A stretch of DNA of 64,000 nucleotides from Massilia sp. PAMC28688 (GTDB taxonomy: Bacteria; Pseudomonadota; Gammaproteobacteria; Burkholderiales; Burkholderiaceae_D). A program made the translations under genes and the position numbers. This document shows, one piece after another, positions 1 through 64,000 of this stretch (positions within the stretch are counted from its first letter, which is position 1; the number at the start of each line of letters is the position of its first letter). The stretch is from assembly GCF_019443445.1 (NCBI RefSeq), contig NZ_CP080378.1:3906001-3970000 (forward strand), read 5' to 3'. The notes under the pieces were generated by a model, which was given only the letters and a program-made list of their open reading frames with translations, was not told the DNA's origin and did not search any database.

Positions 1-186
1 TTCCTTTCCGGTCAGCTCGAACGACAGGTCGTAGGCCACGTTCGATACCCGGGCCGCGCGCGCCATGGCGTCGGCCTGGCTCAGGTAGGCATTCTCGGCG
101 CGCGGGGCGGCGGCCAGGGCGGCGGGGCCGGCAAACAGGGTGCCGATCACGGCCGCCACTGTCAGGATGCGTGGAAGGTGCTGCAT
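1..186 (-). CDS. M1 family aminopeptidase (aminopeptidase N type), N-terminal fragment
   Basis: Only the first 62 codons are present; the gene runs off the left edge. The start is the ATG at 186-184 on the minus strand. Residues 1 to about 27 form a signal peptide (basic start, hydrophobic core, Ala-rich cleavage region), so the enzyme should be exported. The following stretch, with the motif SNVAYDLSFELTGKE, is what precedes the first beta-sandwich domain in M1 zinc aminopeptidases; members of this family remove N-terminal residues from peptides. The zinc site (HEXXH) lies outside the window, so activity cannot be judged. It diverges from clpB across a 180-base gap. Confidence 0.7.
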   Translation of the reverse strand, partial: MQHLPRILTVAAVIGTLFAGPAALAAAPRAENAYLSQADAMARAARVSNVAYDLSFELTGKE

Positions 187-301
187 GAAGTCTCCTCGTT
201 TTTGTATTTGCACTGGTAGTTCCATTGATTCATTGCATTGATTCATTGCATTATTCAGAAGATAGTAACACCGCAATTCGCGCTGTGGGACATGCATATA
301 T

Positions 302-329
302 CTTGAAAAACTTTTGGCTGGCCCAATCT
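302..329 (+). promoter_or_regulatory. Heat-shock (sigma-32 type) promoter of clpB
   Basis: The -35 element CTTGAAA (302-308) is a full match to the RpoH consensus. A 13-base spacer separates it from CCCAATCT (322-329), close to the consensus CCCCATNT. The predicted transcript would start near 336, about 30 bases before the clpB ATG. ClpB is a classic RpoH target, so motif and gene agree. Confidence 0.8.
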
Positions 330-366
330 TGTTTTCAATTCAAAAACATCATCAGGGAGCACGACC

Positions 367-2976
<2,610 letters not shown>

Positions 2977-2982
2977 AACGAC

Positions 2983-3013
2983 ATGGGGAGCACCAGGCTC
3001 CCCATTTTTTTTT
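2983..3013 (+). terminator. Rho-independent terminator of clpB
   Basis: A perfect 9-bp stem (ATGGGGAGC 2983-2991 with GCTCCCCAT 2997-3005) closes a 5-base loop and is followed by nine T residues, seven bases after the clpB stop codon. Confidence 0.92.
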
Positions 3014-3057
3014 GTCTGCACGCCCGGGCGCGCAGGTGCTCATGATGCTCGCTTGGC

Positions 3058-4029
3058 TCAGGCCGCGGCCTGCTCCTCGGTCATCACGCTGTCGGGCTTC
3101 ATCAACAGGAGCTGGTCCTTCAGGACACTGAACCTGAGCGGCGTATCTAACTGGCGGATCTCGCCGTCGGTGGCGACCTTGATTTTCTTGCGCGTACCGT
3201 ACAGCGTACGCTGCTTGACAGTGAGCGTTTCAAAACTGAATGCCACCAGGTTGCGGGCGCCACCGAGCTTGCCGATGGCGCCGCGCAGCATCAAGCCCAT
3301 CATGCCGAGCCGTCCGACCGACCGTGGCGCTATGGCGGCCAGCTTGCCGTCTTCCAGCGCTGACGACAGCGGTTCGATGCCCAGCCGTTCCATTTGAAAG
3401 CTGTTGTTGCCCACGAACAGCACCGCAGTGCGCATGGTGCGCGTCTTGCCGCCTTCGTCCAGGCCAATGCGCAGGTACTGCGTGCGCCCGAGGGCAGTCT
3501 TGAGCATGGACAGCAGGGCCACCACCCGGCTGCGGCCAAACTGCTTGGTGTCTGCCTCGCGTTCCTCGATGATCTGGGGATACAGGCCGATGCTGGCGTT
3601 GACCAGAAAAATCCGGTCGTTGACCAGGCCCACCTGTACCGGCTGCAGGCGCGATGCGAGCAGCGCCTGCACTGCCAGTTCCAGGTCTTCCGGAATCCCG
3701 TGAGCGCGCCCGAAATAGTTGAATGTTCCCTGCGGCAGCACGCCGAAGGGGCAGCCCGCGTCCACGGCCTTGCCGGCCACGGTATTGATGGTGCCATCGC
3801 CGCCGGCAGCCACCAGGATGCCGCCGCTGGCCACGGCTTGCCGGGTCAGCTCGTCTGTAATGGCGTCGAGCCGGGCCGGATCTTCCACCACGCGCAGGGT
3901 GAAGGCGCGCCCGGAACGGTTCATCACCTCCTCGATGGTGCTGCGCCGGGCAGCGGCCTCTTCATTGCCCGAGCCGGCGTTCAGGACAATGAAAAACGGG
4001 GCCGTCCCCAGATTGTCAGGGAGCTTCAT
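3058..4029 (-). CDS. Diacylglycerol/lipid kinase family protein (DagK catalytic domain)
   Basis: This 323-residue cytoplasmic protein carries the diacylglycerol-kinase catalytic fold: an N-terminal IVLNAGSG phosphate-binding segment and the hallmark GGDGTINTV followed by GVLPQGTFNYFGR. The family (YegS, DgkB, BmrU) transfers phosphate from ATP to diacylglycerol or related lipids; the true substrate here cannot be told. Its start overlaps the end of the upstream DUF3606 gene by 14 bases, which indicates translational coupling. Its 3' end faces the clpB terminator. Confidence 0.85.
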   Translation of the reverse strand: MKLPDNLGTAPFFIVLNAGSGNEEAAARRSTIEEVMNRSGRAFTLRVVEDPARLDAITDELTRQAVASGGILVAAGGDGTINTVAGKAVDAGCPFGVLPQGTFNYFGRAHGIPEDLELAVQALLASRLQPVQVGLVNDRIFLVNASIGLYPQIIEEREADTKQFGRSRVVALLSMLKTALGRTQYLRIGLDEGGKTRTMRTAVLFVGNNSFQMERLGIEPLSSALEDGKLAAIAPRSVGRLGMMGLMLRGAIGKLGGARNLVAFSFETLTVKQRTLYGTRKKIKVATDGEIRQLDTPLRFSVLKDQLLLMKPDSVMTEEQAAA

Positions 4030-4219
4030 GGTGCAAGGTGGGACCGAGGACCGTGCGCAGGTCGGGGATGCGGGGGCCTACTTGCTCGATGGCAGCTGCA
4101 AGCTGTTCCCGGCTGCACTGGAATTGTTGGGTCCAGTAGACCAGTTCTGCCTCGACCAGCATGTTGATGCGGTCGTAATCTTGCGGGTTGGGTTCTAGCA
4201 CATTGTCTGACACGGTCAT
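4016..4219 (-). CDS. Small DUF3606 domain protein
   Basis: The chosen start (ATG at 4219) gives 67 residues with the pattern RIN..E..YWT..F.C...QL..AI..VG, which defines the DUF3606 family of small proteins of unknown function. A longer reading from 4333 (105 residues) exists, but the additional N-terminus is Pro/Gly/Arg rich without family similarity and would run into the promoter region of divergent rraA. The weak point of the short start is that its AGGAG lies only about one base from the ATG; an ATG at 4246 is an alternative. It is coupled to the lipid kinase gene downstream. Confidence 0.7.
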
Positions 4220-4417
4220 TCTCCTGTCGGCGCACGGCGCGCCCATGGGCCGGACAATGCCATGAAAGTGTTGTTTATTCAGTACGCTGTCGCACGCTCG
4301 CGGCCCGGAGGGCTGCCCCGCGCTGGCAGGCAACTGCTGCGCTGGTCCAGTGGCGGCCGCTGTGCGGGCGGCCTATCCGCTAGAATCAACGCATCTTCAA
4401 CCACCGGCCTCACTACC

Positions 4418-4912
4418 ATGACCTTTGCCACGACCGATCTGTGCGACGACCATCCGCAACTGCTGGAAAACGGCTGCCTTGCCGTGCTGCCGCCCGTGTT
4501 CCGCCATTTTGGCAAGGCCCGTACCTTTTGCGGCCGCGCCACCACCCTCAAGGTATTTGAAGACAATGCCCTGGTGCGCGCCACGCTGGAGGCGCCCGGC
4601 AATGGCAATGTGCTCGTGATCGACGGCGGCGCCAGCATGCGGCGGGCGCTGGTTGGGGGCCAGCTGGGATTGCTGGCCCAGAACAATGGCTGGGCCGGCA
4701 TCGTCGTCAACGGCTGCGTGCGCGACAGCGATGAACTCGATGCCTGCGAGGTCGGCATTCGTGCCCTGGGCGTCCATCCTCAAAAAAGCAGCAAGAAGGG
4801 CGAGGGCGAGCGCAATACCCGGGTGATCATCAGCGGGGTGCCCGTGTGCCCGGGCGACTGGGTGTATGCCGACGCCGATGGGGTGCTCATTGCGCAGCAA
4901 AAGCTGGCCTAG
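4418..4912 (+). CDS. rraA: RraA family protein (RNase E activity regulator / HMG aldolase-like)
   Basis: This 164-residue protein matches the RraA family along its length, including the core [29 protein letters not shown] and the C-terminal [15 protein letters not shown]. coli RraA binds RNase E and inhibits mRNA decay, while other members are 4-hydroxy-4-methyl-2-oxoglutarate/oxaloacetate aldolases. The family arginine and aspartate (GCVRDSDEL) are present, so either role is possible. The ATG at 4418 was preferred because translation upstream of it shows no family similarity. It stands alone, divergent from the DUF3606/kinase pair. Confidence 0.85.
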
Positions 4913-5042
4913 GCGGGCGGGTTTTCATCAGGCGGGAAGGGCGTTTCGCATCATGAAAGCGGGTCCGGGGCGGGGCATCTCGCGGCATCTCTTTTGCTGA
5001 AACTCCCTTTCGCATCGCGGGAAAGAAAAAATAAGCCATTGA

Positions 5043-5082
5043 TTTGCAAGACAAATAATTTGCTTATGTGTCTTATATAAGA
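5043..5082 (+). promoter_or_regulatory. Candidate control region of aceA: TTTGC repeats and a palindrome
   Basis: Two TTTGC words (5043-5047 and 5059-5063, 16 bases apart) resemble the TTTGCAA-type sites bound by RamB/ScfR short-chain-acyl regulators that control isocitrate lyase in other bacteria. They are followed by a perfect 12-bp palindrome, TCTTATATAAGA (5071-5082), which contains a possible -10 element. The stretch is strikingly AT-rich for this genome. The link to a named regulator is inference. Confidence 0.4.
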
Positions 5083-5154
5083 GTCTTGTTGCGTTGCGCA
5101 ATTGGGCCTATGATTTCTACAACGGCATCCTCAACCAGACACCAGGAGAACACC

Positions 5155-6453
5155 ATGGCAACTCGTGAACAGCAAATCGCAGCCCTGCAGCAAGACTGGG
5201 AGACCAATCCCCGCTGGAAAGGCGTCGTGCGCAACTACACGGCAGCCGATGTGGTCAAACTGCGCGGTTCGCTTGTGATCGAGCATACGCTGGCCAGGCG
5301 GGGGGCGGACAGGCTGTGGCAGCTGTTGAACAACGAGCCCTTCGTCAACGCCCTGGGCGCCATGACGGGCAACCAGGCCATGCAGCAGGTCAAGGCCGGT
5401 CTGAAGGCCATCTACCTGTCGGGCTGGCAGGTGGCGGGCGACGCCAACGTGGCCGGCGAAATGTATCCCGACCAGTCGCTGTACCCGGCCAATTCCGTGC
5501 CGCTCGTGGTTCGCCGCATCAACAACACCTTCCAGCGTGCCGACCAGATTCAATGGTCCGAAGGCAAGGGTGACATCGACTTTTTTGCCCCCATCGTGGC
5601 CGATGCCGAAGCCGGCTTTGGCGGCGTGCTCAATGCCTACGAGCTGATGAAGGCGATGATCGATGCGGGCGCCGCCGGCGTGCACTTCGAAGACCAGCTG
5701 GCATCCGTGAAGAAGTGCGGCCACATGGGCGGCAAGGTGCTGGTGCCCACCCGCGAAGCGGTGGAAAAACTGACCGCAGCGCGCCTGGCGGCCGACGTGA
5801 TGGGCACGCCAACCCTGGTGATCGCCCGCACCGACGCCGAAGCGGCCGACCTGCTCACCTCCGACGTCGACGCCAACGACCAGCCGTTCTGCACCGGCGA
5901 GCGCACCGTGGAAGGCTTCTACAAGGTGCGGCCCGGTCTGGAGCAAGCCATTGCGCGGGCCCTGGCGTACGCCCCCTTTGCCGACCTGGTCTGGTGCGAA
6001 ACGGGCAAGCCCGACCTGGCTTTTGCCAAGCAGTTTGCCGAGGCCGTACATGCCAAATTCCCCGGCAAGATGCTGGCATACAATTGCTCGCCATCGTTTA
6101 ACTGGAAGAAGAACCTGGACGACGCCACCATTGCCAAGTTTCAGAAGGAGTTGGGCGCCATGGGTTACAAGTTTCAGTTCATTACCCTGGCTGGCTTCCA
6201 CGCCCTTAACTACGGGATGTTCAACCTGGCCCACGGCTACGCCAGGCGCCAGATGTCGGCCTTCGTGGAATTGCAGGAAGCCGAATTTGCCGCCGCCGAC
6301 AGGGGTTTTACGGCCGTCAAGCACCAGCGCGAAGTGGGTACCGGCTATTTCGATGCCGTCACGCAGACCATCCAGCAGCACCAGAGTTCCACCACGGCCC
6401 TGCACGGCTCGACGGAAGACGCGCAATTTTTCGATGAGAAGAAAGTGGCGTAA
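5155..6453 (+). CDS. aceA: Isocitrate lyase
   Basis: This 432-residue enzyme splits isocitrate into glyoxylate and succinate, the first step of the glyoxylate bypass used on acetate and fatty acids. The catalytic loop [11 protein letters not shown] places the active cysteine at residue 188. The metal-binding and substrate segments ([10 protein letters not shown] near the N-terminus, [21 protein letters not shown]) are all present. The ATG at 5155 has AGGAGA seven bases upstream and gives the usual N-terminus [15 protein letters not shown]; an upstream in-frame extension was rejected. Malate synthase is not adjacent. AT-rich sequence with candidate operators precedes the gene. Confidence 0.97.
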
Positions 6454-6477
6454 GCACGCGCTCTAGCGTCAATTAGT

Positions 6478-6515
6478 AGCCGCACCGGTGTTCGCGCCGC
6501 TGCGGCTTTTCTTTT
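6478..6515 (+). terminator. Probable terminator of aceA
   Basis: AGCCGCA (6478-6484) pairs with TGCGGCT (6501-6507) and is followed by a T-rich run to 6515, 24 bases after the aceA stop. The 16-base loop is longer than ideal. Confidence 0.6.
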
Positions 6516-6724
6516 GGGCCCAGCCCCAGCCATCCTGCCGACAAGCGTCTTGTGGGCGGTCGACGGCCCCCTCTAATTCCACCAAGAATGTTGTATTTAA
6601 TCCATAAAAGTTTCTTCTAGGGGTTTCTTTTTGTCATGCAAGTTGCGAAAATAGTAGTTGCTTTATCGTAATTACAAATAATGCAGAGACATACTTTGCA
6701 GTCCATTCCAGGGAGCCCTTAATC

Positions 6725-7243
6725 ATGAAATGTATTCCAGTCCTCGTCGTCGCCCTTGCTTTGGCCGGTTGCGCCACCGTTCAGGCCCCCAAATTCGCTG
6801 CACCGAGCACCATTCTGGCACCCCAGCCCATCGCCGGTACCACCGGCAAGTACCTGTCGCCATTTACCGAAGACGGCACCGTGACGGCGTGGGTGGAAAA
6901 GGGCCGTTCGGCCAAGGCCGGTTCGGCAGTCGGCGGCTTCCTGGGCGCCCAGGTCGGCCAGAAGATGGCCAGCCAGATTCCCTTCGTGGGCGGCATGATC
7001 GGCCAGAGCGTCGGTGAGTATGCGGGCCGCGCCGTGGCCCTGAAAATGGTGGGCGGTGAAGAATTCATCCGCGCCAACTCCGACATTTCGTTCGCGACCG
7101 TGCAGGATCTGGCGGTCTACATGTACGCCACCAATTCGGCGCACAAGGATTACGCAGAGGCGCTGGCCCTGACCCAGGAAATCTACCCTGAGCTCAAGAC
7201 CGCCTATTTCCCGGCGATCGCCAAAGCGCCGACCCGCCAGTAA
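6725..7243 (+). CDS. Putative lipoprotein with glycine-zipper segment
   Basis: This 172-residue protein begins with a short lipoprotein signal ending in a lipobox (LALAGC, Cys near residue 16), so it is probably anchored in the envelope. A central Gly-rich hydrophobic stretch (about 75-105, with GGFLGAQVGQ and GGMIGQSVGEYAG) resembles glycine-zipper segments that insert in or pack along membranes. I do not recognise a named family. It is the first gene of a tightly packed five-gene envelope cluster, 13 bases before the LpoB-like gene, which suggests a shared envelope role. Confidence 0.65.
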   Translation: MKCIPVLVVALALAGCATVQAPKFAAPSTILAPQPIAGTTGKYLSPFTEDGTVTAWVEKGRSAKAGSAVGGFLGAQVGQKMASQIPFVGGMIGQSVGEYAGRAVALKMVGGEEFIRANSDISFATVQDLAVYMYATNSAHKDYAEALALTQEIYPELKTAYFPAIAKAPTRQ

Positions 7244-7256
7244 TCACGGAGCCTTC

Positions 7257-7889
7257 ATGAAATATTCACTCTCCAGCATTGCCTGCGTGTGCCTGCTTGC
7301 AGGCTGCGCTTCCCAGCCCACGCTCAATAACAGCGCCGGCCGCGCCACCGTGTACCAGGACGTCAACAGCGTGTCGTCCACCATGGCCGGCGTGGGGATG
7401 GAATCGCAGGATATCGTGTCGATGACCGACAAGATGGTGCGCGACATCCTGTCCAATCCCCAGATCGCCGGACGCAGCACCCCGGCCCGCGTGATTGTCG
7501 ATTCGGCCTACTTTACGAACGACAGTTCCTCGCGCATCAACAAGAATTTGATCACCGACCGCCTGCGCGTGGAACTGAACCGCGCCGCCGCCGGCCGCCT
7601 GGTGTTCGTGGCCCGCCACTACGGCAGCATGGTTGCCAACGAGCGCGATGCCAAGCGTGCAGGCGAGCGTGACGGCGGCACCATCCGCAGCACCAAGGCC
7701 GTGGCCGGCGGCGACTTCCGCCTCGGTGGCCGCATTGCCTCAATGGACGCCAACCAGCGCAGCACCGGCATGGTGTCGCGCTACCACCAGATCACGTTTG
7801 AACTGGTGGACCTGGAGTACGAGACCATTCCCTGGAGCGGCATCTATGAGTTCAGAAAAGAAGCCCAGGATGACATCCTGTACCGTTAA
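7257..7889 (+). CDS. LpoB-like penicillin-binding-protein activator lipoprotein
   Basis: This 210-residue lipoprotein (lipobox LLAGC, Cys at about 17) resembles the LpoB family: after a short linker comes a globular domain with segments such as MVRDILSNP, RVIVDSAYFTNDSSSRINKNL, LVFVARHYG and DFRLGGRI. In E. coli, outer-membrane LpoB reaches through the peptidoglycan to activate PBP1b. The neighbouring YcfL-like gene supports the call, because ycfL sits next to lpoB in enterobacteria. The next gene starts inside its 3' end, so the genes are co-translated. Confidence 0.75.
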   Translation: MKYSLSSIACVCLLAGCASQPTLNNSAGRATVYQDVNSVSSTMAGVGMESQDIVSMTDKMVRDILSNPQIAGRSTPARVIVDSAYFTNDSSSRINKNLITDRLRVELNRAAAGRLVFVARHYGSMVANERDAKRAGERDGGTIRSTKAVAGGDFRLGGRIASMDANQRSTGMVSRYHQITFELVDLEYETIPWSGIYEFRKEAQDDILYR

Positions 7890-9018
7890 GCGCTGCGCGG
7901 CGCTGGCGCTGCTGGCCTGCATGGCCAGTGGTGCTGCGCATGCCGATTACGCGGCCGAACGCAGCCGCCTCAAATCTGCCGTCCCCAAGGACGCAGTGCT
8001 GTACACCCTTCAGGCCGGGGTGGCGGCGCTGGCAGAAAAACAGGATGGCGAGGCCGCTGCCCTGTTTGATTCGGCGCTCGACAAGATCGAAGGCATGTAC
8101 GCCAACACCGAGAGCGCGGCCAGGGCACGCTCGCTGTGGTACGAGGAAGGCGCCAAGGACTTCAAGGGCGAACCCTACGAGCGCGCCATGGCCTTCTATT
8201 ACCGCGGCCTGCTGTACCTGGCCGAAGGCGACTATGAAAACGCGCGCGCTTCCTTCCGTGGCGGCTTGCTGCAGGATGCCTTTGCCGAGGAAGACCAGAA
8301 CCGCGCCGATTTCGCCAGCCTGATGCTGCTCGAAGGCTGGGCCAACCAGTTGAACGGCGATGCTGCCCAGGCGGCCGACGCCTACAAGGAGGTCACCGCC
8401 CTGCGCACCGGCTTTGTGGCGCCGCCCGAAGGCGCCAACCTGCTCATAGTGGCGGAGCTGGGCGGCAGTCCACGCAAGCTCGGCGACGGTATCGGCAACG
8501 CCGAAATCGTGTACCGCCGCGCCAAGCGCACACCCGAGCGCAGCGCCACGGTCACGCTGGACGGCCAGCCCCAGGCACTGCTGCCGATGGAAGACCTGTA
8601 CTACCAGGCCATCACGCGGGGTGGGCGCCCGATCGACCGCATCATCAATGGCAAGGTCGCGTTCGCCGCCACCACGGCGAAGGTGGGCGACGTGCTCGGC
8701 ACCATTGCCTCGGAAGGCAATGTGCTGCGCGCAGCCTATGGCGGCACGTCCGGACGGGCGCTGGGCGGGCTGGCGGCGGTAGGTGCCATTGCATCGGTCA
8801 TTTCGGCCAACGTCAAGCCGCGCGCCGATGTGCGCTACTGGAACAACCTGCCGGAGTCGCTGCATATCCAGGCGCTGCGTGCGTCTGCCGCGCCGCGCGA
8901 CATCGCAGCCCTGCTCAAGGATGAAGCAGGTAATCCGGTTGCGCTCGACACGGTCGTCATCCGCCAGTTCCGCGACAAGAACGGCAACGGCCTGGTGTGG
9001 ATCAAATCACGACATTAA
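7846..9018 (+). CDS. COG3014-like secreted TPR-type protein
   Basis: From the ATG at 7846 (GGAG eight bases upstream) this is a 390-residue protein with an N-terminal export signal ending near AHADYA; an in-frame ATG at 7870 is an alternative start. The N-terminal half is helical with TPR-like content (YTLQAGVAALAEKQDGEAAALFDSALD; RAMAFYYRGLLYLAEGDYENARASF). The C-terminal half carries a membrane-like Gly/Ala stretch around GRALGGLAAVGAIASV. The layout matches COG3014 proteins that occur with LpoB and YcfL homologues in other proteobacteria; function is unknown. It overlaps the lpoB-like gene by 44 bases. Confidence 0.65.
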   Translation: MSSEKKPRMTSCTVKRCAALALLACMASGAAHADYAAERSRLKSAVPKDAVLYTLQAGVAALAEKQDGEAAALFDSALDKIEGMYANTESAARARSLWYEEGAKDFKGEPYERAMAFYYRGLLYLAEGDYENARASFRGGLLQDAFAEEDQNRADFASLMLLEGWANQLNGDAAQAADAYKEVTALRTGFVAPPEGANLLIVAELGGSPRKLGDGIGNAEIVYRRAKRTPERSATVTLDGQPQALLPMEDLYYQAITRGGRPIDRIINGKVAFAATTAKVGDVLGTIASEGNVLRAAYGGTSGRALGGLAAVGAIASVISANVKPRADVRYWNNLPESLHIQALRASAAPRDIAALLKDEAGNPVALDTVVIRQFRDKNGNGLVWIKSRH

Positions 9019-9036
9019 TCAAACGAGGGAAACCCC

Positions 9037-9477
9037 ATGAAAACCATTCTTTCCGGCGCCTGCGCGCTGCTGTTGCTCGCTGGCTGCCAGACCCCGTATC
9101 AAGAAGGCGCCCAGATGGGCGTGCGCGTCAACGCCCCGAACGCGGCCAATGCGCGCGTGCAGTACGACCAGGTGGTCATCCTCGACCGGGTCTTGCAAAA
9201 CAGCAAGAACGGCAAGATCGCCATTGAAGCCCAGGGGGCGCGCCGCACCGCCACCGGCACACTGCAGGTGATCGTCACCATCCGCAACCGCACCGACCAT
9301 CAGCAGGTGCTCGAAGCGCGTACCAGCTACTTTGACAGCGGTTTTGCGCCGACCGAGAAGCCGTCGGGCTGGAGCCGCATCTTCCTCGAGCCAAACGGCG
9401 TGGCCAGCTATACCGAGTCCTCCATGGGCGCGGCCAATGTGGCGCACTACTACGTTGAAGTGAAGGAGGCACGCTGA
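9037..9477 (+). CDS. YcfL-like lipoprotein (DUF1425)
   Basis: This 146-residue lipoprotein has a clear lipobox (LLLAGC, Cys at 17). The mature part fits the DUF1425/YcfL fold, a small beta-sandwich with the conserved core LQVIVTIRNRTDHQQVLEAR and a final region that reads as SGWSRIFLEPNGVASYT. YcfL has no established function, but it is genetically linked to LpoB, as here. The gene ends in TGATG, overlapping the next gene by one base, with a strong ribosome site (GGAGG) inside its own 3' end. Confidence 0.75.
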   Translation: MKTILSGACALLLLAGCQTPYQEGAQMGVRVNAPNAANARVQYDQVVILDRVLQNSKNGKIAIEAQGARRTATGTLQVIVTIRNRTDHQQVLEARTSYFDSGFAPTEKPSGWSRIFLEPNGVASYTESSMGAANVAHYYVEVKEAR

Positions 9478-10184
9478 TGAGGGCAATCGTGCTGGCCAGC
9501 CTGATGCTGGCCGCGGGCGCAGGACAGGCCCAGGTCATGGCAGCGCCGGAGGCGATCGCACGCGGCGCTGTCCCGGCCGCCGTGCCGATGGATGCGGCCG
9601 AGGCCGGCATGCTGGTGCAGCCTTCTTCTGCCGGCAGTTTCCGTCAATGGTATGCAGGGCAAAAGCGTCCGGCACTGGTCGTCTATTTCGACAAGCGCCT
9701 GGACCAGCTGCCGCCAGGCTGGACCGGCGAGACGCGGTTGCTGATCGAGGAAAGTGGCCAGTACGGCAAGGATGTGGAAAAGCGCAAGCTGACCGTGGGC
9801 GTGCAGCACAACACGGCCGTGGCGTCGGCCCAGCGCAGCCAGTTCGCCACCCTGGTCGAGCAGGCCCTGCAGCAGGAATTGAAGCGCGAGCAATTCAAGG
9901 TCCTGGATGGCGCGGTGCTGCACCGCAAGCTTGCAGCCACCCAGCCGGGCGAGGGCAGCGACATCGAGTACGATTCGCTGAAGAAATCGGTGCGCCTGGT
10001 GCTCGAGGTGCAGCTGGCCTTTATCGATGGCGGCGCCGAGCTGCTGGGCGCCATGAAGGACATTCACAGTGGCGATATCGTGGCCACCGTGCGCATGCCG
10101 GTGGAAGGCGCGCTCGACACGCGCGAGGGCATCGACCGCGCAGCACGCCGCCTGGTGCAGCGTTTGCTGAAAGAAAAGGCGTAA
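9477..10184 (+). CDS. Secreted protein of unknown function, last gene of envelope operon
   Basis: This 235-residue protein has a signal peptide (residues 1 to about 18, LASLMLAAGAGQAQ) without a lipobox, so it should be periplasmic. No family is recognised. The middle part has alternating strand-like segments (RPALVVYFDKRLDQLP, ETRLLIEESGQY), and the C-terminal third ends in a basic helix (RRLVQRLLKEK). Start and stop positions are well defined: the ATG overlaps the previous stop (TGATG) behind AAGGAGG. The operon context suggests it cooperates with the LpoB/YcfL-like lipoproteins in wall or outer-membrane maintenance. Confidence 0.65.
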   Translation: MRAIVLASLMLAAGAGQAQVMAAPEAIARGAVPAAVPMDAAEAGMLVQPSSAGSFRQWYAGQKRPALVVYFDKRLDQLPPGWTGETRLLIEESGQYGKDVEKRKLTVGVQHNTAVASAQRSQFATLVEQALQQELKREQFKVLDGAVLHRKLAATQPGEGSDIEYDSLKKSVRLVLEVQLAFIDGGAELLGAMKDIHSGDIVATVRMPVEGALDTREGIDRAARRLVQRLLKEKA

Positions 10185-10279
10185 GCACAGCCGCGATGCG
10201 CCCGGCTTGCCGGTTCTGGGGGATAATGGAGGTTTGGCGGCTGCTTGCCGCCTGCCTTCACCCCGAACTGGAATACCCT

Positions 10280-11401
10280 ATGTTAAGTTACCGCCACGCC
10301 TTTCACGCGGGTAATCACGCCGACGTCCTGAAGCATTTCGTCCAGCTCCAGCTGCACGCATACATGAATCAGAAGGACACGGCCTACACCTATATCGACA
10401 CCCATTCCGGTGCCGGCGTGTACGCGCTCGATGGCGGCTATGCCTCCAAGAATGCCGAGTACGAGACCGGCATCGGCCCCCTGTGGGAACGGACCGACCT
10501 GCCGCCCGGCCTGCGCGAGTATGTGGACCTGGTCAAGGGCCTGAATCCGTCGGGCAAGATGCGCTACTACCCGGGCTCCCCGTTTTGCGCCGACAAGGCC
10601 ATGCGCGAGCAGGACCGGCTGCGCCTGTTCGAGCTGCATCCGGCCGACAGCAAGATCCTGGCCGATAATTTCCGCAAGGTCGAGGCGCACCTGGCCGAGC
10701 AGGGCATCCGCGCCACCACGCGCGGCAAGCGCATCCTGGTCGAGCGCGGCGATGGCTTCCATGGCATGAAAACCCTGCTGCCGCCGCCGTCGCGCCGCGC
10801 CCTGGTGCTGATTGACCCGCCGTACGAAGACAAGCAGGATTACCGCAAGGTCCGCGATGCCCTCGACGATGCCCTGGGACGCTTCCCGAGCGGCATGTAT
10901 GCCATCTGGTACCCCGTGCTGCAGCGTATGGAATCGCGCCAGTTTGCCGACAAGCTCAAGCGCCTGCCGGCCAAGGAGTGGCTCAACGTCACCCTCACCA
11001 TCACCACCCCCGGGCCCGACGGCTTTGGCCTGCACAGCAGCGGCATGTTCATCATGAATCCGCCGTACACGCTCGAACCGATGCTGCGCCAGGTCATGCC
11101 CTACCTGGTCCAGGTGCTGGGCAAGGATGCCGGCGCCACCTACCTGATTGAAAAAGGCACCCAGGTCACGGGCAACGCCACGGCGCGCACGGTCAACGGC
11201 ACGCCGCGCATGCCTGTTGGCAATGCCCGCCGCGCCAGCCCGACCGCAGGCACGGGCAGCCTGCGCCTGCCGGGCCAGGCACCGGCCGGGACGCCCGCCG
11301 CCGTCAAGGGGCCGGGCCGGGGTCCCGCTGCCCGGAGCGGCGGCAGTGCCCGCCCGGGCGGTGGCAAGCCCCCGGTCAAGGGCGGTACAGGCCGCCCTTA
11401 G
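10280..11401 (+). CDS. rlmJ: 23S rRNA (adenine(2030)-N6)-methyltransferase RlmJ with long C-terminal tail
   Basis: The enzyme methylates A2030 of 23S rRNA using S-adenosylmethionine. The N-terminus MLSYRHAFHAGNHADVLKH is diagnostic, and the catalytic motif IV DPPY is at residues 179-182. Family members are about 280 residues long. This one is 373, because after about residue 290 a tail rich in Gly, Pro, Arg and Ala follows (for example GPGRGPAARSGG). Such a tail is probably disordered and may bind RNA. The gene is alone between the envelope operon and the EAL-HDOD gene. Confidence 0.92.
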   Translation: MLSYRHAFHAGNHADVLKHFVQLQLHAYMNQKDTAYTYIDTHSGAGVYALDGGYASKNAEYETGIGPLWERTDLPPGLREYVDLVKGLNPSGKMRYYPGSPFCADKAMREQDRLRLFELHPADSKILADNFRKVEAHLAEQGIRATTRGKRILVERGDGFHGMKTLLPPPSRRALVLIDPPYEDKQDYRKVRDALDDALGRFPSGMYAIWYPVLQRMESRQFADKLKRLPAKEWLNVTLTITTPGPDGFGLHSSGMFIMNPPYTLEPMLRQVMPYLVQVLGKDAGATYLIEKGTQVTGNATARTVNGTPRMPVGNARRASPTAGTGSLRLPGQAPAGTPAAVKGPGRGPAARSGGSARPGGGKPPVKGGTGRP

Positions 11402-11426
11402 TCATCAAGCTGTAGTATAGTTATTG

Positions 11427-11455
11427 CAATGAAGCGCCGCGTGGGCGCTTCATTG
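11427..11455 (+). other. Perfect 12-bp hairpin between rlmJ and the EAL-HDOD gene
   Basis: CAATGAAGCGCC (11427-11438) is fully complementary to GGCGCTTCATTG (11444-11455) around the loop GCGTG. No T run follows, so it is not a standard terminator. It covers the first possible ATG (11429) of the next gene and ends 15 bases before the preferred start, so it may shape translation of that gene or protect the rlmJ mRNA end. Confidence 0.6.
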
Positions 11456-11470
11456 CTTATGGATGTAGAC

Positions 11471-12739
11471 ATGTTGACCGAAGCTCCCCCCGATGTAGTA
11501 CTGCCCACTGACGACTTTTTTCTTGCTCGCCAGCCAATTCTTGGACGCAACCAGCGTCTGGTGGCGTTCGAGCTGCTGTTTCGCAGCGCCGATTCGCCCG
11601 AAGCCAATGTCGTCGATCACGCGGCGGCTACGGCCGCCGTCATTTCGCATGCTTCCCAGCTGGGCATGCAGCGCGTGGTGGGCGAGCGGCTGGCCTTCAT
11701 CAATGTCGATGAGGTCGTGCTGATGAGCGACTTCGTACGCTTTTTGCCGCACGACAAGGTTATCCTGGAAATCCTGGAAACGGTCAAGGCCACGCCCGAC
11801 GTCGTCGCGCGCGTGGTCGCCCTGCGCGAACTGGGCTTCAAGTTTGCGCTCGATGACGTGATCGGCAGGTCGGACGATATTGACAAGCTGCTGGCCCTGG
11901 TGGACGTGGTCAAGATCGATGTCCAGGCCGTGCAAGCGATCGACCCGCACAGCCTGCCGGCCCTGGTCAAGCTGTTTCGCGAACCGGGCCGCAAGCTGCT
12001 GGCGGAAAAGGTCGAAACCGTGGAAGAGTACGAGATGTGCATGGCGCTCGGCTTTGAATACTTCCAGGGCTATTATTTTGCCCGTCCCGCCATCCTGAGC
12101 GGCAAGACCATTGCCCCATCCGAGCTGGTCATCCTCAACTTGCTGCAGCTGATCAATTCCGATGCGGACGACCACGACCTGGAAATGTCGGTCAAGCGCG
12201 ACCCCCTGATCAGCCTGAACCTGCTGCGCCTGGTCAATACCCCGGCTGCCGGTGCGCGCCGCCATATCGATTCGCTGTCCGAAGCGCTGGTGGTGCTGGG
12301 CCGCGAACAGTTGCAGCGCTGGCTGCAAATCCTCTTGTACGCCACGCCGGGCGCGAATGTCGAACTCAATTCTCCGCTGCTGCAAATGGCCACCACGCGC
12401 GGCAAGCTGATGGAGCTGATGACGCGCAAGCTGCCCCCGCCTCGGCGCAGCAGCGCCGAAGCCGGCTTCACGGTGGGCATCATGTCGCTGATGGATGCCC
12501 TGTTTTCCATGTCCATGCGCGACATTCTCGACGCGGTGGCCGTGGCGCCGGACGTGCGCGCCGCCCTGCTCGAGCGCGAAGGCATGCTGGGCGAAATGCT
12601 GCGCATCGTGGAAATGCTGGAAAACCCCAAGCGCGGTCCTCAGCTGTCGCGCTCGCTCAAGGCGCTCGGCCTGACCGTCAAGGAAGTGCGCGACATTGAA
12701 CTTGAAGCCTTTAGCTGGGTCAATCAACTGGTGGTTTGA
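11471..12739 (+). CDS. EAL-HDOD domain signalling protein (YuxH/CdgJ type)
   Basis: An N-terminal EAL-type domain (about 10-215) is followed by an HDOD domain (about 215-400). Such proteins act in c-di-GMP linked control of motility or stress, often as degenerate, non-catalytic regulators. Here the signature EAL reads ELL and the DDFG loop reads DDVIG. Several metal- and substrate-binding positions still look intact (INVDE, LEILE, VKID, AEKVET, FQGYY), so loss of activity is not certain. The ATG at 11471 was chosen because it follows GGAT and lies clear of the upstream hairpin; ATGs at 11459 and 11429 are alternatives. Confidence 0.85.
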   Translation: MLTEAPPDVVLPTDDFFLARQPILGRNQRLVAFELLFRSADSPEANVVDHAAATAAVISHASQLGMQRVVGERLAFINVDEVVLMSDFVRFLPHDKVILEILETVKATPDVVARVVALRELGFKFALDDVIGRSDDIDKLLALVDVVKIDVQAVQAIDPHSLPALVKLFREPGRKLLAEKVETVEEYEMCMALGFEYFQGYYFARPAILSGKTIAPSELVILNLLQLINSDADDHDLEMSVKRDPLISLNLLRLVNTPAAGARRHIDSLSEALVVLGREQLQRWLQILLYATPGANVELNSPLLQMATTRGKLMELMTRKLPPPRRSSAEAGFTVGIMSLMDALFSMSMRDILDAVAVAPDVRAALLEREGMLGEMLRIVEMLENPKRGPQLSRSLKALGLTVKEVRDIELEAFSWVNQLVV

Positions 12740-12779
12740 TGCAGCCGCCAGGCCGGCCCTGCCGGTTGTGTTGTGCCGC

Positions 12780-13523
12780 TTACTGGGCCAGCAACAGGAA
12801 CACGGTCGGCTTCTTGTGAAAGTCCGGCGCCTTGCCTGCCGCTAGCTGCGCCTTCCACTGGGTGGCCGTGTGGGTGCGGATCGACTCCGTCGGCAAGCTC
12901 AGGTCGGTAGCCACGCAGATCAGCGTCGTGCCCTGGCAGGCGGCGGCCAGCGCGTCGAGCATGGCGCCGTTGCGGTAGGGCGTTTCAATCATGAGCTGGG
13001 TTTGCCGCTCCGCGCGCGAACGCTTTTCCAGTTCGCCAATGCGGCGGATGCGCTGCGCCGCGTCCGTGGGCAGGTAGCCATTGAAGGCAAAGCTCTGGCC
13101 ATTCAAGCCACTTGCCATCACGGCCAGCAGCAGCGACGACGGACCCACCAGGGGCCGCACGGTAATGCCATGCGCATGGGCCAGGCGCACCAGGTCGGCG
13201 CCGGGATCGGCCACGGCCGGCACGCCCGCTTCCGACACCAGCCCCGCATCGCGGCCCGCCAGCAAGGGCGCCAGCAAAGCGGCCAGGGCGGCGGGCGGCG
13301 TATTGACATTCAGTTCGCTGATCGCGATCTCCTGCAAGGGCTTGGCCAGCGGGTGATTGACGGCTATTAATTTGAGGAAGGCACGCGCCGTCTTGGCGTT
13401 CTCGGCCACGAAATAGTCGAGCCTGGACGTCAGGGCTTGCACCTGCTCGGGAATGATGGACGCCAGGGCGCCGGCCTCGACCGTGCCGAGCGTGTTGGGA
13501 ATTAAGAATAAGGTGCCGGGCAT
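12780..13523 (-). CDS. RsmI-like SAM-dependent methyltransferase (tetrapyrrole methylase fold)
   Basis: This 247-residue protein belongs to the family of RsmI, which 2'-O-methylates C1402 of 16S rRNA. Recognisable segments are AGLVSEAGVPAVADPGADLV (numbering about 95-115), VGPSSLLLAVMASGLNGQSF and the late ETPYRN motif. It is shorter than E. coli RsmI (286) and lacks the usual N-terminal GTLYVVATPIGNL, reading GTLFLIPNTLG instead. It may therefore be a paralogue with another target. It lies five bases downstream of the Maf gene on the same strand. Confidence 0.8.
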   Translation of the reverse strand: MPGTLFLIPNTLGTVEAGALASIIPEQVQALTSRLDYFVAENAKTARAFLKLIAVNHPLAKPLQEIAISELNVNTPPAALAALLAPLLAGRDAGLVSEAGVPAVADPGADLVRLAHAHGITVRPLVGPSSLLLAVMASGLNGQSFAFNGYLPTDAAQRIRRIGELEKRSRAERQTQLMIETPYRNGAMLDALAAACQGTTLICVATDLSLPTESIRTHTATQWKAQLAAGKAPDFHKKPTVFLLLAQ

Positions 13524-13528
13524 GGTGC

Positions 13529-14128
13529 TCAGTTGCTGAAAAAGTGAAAACCGGCGCGGCGCAGCATGCCGGTCAGGGCGATCAGGGGCAGGCCGGTCAG
13601 GGCCGTGGGATCGCTGCTGTCAATCCGTTCCAAAATGGCAATGCCCAGGCCCTCGTTCTTGGCGCTGCCGGCGCAATCATAGGGTTGCTCGATCCGCAAA
13701 TAGGCGTCGAGTTCGGCGTCGGGCAGGTCGCGGAAGGTGACGAAGGTTTGCACATTCTCCAGCTCGGCACCTCCGGCCGCGTCCACCACGCACAGGGCCG
13801 TATGGAACACGACGCGCCGCCCGCGCATGCGCTGCAGCTGGGCCAGCGCCGCCGCGTGGCTGCCCGGTTTGCCGATCTGTTCGCCATCGAGCGTGGCCAC
13901 CTGGTCCGAGCCGATCACCACGCTGCCGGGGGCGCGGGCGGCCACCGCCTCGGCCTTGGCGCGGGCCAGGCGCAGGGCGGTCGCCTGCGGCGCCTCTGCC
14001 GGCAGGGGCCGCTCGTCTAGCTCGGGCAGCATGACCGCGAACGGCAGGCGCAGGCGCGCCAGCAGTTCGCGCCGGTAGGCCGAACTTGATGCAAGAATCA
14101 GACGGGAAGGGGAGTTAGTTGGTATCAT
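13529..14128 (-). CDS. Maf/YceF nucleotide pyrophosphatase (7-methyl-GTP type)
   Basis: This 199-residue Maf-family protein has the phosphate-binding motif SSSAYRRELL near residue 14, the catalytic region VIGSDQVATLDGEQIGKPG, and CAGSAKNEGLGIAI, whose form matches the YceF branch that hydrolyses 7-methyl-GTP. These enzymes remove modified nucleotides from the pool. The position next to, and divergent from, yceD-rpmF-plsX is the same as for yceF in E. coli, which supports the subtype. It probably shares a transcript with the RsmI-like gene downstream. Confidence 0.88.
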   Translation of the reverse strand: MIPTNSPSRLILASSSAYRRELLARLRLPFAVMLPELDERPLPAEAPQATALRLARAKAEAVAARAPGSVVIGSDQVATLDGEQIGKPGSHAAALAQLQRMRGRRVVFHTALCVVDAAGGAELENVQTFVTFRDLPDAELDAYLRIEQPYDCAGSAKNEGLGIAILERIDSSDPTALTGLPLIALTGMLRRAGFHFFSN

Positions 14129-14219
14129 TGCGGCCTTGTGCGGTCAAACCGCGCTAAGTCTTTGACTTGGCAGCGGCAAGCCTGTTATTATCGCAGGTTT
14201 TCCGGGGAAAATTTCTGCA

Positions 14220-14717
14220 ATGAGCGCTTTTGTCATCGACGCTTTCGAGTTTTGTCGAAGCAACGGCCATCGCGACGGTGTCACGCCGGTCGCCGAAATG
14301 AGCCGGTTAAACAAGGATTGTGCCGACCAGTCGGGCCACGTGAGCTGGGCTGTGGATGGTGCAACGAGCAAGCAGGGCTATCCGCAAATGACGCTGTCGG
14401 TTGCCGGCACCGTCCAGCTGATGTGCCAGCGCTGCCTGACGCCGTTCAGCTACGAGATGCAGTCGTCCACCGTGCTCATGCTCGGCAAGGATGATGCCCA
14501 TGCCGACGAAATCGAGGAAGTGATTGCCGACGAGAGCATTGACGTCATCGTCGGCAGCCGCCAGTGCGATATCCGCGACCTGATCGAAGACGAGGCGCTG
14601 CTGGCACTGCCGCAAGTGCCCAAGCACGATGTGTGCCCCGACAGTAAATTGCTGGACGTGCTCAAGAGCGAGAAGCCATCGCCCTTTGCCGGCTTGAAGG
14701 ACTTGAAGTCCGAGTAA
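14220..14717 (+). CDS. yceD: YceD (DUF177), 23S rRNA accumulation protein
   Basis: This 165-residue DUF177 protein contains the family metal-type cysteines CQRC in the centre and a later cysteine (HDVCPDS). YceD homologues are needed for normal 23S rRNA levels and always sit in front of rpmF, as here. The C-terminus FAGLKDLKSE is typical. It starts at the ATG at 14220, 92 bases from the divergent Maf gene. The 184 bases to rpmF hold no gene. Confidence 0.9.
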   Translation: MSAFVIDAFEFCRSNGHRDGVTPVAEMSRLNKDCADQSGHVSWAVDGATSKQGYPQMTLSVAGTVQLMCQRCLTPFSYEMQSSTVLMLGKDDAHADEIEEVIADESIDVIVGSRQCDIRDLIEDEALLALPQVPKHDVCPDSKLLDVLKSEKPSPFAGLKDLKSE

Positions 14718-14901
14718 GACAGAATAAGCAGGACGTAAAAAACGTGTCAAACGCGTGTTGTAGTCGAGTATGGCATCAAGCAGGAAATGTAAGACAGCGT
14801 TAAACATGTCGGTAAATTAAATTGCCGCTGGGATACTCGATTCGCATGTATTTGCCGGTCGAATGTGTTAGAATTTTAGAACTTATGTATTAGGAGTCAT
14901 C

Positions 14902-15084
14902 ATGGCAGTTCAGCAGAATAAGAAGTCCCCATCCAAGCGCGGCATGCACCGCTCGCACGACTTCCTGGTCGCGCCACAGCTGGGTATCGAGCCAACCACG
15001 GGTGAGACGCACCTGCGTCACCACATCAGCCCGAACGGTTTCTACCGTGGCCGTAAAGTACTCAAGACCAAGAACGACGAGTAA
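14902..15084 (+). CDS. rpmF: 50S ribosomal protein L32
   Basis: This 60-residue L32 is full length. The start [20 protein letters not shown] is the universal L32 N-terminus, and [15 protein letters not shown] matches proteobacterial members. The cysteines of zinc-binding L32 variants are absent. AGGAG lies seven bases before the ATG. L32 is a small component of the large subunit near the peptidyl-transferase region. A likely terminator lies between it and plsX, so the fatty-acid genes may have an extra promoter. Confidence 0.97.
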
Positions 15085-15110
15085 TCGACGTCTTCTCATT
15101 GAGTAAGATG

Positions 15111-15157
15111 AAAGCGGGGCTACGGGAATTTTTACGTCGCGCCGCTTTTTCTTTATT
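15111..15157 (+). terminator. Possible terminator or attenuator after rpmF
   Basis: AAGCGGGGC (15112-15120) pairs with GCGCCGCTT (15139-15147) with one mismatch, followed by a T-rich tail (TTTTTCTTTATT). The 18-base loop weakens it. It would let rpmF be expressed more strongly than plsX. Confidence 0.5.
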
Positions 15158-15292
15158 ACCGGCTGCAAAGCACCCTTGCGGCCCGTCATTTCGAATAAAG
15201 CAGACTCTGACTGGCAGTCGCCAGCTGACAGAGCGCACCCTGCCGCCTGTGCTCGTGAGCATGGCCCCGGGCCTGCGGTATGAATCCACCAA

Positions 15293-16351
15293 ATGACAAT
15301 TAAAATTTCCATTGACTGCATGGGCGGCGACCATGGCCCGTCGGTCACCATACCCGCAGCGTTTGCCTTCGTCCAGCGCGAGCCCGAGGCCGAACTGATC
15401 CTCGTTGGCCAGGAAGAACGCGTGCGCGCGGAATTGCGCAAGTGCAAGGCCGAGGACCACCCCCGTCTGTCGGTCGTGCACGCTTCCGAGGTGGTGGAGA
15501 TGGATGATCCCATCGAAGTCGCCCTGCGCCGCAAGAAGGATTCCTCGATGCGCGTGGCAGTCGAACTGGTCAAGGAAGGCCGGGCCCAGGCCTGCGTCTC
15601 TGCCGGCAATACCGGCGCCCTGATGGCCGTGTCACGCTACGTGCTCAAGACCATGAGCGGGGTCGACCGTCCCGCCATCTGCATGACCATGCCCAACCAG
15701 AAGGGCGGTCCCACCTACATGCTGGACCTGGGCGCGAATGTCGATTGCGAACCGCATCACCTGCACCAGTTCGCCATCATGGGCTCGGTGCTGGTGTCGG
15801 CCATGGAAGGCATCGAGCGTCCCACCATTGGCCTGCTCAACGTGGGCCACGAAGAAATCAAGGGCAACGACCTGGTCAAGGCCACCGCCAGGCTGCTGCG
15901 CGACGACCACGAGCGCGGCGTGCTCAATTTCTTTGGCAATATCGAGGGCAATGACATCTTCAAGGGCACGACCGACATCGTCGTATGCGACGGTTTTGTC
16001 GGCAATGTCACGCTCAAGGCCGTGGAGGGCCTGGGCCGCATGGTCAAGAGCGCCCTCAGCTCGGAATTCCGGCGCAATCCGATCACCATGCTGGGCGCGC
16101 TCATCTCGCGCGGCGCCCTCAAGAATTTTGGCAACCTGGTCAACCCCTCGCGCTACAACGGCGGCACGCTGCTGGGCCTGCGCGGGCTGGTCTTCAAGAG
16201 CCACGGCAGCGCCGATGCCTATTCCTATGGATGGGCAATCAAGCGTTCCTTCGATGCAGCGAAATACAATGTGCAGGAGCATCTCTCGGAGAAGATCGCC
16301 GAACTGATGCCGCGCGCGCCTGAAGCGGAAGCGGCAGGCCCAACCACTTAG
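15293..16351 (+). CDS. plsX: Phosphate acyltransferase PlsX
   Basis: This 352-residue enzyme turns acyl-ACP into acyl-phosphate, the first committed step of phospholipid synthesis with PlsY. The N-terminal [12 protein letters not shown] is diagnostic, and [24 protein letters not shown] and [12 protein letters not shown] are conserved. It sits between rpmF and fabH as in most proteobacteria and is 14 bases from fabH, so it should be co-transcribed with the fab genes. Confidence 0.96.
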
Positions 16352-16365
16352 TAGGACGGTAAGCA

Positions 16366-17352
16366 ATGACTTTGTATAGCAAAATTATCGGCACCGGCAG
16401 CTACTTGCCCCAACAACGCGTGACCAATGCCGACCTGACGGCGCAGCTGGCCGCCAAAGGGATTGAAACCTCGGACGAGTGGATTGTCTCGCGCAGCGGC
16501 ATCTCGGCGCGCCACTACGCGGGCGCAGATGAACTGTCGTCCGACCTGGCGGTCAACGCGGCCCGGCGCGCGCTCGAGATGGCCGGCTTGCAGCCCGACC
16601 AGATCGACCTGGTCATCGTCGCCAGTTCCACGCCCGACTTTTACGGCAGCTTTCCCAGCACCGCCTGCATCGTCCAGCAAAAGCTGGGCATGCACAACAG
16701 CAGCGCCGCCTTTGACGTGCAGGCCGTGTGCAGCGGCTTTGTGTACGCCGTGTCGGTGGCCGACGCCTTCATCAAGGCCGGGGCCCACAAGCACGTGCTG
16801 GTGATCGGGGCCGAAGTGTTTTCGCGCATCCTCAATTTCGAAGACCGCACCACCTGCGTGCTGTTTGGCGACGGCGCCGGCGCCATCGTGCTGTCGGCGT
16901 CCAGCGCGCCGGGCATCTTGGCCACCAAGCTGCATGCCGACGGGCGCCACGCCAACATCCTGTCGGTGCCGGGCAGCCTGGCCGGCGGCGCCATTGCCGG
17001 CAGTGCCTTCCTGTACATGGACGGGCCGGCCGTGTTCAAGCTGGCCGTTTCGGTCCTGGAACAGGTGGCGCACGAAGCGCTGGCCCATGCCGGCATGCAG
17101 GCCTCGGACATCGACTGGCTCATTCCCCACCAGGCCAATATCCGCATCATGAAAAGCACGGCCAAAAAGCTCGACCTGCCACTGGAAAAAATGGTGGTCA
17201 CGGTCGACCAGCACGGCAATACCTCGGCCGCCTCGATTCCCCTCGCACTCGACATTGCCGTGCGCGATGGCCGCGTGAAGGCAGGCGACAACGTCATGAT
17301 GGAAGGCGTGGGCGGCGGCTTTACCTGGGGCGCCGTGCTGGCGCGCATGTAG
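16366..17352 (+). CDS. fabH: 3-oxoacyl-ACP synthase III (KASIII)
   Basis: FabH condenses acetyl-CoA with malonyl-ACP to start fatty-acid synthesis. The 328-residue protein has the complete catalytic triad: Cys122 in AVCSGFVYA, His255 in HQANIRI and Asn285 in [10 protein letters not shown]. The C-terminal glycine-rich segment [14 protein letters not shown] is conserved. It follows plsX closely and precedes fabD by 100 bases. Confidence 0.97.
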
Positions 17353-17452
17353 CGTCCCTTCGCGCCGCCGATTAGAACTAGTATTCCACCCCGGTTGCCG
17401 GCGGCGTGACCGATCGCCGTGACCGATCACCTATTTTGGAGTAATTCTCAGG

Positions 17453-18412
17453 ATGAGTAATTTCGCATTCGTATTCCCCGGCCAGGGTTCGCAGGCCGTC
17501 GGCATGCTCAATGGTTTCGCCGGCAATCGCGTGGTGGAGCAGACCGTGCGCGAGGCCAGCGAAGCCCTTGGTCTCGACCTGGGCAAGCTGATGGCGGAAG
17601 GCCCCAAGGAAGAGCTGGACCTGACCACCAACACCCAGCCCGTGATGCTGACCGCGTCCGTGGCCGTGTACCGGGCCTGGCTGGCCGCCGGTGGCCCGGT
17701 CCCGTCCGTGGTGGCCGGCCACAGCGTGGGCGAATATGCCGCCCTGGTGGCAGCCGGCGTGATCGCGTTCAAGGATGCCGTGCCGCTGGTGCGTTTTCGG
17801 GCCCAGGTGATGCAGGAAGCGGTGCCGGTCGGGCAGGGCGGCATGGCCGTGGTGCTGGGCCTGGGCGCCGACGAGGTGCGCGCCGTGTGCGCCGCCGCCG
17901 CGGCCGAACAGGCCGGCAGCGTGGTGGAAGCCGTCAACTTCAACGAGCCGACCCAGATCGTCATCGCCGGCCATACCGATGCCGTCGAGCGCGCCTGCGT
18001 CCTGGCCAAGGAAAAAGGCGCCAAGCGCGCCATGAAACTGGCCGTGTCGGCGCCATTTCACTCCTCGCTGCTGCTGCCGGCCGGCGAACGGTTGCGCCAG
18101 TACATGCAGGAGCTGCCCTTTGGCGCGCCGCAAATCGACTTGATCAACAACGTTGACGTGGCTATTGTTAACGATCCGGCAGCCATCAAGGATGCCCTGG
18201 CGCGCCAGGCAGCCGGCGCGGTGCGCTGGGTGGAAACCATGCAGAAGCTGGCCGCAGGCGGCATCACCCAGATCATTGAAAGCGCACCGAGCAAGGTGCT
18301 CATCGGCATGGCCAAGCGCATCGATGCGGGCCTGGTGGGCGAAGCACTGGTGGACCAGGCCGCCCTGGAGCGGGTACTGGCCAGCGTCCAGGCGCCGCAG
18401 GCAGGCGCGTAA
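17453..18412 (+). CDS. fabD: Malonyl-CoA:ACP transacylase
   Basis: FabD moves malonyl from CoA to acyl carrier protein. In this 319-residue protein the nucleophile Ser91 lies in GHSVGEYAAL and the catalytic His203 in APFHSSLLLPA. The N-terminal FVFPGQGSQAVGM is the family hallmark. It lies in the fab operon between fabH and fabG. Confidence 0.97.
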   Translation: MSNFAFVFPGQGSQAVGMLNGFAGNRVVEQTVREASEALGLDLGKLMAEGPKEELDLTTNTQPVMLTASVAVYRAWLAAGGPVPSVVAGHSVGEYAALVAAGVIAFKDAVPLVRFRAQVMQEAVPVGQGGMAVVLGLGADEVRAVCAAAAAEQAGSVVEAVNFNEPTQIVIAGHTDAVERACVLAKEKGAKRAMKLAVSAPFHSSLLLPAGERLRQYMQELPFGAPQIDLINNVDVAIVNDPAAIKDALARQAAGAVRWVETMQKLAAGGITQIIESAPSKVLIGMAKRIDAGLVGEALVDQAALERVLASVQAPQAGA

Positions 18413-18450
18413 ATCCAGGCCCATACAGCAAACTCATAATAAGGATCAGC

Positions 18451-19188
18451 ATGAATCTCGACAAGCAAGTGGCACTCGTGACCGGCGCCTCGCGCGGCAT
18501 TGGCCAAGCCATCGCGCTGGAACTGGCACGCCAGGGCGCCACCGTGGTGGGTACCGCAACCTCCGAGTCCGGCGCCGCCGCCATCAGCGCCTATCTGGCA
18601 GAATTTGGCGGCAAGGGCGTGGTACTGAACGTGACGGATGCGGCCAACTGCAGCGCCGTCATTGACGAGGTGCAAAAAACCTGCGGCAGCCTCTCGATCC
18701 TGGTCAACAATGCGGGCATTACCCAGGACCAGCTGGCCATGCGCATGAAGGATGAGGAGTGGGACAGCGTGATTGCCACCAACCTGACCGCCGTGGGCCG
18801 CCTGTCGCGCGCCGTCCTGCGCGGCATGATGAAGGCCAAGCACGGCCGCATCATCAACATTACTTCGGTGGTCGGCTCGGCCGGCAATCCGGGCCAGATG
18901 AACTATGCGGCCGCCAAGGCCGGCGTGGCCGGCATGAGCCGGGCGCTGGCGCGCGAGATCGGCAGCCGCAACATCACCGTCAACTGCATCGCCCCCGGTT
19001 TCATCGATACCGACATGACAAAAGCGCTCAGTGCGGACCAGCACAGTGCCCTCTTGACGCAGATCCCGCTGGGCCGCCTCGGTGCGCCGCAAGACATTGC
19101 CCATGCGGTGGCCTTCCTGGCCGGTCCCCAGGCTGCCTACATCACCGGCACCACCTTGCACGTCAACGGCGGCATGTACATGAATTAA
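18451..19188 (+). CDS. fabG: 3-oxoacyl-ACP reductase
   Basis: FabG reduces 3-oxoacyl-ACP with NADPH. It is a short-chain dehydrogenase of 245 residues with the cofactor motif TGASRGIG near residue 12, NNAG near 87, and the catalytic residues Ser139, Tyr152 and Lys156 (NYAAAKAG). Operon position and size leave little doubt against other short-chain dehydrogenases. Confidence 0.96.
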   Translation: MNLDKQVALVTGASRGIGQAIALELARQGATVVGTATSESGAAAISAYLAEFGGKGVVLNVTDAANCSAVIDEVQKTCGSLSILVNNAGITQDQLAMRMKDEEWDSVIATNLTAVGRLSRAVLRGMMKAKHGRIINITSVVGSAGNPGQMNYAAAKAGVAGMSRALAREIGSRNITVNCIAPGFIDTDMTKALSADQHSALLTQIPLGRLGAPQDIAHAVAFLAGPQAAYITGTTLHVNGGMYMN

Positions 19189-19369
19189 GTGTCAGAATAG
19201 TCATCCGCGGCTGCCCCGTGGCGCCTTGCGGGTGGGTGTGATTGATTGAATTGAAATGAGTTAGCAGCACGTTCGGTGGAATTTCAAACAGAAGCCGAAA
19301 TTAGTTTTTCAACGCGCAAACCTGATAAAATGCGCGCACTTTCCGTAACACACACAATGGAGCCATAAC

Positions 19370-19609
19370 ATGTCGGATATCGAACAACGCGTTAAAAAAA
19401 TCGTCGCTGAGCAGCTGGGTGTTGCAGAAGTCGACATCAAAATCGAGTCCTCGTTCGTTGACGACCTCGGCGCCGATTCCCTCGACACCGTCGAACTGGT
19501 GATGGCACTGGAAGACGAATTCGAAATGGAAATCCCTGACGAGCAAGCCGAGAAGATCACGACCGTGAAGCAGGCTATCGACTACGCGACCGCGCACGTC
19601 AAGGCCTAA
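19370..19609 (+). CDS. acpP: Acyl carrier protein
   Basis: This 79-residue acidic four-helix protein carries the growing acyl chain on a 4'-phosphopantetheine attached to Ser37 in GADSLDTVE. The 181-base gap before it, longer than others in the operon, probably carries an additional promoter for this very abundant protein, although no clear consensus was seen. The AcpS that would activate it is encoded at 31491 in this window. Confidence 0.98.
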
Positions 19610-19634
19610 GTTTTAGTTGTTTCGGGAGAATCGC

Positions 19635-20882
19635 TTGAGTCGTTCACGCAACCGTCGTGTCGTTGTTACCGGCCTGGGCTGCGTTTCACCAATTGGCAAC
19701 ACGATTGCCGATGCGTGGAGCGCGGCACTGGCCGGCAAGTCGGGCATCACCAGCATCACCAAATTTGATCCATCCCCGTTCTCGACCCATATCGCGGGCG
19801 AGGTCAAGGGCTTCAATGTCGAGCAGTACCTGCCCGGCAAGGATGCTCGCCATATGGATACCTTCATCCATTTCGGCATGGCCGCCGGAATCCAGGCCTG
19901 GCAGGATTGCGGCCTGGCGGTCACCGAAGAAAACGCCGACCGCATTGGCGTGATCATCGGTTCCGGCATCGGCGGCTTGCCGCTGATCGAGGAAACCAAG
20001 GAAGAATTCACCAAGCGTGGCGCGCGCCGCATTTCGCCCTTCTTCGTGCCGGCCTCGATCATCAACATGATCTCCGGGAATTTGTCGATCAAGTACGGCA
20101 TGCGCGGTCCCAACCTTGCCATCGTCACGGCCTGCACCACCGGCCTGCACAGCATTGGCGCGGCCGGCCGCCTGATTGAATATGGCGACGCCGACGTCAT
20201 GATCGCCGGCGGTGCCGAAGCGACCATTTCGCCCCTGGGCCTGGGTGGTTTCGCTGCCGCCCGCGCTTTGTCGGCGCGCAATGACGATCCGGCCACGGCC
20301 TCGCGTCCCTGGGACCGCGACCGCGACGGTTTCGTGCTCGGTGAAGGCGCCGGTGTCATGGTGCTGGAAGAGTACGAGCACGCCAAGGCGCGCGGCGCAA
20401 AGATCTACGCCGAGCTGCTCGGGTTCGGCATGAGCGCCGATGCCTATCACATGACCTCGCCCGTGGAAGACGGCGCCGGTGCCAGCCGCTGCATGAAAGC
20501 TGCCCTGGCCAACGCCGAAATCAATCCGGACCAGGTGCAGTATGTGAATGCGCACGGTACCTCGACGCCCCTGGGCGACGTGGCCGAAGTGATGGGCCTG
20601 AAGATGACGTTTGGCGAGCATGCCCACAAGCTGGTCGTCAATTCCACCAAGTCCATGACCGGCCACCTGCTGGGCGGGGCGGGCGGACTGGAGGCGGTAT
20701 TCACGGTACTGGCCATGCACCACCAGGTGTCGCCGCCGACCATCAATATCTTCAACCAGGACCCGGCCTGCGACCTCGACTTCTGCGCCAACACGGCGCG
20801 CGACATGAAAATCGATATCGCTGTCAAGAACTCGTTCGGGTTCGGCGGTACCAACGGCTCGCTGGTATTCGGCAAGTTCTAG
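19635..20882 (+). CDS. fabF: 3-oxoacyl-ACP synthase II (KASII), TTG start
   Basis: FabF elongates acyl-ACP by condensation with malonyl-ACP. The Cys-His-His triad is complete: Cys167 ([10 protein letters not shown]), His307 ([11 protein letters not shown]) and His344 ([11 protein letters not shown]). The start is assigned to the TTG at 19635, giving [15 protein letters not shown], because GGGAG lies five to seven bases before it. A TTG at 19617 lies upstream of that ribosome site, and no ATG fits. The rare start codon may hold FabF below AcpP levels. The protein is 415 residues. A strong terminator follows. Confidence 0.96.
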
Positions 20883-20915
20883 CCGCTACAAAAAAAGCAG
20901 TATTTCAGCTGAACC

Positions 20916-20959
20916 ATCGGCGCCCCATCCTGTCAAAGGATTGGGCGCCGATTTCTTTT
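20916..20959 (+). terminator. Terminator of the fab operon
   Basis: A 10-bp stem (ATCGGCGCCC 20916-20925 with GGGCGCCGAT 20943-20952) is extended by ATCC/GGAT after one mismatch, has a 7-base loop, and is followed by a T-rich run to 20959. Confidence 0.9.
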
Positions 20960-21097
20960 GGCCGCCGATCATGCCACGCATCCCTCCCGGGGACACGCCG
21001 GCGTGATCGCGCCATCGTCATTCGCGTGCATGTTGGCGCGCCCATGTAGTGAGCAGTTCCTGCAATTGCGGCTCTTCCTGTCCTGTCCTGGTGCTGC

Positions 21098-21592
21098 ATG
21101 CTCATTGCGGTCAACGCCGTCATTCATCCGTCGCGCCTGTTGCGTCTGGCGTTGACGGCGTTCGCCCTTGGGATGGCGTTTGCTGGTGGCTCTGTGCTGT
21201 GGATGGCCATCGCGTTTTCCGGTTCCGGCGCAATTGGCGCGGCCTGCCTCGGCACGGCCGTGCTGGCCGCGCGCGCCGTGTACACGCTTCCAAATGCGCG
21301 GGTCCTTGATATATCTGGACTCGGTGAGATGCGCCTTTCGGTACAACGGAAGCTTGCGGCGGCAGATGGCGGGGAGGCGCTGGTGCTGCTGCCTGGTTCG
21401 ACCCTGTGGGCGCGCCTGCTGGTGCTGCGCCTGGGCCGGGAAGACGCGCAGCGTGAACGGGCGGGCAGGAATGCAGTGCTCATCATCCTGCCAGACAGCG
21501 TGACAGCCGACGAGTTCCGCCGGATTGCCATCGCCGTCAGGATGATTGCCGGACGGGACAATAAATTTTTCGAGAATAACAAAATTTTTTGA
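21098..21592 (+). CDS. YgfX-like membrane protein upstream of rpoE
   Basis: This 164-residue protein has two adjacent membrane segments (about 12-32 and 38-58) and a C-terminal soluble part with ALVLLPGSTLWARLLVLRLG and LIILPDSVTADEFRRIAIAV. The latter resembles the end of YgfX (CptA family; paired with SdhE in enterobacteria, where it affects cell division). Similarity is moderate and the partner SdhE is not adjacent, so the name is tentative. The ATG at 21098 has only a weak ribosome site. Its last bases overlap the sigma-E type promoter of rpoE. Confidence 0.5.
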   Translation: MLIAVNAVIHPSRLLRLALTAFALGMAFAGGSVLWMAIAFSGSGAIGAACLGTAVLAARAVYTLPNARVLDISGLGEMRLSVQRKLAAADGGEALVLLPGSTLWARLLVLRLGREDAQRERAGRNAVLIILPDSVTADEFRRIAIAVRMIAGRDNKFFENNKIF

Positions 21593-21617
21593 ACTTATTG
21601 CAACGGGCCAACTCTAT
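21591..21617 (+). promoter_or_regulatory. Sigma-E type promoter of rpoE (autoregulatory)
   Basis: GAACTT (21591-21596) is the core of the RpoE -35 element. After a 16-base spacer comes TCTAT (21613-21617), close to the -10 consensus TCTRA. It lies 44 bases before the GTG at 21661. RpoE normally activates its own operon, so the site fits. Confidence 0.7.
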
Positions 21618-21660
21618 AGACATAGGAGTGCCCGCGGCGGCAGCCAAGAGGGCATTGTCA

Positions 21661-22263
21661 GTGACGACAGAACGCGAGTGTGATCAACTGCTGGTTGAGC
21701 GCGTCCAGGCTGGTGAGCTCCAGGCATTCGACCTGTTGGTCGGCAAGTACCAGCGCAGGTTGATGCGGCTGGTATCACGCCTGGTGCATGATCCGGCCGA
21801 GGCCGAAGACGTAGTACAGGAAACCTTTATCAAGGCGTATCGTGCCTTGAGGCATTTTCGAGGAGATTCCGCGTTTTATACGTGGTTATACCGCATAGGA
21901 ATCAATACGGCAAAGAATTTTCTCGTCACGCAGGGCAGGCGCACGCCGACCTCGACAGAGGCTGATGCGGAGCGCGCCGAAGGGTTTGACGATGCGGACA
22001 GTTTGCGAGATATCAACACACCGGAGTCCATGTTGGCCAGCAAGCAGATCGCGTTTACAGTCAATGCAGCAATGGAAGCCTTGCCGCTGGAATTACGTAC
22101 GGCAATCGTCCTGCGCGAAATTGAAGGTTTGAGCTACGAAGAAATTTCCGAAGTCATGGCTTGCCCCATCGGTACCGTGCGCAGCCGCATTTTCCGGGCG
22201 CGCGAAGTCATTGCCGAAAAGTTGAGGCCGCTTCTCGATTTACCGGTTGACAAGCGACGGTAA
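21661..22263 (+). CDS. rpoE: RNA polymerase sigma factor RpoE (ECF)
   Basis: This envelope-stress sigma factor of about 200 residues has region 2 (FDLLVGKYQRRLMRLVSRLV; DVVQETFIKAYRAL; FYTWLYRIGINTAKNFL) and region 4 (LPLELRTAIVLREIEGLSYEEI; PIGTVRSRIFRARE) complete. The GTG at 21661 is preferred: GAGG lies nine bases upstream, and the resulting start VTTERECDQLLVERVQ fits the family. A TTG at 21589 would add 24 residues but lies on the promoter itself. It is followed by its probable anti-sigma factor and a DegP-type protease, the classic envelope-stress operon. Confidence 0.95.
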   Translation: MTTERECDQLLVERVQAGELQAFDLLVGKYQRRLMRLVSRLVHDPAEAEDVVQETFIKAYRALRHFRGDSAFYTWLYRIGINTAKNFLVTQGRRTPTSTEADAERAEGFDDADSLRDINTPESMLASKQIAFTVNAAMEALPLELRTAIVLREIEGLSYEEISEVMACPIGTVRSRIFRAREVIAEKLRPLLDLPVDKRR

Positions 22264-22323
22264 GTGTAGCGATGATCGTAATACTCGGTTAGTTTTGGTC
22301 ACTTACCCAGCAGGAAAATTCCG

Positions 22324-22710
22324 ATGGACACGCACAAGAAAATCCGCGAGCACATTTCCGCCCTCTCCGACGGCGCCCTTTGCAGCACCGATCTGGAGCT
22401 GGCCATGGCGGCCATGCAGACAGAAGACGGGCGCCAGGCCTGGCATCTGTACCACCGTATCGGTGACGTGTTGCGTGCCCAGGCCACGCCGGAACTGTCC
22501 GACAGTTTCGCCAGCAAGCTGGCGGCGCGCCTGGCCGAGGAACCCTTGCCGCTGCGCCGCAACCCCAGGGTCCAGGGCGAAGCACGCCCCGGCGGCCCGT
22601 CGGTGCACCTGATGCCGGCCGGGCAGGGCGAGCCGGCCATGGCCTGCGAGGCCGGCCCGGAAGGCGTGGCCGTGTCCCACACCAAGCCTGCCATCATCAG
22701 CGTTTCCTGA
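22324..22710 (+). CDS. rseA: RseA-like anti-sigma-E factor without membrane segment
   Basis: The first 75 residues (HISALSDGAL...LELAMAAM...RQAWHLYHRIGDVLR...SFASKLAARLAEEP) match the N-terminal RseA domain that clamps RpoE at the inner membrane. Classical RseA then has a membrane helix and a periplasmic domain cut by DegS. Here the remaining 50 residues are Pro/Gly rich and contain no hydrophobic segment, so the protein looks soluble. Position right after rpoE supports the call. No RseB gene follows. How release would be triggered without a membrane anchor is open. Confidence 0.8.
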   Translation: MDTHKKIREHISALSDGALCSTDLELAMAAMQTEDGRQAWHLYHRIGDVLRAQATPELSDSFASKLAARLAEEPLPLRRNPRVQGEARPGGPSVHLMPAGQGEPAMACEAGPEGVAVSHTKPAIISVS

Positions 22711-22787
22711 CGCCGGCCGGCGCCCGTTCCCGGCCCCGCGGGGACGGTCGCACGCCTGCGTGACCTTTTCGGCCGCGTCCGCCTTCC

Positions 22788-22850
22788 TGCCTGCCTGCCT
22801 CATCCTTCCTCCTGCCTGCTGTCCGCCTGCTGTCTGCCGCCCGCCAAGGG
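22788..22850 (+). repeat. Pyrimidine-rich CTGCC-type simple repeat
   Basis: Between rseA and the protease gene one strand is nearly free of purines and consists of slipped copies of CTGC, CTGCC and CCTTC (for example CCTGCCTGCCTGCC). It carries no gene. Such a tract is prone to slippage and may vary in length between strains. Confidence 0.6.
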
Positions 22851-22950
22851 CCGCCCCCCGGTCCGTCCGCGCGGCGTGCGTGTGCCGCTTTCCACGTCCT
22901 GCCGATTTGGCTTACCATATCGCCAAGACAAACCCTCCACCTCGGACTCC

Positions 22951-24444
22951 ATGACCATGACCATTTTCGCCGGCCGTCACTGCGTATTTGCCCGTGTTTC
23001 CGCCATCATGCTTGCCGCTGCCCTGGGAAGTACAGTCAGCACCGCCGTGGCCCAGGTGGCCGCGCCGCCCGCCGCGCCCGCGCCTGCCGCCCGGCCCCTG
23101 GTGACGGGCTTGCCTGACTTTACCGACCTGATCGACAAGGTGGGGCCGGCCGTGGTCAATATCCGCACCACCGAAAAGATCCGCCAGGGCGCCGGTCCCG
23201 GCGGCGGACCAGATGAGGAAATGCAGGAATTGCTGCGCCGCTTCTTTGGCGGCCAGATTCCCCGCTCCGCGCCGCGCCCGCGGCGCGGCGGCCCGGACCA
23301 GATCCAGCGCGGCGTGGGCTCGGGTTTCATTATTTCCGGTGACGGCTATGTGCTCACCAATGCCCACGTGGTCGAAGGCGCGGACGATGTCATCGTCACC
23401 CTGACCGACCGCCGCGAATTCAAGGCCAAGGTGCTGGGCGCCGACAAGCGCTCCGACGTGGCGCTGCTCAAGCTCGATACCACCGGCCTGCCGCACCTGA
23501 CCATTGGCGACCCCAACCGCATACGGGTGGGCGAGTGGGTCATTGCCATCGGCTCACCCTTTAACCTCGACAACACCGTCACGGCCGGCATCATTTCGGC
23601 CAAGTCACGCGATACCGGTGAATTCCTGCCCCTGATCCAGAGCGATGTGGCGGTCAACCCGGGCAACTCGGGCGGTCCCCTGATCAATATGCGTGGTGAA
23701 GTCATTGGCATCAATTCCCAGATTGCCACCTTGTCCGGCGCCTACAACGGCATTTCGTTTGCCGTCCCGATCGACGAAGTCATGCGCGTGTCGGACCAGC
23801 TCAAAAAGAGCGGCAAGGTCACGCGCGGGCGTATTGGCGTGGAAATTGGCGAAGTGAGCAAGGAAGTGGCCGAATCGCTGGGCCTGGGCCGGGCACGCGG
23901 CGTGGAAGTGGCGCGCGTGGAGGCGGGCGGGCCGGCCGAAAAAGGCGGCATCAAGGTGGGCGACATCATCCTCCAGTTCAACGGCGTGAGCGTGGAGCGC
24001 GCCAGCGACCTGCCGCGTCTGGTCGCGGCGGCGCCCGTGGGCAGCCGCGCGCAAGTGACCGTCTGGCGCAAGGGCAGCGAGCAGCAGATCCCCCTGACCA
24101 TCGTGGCGCTGGAAGAAGACACGGGCAAGCGCGCCGTGGTGCCAAAGAAACCCAAGCCCGAGCAGGCGCCCAATGCCATGGGCCTGGTGGTGTCGGACAT
24201 GAGCGCCGCCCAGAAAGCCGAGACCCGTGGCCAGGGCGGGGTGGTGGTGGACAGCAGCGAAGGGGCGGCCGCCCGCGCGGGCTTGCGTGCCGGCGACATG
24301 ATCTTGCAGCTCAATAATGTCGAAGTAAAGGATGCGCGCCAGTTCAATGCCATGGTGGCCAGGCTAGATCCCAAACGCAGCGCGGCGCTGCTGGTGCGCC
24401 GGGGCGAGACCACGCAGTTTGTCGTGATCCGTCCGCGCCAGTGA
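22951..24444 (+). CDS. Do/DegP-type periplasmic serine protease (MucD-like)
   Basis: This 497-residue protein has a signal peptide (to about residue 35), a trypsin-like domain with the full triad His139 (TNAHVV), Asp169 (SDVALLK) and Ser240 (GNSGGPL), then two PDZ domains (about 290-375 and 405-490). It should degrade or chaperone misfolded periplasmic proteins and belongs to the sigma-E response through its position behind rpoE and rseA. Start at the ATG at 22951 (a second ATG six bases on is possible); upstream in-frame codons lie in the low-complexity region. The next gene overlaps its stop (TGATG). Confidence 0.93.
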   Translation: MTMTIFAGRHCVFARVSAIMLAAALGSTVSTAVAQVAAPPAAPAPAARPLVTGLPDFTDLIDKVGPAVVNIRTTEKIRQGAGPGGGPDEEMQELLRRFFGGQIPRSAPRPRRGGPDQIQRGVGSGFIISGDGYVLTNAHVVEGADDVIVTLTDRREFKAKVLGADKRSDVALLKLDTTGLPHLTIGDPNRIRVGEWVIAIGSPFNLDNTVTAGIISAKSRDTGEFLPLIQSDVAVNPGNSGGPLINMRGEVIGINSQIATLSGAYNGISFAVPIDEVMRVSDQLKKSGKVTRGRIGVEIGEVSKEVAESLGLGRARGVEVARVEAGGPAEKGGIKVGDIILQFNGVSVERASDLPRLVAAAPVGSRAQVTVWRKGSEQQIPLTIVALEEDTGKRAVVPKKPKPEQAPNAMGLVVSDMSAAQKAETRGQGGVVVDSSEGAAARAGLRAGDMILQLNNVEVKDARQFNAMVARLDPKRSAALLVRRGETTQFVVIRPRQ

Positions 24445-24710
24445 TGCAGACACTTCCCTTCACGCTGTATTCGCGCGCCTGGTGCCATCTGTGCGATGAC
24501 ATGCTCGCCGCCCTGCTGGCCCTGCAGACCGAGCAGCAACGCTTCGCGGTCGAGGTCATCGATGTCGACGCCGACCCGGCCCTGGTGGCGCGCTTTGACG
24601 AACTGGTGCCGGTGCTGTACGGCCGGCTCGACCAGCCGGAGCTGTGCCACTACTTCCTGGACGAAGGGGCGGTGCGCGCCTACCTGGCGGCCCAGCCTGT
24701 GTCAATTTAG
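24444..24710 (+). CDS. Glutaredoxin family protein (DUF836 type)
   Basis: This 88-residue thioredoxin-fold protein has the redox motif WCHLC near residues 13-17 and the cis-proline region ELVPVLYG. It belongs to the short glutaredoxin-like proteins found beside lepA in many beta- and gammaproteobacteria; the substrate is unknown. The ATG overlaps the protease stop codon, so it is translated from the sigma-E operon mRNA, which fits a thiol-repair role under envelope stress. Confidence 0.85.
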   Translation: MQTLPFTLYSRAWCHLCDDMLAALLALQTEQQRFAVEVIDVDADPALVARFDELVPVLYGRLDQPELCHYFLDEGAVRAYLAAQPVSI

Positions 24711-24816
24711 CAATATTCGACCCAGGCTGCGCATAAACCGGGCTTTCTACCCTGAAATCCGGTAAAATGCGGGGTCGAAAAAGCTCCTGTCACCCACACA
24801 GTTCTTGCACGACAAG

Positions 24817-24857
24817 GCGCTCGCCTGGGGATGCCATCCCCCTGGGAGCGCTTTTTT
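24817..24857 (+). terminator. Strong hairpin with T run in the lepA leader (terminator or attenuator)
   Basis: Outer stem GCGCTC (24817-24822) with GAGCGC (24846-24851) and inner stem GGGGAT (24827-24832) with ATCCCC (24836-24841) are followed by six T residues (24852-24857). It ends the sigma-E operon transcript. A TAAAAT box at 24763-24768 could start an RNA of about 80 bases that would end here, so a small RNA or attenuator is possible. Confidence 0.75.
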
Positions 24858-24925
24858 GTCGCTCTCTGGTCGCACCGACACGTCCGGCCGGCGTCGTCCC
24901 TCCTTTTTGGCTTTGAATTGCATTA

Positions 24926-26719
24926 ATGAACAACATACGTAACTTCTCCATCATCGCCCACATCGATCACGGCAAATCGACCCTGGCCGACCGTATCATC
25001 CAGATCTGCGGCGGCCTGTCCGACCGCGACATGGAAGCCCAGGTGCTCGATTCGATGGATCTGGAGCGCGAACGCGGCATTACCATCAAGGCCCAGACGG
25101 CGGCCCTGCATTACAAGGCCAAGGATGGCATTGTCTACAATCTGAACCTGATCGATACCCCGGGCCACGTCGACTTCAGCTATGAAGTGTCGCGCTCGCT
25201 CTCGGCCTGTGAAGGCGCGCTGCTGGTGGTCGATGCTTCCCAGGGCGTGGAAGCGCAGACGGTGGCCAATTGCTACACGGCGCTCGACCTGGGCGTGGAA
25301 GTGGTGCCGGTGCTAAACAAGATTGACCTGCCGCACGCAGACCCCGCCAACGCGATTGCCGAAATCGAAGACGTGATCGGCATTGACGCGGCCGACGCCG
25401 TCAAATGCTCGGCCAAGAGCGGCCTGGGCGTGGAAGACGTGCTCGAATCCCTGATTGCCCGCGTGCCGCCGCCCAAGGGCGACCCGGACGCGCCGCTGCA
25501 GGCGCTCATCGTCGACTCCTGGTTCGACAACTACGTGGGCGTGGTGATGCTGGTGCGCGTGATGAACGGCACTTTGAAACCGAAGGAAAAGATCCAGCTG
25601 ATGGCCACCGAATCGGTGCAGCTCGTCGAGAGCGTGGGCGTGTTCAGCCCCAAGTCGCAGTCCTTGCCGCAGATTTCCGCCGGCCAGGTGGGCTTTGTCA
25701 TTGCCGGTATCAAGGAATTGAAGGCGGCCAAGGTGGGCGACACCGTCACCCATGCCGCCAAGCCGGCCGCCGCGCCCCTGCCGGGCTTCAAGGAAGTGCA
25801 GCCACAAGTGTTTGCCGGCCTGTTCCCCGTCGATTCGCACCAGTACGATGCCCTGCGCGACTCGCTTGAAAAGCTCAAGCTCAACGACGCGGCCCTGATG
25901 TACGAGCCGGAAGTGTCGCAGGCGCTGGGATTTGGTTTTCGCTGCGGCTTCCTGGGCTTGCTGCACATGGAAATCGTGCAAGAGCGCCTGGAGCGCGAAT
26001 TCGACATGGACCTCATCACCACGGCGCCGACCGTGGTGTACGAAGTGATCATGCGCGACGGCAGCATGGTGCGCGTGGACAATCCGTCCAAGATGCCGGA
26101 CCCGTCCAAGATCGAGGAAGTACGCGAGCCGATCGTGACCGTCAACCTGTACATGCCGCAGGAATACGTGGGTTCGGTCATTACCCTGTGCATCGGCAAG
26201 CGCGGTATCCAGATGGACATGAGCTACCACGGGCGCCAGGTCAAGCTGATCTACGAAATGCCGATGGCTGAAATCGTGCTCGACTTCTTTGACAAGCTCA
26301 AGTCCACCTCGCGCGGCTATGCCTCGATGGATTACGAGTTCAAGGAATACCGCGCATCGGACGTGGTCAAGGTCGACATGCTGATCAACAGCGAAAAGGT
26401 CGATGCCCTGGCCATCATCGTGCACCGCGCCAACAGCCAGTTCCGCGGGCGCCAGGTGGCGGCCAAGATGCGTGAACTGATTCCGCGCCAGATGTTTGAC
26501 GTTGCCATCCAGGCTGCCATCGGCAGCAATGTGATTTCGCGTGAAAACGTCAAGGCACTGCGCAAGAACGTGCTGGCCAAGTGCTACGGCGGCGACATCA
26601 GCCGCAAGAAGAAACTGCTGGAAAAGCAAAAGGCCGGCAAGAAGCGCATGAAGCAGGTGGGTTCGGTGGAAATCCCGCAAGAGGCATTCCTGGCAATCTT
26701 ACAAGTGGACGATAAATGA
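24926..26719 (+). CDS. lepA: Elongation factor 4 (LepA)
   Basis: This 597-residue translational GTPase binds ribosomes and affects initiation, biogenesis and back-translocation under stress. The G1 motif [13 protein letters not shown], switch region [11 protein letters not shown] and DTPGHVDF are all present, and the C-terminal domain specific to LepA ends with [16 protein letters not shown]. The last bases overlap the ATG of lepB, the standard lepA-lepB pairing. Confidence 0.98.
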
Positions 26720-27636
26720 GCTTTCAAGTAATTCTCAGTAATTTTGCCCTGATCCTGTTTGTCTTGATGGTGGTAACGGGCATCATCTGGTGCTTCGATG
26801 TGTTCGTTCTGGCCAAGCAGCGCCGCCGCGCCGCCGATGCCGCCCTGGCCGAATACGATGCGCGCGTGGCCAAGCTCGTCGCTGACGGCGTCAAGCCCGA
26901 CAGCAACAGCAATGCCCGCGCCGAACTGGAAATGCGCCACCTGCGCCAGCCTACCTGGATCGAGTATTCCGGCAGCTTCTTCCCCGTCATCGCCCTCGTG
27001 TTTTGCCTGCGCTCCTTCCTGTACGAGCCGTTCAAGATTCCCTCCGGGTCGATGATCCCGACCCTCGTGATCGGCGACCTCATCCTTGTCAACAAGTTCA
27101 CCTATGGCATTCGCCTGCCCATCATTAACAAGAAGATCATCGAGATCAATGATCCGCAGCGGGGCGACGTCATGGTGTTCAAATACCCCAAGGATTTGAG
27201 CCAGGATTACATCAAGCGGGTGATCGGCGTGCCGGGTGATAAAATCACCTATGAAAACAAGCGTCTCACCGTCAATGGCAAATTGGTTGCGTACACGCAA
27301 CTCGACGATTATTTGCATAATGATACGGTCATGTACGACAAGCAGTTTGTCGAAAACCTGGGCGGCAAGCCGCACCGCATCCTGAACCGCGAGTCCGCGC
27401 GCCCTGTCAATGACGAGCAAGTGGAGGAATTTCTCAACAAACAGGCCTGTGAATATGGCGTGGAGAAATTTACCTGTATCGTACCTCCTGGCAATTACTT
27501 TATGATGGGCGATAACCGCGATGACAGCGCCGACAGCCGTTACTGGGGATTCGTTCCCGACAAGAACATTGTTGGCAAAGCGTTTTTTGTTTGGATGAAT
27601 TTCAGTCATCCGACGCGCATCGGCGGAATTGACTAG
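26716..27636 (+). CDS. lepB: Signal peptidase I
   Basis: LepB cuts signal peptides from exported proteins at the outer face of the inner membrane. The 306-residue protein has two membrane segments (about 8-28 and 82-100), the catalytic Ser112 in PSGSMIPTL and the catalytic Lys167 in [11 protein letters not shown]. The C-terminal [15 protein letters not shown] (box E) is intact. It overlaps lepA by four bases (ATGA). Confidence 0.97.
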
Positions 27637-27651
27637 TTAAAGGAAATTCTC

Positions 27652-28062
27652 ATGAACGGTTCCAAGCTCTCCCTGCACGCCCAACGCGGTGTTTCCCTGT
27701 CCGGCCTGCTGGTGGTCCTGGCTGTGCTCGTTGTCGTGGCCGTGCTGGCCATGAAAGTGGTGCCAACCTATACCGAGTACCTGTCGGCCAAGGATGCCAT
27801 TGCTGCTGCCAAGGCCACCAATGGCACCCCCAGCGAGATGAAGGGCGCATTCGTGCGCGCTGCCGATATCAACAACATCCGCGCCATCAAGTCGAGCGAC
27901 CTGATCATCGAGAAGGTCGATGGCCAGTCCGAAGTGTCGTTTGACTACGATGCCGTCGTGCCGCTGTTTACGAACGTGAAGCTGGTGATCCGCTACGCTG
28001 CCACCACGGCCGCCGACGGTGTCGTTCCCGACCGCGAAGAAGCGGACCCCGAGAAAAAATAA
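27652..28062 (+). CDS. DUF4845 family small membrane protein
   Basis: This 136-residue protein has an N-terminal membrane segment (about 12-35: [24 protein letters not shown], shown in part) and a soluble domain with [14 protein letters not shown] and [21 protein letters not shown]. It fits the DUF4845 family, which is regularly found between lepB and rnc in betaproteobacteria. The start resembles a type IV pilin-like leader, but no clear prepilin cleavage site is seen. Function is unknown. Confidence 0.8.
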
Positions 28063-28078
28063 GGCTTCCCCACCACCA

Positions 28079-28942
28079 ATGAATCTACAGTTATTGCAGA
28101 CACGCTTAGGGTACACGTTCCAGGATGCTGGCCTGTTGCAGCAAGCCTTGACGCACCGCAGCCATAGCAGTCTGCATAACGAACGCCTGGAATTTCTGGG
28201 CGACTCGATTCTGAACTGCGTGGTGGCATCGGTGCTGTACGAACGCTTCGCCAGCATCGACGAAGGCGACCTGTCGCGCCTGCGCGCCAACCTGGTCAAG
28301 CAGCAATCGCTGTACGAAATTGCCCAGAAGCTGGAACTGTCGCAATTCTTGCGCCTGGGCGAGGGCGAGCTCAAGTCGGGCGGTTTCCGCCGCCCCTCGA
28401 TCCTGGCCGACACCCTCGAAGCCTTGCTGGGCGCAATTTTCCTCGACGCCGGCTTCGATGCCGCGCGCGACGTGATCCGCGCCTTTTACATTCCCATCCT
28501 CGACTCGGTGGACCCGCGCACCCTGGGCAAGGATGCCAAGACCCTGCTGCAGGAATTTTTGCAGAGTAAGAAAATCTCGCTGCCGACCTACAACGTGGTG
28601 GCCACGCATGGCGCCGCGCACAGCCAGGAATTTGAAATTGAATGCCTGGTGCCCAAGCTTGGCATCCAGGTCTACGGCCGCGGGGGCAGCCGCCGCGCCG
28701 GCGAGCAGGCCGCCGCCAAGCTGGCCCTGGAAGTGGCCCAGCAAGCCATGGCCAAGACCCCGGCCGCCGCCCGCAAGACCAAGCCGCGCGCCGCCCAGCT
28801 CAAGCTGGCCGGCATCGCCACCATCCAGGGCGGCCCGCCACTGGCCGATGAAGCCGACAGCCAGTCACCGGTCCCGGTGACCGTCGCGGCCAAGCCGGCA
28901 GAAGCCAAGGCGCCCAAACTTACAGAAACGAAGTCAGCATGA
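28079..28942 (+). CDS. rnc: Ribonuclease III
   Basis: RNase III cuts double-stranded RNA in rRNA processing and mRNA control. The signature [12 protein letters not shown] lies near residue 39, the second acidic cluster in [15 protein letters not shown] near 112, and the dsRNA-binding domain spans about 155-225. The family length is about 225 residues. This protein has 287, with a Lys/Ala/Pro-rich tail after about 225. It overlaps era by four bases, the usual rnc-era pair. Confidence 0.96.
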
Positions 28943-29841
28943 ACAGCCCAGCTCCCCAAGATCCCTTCCGTTGTGGCTACATTGCCATTGTCGGCCGCCC
29001 GAATGTCGGCAAGTCGACCCTGATGAACCAGCTCATCGGCGCCAAGGTGTCGATCACCTCGCGCAAGGCGCAGACCACGCGCCACCGCATTACCGGCATC
29101 CAGACCTTGCCCGACGCCCAGTTCATTTACGTCGACACGCCTGGTTTCCAGACCCGTCATTCCAATGCCCTGAACAAGACGCTCAACAAGACCGTCACCA
29201 ACACCCTGATCTCGGCCGACGTGATCCTGTTCCTGGTCGAGGCCGGTACGTTCGGCCCGGCCGACCAGCAGGTGGTGGACCTGCTGCCTAAGGATGTACC
29301 GGTCATGCTCGTCATTAACAAATCCGACCGCGTCAAGGACAAGGCGGCCCTCATGCCGTTTGCCCAGCAGGTTGCGGCCAAGCACAACTTTGCCGCCATC
29401 GTACCGGTGTCGGCCAAGCTGCGCTTCCAGCTCGATGCCCTGCAGGAGGAAATCAAGCGCTTCCTGCCCGAGAACGAGGCCATCTTTGGCCCGGACGACA
29501 TCACCGACCGCAGCGAAAAATTCCTGGCGTCGGAAATCGTGCGCGAAAAGCTGTTCCGCCTGGTGGGCGATGAATTGCCCTACACCAGCACGGTCCTGAT
29601 CGAACAGTTCGAGCAGGAAGGCGACCTGCGCCGCATTTTTGCCGCCATCCTGGTCGAACGCGACACCCATAAGTCCATGGTCATCGGCAACAAGGGCGCG
29701 CGCCTGAAAGAGGTGTCCACCCAGTCGCGCCTGGACATGGAAAAACTGTTTGGCGGCCCCGTGTACCTGGAAATCTGGGTCAAGGTTAAGTCCGGCTGGG
29801 CCGACAACGAAGCCGGGCTGCGCGCCTACGGCTACGAATAG
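28939..29841 (+). CDS. era: GTPase Era
   Basis: Era is an essential GTPase for 30S subunit maturation that binds the 3' end of 16S rRNA. In this 300-residue protein the G1 motif [13 protein letters not shown]3 DTPGF and G4 NKSDR are present. The C-terminal KH domain carries [17 protein letters not shown]. It lies in the order rnc-era-recO-pdxJ-acpS, standard for the class. Confidence 0.97.
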
Positions 29842-29867
29842 GCACGCCGGGACCGGCCACGCCCCAC

Positions 29868-30701
29868 ATGCCCGCCACTGACGCCGACGCGACTGCTGTC
29901 GCCGCGCCCGACGCGGCGCCGGCGGCCGGCGTGGCGCCAGGCCCGGCCGCCGGCAAGCGCGCGCGCCCCGTGCGCAGCCCGGCCGCCGGCGCCGGGCGCG
30001 TGAGCGGCCAGCCCGCCTTTGTGCTGCACAGCTATCCCTACAAGGAAACCAGCCTGATCGTGGACATGTTCACGCGCGACCATGGCCGCATCGGTCTGGT
30101 GGCCAAGGGCGCCAAGCGCCCGCATTCCAAGCTGCGCGGCGTGCTGCAGACTTTCCAGCCGCTGCAGGCGGCGTGGAGCGGCAAGGCCGAACTGCGCACC
30201 ATGATTGACGCCGAATGGGTGGGCGGCATGCTGCCCCTGGAAAAAACCGCGCTCCTGTGCGGCTTTTACCTTAACGAGCTGCTGGTCAAGCTGCTGGCGC
30301 GCGACGATCCCCATCCCGCCCTGTTCGACCACTATGTCTCGACCTTGAACCAGCTGGCGCACAATGAACCTGCACCCATCGTCTTGCGAAAATTCGAAAG
30401 AGCCTTACTTAAGGAGACGGGGGTGGCGGCCGACCTGACCCGCTGCACCGCGACCCGCGCGCGCGTGCTGCCGGCGGCGGACTACGTGGTGGACCCGGAA
30501 CGCGGTGCGCGCCCGGTGCAGGCGGCCGATACCTGGCCGGTGGTGAGCGGCAAAACCCTGCTCGACATGGAGCGCGAAGACTACGCCGACCCCGCCACCC
30601 AGGCCCAGAGCAAGCAGCTGATGCGCTTTTTGCTGGCGCACCACCTGGGCGGCGCGCCGCTGAACACTCGCCAGATCCTGATCGACCTGCTGCAGTTATA
30701 A
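29868..30701 (+). CDS. recO: DNA repair protein RecO with Ala/Pro-rich N-terminal extension
   Basis: RecO anneals single strands and helps load RecA in the RecFOR pathway. From about residue 45 the protein matches Rec[22 protein letters not shown] (OB fold), then [20 protein letters not shown]. From the ATG at 29868 it has about 44 extra residues of Ala, Pro, Gly and Arg; a GTG at 30000 would give the usual length, so the true start is uncertain. Zinc cysteines seen in some RecO proteins are not evident. Confidence 0.9.
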
Positions 30702-30720
30702 CCTTTACGAAAAGAGCGCC

Positions 30721-31494
30721 ATGAGCTTTCTGCAACCATCCGGCCCGGTCATCGACCTGGGCGTCAATATCGACCACGTGGCCACGCTGCGCAACGCGCG
30801 CGGCACGGTGTACCCGGACCCGATCCGCGCGGCCCTGATGGCCGAACAGGCCGGCGCCGACGTCATTACGCTGCACCTGCGCGAAGACCGCCGCCACATC
30901 AAGGATGCCGACGTGGTGGCCCTGCGCCCGCAGCTGGCCACGCGTATGAACCTGGAAGCGGCCGTGACGCAGGAGATGATCGATTTCGCCTGCGCCATTC
31001 GTCCCCAGGACGTGTGCCTGGTGCCGGAGCGGCGCGAGGAAGTGACCACCGAGGGCGGGCTCGACGTGATCCGCTACTTCAACCAGGTCGAGAAGGCCGT
31101 CAGGCAGCTGCAGGGCGAGGGCATTCGCGTCAGCTTGTTCATTGATGCCGACGAGCGCCAGATCGCCGCCGCCGCTGACCTGAAAGCCCCCGTGATCGAA
31201 CTGCATACGGGGCGCTACGCCGAAGCCCACGGCGACGAGCTGGCGTTCGAGCTCGAACGCATCAGGGCCGGCGCCCGCTTTGGCGTTGAAAAGGGCCTGG
31301 TGGTCAATGCCGGCCACGGCCTGCACTACACCAACGTGCAGGCCATTGCCGCCATTGCCGACATTCGTGAACTGAACATCGGCCACGCCATCGTGGCGCA
31401 CGCGATTTTCGCAGGCTGGGATAATGCGGTGCGCGAGATGAAAGCCATCATGACGGCGGCGCGTCTTGGCGTGTCGCTGGCCCGCACTGCATGA
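30721..31494 (+). CDS. pdxJ: Pyridoxine 5'-phosphate synthase
   Basis: PdxJ joins 1-deoxyxylulose 5-phosphate and 3-amino-2-oxopropyl phosphate to make pyridoxine phosphate (vitamin B6). The 257-residue TIM barrel has the motifs [34 protein letters not shown] and [11 protein letters not shown], all diagnostic. The following acpS ATG lies inside its last codons (four-base overlap), a coupling widely conserved in proteobacteria. Confidence 0.97.
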
Positions 31495-31901
31495 TTTACG
31501 GGATCGGCACCGACATCGTCCAGATCGCGCGCATCGAGGCAGCCCTCGCGCGCGGGGGCGATCGGTTTGCCGAAAAAATCCTGGGGCCTGACGAACTGGC
31601 CCAGTTCCATGCCCGGCGCGAGCGCAATGACGTGCGCGGGGTGCGCTTCCTGGCCACGCGCTTTTCAGCCAAGGAAGCGTTTTCCAAGGCGCTCGGCCTG
31701 GGCATGGTCATGCCCATGGCGTGGCGCAGCGCGCAGCTGGTGACCGCAGCATCCGGCAAGCCTGGCATGGTGTGCAGCGGCGAACTGGAAGCGTTCATGC
31801 GCCAGCACCGCCTGGATGCGCAAGTCAGTGTCAGCGACGAAGCAGACTACGGCGTGGCCTTTGTGATCATCACGCAGCGCGCCGCAGCAGAAACAGAGTA
31901 A
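31491..31901 (+). CDS. acpS: Holo-[acyl-carrier-protein] synthase
   Basis: AcpS attaches 4'-phosphopantetheine from CoA to the serine of acyl carrier protein. The 136-residue protein has the magnesium-binding start [14 protein letters not shown] and the motif [13 protein letters not shown]. Its substrate, AcpP, is encoded at 19370 in this window. Confidence 0.96.
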
Positions 31902-31913
31902 AAGGTTATTGGT

Positions 31914-33770
31914 ATGTCAGATGTGACCCCGGACGCGCGCGCGCAGGTACTTGCCACCGTCAACAAGCTGCCCAACCTGCCGGGCGTCTACCGCTACTTC
32001 GACGCGGCCGACAACGTGCTGTACGTCGGAAAAGCGCGCGACCTCAAAAAGCGCGTGTCGAGCTACTTCCTGAAAAACCTGGCCAGTCCCCGCATCGCCA
32101 TGATGGTCGAGCGCATCGCGCGCCTGGAAACGACGGTGACGCACAGCGAGGCCGAAGCGCTGATCCTTGAGAGTAACCTCATCAAGTCGCTGAAGCCGCG
32201 CTATAACATCCTGTTCAGGGATGACAAATCCTATCCCTATTTGAAGATCACCGCCGGCGACATCCCGCGCATGGCCTACTACCGCGGTGCGGTGGACAAG
32301 AAGAGCCAGTATTTCGGCCCCTTCCCGAGCGCGTGGGCGGTCAAGGAATCGATCCAGATCCTGCAAAAGGTCTTCATGCTGCGCACCTGCGAAGACAGCG
32401 TGTATGCCAACCGCACGCGCCCCTGCCTGCTGCACCAGATCGGACGCTGCAGCGCGCCTTGCGTTGACCTGGTCAAGAAAGAGGATTACCAGCTCGATGT
32501 CGACAATGCTGCCAAGTTCCTGCGCGGGCGCCAGAGCGAAGTGATGGCCGACCTGGAAGCGAAAATGCACGCCTTTGCGGGCGAGCTCAAATTCGAGCAG
32601 GCCGCCGCCGTACGCAACCAGATCCAGGCCCTGGCGCGCGTGCTGCACCAGCAAAGCATGGACACGGGCGGGGGCGATGCCGACGTCGACATCATTGCCG
32701 TGGTGGTGCAGGGCGGGCGTGCCTGCGTCAACCTGGCCATGGTGCGGGGCGGGCGCCACCTGGGCGACCGCGCCTACTTCCCCACGCATGTGAACGAGGC
32801 CGCCGCGATTGCCGAAGGCTCGATCGAGTGCGAAGTGCTGGCGGCCTTCCTGGCGCAGCATTACAGCGAAAAGTTCGTGCCGGGCACGCTGATTCTGAAT
32901 ATCGAATTCGACCAGCCGGCGCTCATGCTGGCGCTCACCGAGCAGTGCGGCCACCGCATCAACCTGATTTTTCAGCCGGGTGGCCAGCGCCGCCAGTGGC
33001 TGGAGATGGCCCAGAAGGGCGCCGACATCTCGCTGGCGCGCCTGCTGTCGGAAGAAGGGTCGCAGCAGTCGCGCACGCGCGCCCTGGCCGAGGCACTGGC
33101 GCTGGAGACCGAGGACCTCGACACCTTGCGCATCGAATGCTTCGACATCAGCCACACCCAGGGCGAGGCGACCCAGGCCTCGTGCGTGGTGTTCCACCAC
33201 CACGCCATGCAAAATGGCGAATACCGGCGCTACAACATCAACGACATCACGCCGGGCGACGATTACGCCGCCATGCGCCAGGTGCTGCTGCGGCGCTATG
33301 AAAAGGTGGCCAACGGCGAGGGCGTCATGCCCGACGTGGTACTGGTCGACGGCGGCAAGGGGCAGATTGAAATGGCGCGCCAGGTGTTTGCGGAGCTGGG
33401 CCTTGATATCAGCCTGATCGTGGGCGTGGCCAAGGGGGAGGGGCGGCGCGTGGGCCTGGAAACGCTGATGTTTGTGGACGGGCGGCCGTCCCAGGAGCTG
33501 GGCAAGGAATCGGCGGCGCTGATGCTGGTGGCCCTCATTCGCGACGAGGCGCACCGCTTCGCCATTACCGGCATGCGCGCAAAGCGGGCCAAGACGCGCC
33601 AGACCTCGCGCCTGGAAGAGATCGAGGGCATTGGCGCCAAGCGGCGCCAGAAGCTGCTGGCGCGCTTTGGTGGCCTGCGCGGCGTGGTGGGCGCCAGCGT
33701 GGAAGACCTCAAGTCGGTGGAAGGCATCTCGACCCAGCTGGCCGAGGAGATTTACCGCCAGCTGCATTGA
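31914..33770 (+). CDS. uvrC: UvrABC system protein C
   Basis: UvrC makes the two incisions around bulky DNA lesions. Domain order in the 618-residue protein: GIY-YIG nuclease (about 10-95; [20 protein letters not shown]), a cysteine cluster region ([13 protein letters not shown]), UVR motif (about 205-240), the RNase H-like nuclease with [11 protein letters not shown] and VLVDGGKGQ, and C-terminal helix-hairpin-helix motifs ([17 protein letters not shown]). All parts are intact. It lies 12 bases after acpS. Confidence 0.97.
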
Positions 33771-33876
33771 GGGCAAGCCGGCCGCTGCGCCGAATGTAGT
33801 GAACTGGTGAAATATGCATTGACCATGTAGACTAGCGGCGCAAGTATCCATAACACTGACAAGTCCCTGCGCCTCT

Positions 33877-34461
33877 ATGCCTTTCAATATTCCGATCCTC
33901 CTGACCTGGCTGCGCGTTGCGCTCATTCCGCTGGTGGTCGGTGTGTATTATTTGCCTGTTCACTGGCTGCCGCGTTCCGACCAGGACCTGGCGGCCACGC
34001 TGGTCTTCATCATTGCTGCCGTCACCGACTGGTTTGACGGCTTCCTGGCACGGCGCTGGAACCAGACCTCGGCCTTTGGCGCCTTTCTCGACCCGGTGGC
34101 GGACAAGCTGATGGTGGCCGGCGCGCTGCTGGTGCTGGTGCACTTGCAGCGGGTGGACTACTTTATCGCCTTTATCATCATCGGGCGCGAGATCGCCATT
34201 TCGGCCCTGCGCGAGTGGATGGCGCAGATCGGCGCATCGCGCTCGGTGGCGGTCAGCTCGATCGGCAAGATCAAGACGGCCGCGCAAATGATTGCGATCC
34301 CGCTGCTGCTGTTCCATGACACCGTCTTCAAGGTGGTCCACACGCGCCTTCTGGGAGACTACCTGATCATCCTGGCTGCCGTGCTGACCGTGTGGTCCAT
34401 GTTTTATTACATGCGCCTGGCCTGGCCCCTGATCAAGGAAAAGGCGGGCGACACGCTGTGA
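33877..34461 (+). CDS. pgsA: CDP-diacylglycerol--glycerol-3-phosphate 3-phosphatidyltransferase
   Basis: PgsA makes phosphatidylglycerol phosphate in the inner membrane. The 194-residue protein has four or more membrane segments and the CDP-alcohol phosphotransferase motif D-x2-DG-x2-AR-x8-G-x3-D-x3-D, beginning at Asp51 (DWFDGFLARRW ... AFLDPVADK). The uvrC-pgsA-tRNA order is also typical of gammaproteobacteria. Confidence 0.95.
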   Translation: MPFNIPILLTWLRVALIPLVVGVYYLPVHWLPRSDQDLAATLVFIIAAVTDWFDGFLARRWNQTSAFGAFLDPVADKLMVAGALLVLVHLQRVDYFIAFIIIGREIAISALREWMAQIGASRSVAVSSIGKIKTAAQMIAIPLLLFHDTVFKVVHTRLLGDYLIILAAVLTVWSMFYYMRLAWPLIKEKAGDTL

Positions 34462-34494
34462 AGCGGCTTTGATGATTTAGCGCTGGATTCAACC

Positions 34495-34522
34495 TTGACA
34501 GGCCGTCCAGATCATCTATAAT
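34495..34522 (+). promoter_or_regulatory. Consensus sigma-70 promoter of the tRNA cluster
   Basis: TTGACA (34495-34500) and TATAAT (34517-34522) are both perfect, with a 16-base spacer. The next bases (GCCTGCC) form a GC-rich discriminator, typical of stable-RNA promoters under stringent control. The first tRNA begins 30 bases downstream. Confidence 0.93.
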
Positions 34523-34552
34523 GCCTGCCTGTTGTGACGACACAAGTGTAAC

Positions 34553-34628
34553 GCGGGAGTAGCTCAGTTGGTAGAGCGCAACCTTGCCAAGGTTGAGGTC
34601 GAGAGTTCGAGACTCTTCTCCCGCTCCA
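34553..34628 (+). tRNA. tRNA-Gly (anticodon GCC), copy 1
   Basis: This 76-base cloverleaf has acceptor stem GCGGGAG/CTCCCGC, discriminator T, encoded CCA, anticodon GCC in the loop CTTGCCAAG, and T-loop GTTCGAGAC. It is the first of three identical copies. Confidence 0.98.
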
Positions 34629-34701
34629 GAATTTTAAGTAGTGTCGTCAGGTTATCCTTGGAAAGCAGTCAAGTTTCTGCGATAATCGTTGTCTTGCAAA
34701 T

Positions 34702-34777
34702 GCGGGAGTAGCTCAGTTGGTAGAGCGCAACCTTGCCAAGGTTGAGGTCGAGAGTTCGAGACTCTTCTCCCGCTCCA
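34702..34777 (+). tRNA. tRNA-Gly (anticodon GCC), copy 2
   Basis: Identical in all 76 bases to the copy at 34553. The 73-base spacer between the two copies is unrelated to the next spacer, so the array arose by tRNA duplication with free drift between units. Confidence 0.98.
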
Positions 34778-34820
34778 GTGATCTGGAGTTTGCAGCAAGT
34801 AGTGAAAGTAAGGCTCCAAT

Positions 34821-34896
34821 GCGGGAGTAGCTCAGTTGGTAGAGCGCAACCTTGCCAAGGTTGAGGTCGAGAGTTCGAGACTCTTCTCCCGCTCCA
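34821..34896 (+). tRNA. tRNA-Gly (anticodon GCC), copy 3
   Basis: Third identical copy, followed 12 bases later by a terminator-like hairpin. Confidence 0.98.
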
Positions 34897-34907
34897 GAAT
34901 TCAAAAG

Positions 34908-34930
34908 GGAAGCCCGGCTTCCTTTTTTTT
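34908..34930 (+). terminator. Terminator after the tRNA-Gly array
   Basis: GGAAGC (34908-34913) pairs with GCTTCC (34917-34922) across a 3-base loop, followed by eight T residues. It lies between the third tRNA-Gly and tRNA-Cys, so the Cys gene would depend on read-through or its own promoter. Confidence 0.75.
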
Positions 34931-34958
34931 ACTCCGCAAGGAGTAGTTCCAGTCCTCT

Positions 34959-35032
34959 GGCGAGGTAGCAAAGAGGTTATGCAGCGGCCTGCAAAGCCGT
35001 TTAGACGGGTTCGATTCCCGTCCTCGCCTCCA
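34959..35032 (+). tRNA. tRNA-Cys (anticodon GCA)
   Basis: This 74-base cloverleaf has acceptor stem GGCGAGG/CCTCGCC, discriminator T with encoded CCA, anticodon GCA in CCTGCAAAG and T-loop GTTCGATTC. It directly borders the AT-richer insertion to its right. Confidence 0.97.
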
Positions 35033-35054
35033 GAATAAAGCAGTACAAAAAATT

Positions 35055-35077
35055 ATCCGCTTCGGCGGATTTTTTTT
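35055..35077 (+). terminator. Terminator of the tRNA cluster
   Basis: ATCCGC-TTCG-GCGGAT (35055-35070) is a perfect stem with a stable TTCG tetraloop, followed by seven more T residues. The A run before it would also allow function on the minus strand. Confidence 0.92.
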
Positions 35078-35348
35078 GCCTGCGATTTCGCGAGGCATCG
35101 TCCCAACTGCTGTCTCCACCAGATCCCTTCTTGTCCCCCGCACGCGTCAGCCCAGGACCGTATTGAGCGGACAGCCCTCGGCCCGGAACTCCGGGGTGTG
35201 TCGTTAATTTCATAAGTTCACTCCCTTTGGCACTTCATCAAACGGAAGTGTCCACAGAACTCAAGCTGCCTCAATACGGCATGCGGAGTTATTCGACAGT
35301 CAGAACGTTCTTGAATGAACAAGCTCGAATCGGGAGTCAACGGACAAA
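35078..35348. other. Gene-free spacer between tRNA cluster and toxin gene
   Basis: No convincing gene, RNA or repeat was seen. Base composition changes from GC-rich to markedly AT-richer near 35210, which probably marks the left end of the inserted segment. No copy of the tRNA-Cys 3' end was found on the far side, so a tRNA attachment site is not supported. Confidence 0.4.
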
Positions 35349-35810
35349 TCAGGGAGTCTTATACATTCGGGGATCAAAAGTGAACGGGCGAATCTCAGTT
35401 AGGCTAACTCGGGCGAATTCTGGATGCTGCGGATTGAGCACGATGTTAGTTTCTTCGTTCACTATAGCCGAGGGCACACGCATTCCAACATGAGTCAAGC
35501 CACTTAGCCACTGGCCACCGAACGCTTGGGCGCTAGTGGATGTAGGCATGGCATCCCATCCCATCGGCAGGGCGGATATGTCAGGCTCAAAAAGCGCGCA
35601 ATCGTCCGGAACATCAATTGCAACCAGCACTTGCGGAGGGAGCGCCCCACTAGCAATGTGTACAAATTTTTCAAGCGACGAAATGGCAATTGTGCTCCCA
35701 CAGTACAGGGCCGGCATGCCAATCGGGTTCCAACGTCCACCATACATTGAGGTGCCGAGGCAAGCACGGTCCAAAGCATATTTCCTCTGGGCGATACGCC
35801 AAAACCTCAT
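35349..35810 (-). CDS. RES-domain toxin of a RES/Xre toxin-antitoxin system
   Basis: This 153-residue protein has the RES fold signature: GGRWNPIGMPALYCG with Arg26 and Tyr36, then Glu47 in SSLEKF, spaced 10 and 11 as in characterised RES toxins, and a late Asn in IVLNPQHPEF. RES toxins destroy cellular NAD+ and halt growth. The start codon overlaps the antitoxin stop (ATGA), so production depends on antitoxin translation. Codon choice and base composition are AT-richer than in neighbouring genes, a sign of transfer. Confidence 0.88.
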   Translation of the reverse strand: MRFWRIAQRKYALDRACLGTSMYGGRWNPIGMPALYCGSTIAISSLEKFVHIASGALPPQVLVAIDVPDDCALFEPDISALPMGWDAMPTSTSAQAFGGQWLSGLTHVGMRVPSAIVNEETNIVLNPQHPEFARVSLTEIRPFTFDPRMYKTP

Positions 35811-36538
35811 GCAGCACCACCAGTCGCAATGGCATTCAGCACTTGGCGAACTGACATTGCACCTGGTTCGGTGTCGAGATAATCCATGGGCGGCGTATTC
35901 ATAAACGTACGATTTGGACTCCGGAGCCAGGATTTTGCCGCAGCGTCATCTTCGAACACGTCAATCGCCATGTGGGCCACATCAGCTAGGCGCCAAATGC
36001 GCTCCGAGACGCTCGCATCGACTGCCGCTTGCTTTTGTACTAGACGCGCGGCGGTGGACTCTGGAAGCCTCACTATCGTACGAATTTTGCTTACAGGAAC
36101 CTCAAAATACTCGCTAGCTTCCTTCAGTACGCTGGCCGGGAACCCTTTTCGTATCGCGACAATTGCGTCATTTCTATTCGCAGCGAACTTTTCTACTAAC
36201 TCTGCGAACACTGAGGATCTGGGCGGGCCATCAACCGAGGGATGTGCCCAGAGCTCCCACTCATCGTCGACCTCGTGCGCCTCCAGAGACGCACCACGGT
36301 CCGAACCAGCTGCCACACCAGATTCTTGGCGTCTGAGCACCAAAGGGGCTGCATGGTGAGTGTCTGGATGTTCTGGGGTTTCCTCGACCGTTTTTTGTTT
36401 AGCTGTCACAGTAGTTCCCGTGACACGAACAGTTTTTTTGGTCGACTGGGTACCAATCAGGCCGAAATTCGCTAACTTTTGCGGCTCTTTTTGTTGAGCG
36501 GACTTTTTAGCCGAAGGCGGGCGCACGGGTTTCGACAT
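35807..36538 (-). CDS. Xre/MbcA/ParS-type antitoxin with long N-terminal extension
   Basis: The C-terminal half (about 105-243) fits antitoxins that pair with RES toxins: a helical DNA-binding part (FAELVEKF...FPASVLKEASEYFEV...IRTIVRLPESTAARL) and the toxin-binding DUF2384 region (SERIWRLADVAHMAIDVFEDDAAAKSWL). The usual length is about 120-160 residues. Here the first 100 residues are an additional, probably disordered segment rich in Lys, Thr, Gln and Pro. GGAGG lies eight bases before the ATG. An operator-promoter sits directly upstream, so autoregulation is expected. Confidence 0.85.
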   Translation of the reverse strand: MSKPVRPPSAKKSAQQKEPQKLANFGLIGTQSTKKTVRVTGTTVTAKQKTVEETPEHPDTHHAAPLVLRRQESGVAAGSDRGASLEAHEVDDEWELWAHPSVDGPPRSSVFAELVEKFAANRNDAIVAIRKGFPASVLKEASEYFEVPVSKIRTIVRLPESTAARLVQKQAAVDASVSERIWRLADVAHMAIDVFEDDAAAKSWLRSPNRTFMNTPPMDYLDTEPGAMSVRQVLNAIATGGAA

Positions 36539-36558
36539 GATGGACCTCCAGTTGAGAG

Positions 36559-36586
36559 TCTATAGTACCTCTGGTGAGAGGTTCAA
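36559..36586 (-). promoter_or_regulatory. Promoter with nested palindromic operator for the toxin-antitoxin operon
   Basis: On the minus strand TTGAAC (36586-36581) and TATAGA (36564-36559) are separated by 16 bases. A perfect inverted repeat, ACCTCT-N4-AGAGGT (36567-36582), fills the spacer. A repressor bound there would block RNA polymerase, the usual arrangement for antitoxin autoregulation. Confidence 0.7.
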
Positions 36587-36604
36587 GCAACCGCAGTTGT
36601 ATGA

Positions 36605-36790
36605 GGGGCGTGGCGGGAACAGGCAATCGACGCACTGACCCAGCCCGGGGGAAAGCCGGCCACGGCAGCGGAGATCAAGCAGGAGCACCGGCTGGTAAAG
36701 GAGTTGGGGCGGGAGATCCGGCGCAAAGACAAGGCCTTGGTGCAGGCTGCAGACCTACTGGCGCTATCAAAAAAGCCGAGGCGATCTTGA
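36605..36790 (+). pseudogene. Fragment of an IS3-type transposase (OrfA-like C-terminal part)
   Basis: Reading from 36605, WREQAIDAL is followed by a coiled-coil stretch ELGREIRRKDKALVQAADL and LLALSKK, typical of the end of OrfA-type IS3 transposases (ELRRKDKALAEAAALL). The frame stops at 36788. At A-AAA-AAG (36769-36775) a -1 shift opens a frame continuing AEAILSRYAAED, which matches the expected sequence better. Either it is a relic of the programmed frameshift of such elements or a decay mutation. The N-terminal DNA-binding part, OrfB and terminal repeats are missing. Confidence 0.65.
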
Positions 36791-37049
36791 GCAGGTACGC
36801 GGCCGAGGACGCGATCTTCCTTGAGACTTATCCGCGCCAGCCTCGCACAGCGCCACGCCAAGGCCCCATTTTTCTGTTATATCGTGCAATGAAATTTCAT
36901 CATGTGGATAACTGTGCCCCATCTGCGATATCATTATGGTTTCGAGCGGTCGATTGCCGCACCAACGATTCGCCCTGACCGCAAGACGGACAGCCGGATT
37001 GATTCCCAAAATCGCGAATTACCCATTCGCCAGAACCGAGCAAAAGCCC
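36791..37049. other. Spacer upstream of icd
   Basis: This stretch has no convincing gene. It starts in decayed transposase sequence, passes an AT-rich part (about 36865-36930) that probably contains the icd promoter, and returns to GC-rich sequence before the icd start. No clear consensus boxes were assigned. Confidence 0.4.
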
Positions 37050-39284
37050 ATGAGCAGTGATCAAACCATTATCTACACGCTGACTGACGAGGCGCCACTG
37101 TTGGCCACTCACGCCTTCCTGCCTGTTGTTACGGCATTTGCCAAGCCGGCCGGCATCAAGGTCGAGCCGAGCGACATTTCGGTCGCGGCCCGCATCCTGG
37201 CGGCGTTTCCGGAAAAGTTGAGCGCCGAGCAGCGCGTGACCGACTCCATGATTGAACTGGGCAAGCTGACGCTGCGCCCGGAAGCGAACATCATCAAGCT
37301 GCCCAACATCAGCGCCTCGGTCTCGCAGCTGCGCGCTGCCATCAAGGAACTGCAGGACAAGGGCTACGACATTCCTGACTATCCGGAAGATCCGCAAACC
37401 GAAGAAGAAAAAGCCATCAAGCTGCGCTATGGCAGCTGCATCGGTTCGTCCGTCAATCCGGTCCTGCGCGAAGGGAACTCCGACCGCCGCGCCCCGCGCG
37501 CCGTGAAGGAAGCGGCCAGGAAGTCCCCGCACGCCATGGGCGAATGGTCGCAGGCCTCGCGCACCCACGTCTCGCACATGACCAAGGGTGACTTCTACCA
37601 CGGCGAAAAGTCGATGACCATCAACGGCGCGCGCGACGTCAAGATGGAACTGATCACCAAGAGCGGCAAGACCATTGTGCTCAAGCCAAAGGTGTCGCTG
37701 CAAGATGGCGAAATCATCGATTCGATGTTCATGAGCCGCAAGGCGCTGCTGGCCTTTTACGAAGCCCAGATCGAAGACGCGCACAAGACCGGCGTGCTGT
37801 TCTCGCTGCACGTGAAGGCAACCATGATGAAGGTGTCGCACCCGATCGTGTTTGGCCACTGCGTGCGCATGTTCTACAAGGAAGCGTTCGAGAAGCACAA
37901 GGAACTGTTCGACAGCCTGGACGTCAATGTCAACAACGGCATGGCCGACCTGTATGGCAAGATCGCCACCTTGCCGGCCTCGCAGCGCGAAGAAGTCATC
38001 CGCGACCTGCACGCCTGCCAGGAACACCGTCCGGCGCTGGCCATGGTCGATTCGGCCAAGGGCATCACCAACTTCCATTCGCCCAACGATGTGATCGTCG
38101 ACGCATCGATGCCGGCCATGATCCGCGCCGGCGGCAAGATGTACGGCGCCGACGGCCGCCTCAAGGAAGTCAAGGCGGTGATCCCGGAGAGCACCTTTGC
38201 CCGCATCTACCAGGAAATCATCAATTTCTGCAAGACGCACGGCGCGTTCGATCCGAGCACCATGGGCACCGTGCCCAACGTGGGCCTGATGGCGCAGAAG
38301 GCGGAAGAATACGGTTCGCATGACAAGACGTTCGAGATTGCCGAAGAGGGCGTGGCCAACATCACCGACCTGGCCACGGGTGAAGTGCTGCTGACCCAGA
38401 ACGTGGAGCAGGGCGATATCTGGCGCATGTGCCAGGTCAAGGATGCGCCGATCCAGGACTGGGTCAAGCTGGCCGTGACGCGCGCGCGCAATTCCGGCAT
38501 GCCTGCCGTGTTCTGGCTCGATCCTTACCGTCCGCACGAAAACGAGCTGATCAAGAAGGTCAACACCTATCTGAAAGACCACGATACCGAAGGCCTGGAA
38601 ATTCGCATCATGTCGCAGGTACGGGCCATGCGCTACACGCTCGAGCGCGTCAGCCGCGGCCTGGACACCATCTCGGTGACCGGCAACATCCTGCGCGACT
38701 ACCTGACCGACCTGTTCCCGATCCTGGAACTGGGCACCAGCGCCAAGATGCTGTCCATCGTGCCGCTCATGGCGGGCGGCGGCATGTACGAAACCGGTGC
38801 CGGCGGTTCGGCTCCCAAGCACGTGCAGCAGCTGGTGGAAGAGAACCACCTGCGCTGGGATTCGCTGGGCGAATTCCTGGCGCTGGCGGTGAGCTTCGAG
38901 GACATGGGCCTCAAGACCGGCAACAAGAAGGCGACGGTCCTGGCCAACACGCTCGATGCCGCGACCGGCAAACTGCTGGACAATCGCAAGTCGCCATCGC
39001 CAAAGACGGGCGAGCTCGATAACCGGGGCAGCCAGTTCTACCTGTCGCTGTACTGGGCGCAGGAACTGGCCGCCCAGCAGGACGATCCTGAGCTGGCCGC
39101 CTACTTCGCACCGCTGGCCAAGTCGCTGGCCGCCAATGAAGACAAGATCGTGGCCGAGCTGCTCGAAGTGCAGGGCAAGCCGGCGGACGTGGGTGGCTAC
39201 TACAAGCTCGATGAAGCGAAGGTGGCCGCTGTCATGCGCCCTAGCACGACATTTAACGGCGCGCTGGAAGCGCTGGGAGCGTAA
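37050..39284 (+). CDS. icd: NADP-dependent isocitrate dehydrogenase, monomeric type
   Basis: This is the large, single-chain IDH (744 residues, usual about 740) unrelated in length to the homodimeric enzyme. It oxidises isocitrate to 2-oxoglutarate with NADP in the TCA cycle. Recognisable segments are [20 protein letters not shown] (substrate site), [37 protein letters not shown] and [10 protein letters not shown]. The ATG at 37050 gives the standard start [20 protein letters not shown]. It competes for isocitrate with the AceA encoded at 5155. It appears monocistronic. Confidence 0.97.
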
Positions 39285-39329
39285 CCAGGCAGGCGCGCAA
39301 CGGCGGTGCGTGCCCGCGCCCGCCCGCCG

Positions 39330-39384
39330 CCGGCATTGCGATGCCGGTTCACACCCGATAGCCCACCAATGTGTGGGCTTTTTT
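39330..39384 (+). terminator. Tandem hairpins and terminator after icd
   Basis: A first perfect hairpin, CCGGCAT-TGCG-ATGCCGG (39330-39347), is followed by AGCCCAC (39360-39366) pairing with GTGGGCT (39373-39379) across a 6-base loop, with T residues to 39384. The second is a standard terminator; the first may protect the mRNA end. Confidence 0.88.
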
Positions 39385-39511
39385 CATTGTTTGGGCAGCA
39401 TGGCGTCCAGCAGCAGGCCGTGTTCGGCACCGGTTTTGCAGTAGATCAATGTCCTGACTAGAGAAAAAGCAAGAATGTAAGACTTTGCTGCTTCGACGAT
39501 CAGGAGATGAT

Positions 39512-41809
39512 ATGGGTCGGTCAGACAAGAGGTGGTGGCGCCGGCTTGCCGCCTGCGTGGTGGCGATGGTGGGGGCAGGGGGAGGGGGATGCGGCGGCGA
39601 TCGAAGCGAGCCTGACGCCGGCATCGCCTTGCACGTGTTGTCAAGTGCCCCCCAGCATGTGTCGGGCGGCGATGCACGCATTGCCGTCAAGGCGCCTGCC
39701 ACGCTGGCCGACTCCCTCGTGTTCACGCTCAACGGCGAGCAGGTAAGCCCGCCAATGGCGCGCACCGCCGACGGGGTGGAAGGCGTTGTTTCCGGCCTCG
39801 TCAATGGCAGGAACCGCCTGGCGGTGCGTGCGGCGCGCTTTTCGGCGGCCATCACCCTGACCAACCATCCCGTCACGGGCCCCATCTTCAGCGGTCCCCA
39901 CCAGCAGCCGTTCATTTGCCGGACGCAGGAGTCGGGACTTGGCCAGCCTCTGGTCGATTCCCTGGCAGGCCCGGGCCATCCCGTGTTTGCCCAGGGTGGC
40001 ATGGAGCTCATCGGCTACAGCCGGCTGTGCAGCATGGCGACCCGCATCGGCTACTTCTACTACACGGGCAGCGGCTTCAAGCCTTTTGATCCGCTCACCG
40101 GCTACGGCGCGCCACCGCCCGACATGGCGAGCACGACAGTCAACGGTGCCAGCGCACCGTTCGTGGTGCGGGTCGAGGTGGGCACCATCAACCGCTTCCT
40201 GTACACCATTGCCACGCTGGCGCCATTCGCAGCGCCCGGCGGCGTGCCGCAGCAGTTCGACCGCTCCGCCTGGAACGGCAAGCTGGTCTACTGGCTGCGG
40301 GGCGGTGTGGGCATTGGTCATCAGCAGGGCACGGCAATGTGGTTCAACGCTGGCCTCAGTGGTTCCGAACGGCGGGTACTGCCTGCCATCCTGGCCCAGG
40401 GGTATGCCCTGATTGCGTCATCGGGCAACGAAACAGGGGTGCATTACAATCTGCGCCTGGCCGAAGAGACGGCATTGATGACCAAGGAGCGCTTCATCGA
40501 GGTGTACGGCAGACCCAGGTGGACGATTGGTCTCGGGGGATCGGGCGGGGCGGTGCAGCAATATGCCTTTGCCCAGAACCGGCCAGGCTTGCTCGACGGC
40601 GGCATTCCCATCCAGTCCTATCCCGACATGGTCACCCAGGTCACGCCGATTGCCGACTGTCCCTTGCTGGAGCAATACTTCCGCGACGAAGTGGCGCGCG
40701 ATCCTGCCTCGCCATGGGCGCGCTGGAGCCGGCGCAGCGTGATCGAAGGCATGCACGCCAGCGACACCGAGCTCAACGAGTTGACCGGCACGCCGGGCAC
40801 GAGCGAATGCATCAATGGCTGGCATGGGGCGATCCCGACCGTACTCAATCCGCTGTACAAGGATCCCCGGTATGAGGCCGCTGCCGCGGCGTACGGCTAT
40901 CCGGCCGCTGCGCTGGCCGGCGTCCGGTGGACCCACTGGAACGACCTGGCCAACATCTACGGGGTGGACAGCGACGGCTTTGCACCCACCACGGTGGACA
41001 ATGTGGGGGTGCAGTACGGCCTGGCTGCGCTGGCCCAGGGTGCGATCGATGCCGACCAGTTCCTGCGCCTGAATGCCTGCGTGGGCGGGTGGAAGGCGCA
41101 GCGCGAATTTCTGCCCTGGGAGGCAGGGGGCGACCCCTTCGATGCGCGCAACATGCACCGCTCGGCCACGTGCCGCGAGCCGGCAGGCGAGGTCGCGCCC
41201 CGCCACGCGGGCAACTTGCGCGCGATCCGGGCCGCGTATGCGTCCGGCCATGTGTTTTCCGGGCGGCGCCTCGGCATACCGATGATTGACCTGCGGCCCT
41301 ACCTGGAGCCACAGCTGGACATGCACAATGCTCGCCAGGCCTTTTCAATCCGGGCCCGGCTGCGGGAAGCTGGCCGCGGCGCACATACGAACCAGGTGAT
41401 CTGGTTTACGGGCGGCGCGGCCAGCCTGCCCGCCAGTGTCACCGACGCCCTGGCCCTGATGGACCGCTACCTGAGCGGCGGCCAGGCGCCTGCCGACTTT
41501 GTCGACCGGTGTGTCAATGCCGGTGGCGAGCTGATTGCCGCCGGGCCGGCGGTCTGGGACGGCATCCTGGACCGCAGGCCGGCCGGCGCCTGCACGGCGG
41601 CCTTTCCCATCTATGCCAGCCCGCGCATGGTGGCCGGCGAGTCAATCCGGGGCGACACCTTCAAGTGCGCGCTCAAACCGGTGCGTACCGCGCTGGCCGA
41701 CGGCAGTTACCCGGCCACCGTGCGCTTCACGGGCCCGCAGCAGGACTGGCTGGCCAGGATTTTCCCGCAGGGCGTGTGCGACTACCGGTTGGCGGGGCAG
41801 GGCAGCTAA
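39512..41809 (+). CDS. DUF6351 family exported protein, alpha/beta-hydrolase-like
   Basis: The 765-residue protein begins with a membrane-export signal (WWRRLAACVVAMVGAGGGGCGG); the Cys suggests a lipoprotein although the lipobox is not canonical. An early segment VLSSAPQHVSGGDARI fits the DUF6351 family. A nucleophile-elbow-like GLGGSGGAVQQY puts a candidate serine at residue 344, and several Cys pairs suggest disulfides, so a secreted esterase or depolymerase-like hydrolase is possible but unproven. AGGAG five bases before the ATG at 39512 sets the start. It stands before the solute-binding gene pair with no shared pathway evident. Confidence 0.7.
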   Translation: MGRSDKRWWRRLAACVVAMVGAGGGGCGGDRSEPDAGIALHVLSSAPQHVSGGDARIAVKAPATLADSLVFTLNGEQVSPPMARTADGVEGVVSGLVNGRNRLAVRAARFSAAITLTNHPVTGPIFSGPHQQPFICRTQESGLGQPLVDSLAGPGHPVFAQGGMELIGYSRLCSMATRIGYFYYTGSGFKPFDPLTGYGAPPPDMASTTVNGASAPFVVRVEVGTINRFLYTIATLAPFAAPGGVPQQFDRSAWNGKLVYWLRGGVGIGHQQGTAMWFNAGLSGSERRVLPAILAQGYALIASSGNETGVHYNLRLAEETALMTKERFIEVYGRPRWTIGLGGSGGAVQQYAFAQNRPGLLDGGIPIQSYPDMVTQVTPIADCPLLEQYFRDEVARDPASPWARWSRRSVIEGMHASDTELNELTGTPGTSECINGWHGAIPTVLNPLYKDPRYEAAAAAYGYPAAALAGVRWTHWNDLANIYGVDSDGFAPTTVDNVGVQYGLAALAQGAIDADQFLRLNACVGGWKAQREFLPWEAGGDPFDARNMHRSATCREPAGEVAPRHAGNLRAIRAAYASGHVFSGRRLGIPMIDLRPYLEPQLDMHNARQAFSIRARLREAGRGAHTNQVIWFTGGAASLPASVTDALALMDRYLSGGQAPADFVDRCVNAGGELIAAGPAVWDGILDRRPAGACTAAFPIYASPRMVAGESIRGDTFKCALKPVRTALADGSYPATVRFTGPQQDWLARIFPQGVCDYRLAGQGS

Positions 41810-41896
41810 CGGGAACAGCCGGTGTGGCGGCGCAGACGACAGGCGCCTCTACTTTCCTGCTGGAATCAGACTTTTTGGGTTCGATCCAGGCCGGTT

Positions 41897-41957
41897 TCCT
41901 GTAATATCGCCTCAAGCACTCGGTACTTCAGGCATTTGTGATCATCCCGTACAGTTT
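41897..41957 (+). repeat. Leader block shared by the two solute-binding genes, copy 1
   Basis: Closely related to 43413-43473: both contain TCCTGTA-R-TATC, CAGGCAT-Y-TGTGAT and a following CAGT, with a one-base length difference between. This shows that the gene duplication included the upstream region, probably with promoter and ribosome site. Confidence 0.7.
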
Positions 41958-42000
41958 TGGTAGCACCCTGGCCACGAAAGCCGGGACCGAAGGACCAGCC

Positions 42001-43269
42001 ATGACCAGGCGGCTTCTGCGCGCCTGTACGCTGGTTGCCGTGACGGCCCTGGGCGCGCTGCCGGCGGCGGCTGCCACCCTCACCATGGCCTGCGATTCCA
42101 TCGGCCACGGCAGCCAGGTCTGCGCGGACGGGGTCAGGGCGTGGGAGCGCAAAACTGGCCACAAGGTCAAGATGCTGTCGCTCCCCGCATCGTCGTCCGA
42201 GCGCCTGGTGCTGTACCGCCAGCTGCTCGCTGCCGAGTCGCCCCTGCTTGACGTGATGACGATCGACATCGTCTGGCCTGGCATCCTGGCCGACTCGCTG
42301 GTGGACCTGCGGGCGGCGGCCGCTCCCACCATCGGGCAACACTTTCCCGCCATCGTCAGGAACAATACCGTCAACGGCCGCCTGATTGCCATGCCCTGGT
42401 TTCTCGACACCGGGCTGCTCTACTACCGCAAGGACTTGCTGGAAAAGTACAAGCAGCCCGTGCCGGCCACCTGGGACGCACTGGCCGCCACGGCGCGCCT
42501 GATCCAGAAGGGTGAGCGCAAGAACGGACAGGCGCTAATGTGGGGCTATGCCTGGCAGGGCAGCACTTACGAAGGGCTCACCTGCAACGGGCTCGAATGG
42601 ATTCTCAGCCACGGGGGCGGTACCATCGTTGCCCCTGGCGGCGCCGTCACGGTGGACAATCCGGCCACCATTGCCGCCCTGCGCATGGCCAGGAGCTGGA
42701 TTGGCGACATCTCGCCGCCGGCGGTGCTCGGCGCCCGCGAGGAAGAATCGCGCGCCATGTTCCAGAGCGGGCAGGCGGTATTCTTGCGTAACTGGCCCTA
42801 TGTATGGTCCGTGGTCAACGAGCCGGACAGCCCGGTGCGTGGCAAGGTCGGCATCGCCGTGCTGCCGCGCGGGCCGGGCGGGGAGGCCGGAACCACGCTG
42901 GGCGGACATCAGCTGGCCGTGTCGAAATTTTCGCGCCATCCCGCGCTGGCCATTGACCTGGTGCTGTTCCTGACCGGTAAGGACGAGCAGAAACGGCGCG
43001 CCATCCTGCTGGGACGAAACCCGACCATCGGTGCCTTGTACCGGGATCCGCAGCTGCTGGCCGTCAATCCCTACCAGGAAATCCTGCGCGCGGCCGCGGC
43101 GGGGGCGACCCCGCGTCCCTCCACCGTGACGGGGCGCAAGTATGAACAGGTCAGTGACGAGGTCGCCAGGACCGTGCATGGTGTGCTGGCCGACGGCAAG
43201 GATCCTGCCTTCAGTGTCAAGGCGCTCGCGGCCACGCTCGATACGATGCATACCGGCGGGCGCTGGTAA
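42001..43269 (+). CDS. ABC-type extracellular solute-binding protein (family 1), paralogue A
   Basis: This 422-residue protein has a signal peptide (MTRRLLRA... to about residue 25) and a family-1 sugar-type binding fold: DVMTIDIVWPGILADSL, AMPWFLDTGLLYYRKDLL, GLEWILSHGG, FLRNWPYVWSVV, GGHQLAVSKF. Cys31 and Cys41 in CDSIGHG...VC may form a disulfide. Start at the ATG at 42001 behind AAGGA; a GTG at 41938 in the shared leader is an alternative. No permease or ATPase is nearby, so it may serve a distant transporter or act as a sensor. Confidence 0.88.
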   Translation: MTRRLLRACTLVAVTALGALPAAAATLTMACDSIGHGSQVCADGVRAWERKTGHKVKMLSLPASSSERLVLYRQLLAAESPLLDVMTIDIVWPGILADSLVDLRAAAAPTIGQHFPAIVRNNTVNGRLIAMPWFLDTGLLYYRKDLLEKYKQPVPATWDALAATARLIQKGERKNGQALMWGYAWQGSTYEGLTCNGLEWILSHGGGTIVAPGGAVTVDNPATIAALRMARSWIGDISPPAVLGAREEESRAMFQSGQAVFLRNWPYVWSVVNEPDSPVRGKVGIAVLPRGPGGEAGTTLGGHQLAVSKFSRHPALAIDLVLFLTGKDEQKRRAILLGRNPTIGALYRDPQLLAVNPYQEILRAAAAGATPRPSTVTGRKYEQVSDEVARTVHGVLADGKDPAFSVKALAATLDTMHTGGRW

Positions 43270-43412
43270 GCCGGCATTGCCCACCTTACAAGCCGGTCCA
43301 GGCAGGAACGGCGCACCACCCGGCACACCGTTGCGAGGGTGCTAACGGCTCGCGGCGGCATGCGTTACATGAATTCCACAAAGCCTGAAATTAGCGCAGA
43401 GCAACAGAAAAT

Positions 43413-43473
43413 TCCTGTAGTATCACGCTTGAAAATACCGTTTGTCAGGCATCTGTGATTATCTTGTCCAGTC
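43413..43473 (+). repeat. Leader block shared by the two solute-binding genes, copy 2
   Basis: Second copy of the block at 41897-41957. It contains the GTG (43455) that is the only good start for paralogue B. Confidence 0.7.
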
Positions 43474-44765
43474 TTAGCGCGCGTGTGCGGCCCTTGCTTT
43501 CCTCGACGTGGCGCTGGCTGCCCGCCGTGGCGGCCGTGTTGCTGGCCGGTGGCGCGCCGGCTGCGGCGGCTACCCTGACCATGGCCTGCGACTCCATCGG
43601 CCATGGCGGGCGGGTGTGCGAAGAGGGTGTGCGGGCGTGGGAGCGCAAGACCGGCCACCGGGTCAAGATGCTGGCGCTGCCGCCTTCATCGTCCGAGCGC
43701 CTGATCCTGTATCGCCAGCTGCTCGGCGTGCAGTCCCCGCTGGTCGATGTGCTCACCATCGACATTGTCTGGCCCGGCATCCTGGCCGATTCCCTCATCG
43801 ACCTGAGCAAGCCGGCCGCGTCCACCATCCAGGACCATTTCCCCGCCATTGTAAAAAACAATACGGTGGACGGCCGCCTGATCGCCATGCCCTGGTTCAC
43901 CGATACCGGCCTGCTGTACTACCGCAAGGATTTGCTGGCCAAGTACAAGCGGCCCATTCCCACGACCTGGGCCGAACTGACCGCCACGGCACGCCTGATC
44001 CAAAATGGCGAACGCAGCGGCGGCAACAAGCGCATGTGGGGCTATATCTGGCAGGGCCAGCCATACGAGGGGCTGACCTGCGATGCGCTCGAATGGATCC
44101 TCAGTCACGGCGGCGGTTCCATTGTGGAGCCGTCCGGGGCCGTCACGGTTGATAACCCCGGCACCATTGCCGCCCTGCGCATGGCAAGGAGCTGGATCGG
44201 CGACATTTCGCCCACCGCCGTGCTCAGCGCGCGCGAGGAAGAGTCGCGCGCCATGTTCCAGACGGGCGACGCGGTCTTTTTGCGCAACTGGCCGTATGTC
44301 TGGTCGGTCGTCAATGCGCCCGACAGCCCGATCCGCGGCAAGGTTGGCATCGCGGCACTGCCGCGCGGGCCCGGCGGGCAATCCGGTACCACCCTGGGCG
44401 GGCACCAGCTGGCAGTGTCAAAATATTCGCGCCACGCCGACCTGGCGATTGACCTGGTCCTGTTCCTGACCAGTCGCGCCGAGCAAAAGCGGCGCGCCCT
44501 GGCCCTGGGCGTGAGCCCCACCATCGGCAGCCTGTACCAGGAGGAGCAATTGATCGCCATGAACCCTTACCAGGAAACGCTGCGCGTGGCGGCGGCCAGC
44601 GCCACGCCGCGCCCCTCCACCGTCACTGGCCGCAAGTATGAGCAGGTCAGCAAGGCCGTGTGGCGCACCGTGTCGGGCGTCATTGCGGAGGGCAAGGATC
44701 CTGCATCGAGCGTCAAGGCGCTCGAGACGAACTTGAACAGCATGCATAAAGAACGCACATGGTAG
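43455..44765 (+). CDS. ABC-type extracellular solute-binding protein (family 1), paralogue B
   Basis: This is a tandem duplicate of the preceding gene: the mature parts align almost without gaps and most positions are identical, including the CDSIGHG...VC cysteine pair and GGHQLAVSKYSRH. The signal peptides differ. The start is assigned to the GTG at 43455, as no ATG precedes the signal; the protein is then 436 residues. Its last seven bases overlap the ATG of a CHASE-PAS-GGDEF gene, so sensor and binding protein are probably made together. Confidence 0.87.
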   Translation: MIILSSLSARVRPLLSSTWRWLPAVAAVLLAGGAPAAAATLTMACDSIGHGGRVCEEGVRAWERKTGHRVKMLALPPSSSERLILYRQLLGVQSPLVDVLTIDIVWPGILADSLIDLSKPAASTIQDHFPAIVKNNTVDGRLIAMPWFTDTGLLYYRKDLLAKYKRPIPTTWAELTATARLIQNGERSGGNKRMWGYIWQGQPYEGLTCDALEWILSHGGGSIVEPSGAVTVDNPGTIAALRMARSWIGDISPTAVLSAREEESRAMFQTGDAVFLRNWPYVWSVVNAPDSPIRGKVGIAALPRGPGGQSGTTLGGHQLAVSKYSRHADLAIDLVLFLTSRAEQKRRALALGVSPTIGSLYQEEQLIAMNPYQETLRVAAASATPRPSTVTGRKYEQVSKAVWRTVSGVIAEGKDPASSVKALETNLNSMHKERTW

Positions 44766-47185
44766 GCGCATACAACAGTAAATCCGGACTCACGCGCACC
44801 GGCTTTCGCGGCGTGATGACGGCCGCGGCGCTGCTGTGCGCCTTTGGCCTGCTCATGATGGCAAGCTGGCACCTGCACCTGGTACGCCTGATCCAGTGGC
44901 ACCCGGATTACGCCCCCATTCAGTACAACGCCGCCTTTGGCCTGTTGACGAGCGCGATGGGCCTGATGGCGCTGACGGCCGGGGCGCGCCGCATTGCCGC
45001 CTTGTGCGGCGCGCTTGGCGTACTGCTGGCCACGCTGACGCTGCTGCAGTACGCATTCGGCCTGGCGCTCGGTGTCGATACGCTGTTCATTAATTCCTAT
45101 CTCACCGTCCACACCTCCACGCCGGGCCGCATGGCACCGAACGCGGCGGTGTGCCTGGCCCTGGCCGGGCTGGCGCTGCTGTGCCTGGCCGGGCGCCGCC
45201 CTGCCGCCAGCGCGGTGGCGGGCGTAGCCGCCGTGCTGTGCGGCGCCGTGGCCGCGCTCGCCGTGGCAGGCTACGCGGGCAAGGTCACCATGGCCTATGG
45301 CTGGTTCGGTTTCACGCACATGGCCTTGCCGGCGGCACTGGCGTTTCTGCCCCTGTCCTGGGCCCTGCTGATGCACTGCGCGCAGCGCTGGGAAACGCAC
45401 CCGCGCCTGCGGCTGGTCTGGCGTCCGCTGCTGGTGGCCGGCGCCATGAGCGCCATGACCTGCGCCATGTGGCTGAGCCTTCTTGACGCGGAGCGCGCCC
45501 AGCTCCAGCGCAACGGCAAGGACGAGCTGGTCAAGCTGATTTCGCGCGTGACCGCCCCGGTCGAGTCGCGCATTGCGGCGCTGGGCCAGATGAAGCGGCG
45601 CTGGGAGTTTCGCGGCGCCACCCCGCGTGCGGAATGGGAAGCCGACGCGGCCGTGCTGCAGGAGTCGCCTGGCTACTTCCGGGCCATCGAGTGGGTCGAT
45701 CCCGAGCGCGTGGTGCGCTGGGTGGTGCCGCTCAAGGGCAACGAAGCGGCGCGCGATATGGACCTGGGCGCCGAACTCAATGGCCTGGCCGCGCTGGAAG
45801 TGGCGCGCTTCAAGCGTTCACTCAGCGTCACCCACGTGGTCACGCTGGCCCAGGGCGGCGAAGGCTTCATGGCGATCCAGCCCCTGTTTGCCGGACCCCG
45901 CCTGGACGGCTTCATTGTCGGCGTGTTCGAGGTGCAGCCGATGCTCGCGCGCGCCATCGGCCAGGGCGAGTTTGCCAACGGTTATGCAGTCCAGGTGTTT
46001 GACGGCGAGCGCAAGCTGTTCGGCCAGCACGACGCGGTCCTGCCGGCGGCCGACCTGATCCATGAAGGGACAGTGCAGTTCCATGATGTGCGCTGGCAGG
46101 TGCGCATGTGGCCGACCGAGGCCCTGGTGGCGCGCCAGTCCTCGTCGCTGCCGTGGACCGTGCTCGGCACCGGCCTGTTTGTGGCACTGCTGCTGGGCCT
46201 GATCATGTTCCTGATCCGCGTGGCCAATGAGCGCGCCCAGGAACTGCGCACCGAAATCGGGGAACGTATCCGCGCCGAGCAGGAAAATGCCCTCCTCATT
46301 TCGGAGCTGGAAGTCGTCTTTGCCAACGTCATTGTGGGCATCGCGCTGATCAAGAACGGACGCACGGTGCGCTGCAATACGCAGTATGCCGACATTCTCG
46401 GCTACCAGATCGAGCAGGTGGCAGGGCAAAGCGTGGCGCCCCAGCACCCGAGCGAAGTGGTGGCGCGCGAGATGGGCGAGGCGGTGGCCGCCGCCCTGCG
46501 CGCCGGCCAGTCGTTCACGGTCGACCTGGAACTGGTGCGCCACGACGGCACCCGCTTCTGGGCCGCCTGCTTCGGCAAGGCGCTTGACCCGGACAATATC
46601 GACAAGGGCACGGTCTGGGTACTGGAAGATATTTCTGCGCGCAAGCAGGCGGAAGAACAATTGATTTACCTGGCCCAGCATGACGCCCTGACGGGCCTGG
46701 CCAACCGCACCATGCTGGGCGACCGGCTCAACATGGCCGTGAACCGGGCCGCGCGCCACCAGGACCAGATGGCGGTGTGCTACATCGACCTGGACCGCTT
46801 CAAGTACATCAACGATACCTTTGGCCATGATATCGGCGACCAGCTGCTGCTGGCCGTGTCCCAGCGCCTGCTGGGGTCGGTGCGCGATACCGATACGGTG
46901 GCGCGCCTGGGCGGTGATGAATTTGCGCTGGTGCTGTCCGAAGGCGTGGACCCGGAGGTCGTGGCCACGGTCCTGCAGCGCATTATCGACAATATCTGCG
47001 CGCCACTGGAACTGGGCGGCCATCCGATCACCGTCAGCGGCAGCATTGGCGTGGCCATCTATCCGCAGCACGGACTGGACTCCCAGACCTTGCTCAAGCA
47101 CGCCGACGAAGCCATGTACGATGCCAAGCAGGCCGGGCGCAACAACTGGCGAGCCTATGCGCCGCCGGTGGCGCAGGTGGCCTGA
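44759..47185 (+). CDS. Membrane diguanylate cyclase with MASE-like, CHASE-type, PAS and GGDEF domains
   Basis: This 808-residue protein has about seven membrane segments (15-236), a periplasmic CHASE-type sensor (about 240-460; PGYFRAIEWVDPERVVRWVVP), another membrane helix (465-487), PAS (about 510-630) and GGDEF (640-800). The active site is the canonical GGDEF at 718-722, with an inhibitory site RDTD five residues upstream, so it should make c-di-GMP with product feedback. It starts within the end of the solute-binding gene (seven-base overlap), suggesting that the binding proteins feed a signal to it. Its stop is six bases from the convergent next gene. Confidence 0.92.
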   Translation: MVGAYNSKSGLTRTGFRGVMTAAALLCAFGLLMMASWHLHLVRLIQWHPDYAPIQYNAAFGLLTSAMGLMALTAGARRIAALCGALGVLLATLTLLQYAFGLALGVDTLFINSYLTVHTSTPGRMAPNAAVCLALAGLALLCLAGRRPAASAVAGVAAVLCGAVAALAVAGYAGKVTMAYGWFGFTHMALPAALAFLPLSWALLMHCAQRWETHPRLRLVWRPLLVAGAMSAMTCAMWLSLLDAERAQLQRNGKDELVKLISRVTAPVESRIAALGQMKRRWEFRGATPRAEWEADAAVLQESPGYFRAIEWVDPERVVRWVVPLKGNEAARDMDLGAELNGLAALEVARFKRSLSVTHVVTLAQGGEGFMAIQPLFAGPRLDGFIVGVFEVQPMLARAIGQGEFANGYAVQVFDGERKLFGQHDAVLPAADLIHEGTVQFHDVRWQVRMWPTEALVARQSSSLPWTVLGTGLFVALLLGLIMFLIRVANERAQELRTEIGERIRAEQENALLISELEVVFANVIVGIALIKNGRTVRCNTQYADILGYQIEQVAGQSVAPQHPSEVVAREMGEAVAAALRAGQSFTVDLELVRHDGTRFWAACFGKALDPDNIDKGTVWVLEDISARKQAEEQLIYLAQHDALTGLANRTMLGDRLNMAVNRAARHQDQMAVCYIDLDRFKYINDTFGHDIGDQLLLAVSQRLLGSVRDTDTVARLGGDEFALVLSEGVDPEVVATVLQRIIDNICAPLELGGHPITVSGSIGVAIYPQHGLDSQTLLKHADEAMYDAKQAGRNNWRAYAPPVAQVA

Positions 47186-47191
47186 CGCCGC

Positions 47192-48076
47192 TCAGCCTTT
47201 CTGCGACTGCGCCATTTCCATGGCGGGCAGGGTGACGGTGAGAATGGACGACACCTGGCCGATCAGCTCGGCCGCCTGCTGGCGCACCTGGCCCATCTGC
47301 ATGACCGACAGTTCGGCCTGGCGCACGGCTTGCTGGATCAGCGTGCGGCGCTGCTGCAGCACGTCGAGCAAGGTCGCGTCCTGCGCGCGCCCGGCCAGAT
47401 CGGCCACCACTGCCAGCGCGACCCAGTGCAGCGTCAGCTCCCGGGCCGAGGCGTCGAGCCGGTGGGTGGCCGCTTCGCTGTCCTGCATCAGCTGCTGCAG
47501 CGCGCTGCGCGCGGCCACGAGATCGGCCTTGTGCCGGGCAGGGGAGGTGGCGCGCCCGAACAGCTTGCCCAGCATGCCGGCCGGCGCCCGGGTACTGTCG
47601 AGCACCGCCTCGATCAGCGTGGGCACTGCCAGCTGGGCGAAGCTGCGCACCATTTCCGTGACCGGCTGCAGCAGGGCGGCCTGCTCCATGAGGGGCGTTT
47701 CGGCCCAGTCCGTCACCAGCGACAGTTTCACCGGCAGGATGCGGCGAAACAGGGCTGCCAGGCGCTGCTCCGAGTGCGCGAACAGGGCTGGATAGCCGGC
47801 CCGTGCGGCCGCCAGGGCGTCGCGCACGGCAGCGTGGTCTTCGCTGTCGAACAGGGCGCGCGGCGCTGCCTTGGCAAGCGCCGGCGATGGCGGCACGCTG
47901 TCGGGCAGGTCATCAAAGGCCAGCGCCCGCGGCGTGGTGGCGGCAGGGGCCGGCGCGGCAGGCTCGTCGCCGAGGTCAAATGCTTTTGGCCCGGACGGCT
48001 CTCTGGCGCCAGGGCCAGGGACGGGCGGCGCTTCCTCGTCTCCGAAGTTAAATGCCTTAGGCGTGTGATCTGTCAT
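47192..48076 (-). CDS. Unrecognised protein of the TelA/TerD operon with repeated KAFxxGDE motif
   Basis: From the ATG at 48076 this is a 294-residue soluble protein. The first 75 residues are Pro/Ala/Asp rich and repeat a short motif: KAFNFGDEE, KAFDLGDEP and the weaker RALAFDD. The rest is helical, including LVAARSALQQLMQDSEAATHRLDASA and LDVLQQRRTLIQQAVRQAEL, and could form coiled coils like TelA. I know no family for it. It is the third gene after telA and terD, so a joint role is likely. A longer reading to 48220 overlaps terD and lacks support. Confidence 0.7.
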   Translation of the reverse strand: MTDHTPKAFNFGDEEAPPVPGPGAREPSGPKAFDLGDEPAAPAPAATTPRALAFDDLPDSVPPSPALAKAAPRALFDSEDHAAVRDALAAARAGYPALFAHSEQRLAALFRRILPVKLSLVTDWAETPLMEQAALLQPVTEMVRSFAQLAVPTLIEAVLDSTRAPAGMLGKLFGRATSPARHKADLVAARSALQQLMQDSEAATHRLDASARELTLHWVALAVVADLAGRAQDATLLDVLQQRRTLIQQAVRQAELSVMQMGQVRQQAAELIGQVSSILTVTLPAMEMAQSQKG

Positions 48077-48141
48077 CGGGCAGTTTGTCGGCAGCAGGAA
48101 GGCGTCGTCTGGAAAGGGCTCCGCAGGGAGCCCGTGGATGC

Positions 48142-48729
48142 TTATACGGTGCCGCCAAGCTTGCGGATAAAGGTCGCCAGGCTGAGCTTGAAGCCGGCGC
48201 CCACGGCCTGGAAGCGCCATTCGCCATCCTTGCGGTACAGCGAACCGAATTGCAATGCCGTCTTGTCGGAATAGTCTTCATTCAGGTCGTATTTGACCAG
48301 CTCTTCACCCGTCTCGTCGTTGTACACCTTGACGTAGGCGCCGTTGACGCGGCCAAAGTTCTGGCGGCGCGCTTCGGCGTCGTGGATGGTGACGATGATG
48401 GGCAGCTCGACAACGCTTGGCTCCACCCGCGCCAGGTCGACCGTGATGACTTCATCGTCGCCTTCGACGTCGCCGGTGCGGTTGTCGCCCGAGTGCACCA
48501 CGGCGCCATCGGGCGAGGTGGTCTGGTTGTAATAGACGAAGTGCGCGTTGCTGAGCATGACCGGATCATCGGCGGCGTTCTTCTTGCACAGGAACACCGA
48601 CGAATCGAGGTCGAAGGGGGCGCCGTCAGTGGCATTGACTTTCCAGCCCAGGCCAATGCGCACGCGCTTCAAGCCAGGGGCGGTTTTTTCAAGATTGATG
48701 CGATGGCCGGTTTCGAGAGTGGTCGACAT
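48142..48729 (-). CDS. terD: TerD family stress/tellurium resistance protein
   Basis: This 195-residue TerD-domain protein has the calcium-binding type motifs: GLGWKVNATDGAPFDLDSSVF, GDNRTGDVEGDDEVITVDL and NGAYVKVYNDETGEEL. TerD proteins bind Ca2+ and act in tellurite, phage or membrane-stress tolerance as part of larger complexes. It is the middle gene of an operon running telA, terD and the unrecognised gene. Confidence 0.93.
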   Translation of the reverse strand: MSTTLETGHRINLEKTAPGLKRVRIGLGWKVNATDGAPFDLDSSVFLCKKNAADDPVMLSNAHFVYYNQTTSPDGAVVHSGDNRTGDVEGDDEVITVDLARVEPSVVELPIIVTIHDAEARRQNFGRVNGAYVKVYNDETGEELVKYDLNEDYSDKTALQFGSLYRKDGEWRFQAVGAGFKLSLATFIRKLGGTV

Positions 48730-48809
48730 GGCTTTCCTTATTTTGCTAATTTGGTAAGACTGACATTTTCCTTGGAATCCGGCGTGCTCGCAAGGGGCGC
48801 CTGCCGTGC

Positions 48810-49931
48810 CTACATTTGCGGGGAGAAGCGCGCGATCAGTTCGCGTTCCAGTTCCTGCAGCTTGGGCAGCTCGTCCTTGCGGCGCTGCTGGCCTTCTTTG
48901 GAAATCTGTTCGAGCTTGTCGAAGGCCGTGATCAGCTGGGTCTGCACGTGCTGGGCCGTCTCCAGGCTCACGAGCGAACGCTGCTTGACGCGGGCGACCG
49001 ACTCGGTGTTTTCAAGCAGCATGTCGGCCTGGGCGCGGAAGGCGGCGTCAGTGGCGTCGTAGGCGGCATTGGCCACCTGCGCGCTCTGCTTGGCTTCGAG
49101 CTGCAGCAGGTACAGCGAGAACACATTGCGCCACGCGGGAATGGACACGTTGACAATGTCGGTAAAGGTGTCGGTGAGCGAGCGCGCATTGTCTTGCGAC
49201 AGGCGGATTTGCGGCACCATCTGGGTGGCCATGAGCATGGCCCGGCGCAGGTCGTCGATGCGCTTTTCGAGCCGCTCGTGGCGGCGCTTGAGTTCGGTGG
49301 CCTGCTGCGCTTCGAACGCGGTGGTCGGCGCCGGTTGCTGGGCGATGGCCTCGGCCAGCTTGGCAGCCCAGGCTTCGCCCTTCTTGACGTCCGCGTCCAG
49401 GCCCTGGTAATACACTTCCAGCCCCTTGTACATCTCGTCAAAGTCCTGGATGCGGCCCTTGTGGACATTGGCGTGGCGCGTCATTTCCGCCACCAGCGTG
49501 TCCATGCGCGCTTCCACCACCTGGTATTGCGACAGCATCTTTTCCTTGACCGAGCCGAACATGCCCGTCACGCGCGAGAGCAGGCCGCCGGACTTGAGCT
49601 TGGCCGGGTCCAGTCCCTTGGACGTGGCGATCAGTTCATTGAGCTGGGTGCCGAACACATCGGCGTCGGAGGCGCGCACCGTGCCCAGCAGCTTGGCTGA
49701 AATCTTGGCCACGCCGGTGCCGGTGGAGCCACCGAGCGACTCGATGGCCTTGTCGTCAATGCCTGAAATGTCGACCCGCACCGCCGGCGCCGCGCTCGCT
49801 TCCGGGCGCATGGCCGGCAGCGTGTCCGCGCTCACGAATGGGGAGGTCAGCGGCGGCAAGCCCGGTACAGGATCCTTGGCCGGCGCCGGCGGGACCTGCG
49901 CTTCTTCGTCGGAGGAGAACAGCGGTTTCAT
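48810..49931 (-). CDS. telA: TelA-like toxic anion resistance protein
   Basis: This 373-residue protein of the TelA family is largely helical, with long coiled-coil-like stretches (VVEARMDTLVAEMTRH; LKRRHERLEKRIDDLRRA) and the conserved RLSQDNARSLTDTFTDIVNVSIPAWRN in part. TelA is linked to tellurite and cell-envelope toxin resistance by an unknown mechanism. It is the first gene of its operon, and its start faces a divergent GGDEF gene across 186 bases. Confidence 0.9.
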   Translation of the reverse strand: MKPLFSSDEEAQVPPAPAKDPVPGLPPLTSPFVSADTLPAMRPEASAAPAVRVDISGIDDKAIESLGGSTGTGVAKISAKLLGTVRASDADVFGTQLNELIATSKGLDPAKLKSGGLLSRVTGMFGSVKEKMLSQYQVVEARMDTLVAEMTRHANVHKGRIQDFDEMYKGLEVYYQGLDADVKKGEAWAAKLAEAIAQQPAPTTAFEAQQATELKRRHERLEKRIDDLRRAMLMATQMVPQIRLSQDNARSLTDTFTDIVNVSIPAWRNVFSLYLLQLEAKQSAQVANAAYDATDAAFRAQADMLLENTESVARVKQRSLVSLETAQHVQTQLITAFDKLEQISKEGQQRRKDELPKLQELERELIARFSPQM

Positions 49932-50117
49932 AACTTCCCTTCAGGTTTAAAATGACAACTGTGATAGCTTACCACTGGTCCCCCCGCAGAGCGAGCATCC
50001 TGGTTTTTTTGGCGCCATAGGGGGATTGGCGTCCCCGGGCGCCGCCGCGCCGGCGGGCGGCAATGGCGCGGATGGTTTTCCTTGGACAGCCGGCCTGGAC
50101 TTCGGTACCCTGCCTGC

Positions 50118-52190
50118 ATGAGAACCGTCAATTCCTTCGTTTCAAAATTTGCAATCCTGGCCGGCTTGCTGGCCGGTGTGGCGCCCCCGTCGCTGGCGCA
50201 GGACAGGCCGGCCACCGCCGCCGCCATCAGGGCGCACATTGACAAGGATCGTACCCAGGTCATCCCGGTCTTGAGGGCGGCGCTGGCCAACAAGGACATG
50301 GACGTGCCGGACCGGCTGTGGGCCATTGCGCAGCTGGCGGCGACGCTGGACAGGTCACTCAAGTACGAGGAAGCGCTGGCAATGATCCGGCAGGGCCAGC
50401 AGGAAGCGTCCGCCATGCCGATCGAGCGTGTGGCGTTCACGCGCCAGGCAATGCAGATTTACAGCAATACTGACAAGCACCAGCTGGCCCTGGCGGAATA
50501 CATGAAAATTGCCCCATTGCTGCCCACGCTGTCGGGCAAAAGCGGGCAACTGGACGGCCGGGTGGAAGCTGCGCGCGCGTGGATGGCGGGCGGCAAGGTA
50601 ATGTCTGCTCTGGGCCAACTGCCCGAAGCGATGGATCTGCTGGTGCGCGCGCTGAACGTGTTTGACGCGAGCGCGGGAGGTGAAGGGGGGCAGGCAGAAA
50701 GCCTCAATCACATCGCCCACGTCCACTACAAGAGCGGCAACCTGGAGGCAGCGGTACGCGATGCCCAGCGCGCGATCGACATTGCCGAGAAAGCGGGACT
50801 GACCGACCAGCTGGCCGGCCTGTACATGAGCCAGGCACACTTCATGTCCCGGCAGGGCAAGGTGGAGCAGCAGTACCAGGCCCTGATGCGGGCGCGAGAA
50901 CTGGCGCAGCAGGACGATAACGCGTTCAACCTGGCCGTCATCACCACCAACCTGTCGGACGTGGCGCTGCAGCGGGGCGATTACCGCGCCACGCTGCGCT
51001 TCGTGGAAGAAGCCATTCCGCTGGTGGAGCGCTCGGGCGACCGCGAATCGCTGCTGGTGTGCTGGGTCAACAAGGGCATCGCCCTGAACCGGCTGGGCCA
51101 GCGCGAGGGCCTGGACCTGATCCGGAAGGCGATTGCCGAATTTACCACCACGCCGGGCCAGCAGAATGTGGCGGCCGAAGTGCAGGGGGTGCTGGCCGAG
51201 GAACTGGCCCGTAACGGCGACTTTGCCGCTGCCTATGCGGCCGCCATGGACTTCAAGAAGCGCAGCGATGCGGTGCGCAGCGCGAGCGACCAGAAACGCA
51301 TCGCCGATTCGACCGCCCGCTACGAAGCGGACAAGAAGCAGCGCCAGATCGAGGTGCTGGAACAGGAGCAGCGCGGGCAAAAGCGCATCCAGATGCTGTG
51401 GGTGCTGGCCGGCGCCCTCGGCCTGCTGACCACCGTGGTCCTCCTGATCAGCCGAGTCTACCTCAAGCGCGCCTACCGCACCGTGGCCGAGATGTCGCTG
51501 GCCGATCCGCTCACGGGCCTGCGCAACCGGCGCTACCTGGCCAGCCGCATCGAGGGCGACCTGGCACAGGGCCTGCGCCAGCGTGCCACCCAGCGCCTGC
51601 AGGGAAAGGCGGTGGGGCAGAACGCCGACATCGTCTTCATCATGATCGACCTGGACCACTTCAAGGCCGTCAATGACGAGCATGGGCACGCCGCCGGCGA
51701 CGCCGTGCTGCGGCAGTTTTCGGCCATCCTCATGGAGGAGGTGCGCGATTCCGACACCGTGGTGCGCTGGGGCGGCGAGGAATTCCTGATCATGGCCAGG
51801 CAGGCTTCGAGTGCAGACATTCACCTGCTGGCAGAGCGCATCCGTGCCCGCGTGGCGGGACACCGCTTCGATATTGGCCAGGGGACGGTGCTGTCGAAGA
51901 GCTGTTCGATCGGCTTTGCCACCTATCCCTTCCATGCGCCCGAAGCGGCGCAGGCGCGCTGGGAAGATGTGGTGTCGCTGGCCGACCAGTGCCTCTATGC
52001 GGCCAAGGCGAGTGGGCGCGACATGTGGGTGGGCGTGGTCCATCAGGCTCCACTACAGGCCCCACCAGCGGCGCCGCCGCATGCGGCAGATGTGCGCCAG
52101 GGCCTGCAGGATGGCAGCTTGCAGCTGTGGCACAGCGCCGGACGGGAAGTGCGCTGGCCGGGCGAGCATGCCCCACAGCGCGGCGCCTGA
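50118..52190 (+). CDS. Periplasmic TPR sensor with C-terminal GGDEF domain
   Basis: This 690-residue protein has a signal peptide (to about residue 27), a helical TPR domain (about 40-410; AESLNHIAHVHYKSGNLEAAV and similar units), one membrane helix (about 425-450, MLWVLAGALGLLTTVVLLIS) and a cytoplasmic GGDEF domain. The active site is GGEEF at 552-556, with an RDSD inhibitory site upstream. It should make c-di-GMP in response to something bound by the periplasmic TPRs. Start at the ATG at 50118. It is divergent from telA. Confidence 0.9.
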   Translation: MRTVNSFVSKFAILAGLLAGVAPPSLAQDRPATAAAIRAHIDKDRTQVIPVLRAALANKDMDVPDRLWAIAQLAATLDRSLKYEEALAMIRQGQQEASAMPIERVAFTRQAMQIYSNTDKHQLALAEYMKIAPLLPTLSGKSGQLDGRVEAARAWMAGGKVMSALGQLPEAMDLLVRALNVFDASAGGEGGQAESLNHIAHVHYKSGNLEAAVRDAQRAIDIAEKAGLTDQLAGLYMSQAHFMSRQGKVEQQYQALMRARELAQQDDNAFNLAVITTNLSDVALQRGDYRATLRFVEEAIPLVERSGDRESLLVCWVNKGIALNRLGQREGLDLIRKAIAEFTTTPGQQNVAAEVQGVLAEELARNGDFAAAYAAAMDFKKRSDAVRSASDQKRIADSTARYEADKKQRQIEVLEQEQRGQKRIQMLWVLAGALGLLTTVVLLISRVYLKRAYRTVAEMSLADPLTGLRNRRYLASRIEGDLAQGLRQRATQRLQGKAVGQNADIVFIMIDLDHFKAVNDEHGHAAGDAVLRQFSAILMEEVRDSDTVVRWGGEEFLIMARQASSADIHLLAERIRARVAGHRFDIGQGTVLSKSCSIGFATYPFHAPEAAQARWEDVVSLADQCLYAAKASGRDMWVGVVHQAPLQAPPAAPPHAADVRQGLQDGSLQLWHSAGREVRWPGEHAPQRGA

Positions 52191-52362
52191 GCCCGGGACA
52201 AGACCGGGTCGGCCGCATGCGCGCTTGCGCCATGGGCGTCGCCACTGCTTGCCCGGCAGTCATGCCACATGTCATCTCACCAATACGCGTGTCAATTGCC
52301 AAGGGGACAGCCAAATTTACGGGGATCAGTTAAACTCGGCACATCCCTGTGAATAAACTGCC

Positions 52363-53166
52363 ATGAACATTCTTCAACGCAACAACGTGACCGTATCCGG
52401 CAGCGGACCGGTCACCATGATTTTTGCCCATGGCTTTGGCTGCGACCAGAACATGTGGCGCCTGCTTGCCCCTTGCTTTGCCGAACGTTTCACGACCGTG
52501 ACCTTTGACCTGACCGGCAGTGGCCGCTCGGATCTGTCGGCCTACGACCGCGCGCGCTACGACAGGCTGGAAGGGCATGCCAGCGATGTCCTCGCCATCC
52601 TGGACGCCATTGATGCCGGGCCCGCGGTGATCGTGGGCCATTCGGTCAGCGCCATGGTTGGCCTGCTGGCGGCGATCGAGCAGCCCCGGCGGTTCCTGGC
52701 GCAGGTCATGGTGGGGCCGTCGGCCTGTTACCTCAACGATGGTGAATACCTGGGCGGCTTCAGCAAGGCCGATATCGATGAGCTGCTCGACACCATGGAC
52801 ATGAATTACCTGGGCTGGTCGAGCGCCATGGCGCCCACCATCATGGGCGCGCCTGACAGGCCGGCGCTGGCCGAGGAACTGACCAACAGTTTTTGCCGGA
52901 CCGACCCGGAAATCGCCAAGCATTTCGCGCGCGTGACCTTTACTTCCGATTACCGCTCCGTGCTGCCCAGGTCGCAGGTGCCGGCCCTGATTTTGCAGTG
53001 CAGCGACGACATCATCGCGCCCCTGACGGTGGGGCAGTACATGCATCGCACCATGCCCATGAGCGAGCTGAAGATCATCGACAATGTCGGCCATTGCCCG
53101 CACCTGAGCGCGCCATCGGCCAGCTTTGACGCCATCGATTCCTTCCTCAAGCGGCTGGGCGTGTAA
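52363..53166 (+). CDS. RsbQ/KAI2-like alpha/beta hydrolase
   Basis: This 267-residue hydrolase has oxyanion-hole region FAHGFGCDQNMWR, Ser94 in GHSVSA, Asp216 in CSDDIIAP and His244 in NVGHCPHLSAP, the exact pattern of RsbQ of Bacillus and the plant receptors KAI2/D14. RsbQ hydrolyses or binds a small hydrophobic molecule and relays energy stress to the PAS domain of RsbP. Here the next gene, beginning directly at its stop codon (TAAATG), is a PAS histidine kinase, so an analogous two-protein sensor is proposed. Confidence 0.88.
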   Translation: MNILQRNNVTVSGSGPVTMIFAHGFGCDQNMWRLLAPCFAERFTTVTFDLTGSGRSDLSAYDRARYDRLEGHASDVLAILDAIDAGPAVIVGHSVSAMVGLLAAIEQPRRFLAQVMVGPSACYLNDGEYLGGFSKADIDELLDTMDMNYLGWSSAMAPTIMGAPDRPALAEELTNSFCRTDPEIAKHFARVTFTSDYRSVLPRSQVPALILQCSDDIIAPLTVGQYMHRTMPMSELKIIDNVGHCPHLSAPSASFDAIDSFLKRLGV

Positions 53167-54396
53167 ATGGCCATGGGCCCGCCAGCCGATCAATCGTGGC
53201 AGTGGGAAGCCCCATGCGGCATGCTGATCACGGATGCCCGCGGCAAGGTCCTGCGCGCCAACGCCACGCTGAGCCGCTGGCTCGGCTATGCCGAGTCCGA
53301 GATGGCGCAGTTCCAGCTGGCGCAGCTGCTGACCGTTGGCGGGCGGCTGTTTCACCAGACGCACCTGGCGCCGCTGCTGCAAATGCAGGGTTCCGTGGCA
53401 GAAGTGCAGCTGCAGCTGCGCCACCGCGACGGCCAGGCGCTGCCGGTGCTGGCGGCCATCGAGCGCGGCGCCGACGCCGAGGGCAATCGCGTTGATCACC
53501 ATGCCTTCATGGTGGCGGCGGACCGCCGCAAGTATGAACAGGAGCTGCTCGGTGCGCGCCAGCGCGCGGAGGCGGCACTCGAGGAACGCCGCGCGGCCCT
53601 GGAATCGCTGCGCCAGAAGGAGCTGGAACTGCGCAAGGCGAACGAGCAGCTCAAGCTGATCGACCTGCGCAAGGACGAGTTCCTGGCCGTGCTGGCGCAC
53701 GAGTTGCGCAACCCCCTCACGCCCATGCGCAGTGGCCTGGACCTGCTGGCCATGCGCAACAACCAGGATCCGGTGGTGCAGCGCGTGCTGGGCGTGTTCG
53801 ACCGCCAGGTCGCGCTCATGTCGCGCCTGGTGGAAGACCTGATGGATGTCTCGCGCATCGGCAAGGGCAAACTACAGCTCAAGCGCGAGCCGGTGCTGGT
53901 GAGCATGCTGGTGCGCCATGCGGTGGAACTGGCCACGCCGCTGTTCAGCAAGGCTTCGCAGACGCTGCACGTGGCGGCAGGTGCCGACTGCACGCTCGAT
54001 GGCGACCCGGTGCGCCTGACCCAGATGCTGGTCAACCTGCTCAACAATGCTTCCAAGTACACCCATGCGGGCGGCTCGGCCTGGATCAGGTTCGAGCGCC
54101 AGGAGAACGAGGCCGTGATCACGATTCGCGACACCGGCATTGGCCTGGAACCGGAGCGGCTGTCGGAAGTATTCACGCTGTTTTCGCAAGTGGACAGCGC
54201 CACCGAGCGGGCCCAGGGCGGCATCGGCATCGGCCTCGGGCTGGTGAAGGGCATCGTCGAACTGCACGGCGGCGCGGTGAGCGCCCACAGTGCCGGCCTG
54301 GGTCACGGCAGCGAGTTCGTGGTGCGGCTGCCGGTGGCGGCGACGCCCCCCGGCGCCTTGACGCCGGCCGAACGTTCCACTCAGTCGGCCGGATAG
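53167..54396 (+). CDS. PAS-domain soluble histidine kinase paired with RsbQ-like hydrolase
   Basis: This 409-residue protein has no membrane segment: PAS (about 10-120; GMLITDARGKVLRANATLSRWLG), a coiled-coil linker (about 120-165), HisKA with His178 in LAHELRNPL, and an HATPase domain with N box VNLLNNASKYTH, DTGIGL and GGIGIGLGLVK. It autophosphorylates from ATP, but no response regulator is adjacent. The PAS replaces the RsbP PAS-phosphatase of Bacillus as likely partner of the hydrolase. Its 3' end overlaps the convergent oxidoreductase gene by 16 bases. Confidence 0.92.
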   Translation: MAMGPPADQSWQWEAPCGMLITDARGKVLRANATLSRWLGYAESEMAQFQLAQLLTVGGRLFHQTHLAPLLQMQGSVAEVQLQLRHRDGQALPVLAAIERGADAEGNRVDHHAFMVAADRRKYEQELLGARQRAEAALEERRAALESLRQKELELRKANEQLKLIDLRKDEFLAVLAHELRNPLTPMRSGLDLLAMRNNQDPVVQRVLGVFDRQVALMSRLVEDLMDVSRIGKGKLQLKREPVLVSMLVRHAVELATPLFSKASQTLHVAAGADCTLDGDPVRLTQMLVNLLNNASKYTHAGGSAWIRFERQENEAVITIRDTGIGLEPERLSEVFTLFSQVDSATERAQGGIGIGLGLVKGIVELHGGAVSAHSAGLGHGSEFVVRLPVAATPPGALTPAERSTQSAG

Positions 54397-55379
54397 TACA
54401 AGCCAATCTGCGCGCGGATGGTGTCGAGCAGGCCCATGATCGCAAGCGTGTCATCGTGGCGCATGTGCGGGCTTTCAATCAAGCCTTCGCGCAGGCAGCG
54501 GCCAGCTTCAAGCGCCTCATGCACGTAACCGTTGCCCAGAAATGGCGTGGCGATCGTGCGCACGGTGCCGTCGGCCGTTTTGACCGTGAGCGACTCGGTC
54601 AGGTGGAACATGGCATTCATGCGCACGTTGCCAAGCGTTCCGGAGACCGTCAGTTCGCACGGCGTGCGGGCCCGCAGCGAGCAGCTGCATACCGACATGG
54701 CGCCGCTTGCGTGCTTGAGCGAAAAGCCGGTGGTGTGGTCGATGCCGCCATCGGTCAGGAAGGCCTGCGCCCGCACCGATTCCACAGGCCCCAGCAAGGC
54801 GCAGGCAATCGACAGCGGGTAGATGCCCAAATCGAGCAAGGCGCCGCCGCCCAGTTCGCGCTTGTTGACCCGGTGCTCCGGGTCGAGCGTGGCGGCAAAG
54901 CCGAAATCGGCGTGGACCTGGCGCACCGTCCCGATCTCGCCGCTGGCGATGATGCGGCGCACCTCTTCGAGGGCGGGCATGAAGCGGGTCCACATCGCTT
55001 CCATCAAAAACAGCCTGTTCGCACGCGCCAGCGCCACCACTTCCCGCGCCTGGCGCAGGTTCATGGTGAAAGGCTTCTCGCACAGGACCGCCTTGCCGGC
55101 CCGCAGTACCATCAGCGCGTTGTCTGCATGCATGGGGTGGGGCGTGGCGATGTAAATGATGTCCACGCCGCTCGCATCGGCCAGCGCCTCGTAGCTGCCG
55201 TAGCTGGCAGGATTGCCGAATTCTGCGCCAAAGGCGCGCGCACTGTCTGCGCTGCGCGAGCCGACAGCGGCCAGGACGGCGCCCGGCGTTGCCATCAAGG
55301 CGGTGGCAAAGGCGCGCGCAATGCCGCCGGTTCCCAGGATGCCCCAGCGAATGGGATTGTTCGTGGCCTGCATGTTCAT
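54381..55379 (-). CDS. Gfo/Idh/MocA family oxidoreductase
   Basis: This 332-residue NAD(P)-dependent enzyme has the Rossmann motif GILGTGGIARAF near residue 14 and the catalytic lysine in the family EKP motif (VLCEKPFTMN), followed by FLMEAMWTRFMP. Members oxidise or reduce sugars and cyclic polyols. It is the last gene of the beta-glucan operon and overlaps the glucanase gene by four bases, so its substrate is probably a sugar released in that pathway. The identity of that sugar is not evident. Confidence 0.88.
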   Translation of the reverse strand: MNMQATNNPIRWGILGTGGIARAFATALMATPGAVLAAVGSRSADSARAFGAEFGNPASYGSYEALADASGVDIIYIATPHPMHADNALMVLRAGKAVLCEKPFTMNLRQAREVVALARANRLFLMEAMWTRFMPALEEVRRIIASGEIGTVRQVHADFGFAATLDPEHRVNKRELGGGALLDLGIYPLSIACALLGPVESVRAQAFLTDGGIDHTTGFSLKHASGAMSVCSCSLRARTPCELTVSGTLGNVRMNAMFHLTESLTVKTADGTVRTIATPFLGNGYVHEALEAGRCLREGLIESPHMRHDDTLAIMGLLDTIRAQIGLYYPAD

Positions 55380-57571
55380 AGCGTGGGATCGCCTTTCAGG
55401 TAAGCCTTCAGGGCGTCCACCACCAGCTGGTGGTCCTCGGGCCCGGGCAGGCCGGATACGGTGATGGTGCCAACGTGGCCGGCGCCCCTGACGGATAGGG
55501 GGAACGAGCCGCCGTGCGCCGCGAAGTCGCGCGTGTCCATGGTGGGGATGTTGTCATGGTCGCCGCCATTGCTGCGCACTTGCGTATGCACGAAAAAAGA
55601 GCTGTGGCCGGTGCGGTTGACCAGGTTGCTCTTGCGGCGGATCCAGTCGGCGTGGTCCCTGGTCGTGCCTTCCATGCCGTGGTAAAAGAGCTGGTTGCCG
55701 TTGCGCGTGATGTCGATGGCAACCGACTTGCCGGCAGCGCGTGCCATCTTCACCAGCTGCATGCCGATGTCCAGCGCAGTGGCGCTGGTGAAGCTATCAA
55801 ACTGCAATGCCTGTTCCTGGCGTGCCAGCGCGGCCAGGCTGGGGTGCTGTTGGTCCATACCGTTCCCGTCTTGTCTGCTCAGTTCATCGAGCGCCGCCGT
55901 CACGTAGACCAGTGGCGCGTTCCAGTTGATGGCCACCTCGTTGCTGGCGTAGCTGCACACATGGTCGAGGTACGCCAGGGCCGGCAGCTTGCTGGGGTAG
56001 GGTGGACATTCGGCCTTATCCTGCTGCATGGGATTGGGCCCGCCGGCCAGAAAGCCTGGTATCGGCGCGGCCACCTGGTCGCCGACCGAGGGCCGGTGGT
56101 GAGGGTGCAGGGGCGTGCGCTGGCCAAAGCCGGTCACAAAGGAGTAGCCCAGCGGGTTGCGGCCCAGGACGTAGTCCAGGCCCGATTGCGCCGCCTGCAG
56201 GTAATCGTCCTTGGGTTTGATGCGGTAAGCCTGCAGCAGCAGCATGGACTGGTTGAGCGCCACCGCACCGCTGCCCCACACAAAATCCGGCGCGCGCATG
56301 GCGACCCGGTAGCCGGATGCCTTCCATGCGCGTGCCAGGTTGTCGGCATGCTCGCCGCTGCGCTTTGCTATCAGGGCGCGGTCGGCGATGGCGGGCAGGC
56401 TCGCGCGGTGATGGGCCAGCGACATCCAGGCCAGGGCGTCAAGCTTGTCCCATTCCAGCAGCGACGTCACACCCTGCGCCGGCTTGAAGGCGCGGTAGTA
56501 GTCGTCCTGACGGGTGCTGATGAACAGTTCGGCCGCTGCCCATGCCCACTCGTCGTCGAGCTGTTGGTCGCCGTATTCGCCAGTGAGGACGCCGTCCGGA
56601 TTCTTGAACGTGGCGCTGGGGTTGGCACGGGCCCAGCGCCACGCTGCCTCGGCCGCTGCCAGCATGCGGGCCGACAGGCCGGGCAGCTTGTGTTCATACG
56701 GCGTCATGACGCGGCTGGCTACTGCCATGGTGGCGGCAAAGTTGAGCGCGGCCGACGTGCTCTTGGCCGTGACGTAGCGGGGCGCCGCCATGGCCTCGGC
56801 CGGCATTACCATGGCGTCGAAGGTCAGGTTGGTGAGCTTGTGGTACACGCCGCCGTCCGCCGGGTCCTGCATGGCCAGCATCCACGCCAGGTTCCACAAG
56901 GCTTCGTCGAGAATGTCCGGGATGCCGTTGCCCGATTCCGGAATGCCGACCTCCTGGTCCTGGAAGTAGCGCGGAAAGTGCTCCAGCGCGGCCAGCAGGG
57001 TAAAGGTGGCGATGCCGGAGCTGGGCATGTACTTGTTGTAGTCGCCCGCGTCGTACCAGCCTTTGGGGGCGGCGATCACGGTGCCTGCGGGGCGGCCAAT
57101 GGATGCGGCAGTGGCGTGCACCAGCACCTTGTCGTCCGGATGGCCGGCCCCGCGTGCATAAATACCGGCGTGGCGCGCGTCCAGTGCAGTGCCGGACCGG
57201 TTGAAGTAGTAAGCCTTGAGCGCTGCCGCGTTCAGACTGCGGTAGGGAGCAGGCTGGATCGCGAAACCGGCCGATGGCGCCAGTCCTGCCACTTCCAGCC
57301 GGTAGGTGCCTGGCGCGCGCAGGGCTGAAAAATCGGCAATGCGCACCGTTTCACCGGACGGCTCCCAGAGCGAGGGTTTGCCCAGCGCGCCGCGCAGGAC
57401 GGCTTTGCCGGACGCGGTGTCGATGACGGCGAACTGCTTGGCCGCCCCGGCCGGCACTACCGCCACCTTGCTTGCCGCCGGCGCAAAGCCGAGCTGGTTG
57501 ACCCGCACCGCTGGCGGATTGGCGGCGGCGGCAGCGCCGCTCAGGAGCAGTGTAAAAAGCGGGGCCTTCAT
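55376..57571 (-). CDS. GH9 endoglucanase fused in frame to an HbpS/UPF0303 domain
   Basis: From the ATG at 57571 there are 731 residues. They comprise a signal peptide (about 1-20), a CelD-type Ig-like domain (VRVNQLGFAP; 22-105), a GH9 catalytic domain with Asp174 and Asp177 (GWYDAGDYNKY) and the acid Glu545 (ASNEVAINWNAP), then from 572 a complete HbpS-like domain (LQFDSFTSATALDIG; AHGGSFPLSVRGAGHVGTITVSG). The glucanase should cut beta-1,4-glucans in the periplasm or outside the cell. No stop separates the parts, although an internal ATG (55858) with GGGA upstream could still start the second part. It overlaps the neighbours on both sides by four bases. Confidence 0.85.
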   Translation of the reverse strand: MKAPLFTLLLSGAAAAANPPAVRVNQLGFAPAASKVAVVPAGAAKQFAVIDTASGKAVLRGALGKPSLWEPSGETVRIADFSALRAPGTYRLEVAGLAPSAGFAIQPAPYRSLNAAALKAYYFNRSGTALDARHAGIYARGAGHPDDKVLVHATAASIGRPAGTVIAAPKGWYDAGDYNKYMPSSGIATFTLLAALEHFPRYFQDQEVGIPESGNGIPDILDEALWNLAWMLAMQDPADGGVYHKLTNLTFDAMVMPAEAMAAPRYVTAKSTSAALNFAATMAVASRVMTPYEHKLPGLSARMLAAAEAAWRWARANPSATFKNPDGVLTGEYGDQQLDDEWAWAAAELFISTRQDDYYRAFKPAQGVTSLLEWDKLDALAWMSLAHHRASLPAIADRALIAKRSGEHADNLARAWKASGYRVAMRAPDFVWGSGAVALNQSMLLLQAYRIKPKDDYLQAAQSGLDYVLGRNPLGYSFVTGFGQRTPLHPHHRPSVGDQVAAPIPGFLAGGPNPMQQDKAECPPYPSKLPALAYLDHVCSYASNEVAINWNAPLVYVTAALDELSRQDGNGMDQQHPSLAALARQEQALQFDSFTSATALDIGMQLVKMARAAGKSVAIDITRNGNQLFYHGMEGTTRDHADWIRRKSNLVNRTGHSSFFVHTQVRSNGGDHDNIPTMDTRDFAAHGGSFPLSVRGAGHVGTITVSGLPGPEDHQLVVDALKAYLKGDPTL

Positions 57572-58888
57572 GCCGGCACCGCCTTGGCCGCACCGCTGCT
57601 GTCCGGCGCTGCCTCTGCATGGTGAAAGGGCGCGTACCAGGTGGCGATGAACGAGGGGATGGTCGCCGCCATCACGAACCAGAAGTAGCCGATATAGCCC
57701 ATTGCCTCCTGCAGGTGGCCGCTGGCCACGCCGGTCACCAGGCCGCACAGGCCCATGACGCCGGTGCCAAATGCATAGTGGGTGGTGGTGTATTTGCCCG
57801 GCGCGAGCTGCTGCATCAGGTAGATCATGAAGCCCACGGAGCCGAAGCCGAAGAAGAATTTTTCAATGATCACGCCGGCGCCGATGACCAGCAGGCTGGT
57901 GGGCAGGTAAATACTCATGAGCAGGAAGGTCACGTTGGGGATGTTCACCGCGCAGCACAGGATGAACAGCGTGGGCTTGAGGCCGCGGCGCGCCACATAC
58001 AGGCCGCCCAGCAGGGACCCGAGCAGCACCGCAGCCAGGCCCCAGGTGCCGTAGACGATGCCGAGCACTTCGTTCGATAGCCCCAGTCCCCCTCTGGACG
58101 CAGGGTCCACCATGAAGAAGGGGCCGATCTTTTCCAGAAAGCCGATGCTGAGTCGGAACAGGAAGGCAAAGGCGATCATGCGCCAGACGCCCGGCTTCTG
58201 GAACAGCGTGACAAAGGCGTCGGCCAGGATGCGGCCCGCATCGCCCACGCTGGAAGGCGTGTTGGCGGCGCGCGCACCGTCCGGCATCACGCGCGCATGC
58301 CAGAGCGCCATCAGCAGCACCATGCCGGCGACAAGGAAGAAAATGACGCGCCAGGCGTCGATCCATTGCGGTCCGAATACGCTGGCGTCGTGCCCGAACA
58401 CGTCCGTGTGCAGGCGCCCGCTCAGCCACACCATGCCGCCGGCGGCGACAATGGGACCGACATTCCAGGACAGGCTTTGGATGCCGCAGTACAGCGACTG
58501 CGTGCGCGCGTCGAGCGAGGTGACATACACGCCGTCGCTGGCGATGTCCTGGGTGGCGCCCACGAAAGAGAGCGCAAAGAATATCGCCATCAGGAAGGCC
58601 ATGTAGTCGGGCAGCGCCATGGCCAGCGCCACACCGGCGAAGCCGGCACCAATGAGCACCTGCGCGCACAGCACGAAAAACTTCTTGGTGCGGTACATTT
58701 CAACGAAAGGGGCAAACAGGGGCTTGATGGTATAGGCCAGAATCAGCATGCTGGAATACTGGGCGGCCTTGCCATTGTCCATGCCAAGATTCTTGAACAT
58801 GATGGCCGTCACGCTGGTCAGCATCACATAGCCGAGTGCCATGGTGAAGTAGCCGGTGGGGACCCACCACAGGGGCGAGATGTGCTGC

Positions 58889-58902
<14 letters not shown>
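57568..58902 (-). CDS. MFS transporter, probably for cellodextrin/cellobiose
   Basis: This 444-residue protein has about 12 membrane segments and an AmpG-like pattern (MALGYVMLTSVTAIMFKNLGM; FFALSFVGATQDIASDGVYV). It lies between the glucokinase gene (14-base overlap) and the GH9 gene (four-base overlap), so it most likely carries cellobiose or short glucans across the inner membrane to the cytoplasmic beta-glucosidase. Substrate is inferred from context only. Confidence 0.85.
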
Positions 58903-63737
<4,835 letters not shown>

Positions 63738-63788
63738 GCTGTCTCCAAAGGAATGATGTTTATCTGCACCGATTTATTGTTTTATTCG

Positions 63789-63823
63789 TGAAACCGATTT
63801 CACACGTTGTGAAAACGATTTCA
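63789..63823. promoter_or_regulatory. Twin LacI-family operators between receptor operon and halogenase gene
   Basis: TGAAACCGATTTCA (63789-63802) and TGAAAACGATTTCA (63810-63823) differ at one base and have the dyad TGAAA-N4-TTTCA with the central CG typical of LacI/GalR sites. Their starts are 21 bases apart, two turns of the helix, so two dimers would bind on the same face. They lie between the divergent genes and could control both. No LacI-type gene is in the window. Confidence 0.8.
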
Positions 63824-63908
63824 TGGTATATTCCATTGGAGTGAAATGTCAAAGCAAATATGACTCGATGTTCAAATTCCTACAGATTTGCCGTGCCAGG
63901 AGGTTTTT

Positions 63909-64000
63909 GTGAAAAGTTTTCATAACGTGCTGATCGTCGGTGGCGGGACGGCCGGCTGGCTTACAGCCGCCTTTCTGGCAAAGACCCTGGGTGCGCGCGG
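63909..64000 (+). CDS. Tryptophan-halogenase-like flavoprotein, N-terminal fragment
   Basis: Only 30 codons are present before the right edge. The GTG at 63909 has a perfect AGGAGG five bases upstream. The sequence NVLIVGGGTAGWLTAAFLAK is the FAD-binding start of the flavin-dependent tryptophan halogenase family. Such genes often lie beside TonB receptors in sugar-utilisation loci of aquatic and soil proteobacteria, where their role is not established; actual halogenation is therefore doubtful. Confidence 0.82.
   Translation, partial: MKSFHNVLIVGGGTAGWLTAAFLAKTLGAR

What the first reader, a model, noticed from the sequence alone, without database searches (positions are those of the whole stretch)
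52363..54396. RsbQ/KAI2-like hydrolase abutting a soluble PAS histidine kinase
The two genes touch (TAAATG). The hydrolase keeps the full Ser94-Asp216-His244 triad with the RsbQ/KAI2 sequence context, and the kinase begins with a PAS domain. In Bacillus RsbQ activates RsbP (PAS plus phosphatase); here the output is a histidine kinase instead. This suggests a bacterial butenolide/karrikin-like or energy-stress receptor wired to two-component signalling, with an unknown ligand and an orphan response regulator elsewhere.
Basis: partly seen in the sequence, partly recalled or inferred. Interest (0 to 1): 0.7.

Follow-up and report, generated by a model that had tools for sequence, protein, structure and literature searches.

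The report
RsbQ hydrolase–PAS histidine kinase pair
Two neighbouring genes encode a hydrolase-like sensor protein and the kinase it most likely switches on, a pairing described in other bacteria in 2011, so this is a good but ordinary new example whose signal molecule is still unknown.

Summary
52363-53166 encodes a 267-aa alpha/beta hydrolase with intact Ser94-Asp216-His244, 51% identical to Bacillus RsbQ. TAAATG joins it, in frame, to a 409-aa soluble PAS-HisKA-HATPase kinase. The architecture is not new. Nadezhdin, Brody and Price (2011, PMC3183031) found 45 adjacent RsbQ/RsbP-PAS pairs with phosphatase, histidine kinase or diguanylate cyclase outputs. By the paper's residue numbers the window PAS fits all nine RsbP-PAS positions they tested (six identical, three of similar class) and lacks the DIT motif. 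It is a new member of that class.

What I add: the PAS lies directly downstream of 105 of 151 RsbQ rows in the family. Of 29 partnered loci, 26 continue past the kinase as hybrids do; the window kinase belongs to a receiver-less clade nested among hybrids, and the nearest receiver domain in its genome is 79 kb away. Natural single-chain RsbQ-PAS-kinase proteins exist (45 of 120 listed), and RsbQ-PAS-phosphatase and receiver-RsbQ chains too. A karrikin- or butenolide-type ligand has no support here.

The parts
52363..53166 (+). RsbQ-family alpha/beta hydrolase, 267 aa
   Evidence: Abhydrolase_6; RsbQ 1wom E 2.7e-89 by sequence; 51% identity, rmsd 1.1 by fold
52642..52644 (+). nucleophile Ser94 (GHSVSAM)
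   Evidence: Ser in 55 of 56 aligned rows
53008..53010 (+). acid Asp216 (choice between Asp215 and Asp216 rests on recalled motif spacing)
   Evidence: Asp in 55 of 56 aligned rows
53092..53094 (+). base His244
   Evidence: His in 51 of 56 aligned rows
53167..54396 (+). soluble PAS-HisKA-HATPase histidine kinase, 409 aa, without a receiver domain
53203..53520 (+). N-terminal RsbP-type PAS domain (about residues 13-118)
53344..53373 (+). F-alpha signature R60-L-F62-H63-Q-T-H66-L-A-P69, at the numbers of RsbP Q53, F55, C56, Y59, P62 plus 7
   Evidence: F62, H66 and P69 identical in 37 of 37 kinases
53521..53670 (+). helical linker between PAS and HisKA
   Evidence: helix over model residues 386-422, i.e. 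kinase residues 118-154 (the model ends at 155); coiled coil not scored
53671..53865 (+). HisKA domain with phospho-acceptor His178 (codon 53698-53700)
54001..54339 (+). HATPase_c catalytic domain

Best explanation
The pair is an RsbQ-PAS sensing module with a histidine-kinase output. The hydrolase binds, and probably turns over, an unknown small intracellular molecule in its Ser-Asp-His pocket. It docks on the F-alpha face of the PAS domains of the kinase dimer, and the PAS-to-linker helix changes the kinase activity of His178. The phosphoryl group then goes to a response regulator encoded elsewhere, because the receiver that most relatives examined carry in cis is missing. Shown here: the genes, the triad, the PAS signature, the conserved adjacency, the absence of a receiver nearby, and the existence of single-chain versions in other bacteria. 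Inferred from B. subtilis RsbQ/RsbP (PMC3183031): contact through F-alpha and activation. Unknown: the ligand, the sign of the output, and the regulator.
For: RsbQ identity of the hydrolase. All nine RsbP-PAS positions fit at a constant offset of +7 by the paper's residue numbers; F62, H66, P69 and E79 are identical in 37 of 37 kinases and a simple pattern finds no DIT-like motif in the 37. Adjacency in 105 of 151 rows, and also in two genomes of other families of the order (L057, L058). Natural fusion of RsbQ to PAS and kinase in 45 of 120 listed long proteins, with at least 5 label changes forced by supported branches; the triad is kept in most of an alignment of the window with 55 of the 70 fused proteins (Ser 55, Asp 55, His 51 of 56 rows). 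Of the 29 partnered loci examined, the only three without a receiver (window, G094, G113) form a 99-supported clade in the hydrolase tree, and their kinases lie in one 99-supported receiver-less clade, which suggests inheritance as a unit. Complete kinase motifs. B. subtilis genetics of the module as read.
Against: 46 of the 151 RsbQ rows have no PAS match next to them (2 of these are the first of tandem RsbQ genes before a PAS kinase), and this genome carries such a partnerless paralogue, so RsbQ proteins can act apart from this module. 37 of 142 PAS rows have no listed hydrolase beside them; the hydrolase list was cut, so some of these are only unlisted. In one relative (G382) the PAS and the kinase part lie in different frames. 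No contact, ligand or phosphotransfer was measured, and the hydrolase-PAS model gave no confident relative placement.
Confidence: 0.85

Rival explanations
1. Product delivery (Model 1 of PMC3183031): the hydrolase makes a small molecule and hands it to the pocket of the PAS domain, which is the true sensor.
For: The triad is conserved in most rows even where hydrolase and kinase are one chain. In B. subtilis the triad is required.
Against: No ligand or cofactor of the PAS is known. A receptor role of the hydrolase (Model 2) needs the same pocket residues, so conservation does not separate the two.
Confidence: 0.4
2. Receptor subunit (Model 2 of PMC3183031): the hydrolase is the ligand-binding subunit and signals by shape; hydrolysis, if any, only resets it, as debated for plant D14/KAI2 (recalled).
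For: Single-chain versions with kinase or phosphatase outputs suggest fixed stoichiometry and local action. Fold match to D14/KAI2 receptors.
Against: A fused enzyme could equally deliver a product locally.
Confidence: 0.45
3. The PAS binds heme: His63 sits where the 2011 paper places the heme-coordinating His of EcDos and FixL, so the kinase is a gas or redox sensor assisted by the hydrolase.
For: His at this position in 31 of 37 separate kinases and 35 of 56 rows of the fused set; position equivalence as stated in PMC3183031.
Against: Tyr, Phe, Val, Cys, Arg or Leu in the other rows. In B. subtilis C56A had only a modest effect. F-alpha conservation is equally explained by RsbQ binding.
Confidence: 0.08
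4. The two genes are neighbours by chance or share only an operon, with a metabolic esterase beside an unrelated kinase.
For: Partnerless RsbQ paralogues exist.
Against: Adjacency in 24 of the 25 best rows and 105 of 151 overall, gene fusions and the PAS signature.
Confidence: 0.03

Closest known systems
RsbQ-PAS module with histidine kinase output (Nadezhdin, Brody and Price 2011, PMC3183031; 45 pairs over all outputs)
   Same: Hydrolase gene immediately upstream; RsbP-type PAS most N-terminal in the kinase; nine signature positions; no DIT motif; helical linker; histidine kinase output in a Gram-negative
   Different: Nothing essential. This kinase belongs to a receiver-less clade nested among hybrid kinases
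B. subtilis RsbQ-RsbP (sigma-B energy-stress branch)
   Same: RsbQ 51% identical; at the published numbers of C10, L13, L48, F55, E72 and P86 the window has the same residue, at Q53, C56 and Y59 it has Arg, His and His (RsbP sequence itself not fetched)
   Different: The output is a histidine kinase, not a PPM phosphatase; no sigma-B pathway is implied
Plant KAI2 / D14 karrikin and strigolactone receptors
   Same: Same fold and triad; target-normalised TM 0.88-0.96 in the listed matches
   Different: 30-39% identity in the listed plant-type matches; partners in plants are F-box proteins (recalled), not PAS kinases; no shared ligand shown
RsbU/RsbT (eLife 2025, PMC12143880, passages only)
   Same: Partner-protein control of an output domain through a helical linker; the paper also models two RsbQ on an RsbP dimer
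   Different: Different sensor domain and partner protein

Membership tests
RsbQ family | closest solved relative is RsbQ, over full length | tested here: met
   1wom E 2.7e-89, residues 2-263, 51% identity, TM 0.94 by target
RsbQ family | Ser-Asp-His triad | tested here: met
   S94, D216, H244
RsbQ family | activates a partner PAS protein; triad needed | not testable with these tools
   needs bench work
RsbP-PAS (Q-PAS module) | RsbQ homologue encoded immediately upstream of the PAS protein | tested here: met
   TAAATG; conserved in 105 of 151 rows
[quoted passage not shown]
   PAS at residues 16-104
RsbP-PAS (Q-PAS module) | nine distinctive residues, with F-alpha conserved | tested here: met
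   By the paper's residue numbers, without the RsbP sequence: C17, L20, L55, F62, E79, P93 identical; R60 for Q53, H63 for C56, H66 for Y59. That basic belongs to Q53 and His/Tyr to Y59 is my reading of the legend's classes, the figure not being held; for C56 the text says most are hydrophobic or neutral aromatic and two are His. Columns counted
RsbP-PAS (Q-PAS module) | no DIT motif after the PAS | tested here: met
   pattern D[IVL][TS] absent after the PAS in 37 of 37 kinases
RsbP-PAS (Q-PAS module) | potential coiled coil of at least 21 residues to the output domain | tested here: inconclusive
   helix of 37 residues up to the end of the model; coiled coil itself not scored
RsbP-PAS (Q-PAS module) | binds RsbQ through F-alpha | not testable with these tools
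   model confident per domain only; no coordinates supplied
Plant KAI2/D14 receptor family | nearer to KAI2/D14 than to RsbQ | tested here: not met
   RsbQ 302 bits, Arabidopsis KAI2 184, best plant-type chain 200; one search agrees
Plant KAI2/D14 receptor family | perceives karrikin, strigolactone or a butenolide | not testable with these tools
   no ligand evidence
HisKA histidine kinase | HisKA His and complete N, G1 and G2 boxes | tested here: met
   H178, N box at 290, DTGIGL at 322, GIGIGLGL at 352

The most novel reading that the evidence does not exclude
RsbQ is a stoichiometric ligand-binding receptor subunit rather than a free enzyme, and evolution has welded it repeatedly to its PAS and to kinase, phosphatase or even response-regulator parts. 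The natural single chains (for example the 649-aa Polaromonas-type proteins) would let the long-open question of what RsbQ senses be answered with one purified protein. The window pair is the unfused form of such a receptor, whose lineage has lost its in-cis receiver and now talks to a separate regulator.
Probability: 0.35. Interest if true: 0.55.

Novelty: new member of a known kind. Interest (0 to 1): 0.27.

Why it matters
The signal sensed by RsbQ-type hydrolases was unknown in the paper read here (PMC3183031), and the natural KAI2 ligand of plants is likewise undiscovered (abstract of PMC10504578, seen in a search listing). Members with a kinase output give a direct biochemical read-out (autophosphorylation), and the natural single-chain relatives found here would remove the problem that purified RsbQ and RsbP did not form detectable complexes without cell extract (PMC3183031). 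This locus alone adds one clean example from Oxalobacteraceae.

Tried and rejected
Conserved neighbours as pointers to the output: rejected. Upstream of the pair lies a TPR-GGDEF gene in the window but a 735-aa hybrid-kinase gene in the nearest relative G094 (its kinase part also scores, its receiver and membrane parts read by eye).

Finding the cognate regulator by similarity to one relative's receiver (G011): no clear candidate. The 18 best matches in this genome are 42-52% identical and 17 lie in open frames of 444-1179 codons; one, at G000:C1:330315-330659 (45%), lies in a 265-codon frame and was not followed up.

Same-frame TAAATG as a sign of read-through or coupling: 13 of 29, not clearly above chance.

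Structure of the hydrolase-PAS unit: both domains confident (pLDDT 91.3) but pTM 0.65, and no coordinates were placed in the box, so no interface was read.

Genome-contig scan: its patterns turned out generic for kinases, and 6 of the 80 loci kept carried both parts. Promoter scan: 0 found, 0.4 expected.

Long RsbQ proteins whose extra length is N-terminal (41 of 120) were not counted as RsbQ-PAS-kinase fusions. Three checked carry a real extra domain (P0171 receiver, P0126 OmpR-type regulator, P0167 HATPase_c_2); the rest were judged only from the listed domains, and those with none may be wrong starts.

Full report
What is there. The stop TAA is followed at once by ATG, in the same frame. 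Pfam gives Abhydrolase_6 for the first, and PAS_9, HisKA and HATPase_c for the second. The hydrolase has Ser94, Asp216 and His244 (which Asp of 'DD' is catalytic rests on recalled motif spacing). The kinase has His178 and complete N, G1 and G2 motifs and no likely membrane segment.

What family. By sequence the best solved relative of the hydrolase is B. subtilis RsbQ (1wom, E 2.7e-89, 302 bits; best plant-type chain 200 bits, Arabidopsis KAI2 184). By fold it is again RsbQ (51% identity, rmsd 1.1, against 30-39% for plant-type chains in the listed matches). The kinase's PAS was tested against the published signature. I read the abstract and parts 1-4 of 7 of the text of PMC3183031 and searched its main text for fusion terms. 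Its nine tested RsbP positions C10, L13, L48, Q53, F55, C56, Y59, E72, P86 (and P62) fall, by number plus 7, on C17, L20, L55, R60, F62, H63, H66, E79, P93 (and P69); the RsbP sequence itself was not fetched. In 37 kinases (the window plus 36 of the 120 listed, of 255 found, chosen by hand), F62, H66, P69 and E79 are identical in 37, R60 is Arg or Lys in 37, C17 is Cys in 34, P93 is Pro in 35, and a simple pattern finds no DIT-like motif. That paper reports 45 adjacent RsbQ/RsbP-PAS pairs with phosphatase, histidine kinase or cyclase outputs, so the architecture is known; the eLife 2025 paper (PMC12143880, passages only) repeats this and models two RsbQ on an RsbP dimer.

Conservation. In 392 genomes of the family, 152 have an RsbQ match at E 1e-40 and 128 a PAS match at E 1e-10; only a few candidates per genome were scored. 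Comparing positions, 105 of 151 hydrolase rows (150 listed, the list being cut, plus the genome's own second copy) have the PAS 3-109 bases downstream; for the 150 listed rows, by rank in steps of 25, the counts are 24, 21, 17, 14, 15 and 14. 46 rows have no such neighbour; two of them (G325, G372) are the first of two tandem RsbQ genes before a PAS kinase. Of the 46 I read 12 loci (L035, L047, L052, L053, L065-L072) and the main PAS profile found no partner there; a second profile gave 17 bits to a PAS-rich GGDEF gene that converges on the own-genome paralogue. 37 of 142 PAS rows have no listed hydrolase beside them, partly because the hydrolase list was cut. Within the genus as held, 12 of 17 genomes have a match to the whole kinase at E 1e-90. 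Two genomes from other families of the order also carry the pair (L057, L058).

The receiver. Of the 30 loci L001 and L006-L034, one (L019) has no PAS partner. In the other 29 the kinase frame continues at least 105 aa past the HATPase domain in 26, and stops in 3 (window, G094, G113); the 26 include G382, where PAS and kinase part lie in different frames. Of ten kinases scanned, 9 have a Response_reg domain and one (G094) does not. In a tree of 126 kinases (quick method, midpoint drawn; 24 of 119 searched proteins left out, 21 for a linker over 90 aa) the window kinase lies in a clade of 20 receiver-less kinases, support 99, inside a group of 83 that is mostly hybrid (60); 43 other receiver-less kinases carry this PAS on a distant kinase type. 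A single loss of the receiver in this lineage is the simplest reading, but the root is not fixed and supported branches force only 2 changes of the label. In the window's genome 133 receiver-domain matches were found and none lies nearer than 79 kb to the pair. So 'orphan regulator elsewhere' holds; which one is not known.

Natural fusions. Searching for long proteins with the hydrolase part of an in-silico read-through of the pair gave 167 proteins, 120 listed. By profiles built here, 45 of the 120 are hydrolase-PAS-kinase in that order, 25 hydrolase-PAS without this kinase profile, 41 have the extra part in front, and 9 something else behind. Pfam on ten of them showed hydrolase-PAS-HisKA-HATPase (P0122, P0148, P0193), hydrolase with SpoIIE-type phosphatase (P0175, P0196; their PAS clear by my profile, weak in Pfam), hydrolase-PAS without an output (P0204, P0215), receiver-hydrolase (P0171), OmpR-type regulator-hydrolase (P0126) and HATPase_c_2-hydrolase (P0167). 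In the hydrolase tree the 45 need at least 5 changes on supported branches; because only long proteins were searched for, this says that fusion arose or was lost several times, not how often. [quoted passage not shown] Five literature searches answered and I saw no report of them in the listings, which are open-licence papers only.

Mechanism. In B. subtilis (as read) RsbQ contacts RsbP through the PAS, and F55A in F-alpha abolishes binding and signalling. F55 corresponds to F62 here, identical in 37 of 37. I therefore infer docking of the hydrolase on the PAS dimer and control of His178 through the helical linker, whose first 37 residues the model shows as one helix. The fusions, with outputs of different kinds and the triad mostly retained (Ser 55, Asp 55, His 51 of 56 rows: the window and 55 of the 70 fused proteins), argue for local, fixed-stoichiometry action. 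They do not decide between product delivery and receptor models. The model's pTM (0.65) is, as I judge it, near what the hydrolase alone would give, and no coordinates were available, so contact was not tested.

Verdict.

Noticed in passing
own genome G000:C1:4242324-4243118 (L002, L035): A second RsbQ paralogue (51% to the window's, GHSVG serine at 94) has no PAS kinase beside it; a PAS-GGDEF gene (with an EAL-like end, read by eye) converges on it. It clusters with a partnerless copy in G094 (support 99).
   Followed up: partly
L048 3601-5297 (G325) and L049 8211-9952 (G372): Two RsbQ genes in tandem stand before one PAS kinase.
   Followed up: no
L073 6486-8855 (G203, same genus): The kinase frame is present but the hydrolase beside it shows only as a 118-codon frame with a partial match; decay or assembly error not told apart.
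   Followed up: no
L046 6808-9106 (G382): The PAS and the kinase part of the partner lie in different reading frames; decay or assembly error not told apart.
   Followed up: no
P0126, P0130, P0132, P0171: Response-regulator parts (OmpR type or receiver alone) in front of RsbQ in one chain (listed domains; P0126 and P0171 scanned), which may point to the regulators of such modules.
   Followed up: partly
P0202, P0210, P0215 (Halomonas-type): RsbQ-PAS single chains of about 390 aa with no output domain seen (P0215).
   Followed up: no
P0161, P0164, P0165, P0167-P0169: A HATPase_c_2 domain (RsbW-like by recall) sits in front of RsbQ in 411-440 aa proteins (listed domains; P0167 scanned).
   Followed up: partly
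50082-52190 +: TPR-GGDEF gene upstream of the pair, about 170 bases away and on the same strand; not upstream of the pair in the nearest relative G094.
   Followed up: partly
54381-55379 -: A Gfo/Idh/MocA oxidoreductase gene converges on the kinase and overlaps its last 16 bases.
   Followed up: no
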